Source: a bacterium (lineage in GTDB: Bacteria; Actinomycetota; Aquicultoria; Aquicultorales; Aquicultoraceae). From it: 33,274 bases of DNA. The notes beneath the pieces were generated by a model. It had not been told where the DNA came from, searched no databases, and was given only the letters and a program-made list of their open reading frames with translations. The position numbers were made by a program, and so were the translations under genes. Shown piece by piece: positions 1 through 33,274 of the stretch. The stretch spans positions 1 through 33,274 of the forward strand of contig CADDYS010000015.1 in assembly GCA_902810715.1 (NCBI GenBank), in the 5' to 3' direction. Within the stretch, counting starts at the first letter, position 1. Each line of letters begins with the position of its first letter.

Positions 1-1002
1 ATTAATTGCAAGACACCCTCCTGTACAATTCGCAGCGGTATGGCAATCTTTACAAGTTGGCCGATCCTCGCCTCTTGCCTGCGCAAGTTGAAGCAGTTGA
101 TCAATACATAGTTGATCAAGCCCATCAAAAACATCACCTATTACCAACTCAGGGAATCTATATACTAGCATTGCAAGCGCGCTACAGCCTGTAACTTGGC
201 CATTAGGCAGGAATGCCAAATTTGTTGATGCCGCATGACAACCCCAGCGATGGGATAGGATGCCTCCAACGTGTTCAGATTCTTGATACAATGGCCCAAC
301 TTCAATTCGGCAGCTCTTGTTGCTTAAGCTACTAATATATTCGGCAACATCCATCAAAGCCCGAGATAAGTTAAAGCTGTCGGTATCTGTCCATGTTACG
401 GTTCCATAAGCCGGACCAATATCCATTTGTTCAACACCAAGTCCATTCAAATAGCGGACACCCTCTGGAACCATCAGGGATAAGCCTGGATGGACTGTGA
501 CGCTTGCAACACACGAGATTCGATTTTCTAATAGAGCCCGTAAATTGCGCGAAACGACCCTATGTGTCGCTTTTCCACCTGTAGTCCTCCTATGTTTGTC
601 ATGCGACGAGGGGGTTCCATCGATGCTAAGGACAACTTTTACGCGATTTAATCGCAAAAAATCAATTATGTCTTGATTAAGTATCGTTCCATTTGTCTTC
701 AAAACGAAATGTGCTTGCATACCAGCTTCACGAGTGCGGTTTTGTGCATAACATGTTAAGCCTTCCAGAACCTTAAACTCAGTAAGTGGTTCACCCCCAG
801 TAAATGTAAACTCGATAGATTTGCCACCCTCTGCTAGGTACACAAATAAGTCGATAGCCTTTTGACCAATCTCCATACTCATGGGAGGACCTGGTAAGTC
901 TTTTGCTATGCAGTAACTACAACTCATGTTGCATGAGTTGGTTAGAAGAATTTCGCAAGATAGATGTTCATATACTGTAGATATCGATTGCCTAGTAGAC
1001 AT
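1..1002 (-). CDS. Radical SAM/SPASM peptide maturase (3' end beyond window)
   Basis: Reading the minus strand from the ATG at 1002 gives 334 open codons with no stop before the window edge. Residues 24-31 are C-N-M-S-C-S-Y-C, the CxxxCxxC that binds the radical SAM [4Fe-4S] cluster, and GGEP follows at 69-72. Near the edge is a SPASM domain: a Cys, 12 residues, Gly, four residues, Cys, then C317xxC320xxxxxC326xxxC330, which binds auxiliary clusters. This layout is typical of enzymes that install thioether or other crosslinks in ribosomal peptides. It starts 6 bases after the stop of the Cys-repeat peptide gene, so the two are almost surely co-transcribed and that peptide is the likely substrate. 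GGAGG lies about 14 bases before the ATG, a rather long spacing. The chemistry cannot be told from the sequence. Only the final residues are missing. Confidence 0.93.
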   Translation of the reverse strand, partial: MSTRQSISTVYEHLSCEILLTNSCNMSCSYCIAKDLPGPPMSMEIGQKAIDLFVYLAEGGKSIEFTFTGGEPLTEFKVLEGLTCYAQNRTREAGMQAHFVLKTNGTILNQDIIDFLRLNRVKVVLSIDGTPSSHDKHRRTTGGKATHRVVSRNLRALLENRISCVASVTVHPGLSLMVPEGVRYLNGLGVEQMDIGPAYGTVTWTDTDSFNLSRALMDVAEYISSLSNKSCRIEVGPLYQESEHVGGILSHRWGCHAASTNLAFLPNGQVTGCSALAMLVYRFPELVIGDVFDGLDQLCIDQLLQLAQARGEDRPTCKDCHTAANCTGGCLAIN

Positions 1003-1008
1003 AAAGAA

Positions 1009-1395
1009 TTACTTTCCCTCCGGCATGTTGATCGTACAACCGCCTTTACCTCGAGGCTGATTTATTGTGCAAGTCGCATTTGGCTTGTTAATTGTACAAC
1101 CGCCTTTGCCTGCGGGCTGATTAATGGTGCAACCACTTTTGCCTCGTGGCTGGTTAACTGTGCAACCGCCTTTACCCAAAGGTTGGTTTATTGTGCAGCC
1201 GCCTTGGCCTCTAGGTTGATTAACAGTACAACCAGCTCCTCTGGGTTGATTGATGGTACAACCACCTTGACCATGAGGTTGGTTTATAGTGCAGCCGCCT
1301 CCCTTTGGTTGGTTTATAGTGCAGCCGCCGGTTCCTCTAGGTTGGTTGATTGTGCAACCACCTGTCCCAGCAGGCTTATTAATAGTACAGACCAT
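1009..1395 (-). CDS. Twelve-repeat Cys peptide, candidate RiPP precursor
   Basis: The 128-residue product is Met-Val followed by twelve units of 9-11 residues, each beginning C-T-[I/V]-N-[Q/K/M]-P and mostly closing with G-x-G-G (for example CTINQPRGKGG). It has 12 Cys, one per unit, and no aromatic, signal peptide or membrane segment. The repeat begins at residue 3, so there is no leader peptide. GAGGAG sits 8 bases before the ATG, fixing the start. The units use different synonymous codons (Thr as ACT, ACA, ACC and ACG), so the peptide pattern is under selection and is not a fresh DNA duplication. The radical SAM/SPASM gene follows at once, which suggests that Cys is joined to a neighbour such as Thr or Asn in each unit; this is inference. 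The repeated GG before Cys could be a processing site. I recognise no named family. The long plus-strand frame over it is a shadow. Confidence 0.9.
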   Translation of the reverse strand: MVCTINKPAGTGGCTINQPRGTGGCTINQPKGGGCTINQPHGQGGCTINQPRGAGCTVNQPRGQGGCTINQPLGKGGCTVNQPRGKSGCTINQPAGKGGCTINKPNATCTINQPRGKGGCTINMPEGK

Positions 1396-1709
1396 AATTA
1401 TTTCTCCTCTTTAGTTTCTGGTTTTGTCCTTCATACGGTTCAGCGTCAATGCGAAACACCGTCCATTGGCAGCATTATTAGACACGCGTCTTTCTAGAAA
1501 GCCGTCAGCACTCCTGCATATTGTGTCGGTCGATCGATTAGTAATCCATGGGAGAAGACAGCATTAATCGTTGGGAAGGCATGGCTTCCCTAAATTCGCC
1601 ACACTCCATAGGGTGGCAGCCCGCGACCGCATTTGAGAATTATATTCTCGACAGGTTTTTTGTCTACTCAAAAAAATGAGATCACGAACTGCCTTTCAAG
1701 GCTTGGGTC
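1396..1709. other. Gene-free stretch with inverted repeats
   Basis: This stretch lies between the zinc-ribbon gene and the repeat peptide. I find no convincing gene. It holds three inverted repeats: GGGAAG/CTTCCC around an imperfect 6-base centre (1573-1590), GCCAC/GTGGC with a 10-base loop (1598-1617), and GAGAAT/ATTCTC around TAT (about 1635-1649). They may form a leader RNA, or be operators or terminators between the two minus-strand genes. No known riboswitch core was recognised. The strong Shine-Dalgarno of the repeat-peptide gene lies at its low-coordinate end. Confidence 0.4.
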
Positions 1710-1850
1710 CTAGCCCACCTTGTTAAAGTCCGTTCCGCTGCATTTCGGACAAGGCGGTAGAGTGTCGGTACTGTCGTCGAGAACGACAATCTGCCCGCAA
1801 TTAGTACACTTGTAAGTGCCCTTGCCTGGCTTTTCGCCTGTGGTCGGCAT
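1710..1850 (-). CDS. Small zinc-ribbon protein, 46 aa
   Basis: The protein is 46 residues and opens with MPTTGEKPGKGTYKC. Two CxxC pairs (C15/C18 and C34/C37) are separated by an acidic strand and followed by T-D-F, the layout of a single rubredoxin-like zinc ribbon. Such short proteins beginning with Thr-Gly-Glu-x-Pro-Gly are common in anaerobes and are of unknown function; they probably bind one Zn or Fe. GAGGTG lies 8 bases before the ATG and a promoter-like pair lies further upstream. The gene has the same orientation as the peptide-maturase locus, 314 bases downstream, but nothing ties it to that pathway. It is too short to appear in most ORF listings. Confidence 0.8.
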   Translation of the reverse strand: MPTTGEKPGKGTYKCTNCGQIVVLDDSTDTLPPCPKCSGTDFNKVG

Positions 1851-1872
1851 TCCTTTTCACCTCTTTTCAGGC

Positions 1873-1903
1873 ATTATAATCGCACAGTGCTCAATCTGTG
1901 CAA
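1873..1903 (-). promoter_or_regulatory. Promoter and operator-like repeat for the zinc-ribbon gene
   Basis: On the minus strand TTGCAC (1898-1903) and a perfect TATAAT (1873-1878) are 19 bases apart, about 25 bases before the start codon. Between and over them lies the inverted repeat GCACAG-N8-CTGTGC (1882-1901). A repressor bound there would block the promoter and could compensate for the long spacer. Which regulator binds is unknown. Confidence 0.5.
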
Positions 1904-2257
1904 GAGCTACGTCCTATTTATTATGATACGCATGATCATCCAGATACGCTACAAGCGCCGTATAAGACGGCCGTGAACAGACATTGCTTCCGGCATAAAC
2001 AATAATATCTCAAGCTGTTGAGTCGAGATGCTGGTTTTATTATGACGTCTTATATGAGTCAATATAAACCACTCTATAAAACACAAAAGCCAAAAAGCTC
2101 ACCGGAAGAGTGAGGTATTTCAAACAAATCCTACAGAAGTTCTCATTTTGGCCATAGAAAGTGCCTCTTGGTAGAGGTATTTACTATCATATTCCCTACA
2201 GCCCTAACAAGGCATTATTCAGGATATGAGTTATTAGAGGGATTAGCCAAATACTTA
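1904..2257. other. Gene-free stretch after the methyltransferase
   Basis: About 350 AT-rich bases separate the methyltransferase stop from the zinc-ribbon promoter. No open frame looks coding. A small hairpin CCTCT-TGGT-AGAGG (2164-2177) and another, CTCAC-N7-GTGAG (near 2100-2115), could end the restriction-modification transcript, but neither has a clear T tract on the minus strand. Confidence 0.35.
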
Positions 2258-3868
2258 TCAAAAACTAAAACAATCAAGTTGAAGCTGTAGATTCTTCCCC
2301 TCTCCATGATGCTCTTTGTATAGGGCTTCTAACTCTGGAATTGCTTCTATAATGCCATCGGCGGAAACATTGGCGAGTTCCTTAGGCTCAATTTTATGCA
2401 AACCTCCACCATAAACCCTCCCATTTCCTATCATGGAATCAGCATTGACATTATTCAGTTCAACCCAGATTTTCTTAAGCAAGGTGCCGTCCTTTTTAAT
2501 AGCATCTCGCAGGAAATCCTTTGGATAGAGCACTAAGTAGGAATTAGCAACGATAGCTTTTGAATGATTTAAGATAAACCGGAAGGGCTTACGCTTATCC
2601 AAATGGCGCCCCATATATGTACAAATAAAAGGTGATACAGGCCGCTTCTCTTGCGTGTACCAGGGCGACCTGTGATTACATAAGTACCGGTTATTAATTC
2701 CCTTTTCTTTTCCAGACTCTAAATAATGCCAAAGGGTAGGATATTTTTCTCTAATCTCATGCTCTGGTAAATCGCACGAAAGTAAGAATAGCTTTTGATC
2801 TAAAATTGGATTACCAATATGATCAGCCTGAACTCTATCGACCGAAAGAAATCTTGGACTAGGAAGAATCGGTATCAAAAATTCGTCCGGTATTTCATAT
2901 TCCTTAGCTTTATTCGAGTCTAGGATAAAGAATTCATTTGAACCTGTAGCAATACCACGTTTGATATCAAACAGATTGGATAATTTAATATTTTTTTTGT
3001 CTGGCACTGCCTCACCAACATCAAGCACGAGTCTTGTCCACTTATGAACACTTCTTAATTCATCGACCGTTACTTTTTTGTAGACATTAGGGTTCCTAAG
3101 AGTACCACCATATGTAAATTCAATCTCGTGCGCTTCACCCGGCCTTGCTTTCTCAAACCATACAACCGCCGACGAAACAAGCGCATCATCAAATTGCACA
3201 TCATTAGGGTCAAAACGATGAATTCTTATAAGTTTGACTTTATTGAGCAGGTACTCTTTAATTTCTCTACCATAATTCACATCCATGAATTCGCTTGGAA
3301 TGAGCCAACCGGCTAAACCATTTTCCGGCATCCATGCGTGTGATAAGAGTAAAAAGTAGCAATAATATCCAGATAAGCCATTTAGTTTTATGCCAGTAAC
3401 CATTCGTGTAAGCGCCTGTAATCGTATTTTATCATGACTTGATAGATGATGATGCCTAACATACGGGGGATTGCAGATTACTAAGTTAGGTTTAGCCTCA
3501 TCTTTTTCTGGCAACACAGCCCTTGTAAAGTCATTTATATTCAGTTTCAGCAAAGATTTATTCCATAGCTCTATGGCTTCATTTGCATATTGTGCATCAA
3601 TCTCGTAACCAGTGGCACTCTCAATCCTTGAAGATTGAAATGTCCTTAAAAGCGCAGAATAAAACGAGCCTGTGCCAAAGGCTGGGTCTAAAAATCGGAT
3701 TTTGCTATTCTCCGGCAAAAGATCCCTTGCATATTCTATAATATCCTTTGCTAGCCCTGTAGGCGTTGCAAATTGTCCTAATTTATTTCTTTCTGCCTGG
3801 CTTTTTAAAGCGTCAAGGCGATTTTGAATTTCTAAGCGCGAATATTCTAAAAGTTCAATGGCCGTCAT
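2258..3868 (-). CDS. N6-adenine DNA methyltransferase of the XamI-type system
   Basis: This 536-residue amino-methyltransferase has GQFATP (motif X, 31-36) before the S-adenosylmethionine-binding DPAFGTGSF (motif I, 61-69) and the catalytic NPPY (133-136). That order is typical of gamma-class adenine methyltransferases of Type II systems. The long C-terminal part (about 300-500) would be the target-recognition region. It should methylate adenine within the site cut by the neighbouring nuclease, protecting self DNA. GGAG lies 7 bases before the ATG, inside the end of the nuclease gene; only 2 bases separate nuclease stop and methylase start, so translation is coupled. The nuclease is encoded first, so some other control must stop it acting before the methylase accumulates. 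Confidence 0.9.
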   Translation of the reverse strand: MTAIELLEYSRLEIQNRLDALKSQAERNKLGQFATPTGLAKDIIEYARDLLPENSKIRFLDPAFGTGSFYSALLRTFQSSRIESATGYEIDAQYANEAIELWNKSLLKLNINDFTRAVLPEKDEAKPNLVICNPPYVRHHHLSSHDKIRLQALTRMVTGIKLNGLSGYYCYFLLLSHAWMPENGLAGWLIPSEFMDVNYGREIKEYLLNKVKLIRIHRFDPNDVQFDDALVSSAVVWFEKARPGEAHEIEFTYGGTLRNPNVYKKVTVDELRSVHKWTRLVLDVGEAVPDKKNIKLSNLFDIKRGIATGSNEFFILDSNKAKEYEIPDEFLIPILPSPRFLSVDRVQADHIGNPILDQKLFLLSCDLPEHEIREKYPTLWHYLESGKEKGINNRYLCNHRSPWYTQEKRPVSPFICTYMGRHLDKRKPFRFILNHSKAIVANSYLVLYPKDFLRDAIKKDGTLLKKIWVELNNVNADSMIGNGRVYGGGLHKIEPKELANVSADGIIEAIPELEALYKEHHGEGKNLQLQLDCFSF

Positions 3869-3870
3869 GT

Positions 3871-4833
3871 CTAAACTCCAAACTCTGCTAAATCATCTAT
3901 CCGATGCTCCCAAACCCAATCAATACCCTCTGCCGCCTCATACCCCAAATAACCACTATCGAAATAACCGCAAAGGAATAATATAAACCGCACATCTTTT
4001 CCATAATTTCTCCGCAACTGAGCGATTTTAATCGCCTCTTCCTTACGGCGTTTGTTAACATTGGTGAAATCGCCAGCAGACTTAGCCTCTATAAGAAGAG
4101 GTAAATCTCCTGGCTTAGAACTAAATGGCATAACAGCAACGTCGATAGGAATATTGATTTGCGTTTCTCCGCCTTCAAGTTTGACAGGTACGTTTAAATG
4201 AAATGAAAATGTTCCGGGCTTCATTTTATTAAACTTTAATCCTTCGCCTGCACCTATATAGGTATATCCTCTTTGCTCAAGCCACTCCTTAATAAGGTTT
4301 AGCTGTCGTTTTTCCTGAGCATTTCTTATTATAGGGTCAGCTACTGCACCGCAAAGGCGGTCAGCAACAATGGTTGCAGCACGATTAATTTCTTTTCGGG
4401 TTGGTCCTTTTTCTTTCTCAAGCCAAGTGAATATGTCTTTATCAGCCAGTTGCATTATTGTTTTGCCGATTTTCTTAAGTTCCTCATCCAGCTTAGCGGC
4501 TTCCATTTTTGGCGGAACCTTACAATCTAGCTCCATGCACTTTACTAAATGAGGCGATACCCCTGCTAGGCCAATTAATCTATCCCGAGCTATGGGCGGT
4601 GCCGTTGACATGCGCAGTATAGGTAGAACAGAAGGATTCTCATGCAATATAGTAGGTGATATGTCCATTAAGTTGTGTGTTTTCTCTAGAGCTGATTCGA
4701 CTTGCTGCGTTGTTTCTACTCTCGTATCCCTATATGCCTTTGGAGCAAACTTCATAAACCAATCGTTATAACAATCAACAGACTGGGCTATATCTGATTT
4801 CCATCTTGTTGGCTTATCGGCATTTACAGCCAT
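3871..4833 (-). CDS. XamI-family Type II restriction endonuclease
   Basis: The N-terminal block W-K-S-D-I-A-x-S-V-x-x-Y-N-x-W-F and F-A-P-K-A-Y-R are as I recall the XamI family (XamI cuts GTCGAC). A PD-(D/E)xK-like active site is visible: Asp231, then E249-A-K251. I start it at the ATG at 4833 because AGGAG sits 6-7 bases before it. A GTG six codons upstream (4849-4851) would overlap that Shine-Dalgarno. The protein is then 320 residues. It pairs with the downstream methylase as a complete Type II system inside the island. The target sequence is inferred from family only; I see GTCGAC in the window at 7935, 10647 and 12276, all outside the island. Confidence 0.85.
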   Translation of the reverse strand: MAVNADKPTRWKSDIAQSVDCYNDWFMKFAPKAYRDTRVETTQQVESALEKTHNLMDISPTILHENPSVLPILRMSTAPPIARDRLIGLAGVSPHLVKCMELDCKVPPKMEAAKLDEELKKIGKTIMQLADKDIFTWLEKEKGPTRKEINRAATIVADRLCGAVADPIIRNAQEKRQLNLIKEWLEQRGYTYIGAGEGLKFNKMKPGTFSFHLNVPVKLEGGETQINIPIDVAVMPFSSKPGDLPLLIEAKSAGDFTNVNKRRKEEAIKIAQLRRNYGKDVRFILFLCGYFDSGYLGYEAAEGIDWVWEHRIDDLAEFGV

Positions 4834-4853
4834 ACTTGCTCCTAAACTCACTA

Positions 4854-4882
4854 ATTATACTTAAATATCTAGTTAGAGTTAA
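4854..4882 (-). promoter_or_regulatory. Promoter of the restriction-modification operon
   Basis: On the minus strand TTAACT (4877-4882) and a perfect TATAAT (4854-4859) are 17 bases apart, placing a start about 15 bases before the nuclease ATG at 4833. The -35 box is a weak match. Confidence 0.5.
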
Positions 4883-4935
4883 CGGCAATCTGCTCATATT
4901 TTATGGCAAAACTAAAGAATTGACAGTTATTAAAA

Positions 4936-4949
4936 CGAACATATGTTTG
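4936..4949 (+). promoter_or_regulatory. LexA SOS box
   Basis: CGAACATATGTTTG matches the Bacillus-type LexA consensus CGAACRNRYGTTYG at every position. TTGACA lies at 4920-4925 and the box covers the -10 position 16-17 bases on, so LexA would shut a rightward promoter reading toward the regulator remnant and the recombinase. It is also about 55 bases upstream of the restriction operon's -35 on the other strand. DNA damage could therefore raise recombinase expression. Confidence 0.6.
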
Positions 4950-5109
4950 TTATTTATACTATGCCACATACTGCAAAAAGTCAAACGCTAAGAGACCAGC
5001 CATGTTGAAGAAGTTTTCTCGTGCTGATCATTCTAGGCTGCTCAATAGATGAACAAGCTTTAAATAATTTCTTCATGCACTTAGATACTGCAGTATATAT
5101 CTATCATAG

Positions 5110-5373
5110 CTGAATCACGTAAGCGATGCTGAACTTAATAAATTCATTCCCAATGAAGATAAATTAAAGCTCTGGGCTGAGGCAGTTGATATATCCTGGG
5201 ACGAAATGAAAAGCCTGCTTTTGGAAGCAAAGATTGAGGAAGCGGGTATTGAGGATCCCTCCTTTACCATGATGTTTAAAGAAATCCCCAATATGACCTA
5301 CGAGGAAAAAGAATCAATATTAAGGGCTTTTCAAGCCGTATTACAAGCAAGAGCCGAAAAGCATAAAAAGTAA
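5110..5373 (+). pseudogene. C-terminal remnant of a small XRE-like regulator
   Basis: An open frame follows a TAG at 5107-5109 and ends at TAA 5371-5373, giving 87 residues that read as a helical acidic segment (around LKLWAEAVDISWDEM and EEKESILRAFQAVLQAR). This resembles the tail of small helix-turn-helix regulators that precede recombinases in integrative elements of Gram-positive bacteria. No helix-turn-helix and no good start codon are seen in frame; the first ATG (5206) would give only 55 residues. Upstream frames 4990-5109 are broken by stops. I infer a decayed or 5'-truncated repressor. It ends 9 bases before the recombinase ATG, so it may still be translated as a coupled fragment. 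Confidence 0.5.
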
Positions 5374-5382
5374 GAGGTCTAT

Positions 5383-6927
5383 ATGAATTGCTTAATTTAC
5401 CTGAGGGTTTCAACTAAAGAACAAGCTCAAACCGATGAGAAAGAGGGTTACTCTATCCCTGCTCAAAGGGAAGCCTGCCTGCGGTATATCCGGGAGCACG
5501 GCTGGAACTTTGTTGACGAATATGTTGACCGAGGCGAATCGGCCCGATCTTCTTCCCGGCCACAACTGCAAGAAATGCTCTCTCGTATTAAAAAAGACCC
5601 TGCCATTGATGCTGTGGTAGTTCATAAAATCGATAGACTTGCCCGCAATATGGAGGATCACGTTGCGATAAGAGCTATTTTAAGACGCAAAGACGTGGCT
5701 TTAGTTTCCGTCGTTGAAAATATCGAGGATTCGGCTTCTGGCCGTTTGGTAGAAGGAATCCATGCTTTAATGGCGGAATTTTATTCCGCCAATCTGGCCA
5801 TGGAAGTCAAAAAAGGTATGACTCAAAAGGCTAAGAACGGTGGTTGGCCTTGCCGCGCCCCGTTGGGTTACAAAAACGTCAAAATCAGGGTTGAAGGTCG
5901 AGAAATCTCCAAGGTTGTTATCGACGAGGAAAGAGCGCCGCTTATAAAGATGGCTTTTGAGTTGTATGCAAAAGGTGATTATTCCTTAAACCAGCTACAA
6001 GATATTCTGACCAGGAAAGGTTTAACAACGCTTGGCATTAAAGGCTATCCGTCAAGACCGATAAGCAAATCTAATCTTGCCCTGCTTCTCCAAAAGAAAT
6101 TTTATGCCGGAATTGTGGACTGGAACAATATTGAAGTCAAAGGCACCCATGAACCTTTAATCTCAAAAGACCTCTATGACAAAGTCCAAGAGGTCATTAA
6201 AATTCACGATCAAGCCGGTGAGCGAAAAAGAAAACACCCGCATTACTTAAGAGGAACAATCTATTGCGGTGAATGCGGCGCAAGGATGTCTAGTTTAACA
6301 GCAAAGGGTCAATACCTCTACTTTTACTGCTTAGGGCAAAAAAGGTCAGGTAGCAAATGCAAGCAAAAATATATCTTAGCCAGCGATATTGAAAAAGGTC
6401 TGGATAAGCTTTATAAAAAGATCGAGCTGCCCAAAGCATGGGCTGAAGAATTAAAAGAATTGGTCAGCAAGGAACTGGCCCAAAAAGAGATTGGGATTAT
6501 AAAGGAAAAAGAATTTTTGACTAAAAGAATTGCCAAATTAAATAGAGAACGAGAGCGGCTTTTAGAGGCTTACCTTGCCGAAGCCATTACTGTTGACCTC
6601 TTAAAGAAAAAGCAAGAAACATTAAATAGAGACATAGCGGATTCCGAGGTTCGGCTTGAATCTTTATCATGTAAAAATGATAGTTTGGAAGAGAAAGTTA
6701 ACCTCATTGTTCAAATGGCTTCAAATTGCCATATGGCATATAAGAAGGCTTCCCCGAAGGTCAAAAGGATGTTTAACCAGGCATTCTTTAAGAGAATCTA
6801 CATAGAAAACAAAAAGATCAACAGATATGAATTCGTTGACCTCTTTGATGCTGTTTATTCCCCTGGTTCAAATAAGAACAACTTGGTGGGCGTTACTGGA
6901 TTTGAACCAGTGACCTCTGCCGTGTGA
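5383..6927 (+). CDS. Large serine recombinase/integrase
   Basis: This 514-residue site-specific recombinase has the resolvase catalytic domain at 1-150 (Y-L-R-V-S10, with Ser10 as nucleophile; R-P-x-L-x-x-M near 59-65; H-K-I-D-R-L-A-R at 81-88). The recombinase domain follows (about 155-280), then a zinc ribbon with C295xxC298, C316 and C326, and a coiled coil at about 340-460. GAGG lies 5-6 bases before the ATG. The last dozen or so codons, ending at 6927, read antisense through the 3' half of tRNA-Val, so that tail comes from the attachment region and not from the family. The gene is the right-hand end of the island, pointing at the tRNA. It probably excises and integrates the element carrying the restriction system and perhaps the peptide locus. 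Regulation by the SOS box upstream is plausible. Confidence 0.92.
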   Translation: MNCLIYLRVSTKEQAQTDEKEGYSIPAQREACLRYIREHGWNFVDEYVDRGESARSSSRPQLQEMLSRIKKDPAIDAVVVHKIDRLARNMEDHVAIRAILRRKDVALVSVVENIEDSASGRLVEGIHALMAEFYSANLAMEVKKGMTQKAKNGGWPCRAPLGYKNVKIRVEGREISKVVIDEERAPLIKMAFELYAKGDYSLNQLQDILTRKGLTTLGIKGYPSRPISKSNLALLLQKKFYAGIVDWNNIEVKGTHEPLISKDLYDKVQEVIKIHDQAGERKRKHPHYLRGTIYCGECGARMSSLTAKGQYLYFYCLGQKRSGSKCKQKYILASDIEKGLDKLYKKIELPKAWAEELKELVSKELAQKEIGIIKEKEFLTKRIAKLNRERERLLEAYLAEAITVDLLKKKQETLNRDIADSEVRLESLSCKNDSLEEKVNLIVQMASNCHMAYKKASPKVKRMFNQAFFKRIYIENKKINRYEFVDLFDAVYSPGSNKNNLVGVTGFEPVTSAV

Positions 6928-6958
6928 AGGCAGCGCTCTCCCGCTGAGCCAAACGCCC
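6884..6958 (-). tRNA. tRNA-Val (anticodon CAC), CCA encoded
   Basis: The minus strand folds as a full cloverleaf: acceptor GGGCGTT/AACGCCC, D arm GCTC/GAGC, anticodon stem CTGCC/GGCAG with loop TTCACAC (anticodon CAC), and T arm ACTGG-TTCAAAT-CCAGT. Discriminator A and an encoded CCA (6884-6886) follow. Its 3' end abuts and overlaps the convergent recombinase gene, so it is the likely integration site of the island to the left. The matching direct repeat of the tRNA 3' end is not seen in 1-5383 and would lie beyond the window. Confidence 0.95.
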
Positions 6959-7034
6959 TTATTTGTTTTATTCTCAAACTTATTATCCCAAATTTGGGGA
7001 AAAATTCAAACGTGCAGAAGTATTGGCTTCATTT

Positions 7035-7049
7035 TATAATTGAAAAATG
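7035..7049 (+). promoter_or_regulatory. -10 box abutting a start codon (leaderless transcript?)
   Basis: A perfect TATAAT (7035-7040) ends only 6 bases before the ATG at 7047. Transcription would start at or next to the A of ATG, and no Shine-Dalgarno is visible, so the mRNA may be leaderless. No good -35 is seen near 7012-7017. A 12-bp palindrome CCCAAATTTGGG lies upstream at 6987-6998. Confidence 0.45.
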
Positions 7050-8198
7050 AGCAAGAGACGGGTCATCATCGGCATAATCATTCTTATAATTCTTATCCCT
7101 CTCGTCATAACCGCTCTTGCCCTGCAAAACCCACCGTGGGCAAACGGCCCACCGTTTATAAATATCGAGTCGGCCATCTCAAACTTTATTCTCACTCACT
7201 TTAATGTCGTAGACATTTCGGATGAGCAAAATTTAAACTCTGTGGCCAATCTTACGTATCCAAAGCTTAAGCTTCTTGATGAGGGAAAAATTAAGGTGCT
7301 TACTGCAACCGAGATAGCAAATAAGACTTATGAGAAGCCGCTTGATACAAAAGACTATTTCATCGTTGCAATAATCGATCCAGCCGATGTAGAGGGAAAG
7401 GCATATAAAGAGAGAAGAAGGGTTATCCAGGCCGTTGATGACCTTGCCGTCAAAGGCAAAATCAATGCAATTGTTGAGGCCACAGCCTCAGATATCGCAA
7501 GGGCAAACCCCTGGGGGCTAAAAGAGACCGGGCGGCTGCGCGGTGCAGGTGTTATCCGCTGCGTCATATTTGATGGCGGACACCATATCGGCACACTTCC
7601 GCTCAAGCCCGATATCCTTCTTATACCTACTATTTATTACAAGGGCAAACCCAGTGCGAGCCACTGGTATACCAGAGATACCGTCCCCTTGTACAAACTT
7701 GAAGCTGCGTTAAAAAGTGGGGCGATAGACAGTGTAATTGCGCGGTTCCCACGTGATGGGCTCCCCGTTAAAAACCCGAGCGGGATGGCGGGGCTCGTAA
7801 GACAGTCGCTTATTGATATAGTCAAGAAGAACGCCCACGATAAGGCGTCGGTGACTTTTAGAAGGCCCCCAATATCCTCGACCAACTTCGGAGAGTTCGG
7901 TGTAAGCAAGGCGTCTTTGTTTATGTCCATGGAGGTCGACCCGATGGATTCAAAAGACGCTGCAGCAAACAAGATTGCGAGCGAAGTTAAAAAGCATGAA
8001 GACCGCGACAAGAGGATCGAACACGTATATCTAGGCCTGACTTTTAGCTCAAGCAAATTCCCCCATAGGAGCAAAAAAGTGGGCTACGGAATGGATGAGC
8101 TTGAAAAATCCCTTAACAAACGCCTGCCATATAAAGTCACGGTAATGTCCGAGCCGGTAAGCACCTGGGATATTTATTTGAGCAGGATAGGATTATAG
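7047..8198 (+). CDS. Hypothetical membrane-anchored protein, 383 aa
   Basis: I do not recognise the family. Residues 5-27 form one strongly hydrophobic segment after a basic start (M-S-K-R-R), with no lipobox or clear signal-peptidase site, so this is probably an N-in signal anchor with the rest outside. The body is a mixed alpha/beta protein with conserved-looking segments VIFDGGHHIG (about 173-182) and SASHWYTRDTVPLYKLE (about 203-219) and few cysteines. It is the first gene to the right of the tRNA-bounded island and ends one base before the convergent phosphoesterase stop. Both genes look like chromosomal backbone. A hydrolase or a cell-envelope role is possible but unsupported. Confidence 0.75.
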   Translation: MSKRRVIIGIIILIILIPLVITALALQNPPWANGPPFINIESAISNFILTHFNVVDISDEQNLNSVANLTYPKLKLLDEGKIKVLTATEIANKTYEKPLDTKDYFIVAIIDPADVEGKAYKERRRVIQAVDDLAVKGKINAIVEATASDIARANPWGLKETGRLRGAGVIRCVIFDGGHHIGTLPLKPDILLIPTIYYKGKPSASHWYTRDTVPLYKLEAALKSGAIDSVIARFPRDGLPVKNPSGMAGLVRQSLIDIVKKNAHDKASVTFRRPPISSTNFGEFGVSKASLFMSMEVDPMDSKDAAANKIASEVKKHEDRDKRIEHVYLGLTFSSSKFPHRSKKVGYGMDELEKSLNKRLPYKVTVMSEPVSTWDIYLSRIGL

Positions 8199-8933
8199 CT
8201 ATATTCCAGCTTTCAATCTATCCGAAAGGGAGGTTGGAAGCCCCGCGAGAAGCATCTTCTCCTGCGTTGTCTCGACGGGGTAAGCGATACGGTGAAACTC
8301 AACCTGATAGCTTTCCGTGTCAAATATCATATAACTTGCCCGGGGGTCGCCGTCCCTGGGTTGGCCGACGCTTCCCGGGTTGATTAAGTACCTAACCCCT
8401 TTTTTGTTAAGCTCAAGAACCTGCCCATCGGCCAGGTGAATATACTCTACCGGGGCTTCGCCCGGCTTCATGAACGCAAGGGGAATATGTGAATGCCCAA
8501 CAAAGATCATCGAGGCATCCGTTTCCGATAGTATCTCATCGGCCTGCCAGGAGGATAAAACATATTCCCAGATGCCTTTTCGTGGGCTGCCATGGACAAG
8601 TATAACACCGGGAGCAGGTTCGGCGGTTGCCGGAAGCGACCTTAAGAATGCAAGCCGCTCGCCGCTCAGGTGATCTCTGTTCCATAAACAGGACTCGATT
8701 GCCTCGGCGTTAAACTCGCTTACATCGATTGCGTTTAACACACAGAGATCATGGTTGCCGATAACGCATACATGCCTGCGCTCGCGCACCAAATCAATAC
8801 AGCGTGCCGGATCGGGGCCGTAGCCTACGATGTCGCCGAGACACCAGATCTCCTCGACGTCACCCAGGCGGCCGAGAACGCTTATGATCGCTTCTGCGTT
8901 GCTGTGAATATCAGCTATCAACCCGACTTTCAA
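8199..8933 (-). CDS. Calcineurin-like metallophosphoesterase (YfcE/MJ0936-like)
   Basis: This 244-residue dimetal phosphoesterase shows all five metal and catalytic motifs in order: D-x-H (ADIHSN, 7-12), GDxxGYGP (33-40), GNHD (near 59-62), HGSP (near 115-118) and GHSH (near 146-149). Members cleave phosphodiesters or protein phosphate esters; the natural substrate is unknown. The start codon overlaps the end of the CCA-adding enzyme gene by 4 bases (ATGA), so translation is coupled, and a role in RNA or nucleotide 2',3'-cyclic phosphate processing is conceivable. No signal peptide, so it is cytoplasmic. Confidence 0.88.
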   Translation of the reverse strand: MKVGLIADIHSNAEAIISVLGRLGDVEEIWCLGDIVGYGPDPARCIDLVRERRHVCVIGNHDLCVLNAIDVSEFNAEAIESCLWNRDHLSGERLAFLRSLPATAEPAPGVILVHGSPRKGIWEYVLSSWQADEILSETDASMIFVGHSHIPLAFMKPGEAPVEYIHLADGQVLELNKKGVRYLINPGSVGQPRDGDPRASYMIFDTESYQVEFHRIAYPVETTQEKMLLAGLPTSLSDRLKAGI

Positions 8934-10267
8934 GGCTTAATCCCTTTTTCTTCCGCCCACTTATCAAGCAGAGTATAGGCCTCTTCTTTTGTTGATATCT
9001 CACCATCTAGCTTCGCATCAAGTAAGAGGTGAAGGGCCTCTCCAATCAGCGGTCCCGGCCCGAGGCCGAGGTACTGCATAACCTCATTCCCATCAATCGG
9101 CGGTCTGATCTTGGCCGTCTCTTCAGCCTCCTCAAGCCGGATGATTCTCTCCTCAAGCTCATCAAGCACGCTCAGCGCCTGGCGCATCTTGCGGGGGTTC
9201 TTTGTCGTGCAGTCGGCGCGAATTAACGTATCCAGCTTGCCCCGCAGCTCTCCGGCATCACGGATATATCTTCTGACCGCCTTGTCCGTCCATCCCATCC
9301 TGTACGTGTAGACCCGCATGTGCAGGTAAATAAGGTTTGTGACCTCAACAACGATGATCTTGGGATACTTTAGCGCACGCAGCCTTCTTCTGGTGATGGA
9401 TGCACCCACGGCGTCGTGGTTGTAGAAGGCGACTTTGCCCTCGATTATCTCCTTCGTCTCGGGTTTTCCTATGTCGTGGAAAAGCGCGGCGAGTCGCAGG
9501 ACAAGGTCCGGCTCGACACGCTCGACAACGGTAAGCGTGTGTTCAAGAACGTCCTTATGGTGATGTTCCGGGTCTTGGGTGATCTTAAGTTTTGATAGTT
9601 CGGGGATGAAGTCCTCGCTAAGGCCCGTGTTAAGAAGCAGGCGAATAGCCTTTGCGGGCTCGCGCCCGGTAAGTATCTTAGAGAACTCATCCCGTATACG
9701 CTCGGCAGATACCCTGGCAAGCTCTCCTCTATAAACCGATATTGCCTCTTCAACCTCGGGGGAGAGATGCATCCCCATCGCGGACACAAAGCGAATCGCC
9801 CTCATCATCCGTAAGGGGTCGTCGGTAAAGCTCTGCTCAGGGCTCACCGGTGTTCTAAGAACCCGCCTTATAAGATCAGCCTGGCCGTTAAACGGATCGA
9901 TAAGCCGCTCCTGCGGTAGCTCAACCGCCATTGCATTAATTGTAAAGTCGCGCCGGGATAGGTCATAGTATATATCGGTATTAAAAGTGACTTCGGGGTG
10001 GCGGGTCTTGCCCGTATAGACCTCGCTTCGAAGCGTGGTAATCTCGATTTTTAGATGCCCCTTGCTCAAACCCACCGTACCGAACCTTATACCAACAAGC
10101 CATAGGTTGTCAGCCCAGGGTTTGACAATGGCGATTATCTCATCCGGCTTGGCATCGGTCGCAAAATCCATATCCTCATGAAACTCGCCGAGCAGGGCAT
10201 CGCGCACCGTGCCTCCAACCAGGTAAAAACTCTTGCCAGCCTTCTCAAACAGGCGACTTAGTTGCAA
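8930..10267 (-). CDS. cca: CCA-adding tRNA nucleotidyltransferase with HD domain
   Basis: This class II nucleotidyltransferase/poly(A)-polymerase-family enzyme has LVGGTVRDALLG (16-27) and the catalytic D-x-D of HEDMDFATD (30-38). It also has the R-R-D-F-T-I-N-A-M-A block (about 104-113), the arginine-rich second domain (MMRAIRF), and an HD phosphohydrolase domain with A-L-F-H-D-I-G-K near 260. It adds or repairs the 3' CCA of tRNAs. The listed start is a TTG at 10267 with no Shine-Dalgarno. The frame stays open for another 19 codons to 10324, and those residues (I-F-K-H-P-V-V just before) look like the usual family N-terminus. GGAG at 10331-10334 is 6 bases before an ATA at 10322-10324, so the true start may be that non-standard codon. 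Confidence 0.9.
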   Translation of the reverse strand: MQLSRLFEKAGKSFYLVGGTVRDALLGEFHEDMDFATDAKPDEIIAIVKPWADNLWLVGIRFGTVGLSKGHLKIEITTLRSEVYTGKTRHPEVTFNTDIYYDLSRRDFTINAMAVELPQERLIDPFNGQADLIRRVLRTPVSPEQSFTDDPLRMMRAIRFVSAMGMHLSPEVEEAISVYRGELARVSAERIRDEFSKILTGREPAKAIRLLLNTGLSEDFIPELSKLKITQDPEHHHKDVLEHTLTVVERVEPDLVLRLAALFHDIGKPETKEIIEGKVAFYNHDAVGASITRRRLRALKYPKIIVVEVTNLIYLHMRVYTYRMGWTDKAVRRYIRDAGELRGKLDTLIRADCTTKNPRKMRQALSVLDELEERIIRLEEAEETAKIRPPIDGNEVMQYLGLGPGPLIGEALHLLLDAKLDGEISTKEEAYTLLDKWAEEKGIKP

Positions 10268-10321
10268 GACAACCGGGTGCTTAAATATAGGTATTAGGTT
10301 TTCTGTGTTTAAGGGCTGCTC

Positions 10322-10334
10322 TATTTAAATCTCC
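10322..10334 (-). promoter_or_regulatory. Shine-Dalgarno in front of an ATA codon, probable true start of cca
   Basis: On the minus strand AGAGGAG is followed by 6 bases and then ATA, with an in-frame TAA immediately before it. No ATG, GTG or TTG occurs between here and the TTG at 10267, which has no ribosome site. Either AUA initiates translation or an ATG has mutated or been misread. Confidence 0.45.
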
Positions 10335-10420
10335 TCTCTTCTTGGAGCGAAGGTAACCCCACCAGCTAATATAAATAATTTACCAGATAATTAGAGCTTT
10401 TAGAATCATAAAAATCACAA

Positions 10421-11119
10421 TCAGGCAGCCCTCCCCAAACGCTGGAATAGAAGCCTGCTCAGGTTTTCAATCTCCGTTGTAATCTCAACCGGCATACCGT
10501 CTTCGGTAATCTGGCACGAGACGGCGTAGCTAAGCAAGGCCAGAGCTCTGGCCGGGTACCTCGAGATTTTGTTGAAGAGATAATCCCAGTCAAGGCTCTT
10601 GGTGTTTCTGATGATTAAAAGCACGTCCTGAAAATCCTCCTGCCTGGTCGACTTCCATGAGACCAGAAGCTTTGAGTGGATAATGTCCTCCGGGGACGCG
10701 GCCAGAAAAACCGACCTGTTAAGCCTGACCGGCCTGCCCTTTGCCAAAAGTTCATCGGTTAAGACCACGCCCTCAGGATCACCCAAGAAGCCTTTGCCCA
10801 GCGCAAAAAGGATATCCATAATCTGGCCGCCTTTAAAGGCATGGTAAACCCAATTGTCGTCTGTCCTCTGCGTCCTGTAACCCAGCAAAGGCAGCATATC
10901 CATTAACCGGATTGCATCTTCTTTATAAACCAAGAAATCTATGTCTTTGGTTACCCTCGTGCGCCCATATTGGAGCATCGCGATGCCTCCGACGGCTATA
11001 AATGGAACTTTAAGCTGGTGAAGTGCTTCTATCGCATCGGCATAGACCGGTATCGCGTCTTTCATATCTTCGGGCATGAGAGGCGTAAGATCGTAAATCG
11101 GATCTTTTGCAACCGCCAT
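10421..11119 (-). CDS. Nucleotidyltransferase-fold protein (AbiEii/DUF6036-like)
   Basis: The 232-residue protein carries the polymerase-beta-like signature GG (44-45, in VGGIAM) followed by T-K-D59-I-D61-F, which supplies two metal-binding acids. The rest (S-P-E-D-I-I-H-S-K-L, about 140-150) resembles the second conserved block of AbiEii-like and DUF6036 proteins. AAGGAG is 5-6 bases before the ATG. No antitoxin-like partner gene adjoins it, so a toxin-antitoxin role is not supported. It could act on a tRNA or on a small molecule. It lies behind the Sec oxidoreductase but is separated from it by a 30-base perfect palindrome, so it is probably a separate unit. Confidence 0.7.
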   Translation of the reverse strand: MAVAKDPIYDLTPLMPEDMKDAIPVYADAIEALHQLKVPFIAVGGIAMLQYGRTRVTKDIDFLVYKEDAIRLMDMLPLLGYRTQRTDDNWVYHAFKGGQIMDILFALGKGFLGDPEGVVLTDELLAKGRPVRLNRSVFLAASPEDIIHSKLLVSWKSTRQEDFQDVLLIIRNTKSLDWDYLFNKISRYPARALALLSYAVSCQITEDGMPVEITTEIENLSRLLFQRLGRAA

Positions 11120-11187
11120 TTTGACTCCTTTCCTGGACGCAAATTAAACTCTAACCGGTGTTAGAACCGCCAGCGTTGCGCCCAAAT

Positions 11188-11217
11188 CATATGGGCCGGT
11201 TTTAACCGGCCCATATG
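11188..11217. terminator. Perfect 30-base inverted repeat, possible two-way terminator
   Basis: Two 14-base arms (CATATGGGCCGGTT and its exact complement) surround TT. The hairpin would be very stable and lies between the stop of the Sec oxidoreductase and the Shine-Dalgarno of the nucleotidyltransferase-like gene, both on the minus strand. The following ATTT on the minus strand is a poor T tract, so it may equally be a protein-binding site or a mobile palindromic unit. Confidence 0.45.
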
Positions 11218-11278
11218 AAAATAAATTTATACCTATTTATACCCGCGTTCCGTGCTTCGTGATCTAAAAACGTAACCT

Positions 11279-11959
11279 TTACATGCCGACTGCGTGCCTG
11301 ATCTCCTCAAGCAGAGAAGTCTCGGGGACAGCGCCTTCGACTGAGGTTCTCTCGTTGATCACGGTCTTGGGCACCGCCATGACAGAGTAGCGCATCGAGA
11401 TATCCGGAAACTCCGATGCCTCGAAGACGTCCGCCTTGATCTTGTCGTTTTCCATCGCCATCTGGTAGGCCAAACTGGCCGCTCTCGGGCAGTAGGGTCA
11501 CGTTGGTGTGACAAAAACCCGTATGTGAACAGGTTCCTGGATATCGGCGAGCGCTTTTCGTGTGCTGTCGCTTAGTTTAGTTTGTCTCTTCGAGACATTT
11601 ATAAGCCCATCCAAAAGGGCTGAAAATTCGTACCCCGACGGAATGCCGTAATACCTGATACCGTAGTCCTTATCCCCTACCAAGGCAAGTGCGGGTACCC
11701 CCTCAATCTCATACTGCTCCACCTTGTCCTTGTCTTTTATGAAGTCATAAACCTCTATATTTAGCTTGTCCGATATGCCGGTTAGCTCTTTAAGCATATC
11801 CTCGGTATCCTTGCAATACTCACAGGGGGTTACCTCTACCTGAACAGGCAATTCCATGCTTGGCTCATCCTGAGTAAAGTATATTACGGTAACCGACTGG
11901 TCCAGGCTGGTACTTAACAACTCGTCAATTTCACGCTTTTGATCTTCGGTAAAGACCAT
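11279..11959 (-). CDS. Selenocysteine protein disulfide oxidoreductase (double thioredoxin fold, UPYC)
   Basis: Reading through an in-frame TGA at 11498-11500 gives one 226-residue protein. Its two halves match archaeal/Aquifex-type protein disulfide oxidoreductases: the N-terminal thioredoxin fold with C46-E-Y-C49 and the C-terminal fold with P-T-U154-P-Y-C157-P-R-A. In Cys homologues the last motif is CPYC, so the TGA replaces the nucleophilic Cys. The continuation A-Y-Q-M-A-M-E-N-D and V-P-K-T-V-I-N is the conserved remainder of the same domain, in the same frame. A stem-loop GGCC-AGUUU-GGCC starts 18 bases after UGA, the right place for a bacterial SECIS. GGGAG lies 6 bases before the ATG. 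No signal peptide, so it is cytoplasmic. A simple gene caller splits it in two. A nonsense mutation at exactly this residue is the less likely alternative. Confidence 0.9.
11462..11492 (-). promoter_or_regulatory. Candidate bacterial SECIS hairpin
   Basis: Downstream of the UGA on the minus strand, GGCC (from base +18) pairs with GGCC (+27 to +30) around AGUUU, which contains a GU as bacterial SECIS loops usually do. CUG (+6 to +8) can pair with CAG (+34 to +36) as a lower stem. It would recruit SelB to decode UGA as selenocysteine. Confidence 0.5.
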
Positions 11960-12077
11960 ATCCTTCTCCCTTCTGATCCACTGGTTTTTTGCCTATATTT
12001 TCTTATATATGTCTCCAAAAACACCCTAATCAAAAACCAAAACAGGTTTGATCCATACCTTTACAACTTAATTCATG

Positions 12078-12234
12078 TGTCATTGCGAGCACCACTGTCA
12101 TTAGGAGCAAAGCGAAGCAATCTCGGAGATTGCCACGTCGCTATCGCTCCTCCTCCTAAGAAAACACTTCTTCTGCCAAAGTGTTTTCTTTCTTAAATTA
12201 CCTACTTTCAGTGGGTCGGGTGCTCGCAATGACA
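12078..12234. mobile_element. 157-bp MITE-like element with 16-bp perfect terminal inverted repeats
   Basis: The ends are TGTCATTGCGAGCACC and its exact complement. Inside are nested hairpins: GCAATCTC-G-GAGATTGC (12117-12133), flanked by GGAGC...GCTCC arms, and AAGAAAACACTT-N9-AAGTGTTTTCTT (12158-12190). It encodes nothing. Elements beginning CATTGCGAG and holding GAAGCAATCTC are widely dispersed in many bacterial genomes. No clear target duplication is visible at its edges. It sits between the Sec oxidoreductase promoter region and a TPR gene. Confidence 0.75.
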
Positions 12235-12260
12235 GTAAAACAGCATTACATAAGAATTAA

Positions 12261-12353
12261 TGTGAATCGGTACCAGTCGACAGATTTGTTGAAATGGTTA
12301 AAGCAGAACAAAAACTAATTTCTGATGGTGAGCTAAAGACAAGCTTGCAATAA
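12261..12353 (+). pseudogene. Short reading-frame fragment beside the MITE
   Basis: An open frame of 30 codons ends at TAA 12351-12353 and reads V-D-R-F-V-E-M-V-K-A-E-Q-K-L-I-S. It looks protein-like but has no ribosome site and is cut by a stop just after the MITE edge. It may be the tail of a gene broken by the insertion. No family is recognised. Confidence 0.2.
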
Positions 12354-12356
12354 GCT
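12342..12356 (-). terminator. Weak hairpin after the TPR gene
   Basis: On the minus strand AGCTT-ATTGC-AAGCT is followed by TGTCTTT, about 25 bases past the TPR stop. The stem is only 5 bp, so termination is uncertain. Confidence 0.3.
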
Positions 12357-12381
12357 GTACGGTCTTTCTGTCTTTAAGCTT

Positions 12382-12900
12382 CTACTGTAAATACTGTAAC
12401 ACCCGCTCCGCCGCAGGGTTTTTAGGATCGATTTTTTGGACCTTCTTAATGTCTGCAATCGCTTTATCTTTATCCCCCAGCATTCTATAAGCGCGTGAGC
12501 GTGCCAGCAGCGATTCGATATCCTTCGGATTATTCTTTATGGCCAGGGTAAGATCTTTTATTGAGCCTTTGAAATCCCCGTCGTCTTGCCTTATTAGCCC
12601 AAGACCTTTATAGGCCTCTGCATTCTTCTTATCGATCTTTATGGCCTCTCTTAATGCCCCGATCGCCTTTTCAGTATTGCCGTTGTTGTAGTAGAGCATT
12701 CCCATTACAGCGTAATCCGATGAATTCCTCGGGTTCAAGAGTAGTATCTTGCTATAGTTGTCTACAGCTCTTTGGTAATTACGCGCGGCAACCGCAATTG
12801 ATGTTTGCGTTTTATAATAATCTATGGCTTTTGATCTCCCAATTAGCAAACCAATGGCAACGGCTACAATAATCGCTACAATTATAATCTTTCTCTTCAC
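12382..12900 (-). CDS. Membrane-anchored TPR protein, 172 aa
   Basis: The start is taken at a GTG (12898-12900) because GAGGTGA lies 8-10 bases upstream; the frame is open 13 more codons without a ribosome site. Residues 2-22 (K-R-K-I-I-I-V-A-I-I...) form a signal anchor. The rest is three to four tetratricopeptide repeats, with recurring pattern N-x-x-x-A-x-x-x-L-G and P-x-x-x, the last unit ending D-P-K-N-P-A-A-E-R. TPRs make protein-binding scaffolds; the partner is unknown. It resembles in layout the second TPR protein at 29299-29892. The upstream STAS gene has the same orientation but 157 bases intervene, with a promoter-like pair. Confidence 0.8.
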   Translation of the reverse strand: MKRKIIIVAIIVAVAIGLLIGRSKAIDYYKTQTSIAVAARNYQRAVDNYSKILLLNPRNSSDYAVMGMLYYNNGNTEKAIGALREAIKIDKKNAEAYKGLGLIRQDDGDFKGSIKDLTLAIKNNPKDIESLLARSRAYRMLGDKDKAIADIKKVQKIDPKNPAAERVLQYLQ

Positions 12901-12982
12901 CAGAAATTCACCTCTTCTGACTTGTGCGGACTTTCCCAAGGCTGGTTACAAACAACTTTGCAGCCATATCAGATTAATACTA

Positions 12983-13000
12983 AGTATAACGCAAGTCCAA
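12983..13000 (-). promoter_or_regulatory. Weak promoter-like -10 with repeated TTGGAC
   Basis: TATACT (12983-12988) lies 17 bases from a TTGGAC at 13006-13011; a second TTGGAC is at 12995-13000. This direct repeat around the TPR gene's promoter could be an activator site or chance. Confidence 0.3.
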
Positions 13001-13057
13001 CCGTTGTCCAACAAGATAATCCTTATTTTGTTTATATTTTAACGATTATGGATTTTT

Positions 13058-13426
13058 TTAGGGAAAGCACCTTTCCCCCAGAGCCCAGAGAGCCTCTCCA
13101 ATTGAAGAAGCGATATTTAAGATGTTGCCAAGCGGATTTATCTTACGTTTATAGTCGCCATTTAACCCAACCACGACAATTTTTCCGCCGTTCTCTTCGA
13201 TTTTATGCCTCGCCCAGAGGATGGCGGCAAAACCACTATTGTCGATATAGCGCAGGTTTTTTACGTCAACAATAAGTTTTTTTTGCCCTTCATTGATTAT
13301 CCCGGCCATTGTGTCTTTGAGGAGTTGAGCGGAACAGATATCACATTCACCATCCGCTATAACCATATTTACGCTATTAACTGCCACACATCTGACTCTT
13401 AGCTCGTTTACTTGTCTTTCAAACAA
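13058..13426 (-). CDS. STAS-domain anti-sigma factor antagonist-like protein
   Basis: The fold is a STAS domain of the SpoIIAA/RsbV type: strands V-N-M-V-I-A-D-G and K-K-L-I-V-D-V-K-N-L-R-Y-I-D, then the switch loop D-N-S-G-F-A-A-I-L. The Ser of DNSG is in the position phosphorylated by anti-sigma kinases and dephosphorylated by SpoIIE-type phosphatases. I place the start at TTG 13424-13426 because AGAGGTGAT precedes it by 6-9 bases; a longer frame (to 13462) has no ribosome site. A SpoIIE phosphatase is encoded at 19022-21571, so a partner-switching link is possible but unproven. The protein would be about 122 residues and cytoplasmic. Confidence 0.8.
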   Translation of the reverse strand: MFERQVNELRVRCVAVNSVNMVIADGECDICSAQLLKDTMAGIINEGQKKLIVDVKNLRYIDNSGFAAILWARHKIEENGGKIVVVGLNGDYKRKINPLGNILNIASSIGEALWALGERCFP

Positions 13427-13535
13427 GGATGGATCACCTCTACGAAGCCATACGAACAACAATAACTAATCCACATTTTTTAGTTCCCAAAACCTGTGGC
13501 GTGAAACATGGGTATACAACTTGGGGGTGGTAAAA

Positions 13536-13742
13536 ATGTCGCGAGTTACATTTAGATTTATTGACGGAACTGTAATAACGGTCGATGAGCATGATATTGA
13601 TTACAATAAGCCAATGGAAGGCTTTGTTAGCGTTTGGGTTAGAGACGAGAATGTTATCAGGGTCTGGCCGGCAAGACAAATCGAGCAGATGGAGATCAGG
13701 CCGGAAAGGGTTCTAAAAGTTGTAGAATCAGAAGCGGCTTAA
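13536..13742 (+). CDS. Small hypothetical protein, 68 aa
   Basis: GGGGGTGG ends 5 bases before the ATG at 13536, a strong ribosome site, so the upstream TTG at 13521 is not used. The product is rich in beta-forming residues (VTFRFIDGTVITVDEHD, FVSVWVRDENVIRVWP, ends R-V-L-K-V-V) and acidic, with no Cys. It looks like a small beta-barrel or sheet protein. Its stop codon lies in the stem of a terminator shared with the convergent cbiO. No family is recognised. It starts over 100 bases from the divergent STAS gene. Confidence 0.7.
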   Translation: MSRVTFRFIDGTVITVDEHDIDYNKPMEGFVSVWVRDENVIRVWPARQIEQMEIRPERVLKVVESEAA

Positions 13743-13758
13743 AACTCTTAAGCCGCTT
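13732..13758. terminator. Bidirectional terminator shared by two convergent stop codons
   Basis: AAGCGGCTTAA and its exact complement flank AACTC. The TAA of the 68-aa gene and the TAA of cbiO are both inside the stem, so each gene ends in the hairpin that terminates it. The plus strand continues TT, the minus strand gives CTT; T tracts are short. Confidence 0.7.
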
Positions 13759-14584
13759 TTCCTATAAGCTCGGCGATGCTCTGAATCAGCTTCTTGGGGT
13801 CGTTTGTGTACGGTATCTCGATTCCCCTCTTTCTAAGCTCCACAACGACCTCCGCGATTAGAGGCGGTTCGAGGTTAATCGATCTTATAAAACCAACCTG
13901 GCTGAATATCTCCCGAGGTTTGCCGGAGAGAAGTATGTTGCCGTGTGCCATCACATAAACATGGTCTGCAATCTGCGGCACGATGTTTACATCGTGCGTG
14001 GTAAATATTACGGCGGTTCCGTAATCACGGTTAAACTCGTTGAGAATCCTTGTGATGTCGTTTTTAGACCTTGGATCCAACCCCTCGAAAGGCTCATCAA
14101 GGATGAGAAGTTTTGGGTGTGTAATTATTGCACCCGCCAGGGCAACTTTCTTTTTCTCTCCCCCACTTAAATAGTGGGTGATTTTATCCTTTAGGTCTGT
14201 TATGCCTATCTGCGCAAGCATCTCGTTTGCCAGGTGCTCGGTAATCTCGGGAGGATAGCCGTAGTTTATGGGAGAGAAAGTCACATCATCCCAGACGGTC
14301 GGGGCTATCAACTGGGCATCAATGTTTTGAAAAACAACCCCAAGGTACTCCCTTATCTTGTTAAAATCCTTGTTCGGATCAACTCCGAATACGCTTACCT
14401 CACCCTCAACCGGCTTTAGCAGGCCCATAAGATGGTTAAGAAGCGTAGTCTTACCGGAGCCATTTGGCCCAAGAACCGCTACCTTCTCGTGTTCTTTTAC
14501 TACAAACTCAAATCCGCAGATCTTAACCTCGGTTTGGTCGGGATAGATATGTCGCAGGCAGCCGACCTTTACGATTTCTTCCAT
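13748..14584 (-). CDS. cbiO: ECF transporter ATPase for cobalt/nickel
   Basis: This 278-residue ABC ATPase has Walker A GPNGSGKTT (39-47), Q-loop F-Q86, signature LSGGE (139-143), Walker B LLILDEP (159-165) and a D-loop G-L-D-P. It powers an energy-coupling-factor importer with the CbiQ and CbiM proteins encoded just upstream. Its ATG overlaps the CbiQ stop by 1 base (TGATG), so the three are translationally coupled. One ATPase gene is present, so the cytoplasmic pair should be a homodimer. The metal (Co or Ni) cannot be told from this subunit. Confidence 0.9.
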   Translation of the reverse strand: MEEIVKVGCLRHIYPDQTEVKICGFEFVVKEHEKVAVLGPNGSGKTTLLNHLMGLLKPVEGEVSVFGVDPNKDFNKIREYLGVVFQNIDAQLIAPTVWDDVTFSPINYGYPPEITEHLANEMLAQIGITDLKDKITHYLSGGEKKKVALAGAIITHPKLLILDEPFEGLDPRSKNDITRILNEFNRDYGTAVIFTTHDVNIVPQIADHVYVMAHGNILLSGKPREIFSQVGFIRSINLEPPLIAEVVVELRKRGIEIPYTNDPKKLIQSIAELIGKAA

Positions 14585-15285
14585 CAGATCACCGCCACCG
14601 CCAAAATTACTGAGCCGACTAAAAGTGGGAATATGTCATATCCGCTAATAGAACTCCAAGAGAAGGCCAGGGGTAGCTTGCCTTTGTATCCCCTAACAAA
14701 CATTGCGTCCTGCATGGCCTCGCTTAACTCCCATGCGTGGATTACACCGTGGCCGATGATCCTTCCCGTGTTGCCTAGGTTTTTTACTATGCTAAGCGGT
14801 GAGTAACCTCCCCGCATCCGCATAACGCTAAGTCTGCTGTCTATCTGCCCGATTATTATAAAAAACGACCGGTAGGTCACCAGCATGGCATCAACCAAAA
14901 CAACGGGAAGCATCCTTTGCAGGATAGCAAAAACTTGAGGATACGGGGTCGTTGTTATGAGCAGGATTAGCGATACCGCCGCGGTGACCGCCTTAAGAAC
15001 AATAACGAGCGGCCCGATGATACCCCCACCCACCTGACTTAAGGCAAATATCAGGCTAAAGAAAAAGGCATAGCCGGCAAACGAGAGAACCCGTGCAACC
15101 GGCAGGTTTGACACAAGAATAGTAAGAATTAAAAGTATTAGGGCAAACGCAAGAGGCACAGGGTTTGCACTTATTATCACGGTTGTGATAACCAAGATAA
15201 CCATGATAATTTTTGAGAGTGCAGATGCCCTATGCATAACGCTGTCTATGTTATACGCCAAGTTATCAATAAAAGATATATCCAT
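14584..15285 (-). CDS. cbiQ: ECF transporter transmembrane subunit (T component)
   Basis: The 233-residue hydrophobic protein has about five membrane segments, with paired coupling helices holding arginine-centred motifs: R-M-R-G-G-Y (about 157-162) and A-M-F-V-R-G-Y-K-G (about 197-205). This is the usual CbiQ layout. It links the CbiO ATPase to the CbiM substrate binder. It overlaps both neighbours by 1 base. Residues 1-20 (D-S-V-M-H-R-A-S-A-L-S-K) are the typical CbiQ N-terminus before the first membrane helix. Confidence 0.88.
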   Translation of the reverse strand: MDISFIDNLAYNIDSVMHRASALSKIIMVILVITTVIISANPVPLAFALILLILTILVSNLPVARVLSFAGYAFFFSLIFALSQVGGGIIGPLVIVLKAVTAAVSLILLITTTPYPQVFAILQRMLPVVLVDAMLVTYRSFFIIIGQIDSRLSVMRMRGGYSPLSIVKNLGNTGRIIGHGVIHAWELSEAMQDAMFVRGYKGKLPLAFSWSSISGYDIFPLLVGSVILAVAVI

Positions 15286-15992
15286 TATTCTCTTAACCTC
15301 CGTCTGGGTAAAGACCCGATTATCTCGGGACGCACTTCAACAACGAACCTTATGATAAGCGCGGTTACTACCGATTCGATGGCAATCCCTATGACGGCAA
15401 AAGGTGCTATTATCTCGACAAATCTCGGGATGGATACGTTTGAAATCGGTTTAACTTCCTTTTTCGGCGTTGTGCGTTCAATACGCTCGGCAAGAACAAG
15501 TCCCGGATTTATTTTGGACAGCGCCACCACACCTACCATTAAAGACACCGAAAGCAGTAGCGCAATAACAGTTGTAACCGCCGCAGCAACAGCAAACGAT
15601 GGGATATACCTGCGAAAAGTGTTAAACAGCAGATACCCGAGAACGGCTTCGCTGCCGACCACCAGGGTATTTAACCCAACCACAGTAATCCCCCCGTGCC
15701 CTAGAAATGCGAGAAAGAGGTTGGTGATGAATACAGCGATAAATCCCAGCCATGGCCCCAGTACTATGCCCGCCAGAACGGATAGGTTCAAGTGAAACGG
15801 GATAAAACCAAGCGGTACCGACTGACCGATTAACATCAAGGCGGCTACAATTCCAAGAAGCGGGATTTTCTTGCGCGTTTCTGAAGACTTTGTCCTGGAA
15901 AAAGCTATGGCTAAAATAACCGCCGTAATGATGTAACCGGCAACCCACCAAAAAACCGGAATCACACCATCGGGAAGATGGATATGAGACAT
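15285..15992 (-). CDS. cbiM: Cobalt/nickel ECF transporter substrate-binding membrane protein
   Basis: This 235-residue membrane protein begins M-S-H-I-H-L-P-D-G, the signature CbiM/NikM N-terminus whose His residues and amino group bind the metal ion. About six to seven hydrophobic segments follow, including L-G-P-W-L-G-F (about 99-105) and F-L-G-H-G-G-I (about 116-122), a conserved metal-site loop with His. No separate cbiN or nikN gene is present; a last membrane helix at about 200-222 may replace it. It is the first gene of the cbiMQO operon. No cobalamin riboswitch is seen upstream, so control is more likely by a metal regulator acting on the inverted repeat at 16019-16042. Confidence 0.88.
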   Translation of the reverse strand: MSHIHLPDGVIPVFWWVAGYIITAVILAIAFSRTKSSETRKKIPLLGIVAALMLIGQSVPLGFIPFHLNLSVLAGIVLGPWLGFIAVFITNLFLAFLGHGGITVVGLNTLVVGSEAVLGYLLFNTFRRYIPSFAVAAAVTTVIALLLSVSLMVGVVALSKINPGLVLAERIERTTPKKEVKPISNVSIPRFVEIIAPFAVIGIAIESVVTALIIRFVVEVRPEIIGSLPRRRLRE

Positions 15993-16018
15993 ATAATGCT
16001 TGGCCTTTCTTTATGTTT

Positions 16019-16042
16019 TTGCTTATTCTACCCATTAAGCAA
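16019..16042. promoter_or_regulatory. Inverted repeat between cbiM and the Sec oxidoreductase
   Basis: TTGCTTA-N10-TAAGCAA lies in the 103-base gap between divergent genes, about 27 bases before the cbiM ATG. A dimeric regulator, perhaps a Ni/Co sensor, could control one or both genes. The identity of the regulator is inference. Confidence 0.4.
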
Positions 16043-16095
16043 AATGGTTAATTACGATACTGTTTTGTTTTTAACCTGTTGGGTAAAAGACCTTT

Positions 16096-17085
16096 ATGAG
16101 TTTTCGAGAAATATTTCGTCGCTCAATCGGGTTATCGGCCCCGGAGCTTGTAGGTGGCGACCGGTGGCTTAATTCCGAGCCAATTACTATTCGGGATAAG
16201 CCGAACCACCTGTTTATGGTTGATTTCTGGACATATACCTGAATTAACTGCATCCGGACAATGCCCTACCTGGAGAGTTGGCATGAGAAATACCATGATA
16301 AGCGGTTTACTATAATCGGCGTCCACGCGCCCGAATTTGACTTCGAGCGCGACCCGGACAATGTGCGCTGGGCTATTGAGCATTACGGCATAAAATATCC
16401 CGTGGTCTTGGATAACCATTTTAAAATCTGGCACGCCTATGCAAATGCTTATTGGCCCCGCAAGTATATGGTTTTAAACGGTAAAATAGTCTACGACCAC
16501 GTCGGCGAGGGCGATTACCGTAAGACCGAGACAGAGCTTCGGGATATCCTAAAGGGTATCAACCCGGGACTTGACTTATCAAACATACCAATTGTTGAGG
16601 AGCCTTCTACGATTTGCCAGACACCTACCCCGGAAACGTACTGCGGCTATTCGCGCGGCGACACTAACAATCCCGGGGGATTGCGGCCCATGGAGGTAAT
16701 AGATTACAAAGACTCGGGAGACTACACCAACCCTGGAATATACCTGGAAGGCCGGTGGCGGGCCGACAGGCAATACTTAGAGCACGTAGGAGCAAATCCC
16801 TCCGATTACCTTGTTCTTCCCTTTAGTGCGGTCTCGGCGAACCTAGTGGTGACCCGACGCTCCGCCGAGCCGGTTACGCTAACCGTTGAATTTAATGGCT
16901 CATCGCTAACCGATGCCGATAGGGGCAACGATGTAGTTGGCTCTAACGTAACGGTCGATGAGCCGCGAATGTATAACCTTTTTAGGGCGGATGAGTTCAC
17001 CTCCGGAATTTTGCGATTAAGAAACCTTCCCGACGGGCTTAGACTCTATGCTTTTAGCTTCGGCGGATGTATTGGACTAGTCTAA
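16096..17085 (+). CDS. Selenocysteine DipZ/TlpA-like thiol-disulfide oxidoreductase (UINC)
   Basis: Reading through an in-frame TGA at 16240-16242 gives one 329-residue protein. The first 55 residues (A-P-E-L, G-G-D-R-W-L-N-S, then F-M-V-D-F-W-T-Y-T-U49-I-N-C52-I-R-T) supply the beginning of a thioredoxin fold that the downstream frame lacks. Homologues have C-I-N-C at this spot, so Sec replaces the attacking Cys. The fold continues through I-I-G-V-H-A-P-E-F and L-N-G-K-I-V-Y, and a second domain of about 125 residues matches the C-terminal beta domain of DipZ-like proteins. A TAA directly upstream leaves the ATG at 16096 as start, with a weak ribosome site. No signal peptide or membrane part, so it is cytoplasmic. 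Standard annotation would start it at 16261 and lose the active site. Confidence 0.9.
16250..16264 (+). promoter_or_regulatory. Candidate SECIS hairpin
   Basis: Eight bases after the UGA, GCAU pairs with AUGC around the 7-base loop CCGGACA. The position suits a bacterial SECIS, but the stem is short and the loop lacks the usual GU, so the true structure may be larger. Confidence 0.35.
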
Positions 17086-17125
17086 ATGTGCCAAAGTGCC
17101 AATGTTAGGTAATCGTGCTGCAGTG

Positions 17126-17155
17126 TTGCCGTGCTGCAAGTAGATTGGGTATATA
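17126..17155 (+). promoter_or_regulatory. Weak promoter of the GerMN lipoprotein gene
   Basis: TTGCCG (17126-17131) and TATATA (17150-17155) are 18 bases apart, about 48 bases before the ATG. Both are partial matches to the consensus. Confidence 0.3.
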
Positions 17156-17202
17156 AAAAGAAATACGTAAAAGCAGCTATTTTTGTCTAAGAGGCAATTA
17201 AA

Positions 17203-18114
17203 ATGAAACGTTCAGTTGCTATACCGGTCACATTTTTTATCCTTCTTGCCCTTGCCGGCATAACACTTACCGGCTGCCTGCGACCTGCTTCCCGACAAAG
17301 GGCGACTTCAACCACTACAACGGTAACGACAACCGCACCCACGACAAGTACGACTACCGGGAAAGAGATTACCTTGACCCTTTACTTCGTTGAGAGCCGG
17401 GATGATGTAATGTTCCTGGTCCCGGAGAGCCGCAGTATCCCCAAAACTGAATCGGTTGCAAAAGCAGCCGTGGAGGGGCTTATCAAGGGATCAGAGCAGT
17501 CGGGGCGCGTCTCGATTATCCCCCGCGACACAAAGGTACTATCGATAAAAATCACGAACGGTCTTGCGACGGTTGATTTTAGCAAAGAAGTGCTAAACGC
17601 CAATACCGGATCTGAGGGTGAGGCGCTTGGTATCGCGCAGATCGTAGATACTTTAACCAACTTCCCGACCATTAGCAAGGTCAAGTTCCTCGTTGAAGGC
17701 AGGGATAAGGGAAAGATAGATGGCCGCGAAATACAGGACTGGTGGGGGCACATTGGTCTAGCTGATCAGCCGTTTTCAAGAAACGAAAGTCTGGTGCAGG
17801 GAGGGGTAGTTAAGACCGGTACAATAACGGTTGATTCGCCACGGGCCTTCACCGTCATATCAAGCCCGCTTACCGTTAAGGGTAGGGCGACCGTTTTTGA
17901 AGCAAGGTTTAACGTGCGCGTGCTTGATAAAAACAACAAAGTTCTTGCCGACCAGCCGATTATGGCCCAGAACTTTCAGAATGGTCCCTTTGAGGAAACG
18001 ATTAGCTTTAGTAAATCCGGCGTACCCGGCCACGGCACGGTGTTTTTCTACTTCCATAGCCCGAAGGACGGCAGCGAGGTTACCATGGCTTCATTAACTG
18101 TTTTCTTTGAGTAG
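17203..18114 (+). CDS. GerMN-Gmad2 domain lipoprotein
   Basis: An export signal (2-24) ends in the lipobox L-T-G-C25, so the mature protein should be lipid-anchored outside. A Thr-rich linker (about 32-52) leads to a GerMN domain (about 56-180; L-Y-F-V-E, V-P-E-S-R, A-T-V-D-F-S), the sporulation/germination domain also found in non-spore-formers. A Gmad2 immunoglobulin-like domain (about 205-300; S-P-x-x-V-K-G-x-A, F-E-x-x-F-N-V-R-V) completes the usual actinobacterial/firmicute pair. Its function is not established; an envelope role is likely. AGAGG lies about 9 bases before the ATG. It converges with the PilZ gene, 10 bases away. Confidence 0.85.
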   Translation: MKRSVAIPVTFFILLALAGITLTGCLRPASRQRATSTTTTVTTTAPTTSTTTGKEITLTLYFVESRDDVMFLVPESRSIPKTESVAKAAVEGLIKGSEQSGRVSIIPRDTKVLSIKITNGLATVDFSKEVLNANTGSEGEALGIAQIVDTLTNFPTISKVKFLVEGRDKGKIDGREIQDWWGHIGLADQPFSRNESLVQGGVVKTGTITVDSPRAFTVISSPLTVKGRATVFEARFNVRVLDKNNKVLADQPIMAQNFQNGPFEETISFSKSGVPGHGTVFFYFHSPKDGSEVTMASLTVFFE

Positions 18115-18124
18115 GTTGGGTTGG

Positions 18125-18841
18125 TTAAGCCTTTTTTACCCTTTGCGGCCCATTCAGATGCTGGTCGATATACATAGCAATGGTTTGCTTATCGTGTGGG
18201 CTTATCCTGGTGAACTGGATGCCAATGCGATACATCCTGGGCAGGTTCCCGTGAGGAATGCAGTGGGAAACCGAGCCGATGGCTGAAATCTGTTTATTAC
18301 TTCGGGGCAGGGTTATCTCTAATCTGGCCTGAATATCTTCTTGTATGGGGCTTGCCGCGTAAACAAGCAACCCCAGCCCGCCCCTGCTTATATCTTGAAC
18401 CGCGATTCCTTTGTAGATATTGCTCCTTCCCTCGAATTGGACGCGGTAGCTGATATTTTCCGGGGTTTTTATGCGGATTGACCGCCTGTGCCCTAAAAAT
18501 ACCACATTCTCCAATGGGCTTAATGCAAGATACCTTCCGCCCTCCGCCCATCCCTTAATGGCCATTCTAAGTGAGCAAAGGTCGCGAACAGTAGGTATGA
18601 AGACCATCGGGCTAGCATTCTTCTCAATTGCTGATGGGTCAACCTTGTCTATCGCACGGCAGAAAACCACCGGCGATTCAAGCGTCATAACGACAGCGTA
18701 AGATATCGGCTGTTCAGTTTCGTTGAACTGCACATCTATCTGCGTGCCGGACTGCAGCATCCTTTTGATAACCGGCCAGTCTATAGAGCTGCTTCTAGCT
18801 GGTGAATTATCCATATTAAGGCTATCGGTTAGAGTTGGCAA
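18125..18841 (-). CDS. PilZ-domain c-di-GMP receptor (YcgR-like)
   Basis: The C-terminal half is a PilZ domain: R119-R-x-x-R123 followed by D150-x-S-x-x-G154, the two motifs that grip cyclic di-GMP. The N-terminal half (about 20-115) is a beta-rich YcgR-like domain that senses the bound state and contacts a partner such as the flagellar motor or a synthase. No membrane segment. The start is uncertain: TTG at 18841 and ATG at 18814 are both in frame and neither has a good ribosome site. The divergent neighbour is the PAS-GAF-SpoIIE protein, so both may answer to one control region with a palindrome at 18859-18874. Confidence 0.85.
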   Translation of the reverse strand: MPTLTDSLNMDNSPARSSSIDWPVIKRMLQSGTQIDVQFNETEQPISYAVVMTLESPVVFCRAIDKVDPSAIEKNASPMVFIPTVRDLCSLRMAIKGWAEGGRYLALSPLENVVFLGHRRSIRIKTPENISYRVQFEGRSNIYKGIAVQDISRGGLGLLVYAASPIQEDIQARLEITLPRSNKQISAIGSVSHCIPHGNLPRMYRIGIQFTRISPHDKQTIAMYIDQHLNGPQRVKKA

Positions 18842-18858
18842 AGACTTAAACTACAGTT

Positions 18859-18874
18859 GCCTGATTTATCAGGC
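18859..18874. promoter_or_regulatory. Palindrome in the PilZ/SpoIIE divergent control region
   Basis: GCCTGAT-TT-ATCAGGC is a perfect inverted repeat just upstream of the PilZ start and about 150 bases before the SpoIIE gene. A tandem AATCAG, AATCAG, AGTCAG run follows at about 18889-18908. Both suggest operator sites; no regulator is known. Confidence 0.35.
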
Positions 18875-19021
18875 GCGTAGTTGCCCGAATCAGAAATCAG
18901 AAGTCAGATAACAGAGAAGAGATAATCATATCTAGAATGTATAGTAATATTAAAATGTTCTGGTACTGGTTTTTACTTTAATAAAGTTTTATATTTAGGC
19001 TGACTTTCTTTAGGAGGTTTT

Positions 19022-21571
19022 ATGGTTCAGAATTCCGGGCCGTCACTATCAAAAAAGCAAATCAACGCGCTACGACAGGCGTATTTTAACAGAGCAAACG
19101 ACGCCGTCTACGTCTTCGATTTTGAAGATGGCAGACTCCTTGATGGAAACGATCACGTACTGGAGATACTCGGCTACACCCGTGACGAGTTTCTGCAGCT
19201 AACTGTTTTTGATATCCACCCTAAGGCAGAGCACGACCGGATGGTTGAGCTCATAGAGATTTTCGCTAAAGAGGGTCAGATAAGAGGTGTAAGCGATATG
19301 CACCTCATGAGAAAAAACGGCACGCTCATCCCGGTTGAGAAAAACGGGAGCCTTTTCCCCTTAGATGGGCGCAAAGTCATCCAATGCACGTGCCGCGACA
19401 TCAGCGCCCGCATCAAGGCGGAAGAAGAGCTGAGAAAAGAGCGCGACTTCACGCAAGAGCTAATTCGTACTGCAAAAAGTATAATTATCACACTTAACAC
19501 CAATGGCACGGTCAGAACCGCAAACGCGGAGACCGCAAGGATACTCGGGATACCCGAAGATGAGATCGTCGGCAAGAACTGGTTCGACAACTATACCCCC
19601 GAGGAATACAGGGGCCGGCTGAAACAAACCTTCGGTGAAATTTTAAAGGGTAAGCTTGTTGAATTTGGGTTGCATGAAAACCCCGTGCTTACGAGGGTAG
19701 GCAAAGAGGTCCCGATTCAATGGAGCAATAATCTTCTAAGGGATGAGTACGGGCGGGTAATCGGCGTCCTCAGCATAGGTCAGGATATTTCCGAAAGAAA
19801 AAGGTTTGAGGCCGAGCTTAACAAGCGTGTAGAGGATATGCACATCCTAAACTCGATAGCCCTTGAAATTACATCCGGGCTAGAGCTTGAGACCATGCTT
19901 CCCCGGATAACCCAAAGCGCGGCAAAGCTTCTCGATGCAGATGCCGGAATGATCGGTCTATATGATATGCGCAAGGGTAGTTTAGCATATCGCTACCTCT
20001 ACAATATGCCGGCCAATATCGCAACCCTAGAGATACCAAGAGACGCTGGCCTTACAAGCTTCGTTTTAGAATCCAAGCGGCCTATCTCTATCCCGGATTA
20101 CCAGAGCTATCCGAAAGCCTTGAAGGAATTTAAGGATGCCGGCGTCAGGGCAATTGCAATGGCGCCGCTGCTGGTTGAAAACAGGTTGCTGGGTACGCTG
20201 GTTATCATGCATATGCATCCGGAAAAAAGATTTAACGAGTACGAAGTCGGGTTGCTTAAGGCGGTCGCACGGCAGGCGGCAATAGCGATCTATAACGCCC
20301 AGCTTTTTGAGGATATGAGGGATGAGGGAGAATTCAGGCAGGCATTAAGCCAGCTTACCTCGTTAATCGGCTCGGCTCTTGATATAGGCAAAGTTTACAA
20401 TTTGATTTGCGGGGAAGGCACCAGGTTGTTTAAGAATACCGGAACTTATCTCTATGTGGTGGATAAAGGTAAGGGATTACTGACCGGAAAGGCTGCTTAT
20501 GGTGATAAAGCCGGCGAATTCTTGAAAATAAAACTGCCTATAGGTGAGCCATCGCTTGCTACTTATATATATCACACACGAAAATCGGTCCTAATCGACG
20601 ATGTCGGGGCGAGCCCGCTTGTAAAAGGAGCTGTTAGCCGCAAGTTTGCGTCAAAGACGTTGATGGGAGTGCCCATCGTTGTTGACGGGGAGGTCAAAAG
20701 CATACTGATATTTGCAAGCAGTGAGAGACCTTTCTTCTTTAATGAAACCCAGTTGGAGAGGGCAAAAATACTTAGTAACCAGGTAGCGTTTGCTATTAAA
20801 AACGCAGATCTTTACGCGCAGACCAGAAAGGCGCTCGAACATGAAAGATACGTTGCGATAACGCTTCAGCAAAGCCTTCTGCCGGAAAAAATACCGCAGG
20901 TCGAAGGAGCTGAGGTGGGCGCGTATTATGCTCCGACCCGTGCCGGCGAAGCACTTGTAGGTGGGGATTTCTACGACCTGGTTCAACTCTCCGATGGAAA
21001 GATTGCGATCATCATCGGGGACGTCAGTGGAAAAGGTATCGAGGCGGCCGCAACAACCGCAATGGTAAAGTATGCCCTGCGCTCTTTCATATATAAAGAC
21101 CCCAGCCCGTCATACGTGCTGACCCAGGCGAACAATGTGGCTTCGATGCAGCTTAAGTCCGGCTCATTTGTGAGCCTTTGCTACGCCCTATATGATCCCC
21201 GAACGGGAAAGTTTGATTTTGCGAACGCCGGGCATCCCTATCCGATACGTTTCTCCGCAAAGGATAAGTCCTGTGGGTTTATCGAAACCAACAACCCTGT
21301 GTTCGGCCTCATCCCTGATTACGTGTACGCGCAGATTGAGCGAGCACTTAACGAGGGAGATATACTGGCCCTTTATACGGATGGATTGATAGAGGCAAGA
21401 TACGGGTCTGATTTCTTCGGGGCTGAAAGAGCCGAGGCATCGGTCTGCAAAAACTTCAGCTTAAACGCGCAAAACATCGCTATAACCTTGATACGAGAGG
21501 CCGAGGAGTTTTCAAAAGGGCACCTCACCGACGATGTGGCGATAATCGTACTTAAAAGACACTTGAAATAG
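19022..21571 (+). CDS. PAS-PAS-GAF-GAF-SpoIIE serine phosphatase
   Basis: The 849-residue cytoplasmic protein has PAS 1 (about 15-135), PAS 2 (about 140-265), each ending in a D-I-S-x-R-x-x-x-E linker, GAF 1 (about 283-425), GAF 2 (about 455-595), and a PP2C/SpoIIE phosphatase (about 630-848). The phosphatase shows V-G-G-D-F-Y-D and G-D-V-S-G-K-G metal-binding motifs, then N-A-G-H-P-x-P and L-Y-T-D-G-L-x-E. Such enzymes sense a signal through PAS/GAF and dephosphorylate an anti-sigma antagonist, freeing a sigma factor. STAS proteins at 13058-13426 and 31460-31756 are candidate substrates. AGGAGG sits 4-6 bases before the ATG. No transmembrane helix, so the input is intracellular. It ends 2 bases before the convergent thymidylate synthase. 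Confidence 0.92.
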   Translation: MVQNSGPSLSKKQINALRQAYFNRANDAVYVFDFEDGRLLDGNDHVLEILGYTRDEFLQLTVFDIHPKAEHDRMVELIEIFAKEGQIRGVSDMHLMRKNGTLIPVEKNGSLFPLDGRKVIQCTCRDISARIKAEEELRKERDFTQELIRTAKSIIITLNTNGTVRTANAETARILGIPEDEIVGKNWFDNYTPEEYRGRLKQTFGEILKGKLVEFGLHENPVLTRVGKEVPIQWSNNLLRDEYGRVIGVLSIGQDISERKRFEAELNKRVEDMHILNSIALEITSGLELETMLPRITQSAAKLLDADAGMIGLYDMRKGSLAYRYLYNMPANIATLEIPRDAGLTSFVLESKRPISIPDYQSYPKALKEFKDAGVRAIAMAPLLVENRLLGTLVIMHMHPEKRFNEYEVGLLKAVARQAAIAIYNAQLFEDMRDEGEFRQALSQLTSLIGSALDIGKVYNLICGEGTRLFKNTGTYLYVVDKGKGLLTGKAAYGDKAGEFLKIKLPIGEPSLATYIYHTRKSVLIDDVGASPLVKGAVSRKFASKTLMGVPIVVDGEVKSILIFASSERPFFFNETQLERAKILSNQVAFAIKNADLYAQTRKALEHERYVAITLQQSLLPEKIPQVEGAEVGAYYAPTRAGEALVGGDFYDLVQLSDGKIAIIIGDVSGKGIEAAATTAMVKYALRSFIYKDPSPSYVLTQANNVASMQLKSGSFVSLCYALYDPRTGKFDFANAGHPYPIRFSAKDKSCGFIETNNPVFGLIPDYVYAQIERALNEGDILALYTDGLIEARYGSDFFGAERAEASVCKNFSLNAQNIAITLIREAEEFSKGHLTDDVAIIVLKRHLK

Positions 21572-21573
21572 AC

Positions 21574-22227
21574 TTACTTTTTACCAACTCGGATGTTCGC
21601 AAGCGGCCATGCGTACTCATAAAGGTGCAGACCCTTTGAGACGGCAATAATCTCGCCGTCCTCCACGCCTATTTCGCCTGCCATAAACTCTTTCATCAGT
21701 TGCAGGCCCGCCAAGTTTGCCGGGAACCCTCCCCATAGGTCCCACGAGCGGAAATAGACAAAAAAGTGAAGTTTTCCGTAGCGCACGCGGGTATCTACCT
21801 GGCGGAGGCAGGGTGGATCGTCTAAGTATATGGAGTCCCGGTCGCAAACCGCCATGCATGCCTGGTTTGTGCCCAATCCGTCCTCTTTATACATCTTTAT
21901 GACTTCAAAAATCTGCGGCTCCAGATACTCGCCGTATGTGTATTGTTCGTTCTCCTGCTTTTCAGAAGTCATAAGGTATCTCAGGTAATCCTGGATATAC
22001 TCCTCGGATGCCGGCGGCGTTAAGCCTAAACCTGGTGGGATATCGGGAACAAGCGGGCGTGTGCCGGGATGCGTGATCTGGACGGTCACAAAATCCAGTT
22101 CTTTTCGCTTTGTCCCCTCATAGCTTCCACGGTCGATTGTATACTCAAAACCGTTATGGACAACGGCGTTTATCGCTTGAAACCAGGCATCGGGGATGTC
22201 GCGCGCTATGATTTGGGTAAGCTTCAT
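21574..22227 (-). CDS. Thymidylate synthase, archaeal/short type
   Basis: The 217-residue protein has the thymidylate synthase core: D-D-P-P-C140-L-R (catalytic Cys), Y-F-R160-S-W-D163 (the phosphate-binding Arg-Ser-x-Asp), N171, and L-H-L-Y-E-Y (201-205). It is much shorter than bacterial ThyA (about 264 residues) and resembles the short archaeal form, making dTMP from dUMP with a folate or related cofactor. The sequence around E-I-I-A-V-S-K-G fits the same family. The folate type it uses is unknown. It converges with the phosphatase gene, 2 bases away, and has its own promoter region at 22228-22291. Confidence 0.8.
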   Translation of the reverse strand: MKLTQIIARDIPDAWFQAINAVVHNGFEYTIDRGSYEGTKRKELDFVTVQITHPGTRPLVPDIPPGLGLTPPASEEYIQDYLRYLMTSEKQENEQYTYGEYLEPQIFEVIKMYKEDGLGTNQACMAVCDRDSIYLDDPPCLRQVDTRVRYGKLHFFVYFRSWDLWGGFPANLAGLQLMKEFMAGEIGVEDGEIIAVSKGLHLYEYAWPLANIRVGKK

Positions 22228-22273
22228 ACAATAATGATACCCGTTACCTGATACTTATACAACAGCAACTTGG

Positions 22274-22289
22274 CAGGGCTAAAGCCCTG
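22274..22289. terminator. Hairpin after the sortase gene
   Basis: CAGGGC-TAAA-GCCCTG lies 2-18 bases past the sortase stop and upstream of the thymidylate synthase start. It has no T tract on the minus strand. Similar GGGCTAAAGCCC motifs occur as dispersed small palindromes in many genomes, so it may be a repeat unit. Confidence 0.35.
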
Positions 22290-22291
22290 TG

Positions 22292-22894
22292 CTACTTTGG
22301 AAGCGCGATTATCTTAAGCCGTTGTGTCTTGTATTCGTAGGGCTTACAGGTTAATAGGGTGAGTTGTTCATGCTTTGTTTGCGCATAAAGCCGGGGGCTG
22401 TTTGCATCAAGTGACTCTTGTCTGTCTACAACATAGTGATATACCTGCCCTTTATAGGCAAGCAGAACCTCATCGCCACTATCAAGAGTAAATAAAAGCC
22501 CGAATGTTGATTGGGGATTCCACTTTGTCGGGTCATAGTTATGCCCTGCAATTATAACGTTTTTTCCCTCACCGGGGAAGCCGCTGTCGGGATAATGGCC
22601 TGCTCCTAACCGCAGGCATTCCTTTGTCACGTCTGGCATCACCGGGCAATTGACTTTTATCTTGGGTATGACAAGCCAGAAGTTTCCCTGTTTAAGGATC
22701 ACCGGGTCTATTCGGGTCTCAGGAGCCAGCGCCGCATAAATTCTCGGCAGATACAGTGATATTAAAAGCACAAGGCCGGCAAGCAAGAAACTCAAGCCGG
22801 CCACTCGATGGCCTGTAAAAAAAGTCTTCTTGTTTTTTGCTTTTAACGTGCGAGCCCTTTTTGCATTTCTTTTTACTTTACTAAGCCTAGGCAT
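22292..22894 (-). CDS. Sortase (transpeptidase)
   Basis: The 200-residue protein has a basic N-terminus (1-30), one membrane anchor (31-58) and a sortase domain with catalytic H118 (I-I-A-G-H-N), C183 (L-T-L-L-T-C) and R192. The pattern L-G-A-G-H-Y-P-x-S-x-x-P-G-x-x-G is typical of class D/E-like sortases of Gram-positive bacteria. It cleaves the sorting signal of surface proteins and attaches them to the cell wall. The gene begins 9 bases after the giant surface-protein gene ends, same strand, which marks that protein as its likely substrate. No clear ribosome site is seen near its ATG, so coupling to the upstream gene is probable. Confidence 0.88.
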   Translation of the reverse strand: MPRLSKVKRNAKRARTLKAKNKKTFFTGHRVAGLSFLLAGLVLLISLYLPRIYAALAPETRIDPVILKQGNFWLVIPKIKVNCPVMPDVTKECLRLGAGHYPDSGFPGEGKNVIIAGHNYDPTKWNPQSTFGLLFTLDSGDEVLLAYKGQVYHYVVDRQESLDANSPRLYAQTKHEQLTLLTCKPYEYKTQRLKIIALPK

Positions 22895-22903
22895 GCTTAT
22901 AAT

Positions 22904-25900
22904 CTATTCTAATTGCCCTTGCCTGAAAACAAGTGCCGACCCAATAATAACTAAACTTAGTGCAAGTACCAGCACCAGGTTTGTGTTTAGCCCATAACCG
23001 GTTAATCCGCCACTAACAATATCAGTAATAGCCGGCTCCGCAACCCCAAATGGCGACAGCGACGGCGTGGCCCCTGTTATTGTATGGTTTATAGTATCAA
23101 CGGCCGTTGTTATATCCACCCATTTCTGCCCATTCCAGTGCATAAGCTTAAGGTTTCGTTCTGTTCCCTTGATTTTAGACGGGTCGTACTTAATAACTAC
23201 TGTAATCCAGCCTGCGTAACCCGCGGTCGTTGATATGTCGGTGTAATAGCCTCTGAACTTAAAGTTAGGGTCAAGTTCTTTATCATATTTCGATGTAGTC
23301 TGAACTATTGCTGAAGTTGTGCCGCCTTGCGTAACAGTACTAAAGTTTACTGAAACACCGTTACCTAAATTAACATTTATATTAGAACCAACGCTGGTTT
23401 GAACTGCTTGGAATGTTGTTGCCGATACGGTTGCACTGGCAGGGGACAAATTGCCTGCAGCATCAAAGGCCATGACATAATAACGGTATGTTGTACTTGG
23501 CAACAAACCCGTCTGAGTGTAGCTATTAGTTGAGGTACTTGCGATTATCTGATTTGTACCCGCGTTATACACATAGTATCCGGCAACTGCAATATTATCC
23601 GTCGATGCATCCCAGGTAACCTGGATGCTGTCCCCGCTTAGCGGGATGGCTTTCACATTAGCCGGAATTGAAGGTGCATGAGCATCTACTTTAAACGCCT
23701 GGGACTGCCCAGCCTCTTTGTTGCCCAATGTATCCATTGAGTAATAGTAAAACGTGTGCTGCCCTTCTAAAGCGGCAAAGTTTCCTGTATACGTCACCCA
23801 GGTACCGGTTGTCGAATCCCACTGGTAATAGGTAGTTCCTGATTTGTCTCTAGTCAATGTAATTGTCGGTATTGTCTTAAACCACCCGTTAGTTCCATCT
23901 GGGTATGTTGGGATAGTGCTAAGGGTTGTAACCGGTGCGGCCGCTTCAGGTTTTGTTGTAAAACTCCAAGCCTTATTTGCAATTAAACCACTCCCGGCTA
24001 AGTCTTTTGCTCCTGTTGAAATTGTTGCAGTATATGTTGTTGAGTAAGCCAGGTTGCTGCTTGGCTTAAATGTAGCTGTCTTTGTGGACGCATCATATGT
24101 TACAGTTCCGGCTACCGGGTTGTTTAAGCTGTCTTTTAAGCTAAAGGTCGTTGTATCAATCGTCGATGGGTTCATGGCCTCACTAAACGCCGCGTTTATA
24201 CTGGTTGAAATGCTAACATCAACTGCAGAATCAGCCGGGTTTACAGAAGTTACAGTAGGATTAGTATTATCAACCATCACACCTATAGATGCTCCAGCTC
24301 CTGGTATTTCAACATTTCCGGCAACATCCGTTGCCCTTGCCTTAACTGTATAGCTTCCGTCGGCAGGCAGGATCCAGTTATAACTCCAAGATGTTGTTCC
24401 TGTTGCCGATGCCCAAGCCCCGTCGTTTATGGATACTTCAACCTTTGCAACCCCTGAGGATGAGACATCACTGGATGACCCTGCTATAGTATAGGTCGTG
24501 CCGGTTATACGGGCCCCGTTAGCCGGTGAAGTTATGCTTGTTGATGGAGTTTTTGTATCGACCTTAAATAAAACAGTCTGAGTACTTTCTTTATTGCCTG
24601 CGGTATCTACTGAATAAAAGTAAAGTGTGTGTTGCCCCTCAGGCGCGGCAAACCCGCCGGTAGATGCCGTATAAGTTATCCAACCATTTGAATCCCACTG
24701 GTAATAAGTAGTTCCCGGTTCGCTTCTGGTTAACATAACTGATGTCAACTCTGTAAACCACCCGCTAGACCCGCTACTTGCAGGGTTTGTAGATATGGTA
24801 GTTGTTGGCGGCACCACGTCGGCGACGTTTATCGTAAAGATGGAAGTTGACTGCGTTACATTACCTGCAATATCAACCGCTTTAACATACCAGGTATGCG
24901 AGCCAACCGATAGCGGGCTTGAAGGTGTATACGAAGTTCCTGTAATGTTATCTTTACTTAACGTTCCATCGATGTACAACTGGTAGATCATGCCGGCATT
25001 GTTATCCGAGCTTGGATTCCACGAGAAAGTAGGTGCGGCTGCGTTGGTTGCGGTTGCACCATTTGATGGCGATGCCAAATCAAACGCCGTCGGAGCTTGA
25101 GTATCTACCTTAATGGTCTGGCTGCGGGTTGTTTCTACATTGCCTGCTGTATCCGTCGAGTAATAGTAAAGTGTGTGCTGTCCATCCAAAGCCTTGAAGC
25201 TCCCGGTGTATGTAGTCCAAGGCCCAGTCGTTGAATCCCACTGATAATATGTTGTTCCGGCCTCGTTTCGGCTTAACGTAATGGTCGGTGCGGTCTTAAA
25301 CCAGCCGTTGGCGTTTGCGTTAATATCTGTAGAGAACGTGGTTGTTGGTGCGATAACATCGCTAACATTGATTGTAAAGGTAGATGCAGAGTTTGTAGCA
25401 TTTCCGGCGGTATCAATTGCCTTTACATACCAGGTGTGTGACCCGGAAACAAGAGGCGAAGCAAGTGTATACGATGTCGTAAGAATGTTATCGCCGGCTA
25501 TAACGCCGTCTATGTAAAGCTGGTACTTAATGCCTGATGTGGCATCTGTACTTGCATTCCAAGAGAAAGCCGGCTTATCAATATTGGTTGTGGATGCACC
25601 GTTTGCCGGCGTGACTATATCAAATGCTGACGGGAACGTCGTGTCCACCTTATATGCCTGGCTGCGGGTTGTTTCTACATTGCCTGCTGTATCTGTTGAG
25701 TAATAGTAGAGTGTGTGCTGTCCCTCAAGGGCGGCAAAACTTGCCGAAACCTCAGTAAAGCTTGTCCAAGGCCCAGTCGTTGAATCCCACTGATAATATG
25801 TTGTCCCGGCCTCGTTTCGGCTTAATGTAATAGTCGGCGTGGTTTTAAACCAGCCGTTGGTTCCGTCGTTGGTGACTGGATTTGTAGAAATAGTAGTCGT

Positions 25901-28900
25901 TGGCGGTACCACGTCGGCAACATTTATCGTAAAGATGGAAGTTGATTGCACCGCATTTCCTGCATAATCCACTGCTTTTACATGCCAGGTATGGGAACCC
26001 GGCGAGAGCGGTGATGATAACGTGTAAGAAGTCCCGGTAATATCGTCTTTATTAAGTACATCATCGATATAGACCTGGTATTTTGCCAGACCCGAGTTGG
26101 AATCCGAGCTGGCACTCCAAGAGAGCGTTGGCTTGCTTGTATTGTCCGTAGATGAGCCGTTTGCCGGTGAGATTAAATTAAAGTATGCGGGAGCTACCGA
26201 ATCCACATTAAACGACTGGCTCTTAACCGGCTCGACATTTCCCGCCGAATCCACTGAGTAGTAATATACCGCATGTACTCCCTCTAGCGCGGTAAAGCTT
26301 CCTGCATATGCAGTCCAGGGGCCCGTGGTTGAATCCCACTGATAATAAGTGGTCCCCGGCTCGCTTCTGGTTAATGTGACCGACGGTACGGTTTTAAACC
26401 AACCGTTGGTGCCGTCATTATATGATGGGTTTGTAGTAAGAGTGGTTGCCGGTGGCATAACATCGGTTATATTTACCGTAAATGTTGATGTTGAATTGGT
26501 CGCATTCCCGGCATAATCAACCGCTTTTACATACCAGCCATGTGTTCCCGGCAAAAGGGATGAGGGAAGAGTTGCCGAGGTCCCCGTAATGTTATCCATA
26601 TATACAACGCCATCAACTACAATCTGATACTTTGCCACACCTGAGTTAGAATCAATGCTTGCATTCCAAGAAAAACTCTGAGGGCCGGCATTGGTTGTGG
26701 TCGATCCATTTACCGGCGAGACCAAATCAAACGGCCCCGGAGCTCCGGTATCTAACTTAAACACTTGAGAGCCAATGCTTTCCACGTTGCCCGCGGTGTC
26801 CACTGAGTAATAGTAAAGCGTATGCTGTCCCTCCGGCGCAGTTATGCTTCCTGTATACGTAGCCCAAGGGCCGGTTGTTGAATCCCATTGATAATATGAT
26901 GTTCCCGACTCATTTATTGAAAGCGTTATAGTCGGTATAACTTTAAGCCAGCCGTCATTGTATGGGCTTGAAGTTACCTTTGTCACCGGCGGAACAACAT
27001 CTGTAACGGTCAAGGTATAGCTGGCCGATGAAGCCGTAGCGTTTCCAGCACTATCAACCGCCACAACATCCCAGGTATACGAGCCGGGGGCTAAGGGCGA
27101 GCTTAGCGTATACGAAGTCCCCACAATACCGCTTGCTTTTAAGTTGCTGTTTATATAAAGCTGATAGGTTATGCTGGAATTTGCATCTGAGCTGGCGCTC
27201 CAGGAGAAAGTCGGTGCACTTGCATTGGTTATGGACGCGCCGCTTACCGGCGAGCTTGGAGTAAAGGCTGTTGGCGCTAAAGTATCAACCTTAAATAACC
27301 TAGACCGCAGGGCACTAACATTGCCCGCCAAATCTCGTGAATAGCAATAAAGCGTATGCTCTCCCAGCAAAGCATTAAAGCCGCTTGAGTATGTCGTCCA
27401 ACCTGCGGTTGAAGTTGAATCCCATTGATAATAAACTGTTCCTGCGTCAGAGCTGGTTAATGTGATGGTCGGCATGGTCTTATACCAACCATTAATTCCG
27501 TCTGCTGCAGCCGGATTTGTAAGTATACTAACAGGAGAGATTACGGTGTCGATATTAAATGGACCAACATGCACAGTATGCGTCCAGTTGCCTGCTACAT
27601 CCTCAGTTCTAAGATGGAAATACCAGCCGCCATCAGCAAGCGCGGGGCTAGAAGTCGAACTCTCAGATGGCCCAATATCTAAAATATTGTCAGGAGTTGT
27701 CGTTGGTGTCTGGCTCCACTCTATGGAATAGCCTGCAAGTCCGCTTATGCTATCGCTTGCCCCAGAGAAGTTAACGGTGATGATGTTGTTGTTTGACCAG
27801 CCACCAACGATATGGGTGGAGCTGGTAACGCTCGGGTCGGCAGGCAATCCAGTGTCTACCTTAAATACCTGCGACTTTTGTGCCTCTGTATTGCCATCGG
27901 TATCTACTGAATAGTAATAAAGCGTATGCTGCCCTTCTAATGCCTTGAAACTTCCAGAATAGGTTATCCATCCCGCAGTGGATGTTGAATCCCACTGATA
28001 ATATGTTATCCCCGGCTTGTCTTTAGATAAAGTAACAGTCGGTGTTGTTATATACCAACCATTTGCACCATCTGGATTTATTGGATCTACAGACGCGTAG
28101 GTTACCGGTGGCGTATAGAATACACAACTATAAACGCCTCCGCCATCCGATCCGGCATAAACTGTCTTATCCAGGCAATAACATGGAGAAGGATTAATTG
28201 ATGGTATGAGTTTATGCATAAGCCCGTTGTTGGCTTGCTTCCAACTTGCCGCTCCATTAGCAGATCTATATACTCCACCGTTAGTCCCAATAAGCACTGT
28301 CTCATCCCTGGCGTACCCAGGAGACACAGCGATGGCTAAGACATAAAGATCGGTTGGTAAAATACCGCTATTTTTCGCAGTCCAGTTTGCTCCTCCATCG
28401 GTTGATTTAAAAATGCCGCTGCCGTTGGTGCCGGCAAAGATAGTTTTGTCGTTCGCATAGTTGGGGGATATAGCAGTATCAAGGATTATCTGGTTTGCAA
28501 GGCCATTATTTACCTGTGTCCAACTTGACCCTCCGTCAGTTGACTTAAAAACACCGCTGCCGTTGGTGCCGGCAAAGATAGTTTTGTCGTTCGCATAGTT
28601 GGGTGATATAGAAAGCGATCTCACGTCTATATTTGCAAGACCGTTATTTACCTCAACCCAAGTCGAGCCGCCGTTGGTGGATTTAAAAACTCCGCCGCCG
28701 TTGGTGCCTACAAAAACAGTCTGATCAACCACATAGTTAGGAGACACAGTAACCGAACGGATATACATATTAGTAAGGCCGCTATTTACCTGCACCCAGA
28801 GGTCTCCTCTATTGGTTGACTTAAAAACTCCGCCGCCGTTGGTGCCGGCAAAAACAGTGTTGTCATTTGCAAAGTTGGGTGAACAATAGATTGCTCTAAC

Positions 28901-29191
28901 ATCCAAATTGGTAAGGCCGTTATTTACCAGAGTCCAGGTTCGGCCTTTATCTGCCGACCTATAGATTCCGCTATCCGAGGTACCTGCAAAGAGGGTGTAA
29001 TCCTTTTCAAAATTAGGAGAAATATGAACCGATTTTACGTTGCTGTTTTCAGGGCCATTGCTTGACCATACATCAGCCAGTGCAACTGAAGGGGAAATTG
29101 CAATCAAGCCAATCAGTAGAACAAATATTAGTACGACCATTAATTTGCAGCTTGTTGGATGTTTGGGCCTGCCCCAGTCAGTACTAACCAT
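22904..29191 (-). CDS. Giant multidomain surface protein, 2095 aa
   Basis: A signal peptide (about 15-40, ending A-L-A) is followed by seven propeller-like units of about 45 residues (S-P-N-Y-x-x-D-x-T-I-F-A-G-T-N-G-x-G-V-F-K-S-T-x-G-G-x-x-W), a probable seven-bladed beta-propeller (about 45-365). Then come eight YQWDS units (about 394-1784; G-T-x-Y-Y-Q-W-D-S-T ... Y-Y-Y-S-x-D-x-x-G-N) interleaved with five Ig-like units (A-P-x-x-F-x-x-x-S-P-x-x-G). A Big-type Ig domain (about 1640) and a fibronectin III domain (about 1850) follow. The C-terminus has a hydrophobic stretch (about 2072-2089) and R-Q-G-Q-L-E, like a sorting signal but without LPxTG; L-T-G-Y-G precedes it. AAGGGGTG lies before the ATG. 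It probably is an adhesin or scaffold anchored by the adjacent sortase. Confidence 0.88.
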   Translation of the reverse strand: MVSTDWGRPKHPTSCKLMVVLIFVLLIGLIAISPSVALADVWSSNGPENSNVKSVHISPNFEKDYTLFAGTSDSGIYRSADKGRTWTLVNNGLTNLDVRAIYCSPNFANDNTVFAGTNGGGVFKSTNRGDLWVQVNSGLTNMYIRSVTVSPNYVVDQTVFVGTNGGGVFKSTNGGSTWVEVNNGLANIDVRSLSISPNYANDKTIFAGTNGSGVFKSTDGGSSWTQVNNGLANQIILDTAISPNYANDKTIFAGTNGSGIFKSTDGGANWTAKNSGILPTDLYVLAIAVSPGYARDETVLIGTNGGVYRSANGAASWKQANNGLMHKLIPSINPSPCYCLDKTVYAGSDGGGVYSCVFYTPPVTYASVDPINPDGANGWYITTPTVTLSKDKPGITYYQWDSTSTAGWITYSGSFKALEGQHTLYYYSVDTDGNTEAQKSQVFKVDTGLPADPSVTSSTHIVGGWSNNNIITVNFSGASDSISGLAGYSIEWSQTPTTTPDNILDIGPSESSTSSPALADGGWYFHLRTEDVAGNWTHTVHVGPFNIDTVISPVSILTNPAAADGINGWYKTMPTITLTSSDAGTVYYQWDSTSTAGWTTYSSGFNALLGEHTLYCYSRDLAGNVSALRSRLFKVDTLAPTAFTPSSPVSGASITNASAPTFSWSASSDANSSITYQLYINSNLKASGIVGTSYTLSSPLAPGSYTWDVVAVDSAGNATASSASYTLTVTDVVPPVTKVTSSPYNDGWLKVIPTITLSINESGTSYYQWDSTTGPWATYTGSITAPEGQHTLYYYSVDTAGNVESIGSQVFKLDTGAPGPFDLVSPVNGSTTTNAGPQSFSWNASIDSNSGVAKYQIVVDGVVYMDNITGTSATLPSSLLPGTHGWYVKAVDYAGNATNSTSTFTVNITDVMPPATTLTTNPSYNDGTNGWFKTVPSVTLTRSEPGTTYYQWDSTTGPWTAYAGSFTALEGVHAVYYYSVDSAGNVEPVKSQSFNVDSVAPAYFNLISPANGSSTDNTSKPTLSWSASSDSNSGLAKYQVYIDDVLNKDDITGTSYTLSSPLSPGSHTWHVKAVDYAGNAVQSTSIFTINVADVVPPTTTISTNPVTNDGTNGWFKTTPTITLSRNEAGTTYYQWDSTTGPWTSFTEVSASFAALEGQHTLYYYSTDTAGNVETTRSQAYKVDTTFPSAFDIVTPANGASTTNIDKPAFSWNASTDATSGIKYQLYIDGVIAGDNILTTSYTLASPLVSGSHTWYVKAIDTAGNATNSASTFTINVSDVIAPTTTFSTDINANANGWFKTAPTITLSRNEAGTTYYQWDSTTGPWTTYTGSFKALDGQHTLYYYSTDTAGNVETTRSQTIKVDTQAPTAFDLASPSNGATATNAAAPTFSWNPSSDNNAGMIYQLYIDGTLSKDNITGTSYTPSSPLSVGSHTWYVKAVDIAGNVTQSTSIFTINVADVVPPTTTISTNPASSGSSGWFTELTSVMLTRSEPGTTYYQWDSNGWITYTASTGGFAAPEGQHTLYFYSVDTAGNKESTQTVLFKVDTKTPSTSITSPANGARITGTTYTIAGSSSDVSSSGVAKVEVSINDGAWASATGTTSWSYNWILPADGSYTVKARATDVAGNVEIPGAGASIGVMVDNTNPTVTSVNPADSAVDVSISTSINAAFSEAMNPSTIDTTTFSLKDSLNNPVAGTVTYDASTKTATFKPSSNLAYSTTYTATISTGAKDLAGSGLIANKAWSFTTKPEAAAPVTTLSTIPTYPDGTNGWFKTIPTITLTRDKSGTTYYQWDSTTGTWVTYTGNFAALEGQHTFYYYSMDTLGNKEAGQSQAFKVDAHAPSIPANVKAIPLSGDSIQVTWDASTDNIAVAGYYVYNAGTNQIIASTSTNSYTQTGLLPSTTYRYYVMAFDAAGNLSPASATVSATTFQAVQTSVGSNINVNLGNGVSVNFSTVTQGGTTSAIVQTTSKYDKELDPNFKFRGYYTDISTTAGYAGWITVVIKYDPSKIKGTERNLKLMHWNGQKWVDITTAVDTINHTITGATPSLSPFGVAEPAITDIVSGGLTGYGLNTNLVLVLALSLVIIGSALVFRQGQLE
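28415..28603 (-). repeat. Near-identical 50-bp repeat within propeller units
   Basis: The run encoding A-N-D-K-T-I-F-A-G-T-N-G-S-G occurs twice, 138 bases (46 codons) apart, at 28415-28465 and 28554-28603, almost base for base. It marks recent duplication or gene conversion of a propeller blade, unlike the older, diverged blades. Confidence 0.8.
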
Positions 29192-29298
29192 TTTGCACCC
29201 CTTGATTCACCTTGTTTGCATGTATACTATCTGTACTTGCATTTTAATATTTGCTTATAATATAGATATATTGTATATATAACGTATTAAATGCCCAG

Positions 29299-29892
29299 CT
29301 ATTTAAGGTTACTAAGTTTTCCCTTAATTGCTTCTAAATCAACCCCGAAAGGCTTCATATCTATCACTTTTTGGTATTGCTCTTTAGCCTTTGTGTTATC
29401 GCCTTTTTGCGCGTAAAGATCGCCCAAGGCAATCCGCGCGGCCACAAAATTCCCGTTTAGTTTAACCGCCTGGGAGAGCCCCTCCACTGCCTTGTCTAGC
29501 TTACCCTGCGATTTATAGATTATAGCCAGGTTATAGCAGGCTTCAGGCTGATTCGGATTTACCTTCAGAGAGGCTTCGTATTCCCCAGCCGCCTTATCCA
29601 GCCTCCCTTTGGCTTCATAGCTTTGGGCGAGATTGGTATGCGTTTTTGCATCGTTTGGATTAAGTTTTTTGGCTTCTTCCAGGCTTTTTATTGCCCGGTC
29701 GAATTGACCTTTGGAATAGGCATTGTGGCCGGAAAGGTAGGCTTTCGCCTGGTCGGACTTCACTTTTTGATCCCACAGATGAAGCCCCACCAGCGCAATT
29801 ACGATAAGGATTGCCGCAACGCATACTGCAAGAACTGGTTTTTTGTGTTTGGTAAAGATACCAAATGCCGCATTATTTGCCTTAAGTTCCAA
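29299..29892 (-). CDS. Membrane-anchored TPR protein, 197 aa
   Basis: I start at a TTG (29890-29892) because AAGGAGAGG lies 9 bases upstream. The frame runs on 73 codons but that stretch holds the attenuator-like hairpin and has no ribosome site. Residues about 18-42 form a membrane anchor (P-V-L-A-V-C-V-A-A-I-L-I-V-I-A-L). Four to five tetratricopeptide repeats follow (A-Y-S-K-G-Q-F-D-R-A; N-L-A-Q-S-Y-E-A-K-G; Y-N-L-A-I-I-Y-K-S-Q-G; A-L-G-D-L-Y-A-Q-K-G). It resembles the TPR protein at 12382-12900 in order and length. It lies about 110 bases downstream of the giant surface protein's start, on the same strand, and may transcribe into it. Confidence 0.82.
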   Translation of the reverse strand: MELKANNAAFGIFTKHKKPVLAVCVAAILIVIALVGLHLWDQKVKSDQAKAYLSGHNAYSKGQFDRAIKSLEEAKKLNPNDAKTHTNLAQSYEAKGRLDKAAGEYEASLKVNPNQPEACYNLAIIYKSQGKLDKAVEGLSQAVKLNGNFVAARIALGDLYAQKGDNTKAKEQYQKVIDMKPFGVDLEAIKGKLSNLK

Positions 29893-29924
29893 ACTAAACC
29901 TCTCCTTAAATTTATTCTTTAAAG

Positions 29925-29947
29925 AAAAAACGACCCTAAAAGGGTCG
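29925..29947 (-). terminator. Rho-independent terminator in the leader of the TPR gene (attenuator)
   Basis: On the minus strand CGACCC-TTTTA-GGGTCG is followed by TTTTTTC, a textbook terminator, only 33 bases before the TPR start. Upstream, 29950-30060 can form hairpins such as CTCTA...TAGAG enclosing ACTTG...CAAGT, so the leader (29893-30111) could switch between terminating and reading through. I match no known riboswitch. Confidence 0.65.
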
Positions 29948-30167
29948 GTTTCGCTACTTGCTCCCTCTAACTTGTAAGCGGCCAAGTAAAAGCTAGAGTT
30001 CCCAGCGCCCCAATAATTGTTGGTCTCTTGCGATTTCAGAATACTACGGATATTGGCGCTCTCTTTAGTTTTGGTAAAAGTTAAACACCTTATTTGTGAA
30101 TATAGCAACAAGCCGCAGTCTAGTCAATAGGAAGTACTAATTAGTAATGTAGTGGATGCCGGTATCG

Positions 30168-30863
30168 CTACACAAGCCCTTCGATTATATCAAATGCCCC
30201 GTAGATGCTCTCAACCACAATGTTTGCCGCTCCCCTTACCTCCGGCAGCGAGCTTCCAAAGGTTATTGAGTATCCTGCCGCTTTAAGCATCGGGATATCG
30301 TTTAGCGCATCCCCTACGGCTATAACCTCCTCCGAATGGTAGCCCGCTTCTTTTAAGTAGTGGATAAAAATTCCTTTATCCAACCCCTTAGGCATCACAT
30401 CGACCGCATCCCAATGTGGAAGCACGTAGAGATCATCCAACCTGTACTCTTCAACAAATACCTGCGCGCTTCTGTAGACCCTTTCCACCGAAAGCTCCGG
30501 CCTTGTAAATGCGGTAACCCCGGCCTTGTTCGGTGGAAACCAGACATTATCTCTAAACTCATGTACAAGATAGTCCCGCACAAAGTCGAGATTTATTAGG
30601 GTCTCCCTTTTAACCGGGTAGATAATCTCAATCTTCTGCTGGGGACGAAATATGACGGCGCCGTTTTCGCCGGCGACCAACGGGTCGGGGATTCCCAACC
30701 CCTCAGCAAGACCAAAAAGATAATCGGCATCCTTCCCTGAAACCAGCGAAATATGAATGCCACGCTTCACAAGCTCATGCATCTTCTCGACCACACCCAG
30801 CTCAACCGGCTTGCCGGGTGCTCTAAGGGTTCCATCAACATCAAAAACGACGGCTCTAACCAT
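30168..30863 (-). CDS. HAD-superfamily phosphatase (Cof/phosphoglycolate-type)
   Basis: This 231-residue protein has HAD motif I D8-V-D10-G-T-L, motif II S-G-K (near 42-44), and motif IV G-D-A-L-N-D-I-P-M-L (near 184-193). The cap between, with A-G-E-N-G-A (about 78-83), is the small Cof/SPP type, close to archaeal-type phosphoglycolate phosphatases. It dephosphorylates small phosphorylated compounds; the substrate is not readable from sequence. AGGTGG lies 3 bases before the ATG. No signal peptide. It is separated from the TPR leader by 56 bases. Confidence 0.82.
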   Translation of the reverse strand: MVRAVVFDVDGTLRAPGKPVELGVVEKMHELVKRGIHISLVSGKDADYLFGLAEGLGIPDPLVAGENGAVIFRPQQKIEIIYPVKRETLINLDFVRDYLVHEFRDNVWFPPNKAGVTAFTRPELSVERVYRSAQVFVEEYRLDDLYVLPHWDAVDVMPKGLDKGIFIHYLKEAGYHSEEVIAVGDALNDIPMLKAAGYSITFGSSLPEVRGAANIVVESIYGAFDIIEGLV

Positions 30864-30962
30864 AATCCACCTGCGTTAAATAGCGATTACATACTTTATT
30901 CCAAATTACGGGGATTCTAGACAGGAGGACCTATGATGGGTTATTCAGTATGCATTAATAAA

Positions 30963-31027
30963 AGAAAATGCAGGCCCCGGGTGGTCCTATCTCCCCCACC
31001 TTTTAAATCTCAGGGGCTGCATTTTCT
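30963..31027. terminator. Compound hairpin after the 116-aa gene
   Basis: AGAAAATGCAGGCCCC (30963-30978) pairs with GGGGCTGCATTTTCT (31013-31027), one G bulged. It encloses GGTGG-N11-CCACC (30980-31000) followed by TTTT. On the minus strand the outer stem runs into TTTTCTTTTATT, fitting termination of the upstream gene. On the plus strand AGGAGG-ACCT-ATG precedes it at 30921-30935, so a leader peptide or small RNA is also possible. Confidence 0.5.
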
Positions 31028-31084
31028 GTTAATATTACTATCGGCCGCAGAGTGGAAATATTTAGCAGTTTCTGTAAAATACGG

Positions 31085-31435
31085 CTATTGTTCGTCCTTC
31101 CCTAAGCCATCCTCTATCGCCCGCAGTATTTCGGCCTCGTCAATCGGGATTTCTGCTCCGGCGATTACAAGCAACTGTATCTTCTCTTCCCGGCTCTTTA
31201 GTTTCTCATATAACCAAGCGGCAAATTCTTCGACCGAGGTATTCTCACTAATATCGACCCCAAGGTCGATGATGTCGGCCCAGCCGACCGATTCATCTCC
31301 GGCCATCATATTTTGCCCGACGATAATCGCCTCGCCCGGGACTATTATCGGGCGATACTCCGGAAACCTCTTGCTCTCAAGCAAATGAAAGCCAAATTGA
31401 TCATCGGTCGTGACGATCCTAATTTCAACCTGCAT
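31085..31435 (-). CDS. Hypothetical acidic protein, 116 aa
   Basis: No family is recognised. The sequence alternates strands (M-Q-V-E-I-R-I-V-T-T; R-P-I-I-V-P-G-E-A-I-I-V-G-Q; I-Q-L-L-V-I-A-G-A-E-I) and helices (V-E-E-F-A-A-W-L-Y-E-K-L; E-A-E-I-L-R-A-I-E-D-G-L), consistent with a small alpha/beta cytoplasmic protein. It is rich in Glu and Asp and has no Cys. AGGAG lies 8 bases before the ATG. A plus-strand frame opposite it (30933-31388) has a strong ribosome site but reads like shadow sequence. It sits 24 bases downstream of the STAS-like gene on the same strand, so the two are likely co-transcribed. Confidence 0.7.
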   Translation of the reverse strand: MQVEIRIVTTDDQFGFHLLESKRFPEYRPIIVPGEAIIVGQNMMAGDESVGWADIIDLGVDISENTSVEEFAAWLYEKLKSREEKIQLLVIAGAEIPIDEAEILRAIEDGLGKDEQ

Positions 31436-31459
31436 AGCCCAGCTCCTTTACAAGGGAAA

Positions 31460-31756
31460 TTAGCCGATATGCCTAGATAAAATGTTTTTTAATGTTTTAG
31501 TGTTTTTCTTTCGACCAACGATAGCAAGGGCCATGCCGCTGGCAGAAAGATCGACTGCTCTGCCTTTTAGCCTTCTCACTTCGTTTGAGATGGTAAGTTC
31601 GCCGGGAACATCTACAACTATTACCTTGGTGGATTGCTCAGAATATCGCCATGCCAATAGAGCCAAGCAGTAGAGAGTGGAGATTTTAAAGATACCATCA
31701 ATCTTTATAATCACAAAACCGTTGACATGTTTGCACTCCAGGCTTGACAAACCCAC
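31460..31756 (-). CDS. Degenerate STAS-like small protein
   Basis: A GTG at 31754-31756 follows a run of six G by 6 bases and is the best start; a TTG two codons earlier abuts it. The order of strands and helices (F-V-I-I-K-I-D-G; K-V-I-V-V-D-V; M-A-L-A-I-V-G-R-K-K) suits a STAS fold of about 98 residues, but no D-x-S-G switch loop is seen, so it may not be phosphorylated. It could bind a partner without being switched. It lies upstream of the 116-aa gene. Two palindromes precede it. Confidence 0.55.
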   Translation of the reverse strand: MGLSSLECKHVNGFVIIKIDGIFKISTLYCLALLAWRYSEQSTKVIVVDVPGELTISNEVRRLKGRAVDLSASGMALAIVGRKKNTKTLKNILSRHIG

Positions 31757-31784
31757 GCTCAACCCCCCACTTTAGCTAAGCTAC

Positions 31785-31831
31785 GGTAATATTACCAACA
31801 GTTGCATAACCCTTCTTACTATAATATAGTA
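31785..31831. promoter_or_regulatory. Two palindromes upstream of the STAS-like gene
   Basis: GGTAAT/ATTACC is a perfect 12-base palindrome at 31785-31796, and TACTATA-A-TATAGTA a perfect 15-base one at 31817-31831. They lie between the PerR-like gene's end and the STAS-like start. They look like operator or promoter sites; the second is close to but not a PerR box. Confidence 0.4.
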
Positions 31832-31904
31832 TATTTTTCCCGTTTTGGAATAGCTATTGGAGCAAAATTTATATGCTTCACTAACTTCTGGACGGTGGGT
31901 ATCT

Positions 31905-32294
31905 TTACTTGCATTTTGGGCAGATACCATAAAATTCAACGTGGTTTCCAATTATTTCAAAGCCCTGCCTCTCTGCCTCTGGGGTCTTGAGGGCATACTC
32001 CCTGTGAATATCGACTATGCTTTTACATCTGATACATATGATATGATGATGCGGCTTTATATCTGGATCAAATCTTTTTCTGTCCGGATCTATAGAAAGC
32101 TCCACCAGTTTACCTTTTTCCTTTAACGCATTTAATGTGTTATATACTGTTGCAAAGGATGTCATAGGAAACCGCTTCTTCACTTCGCGGAAGATATCTT
32201 CCGCGGAGGGGTGGGTTGCGTTTCCATCTAAGATTTCAAGTACGGCAAGCCTTTGTGGAGTAAGTTTTAAGCCGAGCTTCTTATACTTTTCCAA
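31905..32294 (-). CDS. Fur-family peroxide regulator (PerR-like)
   Basis: The 129-residue protein has the Fur winged helix (L-T-P-Q-R-L-A-V-L, 11-19; F-A-T-V-Y-N-T-L, 47-54) and a metal-sensing domain. H28, D76, H82-H84 and D95 align with the PerR regulatory metal ligands; Asp rather than Glu at the D95 position favours PerR over Fur. C87-x-x-C90 and C125-x-x-C128 form the structural zinc site. It represses peroxide-defence genes until H2O2 oxidises the metal site. The start is a TTG at 32294 without a good ribosome site. It follows the rubrerythrin gene by 27 bases in the same frame, so re-initiation is likely. Confidence 0.88.
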   Translation of the reverse strand: MEKYKKLGLKLTPQRLAVLEILDGNATHPSAEDIFREVKKRFPMTSFATVYNTLNALKEKGKLVELSIDPDRKRFDPDIKPHHHIICIRCKSIVDIHREYALKTPEAERQGFEIIGNHVEFYGICPKCK

Positions 32295-32321
32295 CTCTTT
32301 ATCAGCACCATTTACTGTAGT

Positions 32322-32906
32322 TTAATACTCCTCGCATTTCAGCTCATAGTAACCCCGTGGGTGGCTGCACGCGGGACATTCCGCAGGTGGCTCGGTTCCA
32401 AAATGAACGTATCCGCATTCGCGACATACCCACCAGACCTCGTTCTCGTTCTTGAAAACGGTTCCCGACTCAACTTTTCTTAGAAGCTTTGTGTACCTTT
32501 CTTCATGGTGCGATTCCGCTTTTGCAATCGCTCGTAGCCTCCGGGCTATCTCTGGAAATCCTTCTCTCTCTGCAACATCGGCAAACTCCGGATACATGCG
32601 GGTATGCTCGTAATTTTCGCCTGCGATCGCCGCCTGTAGATTCTCAATCGTTGTTCCGAAAATTATGGGGGCAACCGCCTCGACTCTGATCTCGTTTAAC
32701 ACTTCGCCGTTTTTCTTTTTGAGTTCGTTGATTAGCTTGAATAGCCAACTGGCATGTTCCTTCTCGTTGTCCGCCGTTAAAAGAAAGATCCCTGCAATCT
32801 GCTCGTATCCTTCCTGCTTGGCGATTTTCGCATAAAAGGAATACCTGTTTCGTGCCTGGCTCTCACCAATAAACGCTTTACTTAGATTTTCAAGTGTTTC
32901 CTTCAT
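32322..32906 (-). CDS. Rubrerythrin
   Basis: The 194-residue protein has a ferritin-like diiron domain with E-x-x-x-R-N-R-Y and H-H-E-E-R-Y helices (E15, E-K-E-H near 49-52, E-N-Y-E-H near 95-99, E-S-H-H-E near 130-134). A C-terminal rubredoxin domain has C-R-E-C-G and C-P-A-C. It reduces hydrogen peroxide to water in anaerobes, taking electrons through the rubredoxin iron. GGAGG lies 8 bases before the ATG. Upstream is a PerR-like box, and PerR itself is encoded next on the same strand, which makes a self-regulated peroxide-defence unit. Confidence 0.93.
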
Positions 32907-32923
32907 AAGCTATACCTCCGATA

Positions 32924-32938
32924 GTATAATTGTTATTA
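32924..32938. promoter_or_regulatory. PerR-like box at the rubrerythrin promoter
   Basis: GTATAATTGTTATTA matches 11 of the 14 fixed bases of the PerR consensus TTATAATNATTATAA. It overlaps a minus-strand -10 TATACT (32923-32928) about 17-32 bases before the rubrerythrin start. PerR binding there would repress rubrerythrin and perR itself. Confidence 0.6.
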
Positions 32939-33089
32939 ACTAAGAATCATTCTGTTTAAATAGATACTGCAAACTTCGGTTATTTGTCAAGCACTTTTTA
33001 AAGGCAGCCCGTAGAGCATAAATGATTCTTTGTTGCTAGTCCTCTATGAATGTCGTCATGGTTTAGCACATACTCCTCCTAAGAATAAA

Positions 33090-33118
33090 GCCCAGAGACG
33101 TATTTTTAATCTCTGGGC
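33090..33118 (-). terminator. Terminator of the right-edge gene
   Basis: GCCCAGAGA and its exact complement flank an 11-base loop. On the minus strand it is followed by TTTATTC, 30 bases past the stop of the partial gene at the window edge. Confidence 0.6.
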
Positions 33119-33147
33119 CATGCCCCTTTTCTAGTGATGCACAAGAT

Positions 33148-33274
33148 TTAAACAGAGACGGCTTCCTTTTCTTTTGAATCACTTTTTGCACCCAATCCGA
33201 ACATAAGATAGCCTTCTGCAACAATGCCCTCGTTAGAGCGAGCTACGATATGTCCTTTGCCAAACGAACGGCGC
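33148..33274 (-). CDS. C-terminal 42 codons of an unidentified protein
   Basis: The minus strand enters at the window edge in frame and ends with TAA at 33148-33150. The visible end reads F-G-K-G-H-I-V-A-R-S-N-E-G-I-V-A-E-G-Y-L-M-F-G-L-G-A, then a charged tail K-S-D-S-K-E-K-E. The strand-turn-strand with G-I-V-A-E-G resembles the last strands of hotdog-fold thioesterases or dehydratases, but this is a guess. The 5' part lies outside the window. Confidence 0.6.
   Translation of the reverse strand, partial: RRSFGKGHIVARSNEGIVAEGYLMFGLGAKSDSKEKEAVSV

Follow-up and report, generated by a model that had tools for sequence, protein, structure and literature searches.

What would a radical SAM enzyme do beside a peptide built from twelve copies of a single Cys-bearing unit? 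The question is raised by the left end of the DNA stretch analyzed here (33,274 nt, hereafter the window), which is contig C15 of its genome, from base 1. ORF translation, together with repeat and codon analysis, gave a tandem-repeat precursor of 128 aa without a leader (1009..1395, minus strand), followed on the same strand, after 6 bases (1003-1008), by a radical SAM/SPASM maturase gene recognized from its ORF, its motifs and NCBIfam and Pfam comparisons (1..1002, minus strand). The two genes are those singled out by an earlier, sequence-only reading, whose twelve-copy C-T-[I/V]-N-x-P peptide (ORF 1395..1009) and downstream radical SAM gene with CxxxCxxC and GGEP motifs are both borne out. 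Our answer, to which we assign a probability of roughly 55%, is that they form a substrate-maturase pair, in which a leaderless, multi-core radical SAM peptide would receive a single Cys thioether in each unit, the Asn at position +3 being the most likely partner.

Shine-Dalgarno-like motifs stand ahead of both genes, AAAGAGGAG for the peptide and GAGGGA for the maturase, the latter within the final codons of the peptide gene. By sequence match, the region before the peptide start (AAAGAGGAGAAATAATT; 1396..1414, minus strand) is a strong Shine-Dalgarno region. A sigma-70-like promoter candidate (TAGACA-16-TATAAT, 11/12, by consensus match only) lies about 240 nt upstream of the peptide (1639..1666, minus strand). 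Further upstream on the same strand is a 46-aa zinc-ribbon ORF, DUF1451-like with a CxxC...CxxC pattern (1710..1850, minus strand), which may have a redox or regulatory role. Only 334 aa of the maturase are visible, the 3′ end of its gene being cut off by the contig end; as the window starts at base 1 of C15, the missing part reflects the end of the assembly. None of the other contigs of the genome overlaps C15 leftwards from this base, and the rest of the locus is therefore unrecovered.

The peptide reads MVCTINKPAGTGGCTINQPRGTGG...CTINMPEGK. In its 12 CT[I/V]N units (10 with Ile, 2 with Val), the Asn is followed by Q in 9 units, K in 2 and M in 1, with P coming next. Successive units are spaced 11, 11, 10, 11, 10, 11, 11, 11, 11, 9 and 11 residues apart, and most of the short linkers between them, which are rich in Gly, read xGxGG. 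No unit departs from C, T, N or P, and I/V is close to invariant. The chain is basic and Gly-rich; its 128 aa include 12 Cys and a single Glu, in the last linker, and Asp, Trp, Phe and Tyr are missing altogether. Its first Cys is residue 3, hence the absence of a leader. Mean pairwise differences between the 12 units at codon positions 1, 2 and 3 of the conserved residues were 0.06, 0 and 0.65, respectively. Of the codon differences at these residues (C, T, I/V, N and P), 199 were synonymous and 20 non-synonymous, the latter stemming from Ile/Val. Nearly every synonymous codon is used for the conserved residues (Cys 2, Thr 4, Ile 3 plus Val, Asn 2, Pro 4). The repeat array is thus old and maintained by selection at the protein level, and a chance repeat is excluded. 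The codon-position pattern also identifies the minus strand as the coding strand; in a longer plus-strand ORF (964-1497) the variable bases would occupy first codon positions, and it was therefore rejected as the coding frame. A match to JDVT-CTERM (NF033191) was an additive artefact, summing weak matches to positions 1-12 of 35; the combination of C-terminal motif, membrane helix and basic tail that defines this model was not found in the peptide, which has no hydrophobic segment.

Twelve Cys in a basic, Gly-rich chain, with a zinc-ribbon ORF upstream, could also be seen as a metal or Fe-S array or a redox thread, the enzyme making a minor change or maturing something encoded in the missing part of the locus, where further genes would go unseen since the contig ends inside the enzyme gene. 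We consider this improbable: single Cys residues about 11 residues apart, accompanied by invariant T, N and P, would be an unusual spacing for metal sites, and the array is tightly coupled to a radical SAM maturase.

None of the collections searched yielded a relative of the peptide. The sequence-only reading had recognized no named RiPP family with this unit, and indeed none with CT[I/V]N was found in NCBIfam, Pfam, PHROGs, a pattern scan of some 85,000 species genomes, or viral contigs. A pattern scan for two CT[I/V/M]NxP units 11 residues apart returned one match in the ~85,000 species genomes and none in the viral contigs; with 2 mismatches allowed, it returned the window alone among 36 genomes of the class. 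The one match (L008:3808-3900) lies in a Eubacterium MAG, where an intergenic 33-bp repeat translates as CTINSP in one of its frames; the stretch examined contains no radical SAM gene, and we set it aside as a chance match. Weak tblastn matches of the peptide to VWA-domain proteins, the only ones found among plasmids, were likewise rejected. Cys-rich peptides next to radical SAM genes in the same phylum included none resembling that of the window. As a separate observation, two freyrasin-like precursors with repeated C-x3/4-D occur upstream of a radical SAM gene in genome G326 of this phylum (L074:2735-3147, minus strand). The maturase has no homologue in two other species of the genus and no close relative among about 400 genomes of the phylum.

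The maturase carries CxxxCxxC at residues 24-31, GGEP at residues 69-72 and a SPASM pattern, Cx12Gx4C ... Cx2Cx5Cx3C. Describing the latter as a full SPASM pattern, as was done initially, was slightly overstated, since 6 of the 7 SPASM Cys are visible and the last would lie beyond the contig end; the Pfam SPASM score (19.1 vs. a cut-off of 21.5) perhaps falls short because of the same truncation. Only 23 residues precede CxxxCxxC, vs. some 75-115 in the majority of the maturases used as references, leaving no space for a fused RRE. Among NCBIfam models, the highest scores were those of PapB/freyrasin (NF047865, 162.9 bits vs. a cut-off of 340, from a sequence short of just its final residues), QhpD (TIGR03906, 144.8 vs. 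453), SCIFF (TIGR03974, 118.9 vs. 425) and nif11 (115.9), and the enzyme passes none of the curated cut-offs. The CXXX system (TIGR04115) scored 84 bits vs. a cut-off of 350, with units of 9-11 residues here. SCIFF enzymes would be expected beside a six-Cys peptide of ~45 aa, vs. 12 Cys in 128 aa, and no quinohemoprotein amine dehydrogenase genes adjoin the maturase as would befit a QhpD, its visible neighbours being the zinc ribbon and a restriction-modification pair. The best identity over most of the enzyme was ~30% by BLAST (to a QhpD) and ~28% in multiple alignments. PADLOC matches to viperin were weak and reflect generic radical SAM similarity, and an AlphaFold model made without an alignment (pLDDT 37) was unusable.

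The three top families, PapB, QhpD and SCIFF, are known thioether formers and score well above the sactisynthases (RumMC 63.9, SkfB 46), which makes a Cys thioether the likely modification. This bears on a sactipeptide-type reading, in which the bond would run from Cys to the alpha carbon of an Asn or Thr, either in its own unit or in an adjacent one. Cys, Thr and Asn are all invariant in the units, and both Thr and Asn serve as alpha acceptors in thurincin H and ruminococcin C (PMC8172795). Many known sactipeptides, however, bridge distant residues in hairpins, whereas a short unit is repeated here, an objection tempered by the existence of small two-ring sactipeptides (PMC13361665). With the sactisynthase models so far below the others, we regard alpha-carbon linkage as rather improbable. 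The same family scores, and the presence of Cys in every unit, also argue against TvgB-like chemistry on Ile/Val (e.g. a cyclopropane) or another Cys-independent change such as epimerisation, with Cys put to some other use. Its attraction is that TvgA is a Thr-Val-Gly-Gly repeat that loses 2 Da per modified Val (PMC9062424) and that T-[I/V] occurs twelve times here; we nevertheless hold it to be quite improbable.

To place the maturase, we compared it with a small reference set, drawn mainly from plasmids. A Trp at about residue 204 (VTWTD) is shared with a CXXX enzyme, a Methylocystis freyrasin-type enzyme and most of the viral-contig enzymes described below, and is absent from SCIFF, QhpD, NlpM and PapB_L025. 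In a 32-row tree, SCIFF, QhpD, NlpM and PapB formed a clade with a few others (99/99), with the window enzyme outside it. Grouping of the latter with L108, L109, L134 and L052 was not rejected (p-AU 0.364), in trees that are poorly resolved and in which its branch is long. The enzyme would thus fall on the Cys-repeat side by its Trp signature, rather than by membership of a proven clade.

A profile search of IMG/VR, whose contigs can include host DNA, returned PapB-like enzymes about as close to the maturase as the named families. We looked beside them for ORFs on the same strand as the radical SAM gene that carry 8 or more Cys in a 40-residue stretch. Such an ORF was found at 46 of 69 viral-contig loci; a few of these ORFs may be false, as the count was automatic and purely mechanical. 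Among radical SAM loci of the phylum Actinomycetota the figure was 1 of 28, and among reference loci from plasmids and phages 1 of 19, and 149 kb of background sequence held a single such ORF. Of the viral-contig ORFs, 27 lie within 300 bp of the radical SAM gene and 24 have their first Cys no more than 25 residues from the start. The repeated unit varies from clade to clade (CTGTCSGGC, CNCNYC, CNTCQIC, CETGCEVTC or a freyrasin-like CX3D). Examples, from the series L105-L223, span L107:496-891, L109:1915-3576, L118:4212-5261, L134:2479-4098, L154:19-1629 and L185:1728-4119. In L109, L134 and L185, the repeat ORF is directly upstream of the radical SAM gene, which is the arrangement in the window, and in L109 and L185 the enzyme itself starts with a Cys repeat. 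Several of the loci stand among virion-like genes. Comparison with PHROGs linked the enzymes to PHROG 1802 and some of the repeat ORFs to families of unknown function; NCBIfam gave no match for any of 6 repeat ORFs tested. The full texts searched, which leave most subscription journals and preprints out of reach, held no description of a viral Cys-repeat and radical SAM pairing. As an aside, a Tat-like secreted protein (by eye) with a Cys-rich CNC/CTC tail is encoded directly before a radical SAM gene on a Chlorohelix plasmid (L052:986-2254).

The viral-contig group resembles the window in that its Cys-repeat ORF is often leaderless and beside or upstream of the radical SAM gene (in the window, at 6 bp and with its first Cys at residue 3), and in that its enzymes mostly have N-termini too short for an RRE and share the Trp. 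It differs in having 8-16 Cys per 40 aa, vs. 4 per 40 in the window peptide, and in lacking a CTINQP unit. The absence of any co-conserved homologue of the peptide-enzyme pair in the searches made would suit two functionally unlinked genes, a reading that we consider very improbable given the 6-bp gap, the internal Shine-Dalgarno motif, the selection acting on the unit and the recurrence of the layout in viral contigs. Co-directional and coupled in this way, with purifying selection on the units and leaderless Cys-repeat ORFs recurring beside radical SAM genes in viral contigs, the two genes very probably encode an enzyme and the peptide that it modifies.

How might such an enzyme act on twelve cores? 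We propose that it would recognize the repeated unit itself, since the peptide has no leader and the enzyme no RRE, and would place an identical cross-link in each of the twelve units, most likely a bond between the sulfur of Cys and a side-chain carbon of one of the unit's own invariant residues. A precedent for leaderless, repeat-directed modification exists in TvgB, which modifies synthetic TVGG-repeat peptides (PMC9062424). The first choice of acceptor would be the beta carbon of Asn +3, giving a CX2N ranthionine, and the second Thr +1. PapB joins Cys to the beta carbon of Asp in CX3D and tolerates CXnD with n = 0-6 (PMC9413430); the equivalent position of its Asp, +4, is Q, K or M here and so cannot be a uniform acceptor. 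For NxxcB, the partner of Cys is the beta carbon of an Asn (PMC13361665). The unit CFIND occurs in a freyrasin-family precursor whose neighbouring radical SAM enzyme bears the Trp, and a PapA test peptide has CSAND, so that C-x-x-N is common to these units and ours, with Asp replaced here by Q, K or M. This CFIND unit, the NxxcB precedent and the spacing tolerance of PapB make Asn +3 the best candidate. The assignment is nonetheless tentative, because the acceptor carboxylate is reported to be essential for PapB (PMC8172795), vs. an amide or a Thr here, and because the Asn is upstream of the Cys for NxxcB. The product would be a chain of small thioether rings with flexible, Gly-rich linkers between them, which may be cleaved at the linkers (e.g. 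after GG) or persist whole as a stapled thread, as the viral-contig Cys-repeat proteins may likewise do. The initial reading, a multi-core RiPP with the same change in every unit, thus holds in its outline, a multi-core radical SAM-modified peptide being the best-supported interpretation, while the Cys thioether to Thr or Asn is still something that we infer. To that reading our analysis adds the missing leader and RRE, a maturase outside the SCIFF/QhpD/PapB/NlpM clade that shares its Trp with viral-contig enzymes encoded beside Cys-repeat proteins, and a position on the island side of a tRNA-Val recombinase.

Radical SAM thioethers, repeat precursors, and CXXX and Cys-every-fifth systems are known ingredients; new here are the CT[I/V]N unit, a precursor without a leader and the fact that nothing is closely related. 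Freyrasin (PapA/PapB, a ranthipeptide) offers the closest curated enzyme family, one enzyme serving many Cys units per peptide and a related precursor with CxxND, but in its precursors a leader is present and Asp is the acceptor, within CX3D; neither the leader nor the CX3D/E motif is present in the window peptide, which has no Asp at all. The CXXX-repeat system (TIGR04115/TIGR04119) also pairs a radical SAM/SPASM enzyme with a Cys-repeat peptide, and the one CXXX enzyme examined has the Trp signature, but its unit is CXXX rather than the 11-residue CTINQP unit, and the visible part of the window enzyme has no TIGR04119 domain. The TVG system shares a short repeated motif, one modification per repeat and a radical SAM-SPASM enzyme active on synthetic repeats, but TVGG has no Cys and forms cyclopropylglycine, unlike CT[I/V]N[Q/K/M]P. 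In the NxxC RaS-RiPPs, Cys is joined to the Asn beta carbon three residues away, but in the opposite order to C-x-x-N, and the listed family is streptococcal and linked to quorum sensing. The proposed CX2N thioether would be a mirror of NxxC and a shortened PapB motif, and twelve near-identical cores with an enzyme lacking a leader-binding domain would offer a clean natural test of leader-independent, repeat-directed radical SAM chemistry. A broader, speculative idea, which we think unlikely, is that RRE-free, PapB-like, repeat-recognizing enzymes form a widespread system of viruses and mobile elements that staples leaderless Cys-repeat proteins, the window holding an integrative-element form with a CX2N Asn beta-carbon ring per unit and a stapled thread as product. 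The Cys density of the window peptide, half that of the viral ORFs or less, and the long branch and poorly resolved placement of its enzyme count against our main reading. The resemblance to viral contigs would open a class of virus-made, thioether-stapled proteins.

The peptide and maturase genes are probably cargo of a genomic island. They lie inward of a large serine recombinase (5383..6927, plus strand), whose C-terminal codons overlap a tRNA-Val (CAC) gene (6884..6958, minus strand), the probable island edge and attachment site, respectively. Between the recombinase and the peptide locus stand a XamI-type restriction endonuclease (3871..4851, minus strand) and a type II DNA methyltransferase (Eco57I/N6_Mtase; 2258..3868, minus strand). 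In the sister species G001, the tRNA-Val has the same sequence as far as its end, and nothing there matches the sequence leftward of it; in G004, of another genus of the family, the same tRNA-Val is flanked by other cargo (L046:3525-8000), which suggests that it is an island hotspot. That the island reaches base 1 is unproven, as its other end was not found; a partial tRNA match on C4 was rejected, since it lies in apparently unrelated coding sequence with no tRNA. The G004 cargo includes a type I specificity-like subunit, a ThiF-like protein and, by eye, an apparent three-Cys-motif partner pair. Relative to the gene beside it, the tRNA-Val of the two congeneric species (L044, L045) points the opposite way from that of the window (6884-8198) and of G004. 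Elsewhere in the window (22292-29191, minus strand), we noted by eye a secreted protein of 2095 aa, repetitive and ending in a hydrophobic C-terminal tail, next to a sortase-like gene. A second radical SAM system is conserved across the family, in which a peptide of 32-38 aa, such as MLSLNRDDMLWDAIVADELCAENAASCCWAICWG, adjoins a maturase of 454-463 aa (L086, L087, L088, L090, L091 and L093), and an enzyme match to this system is present in the window's own genome (G000:C54:11758-12759).
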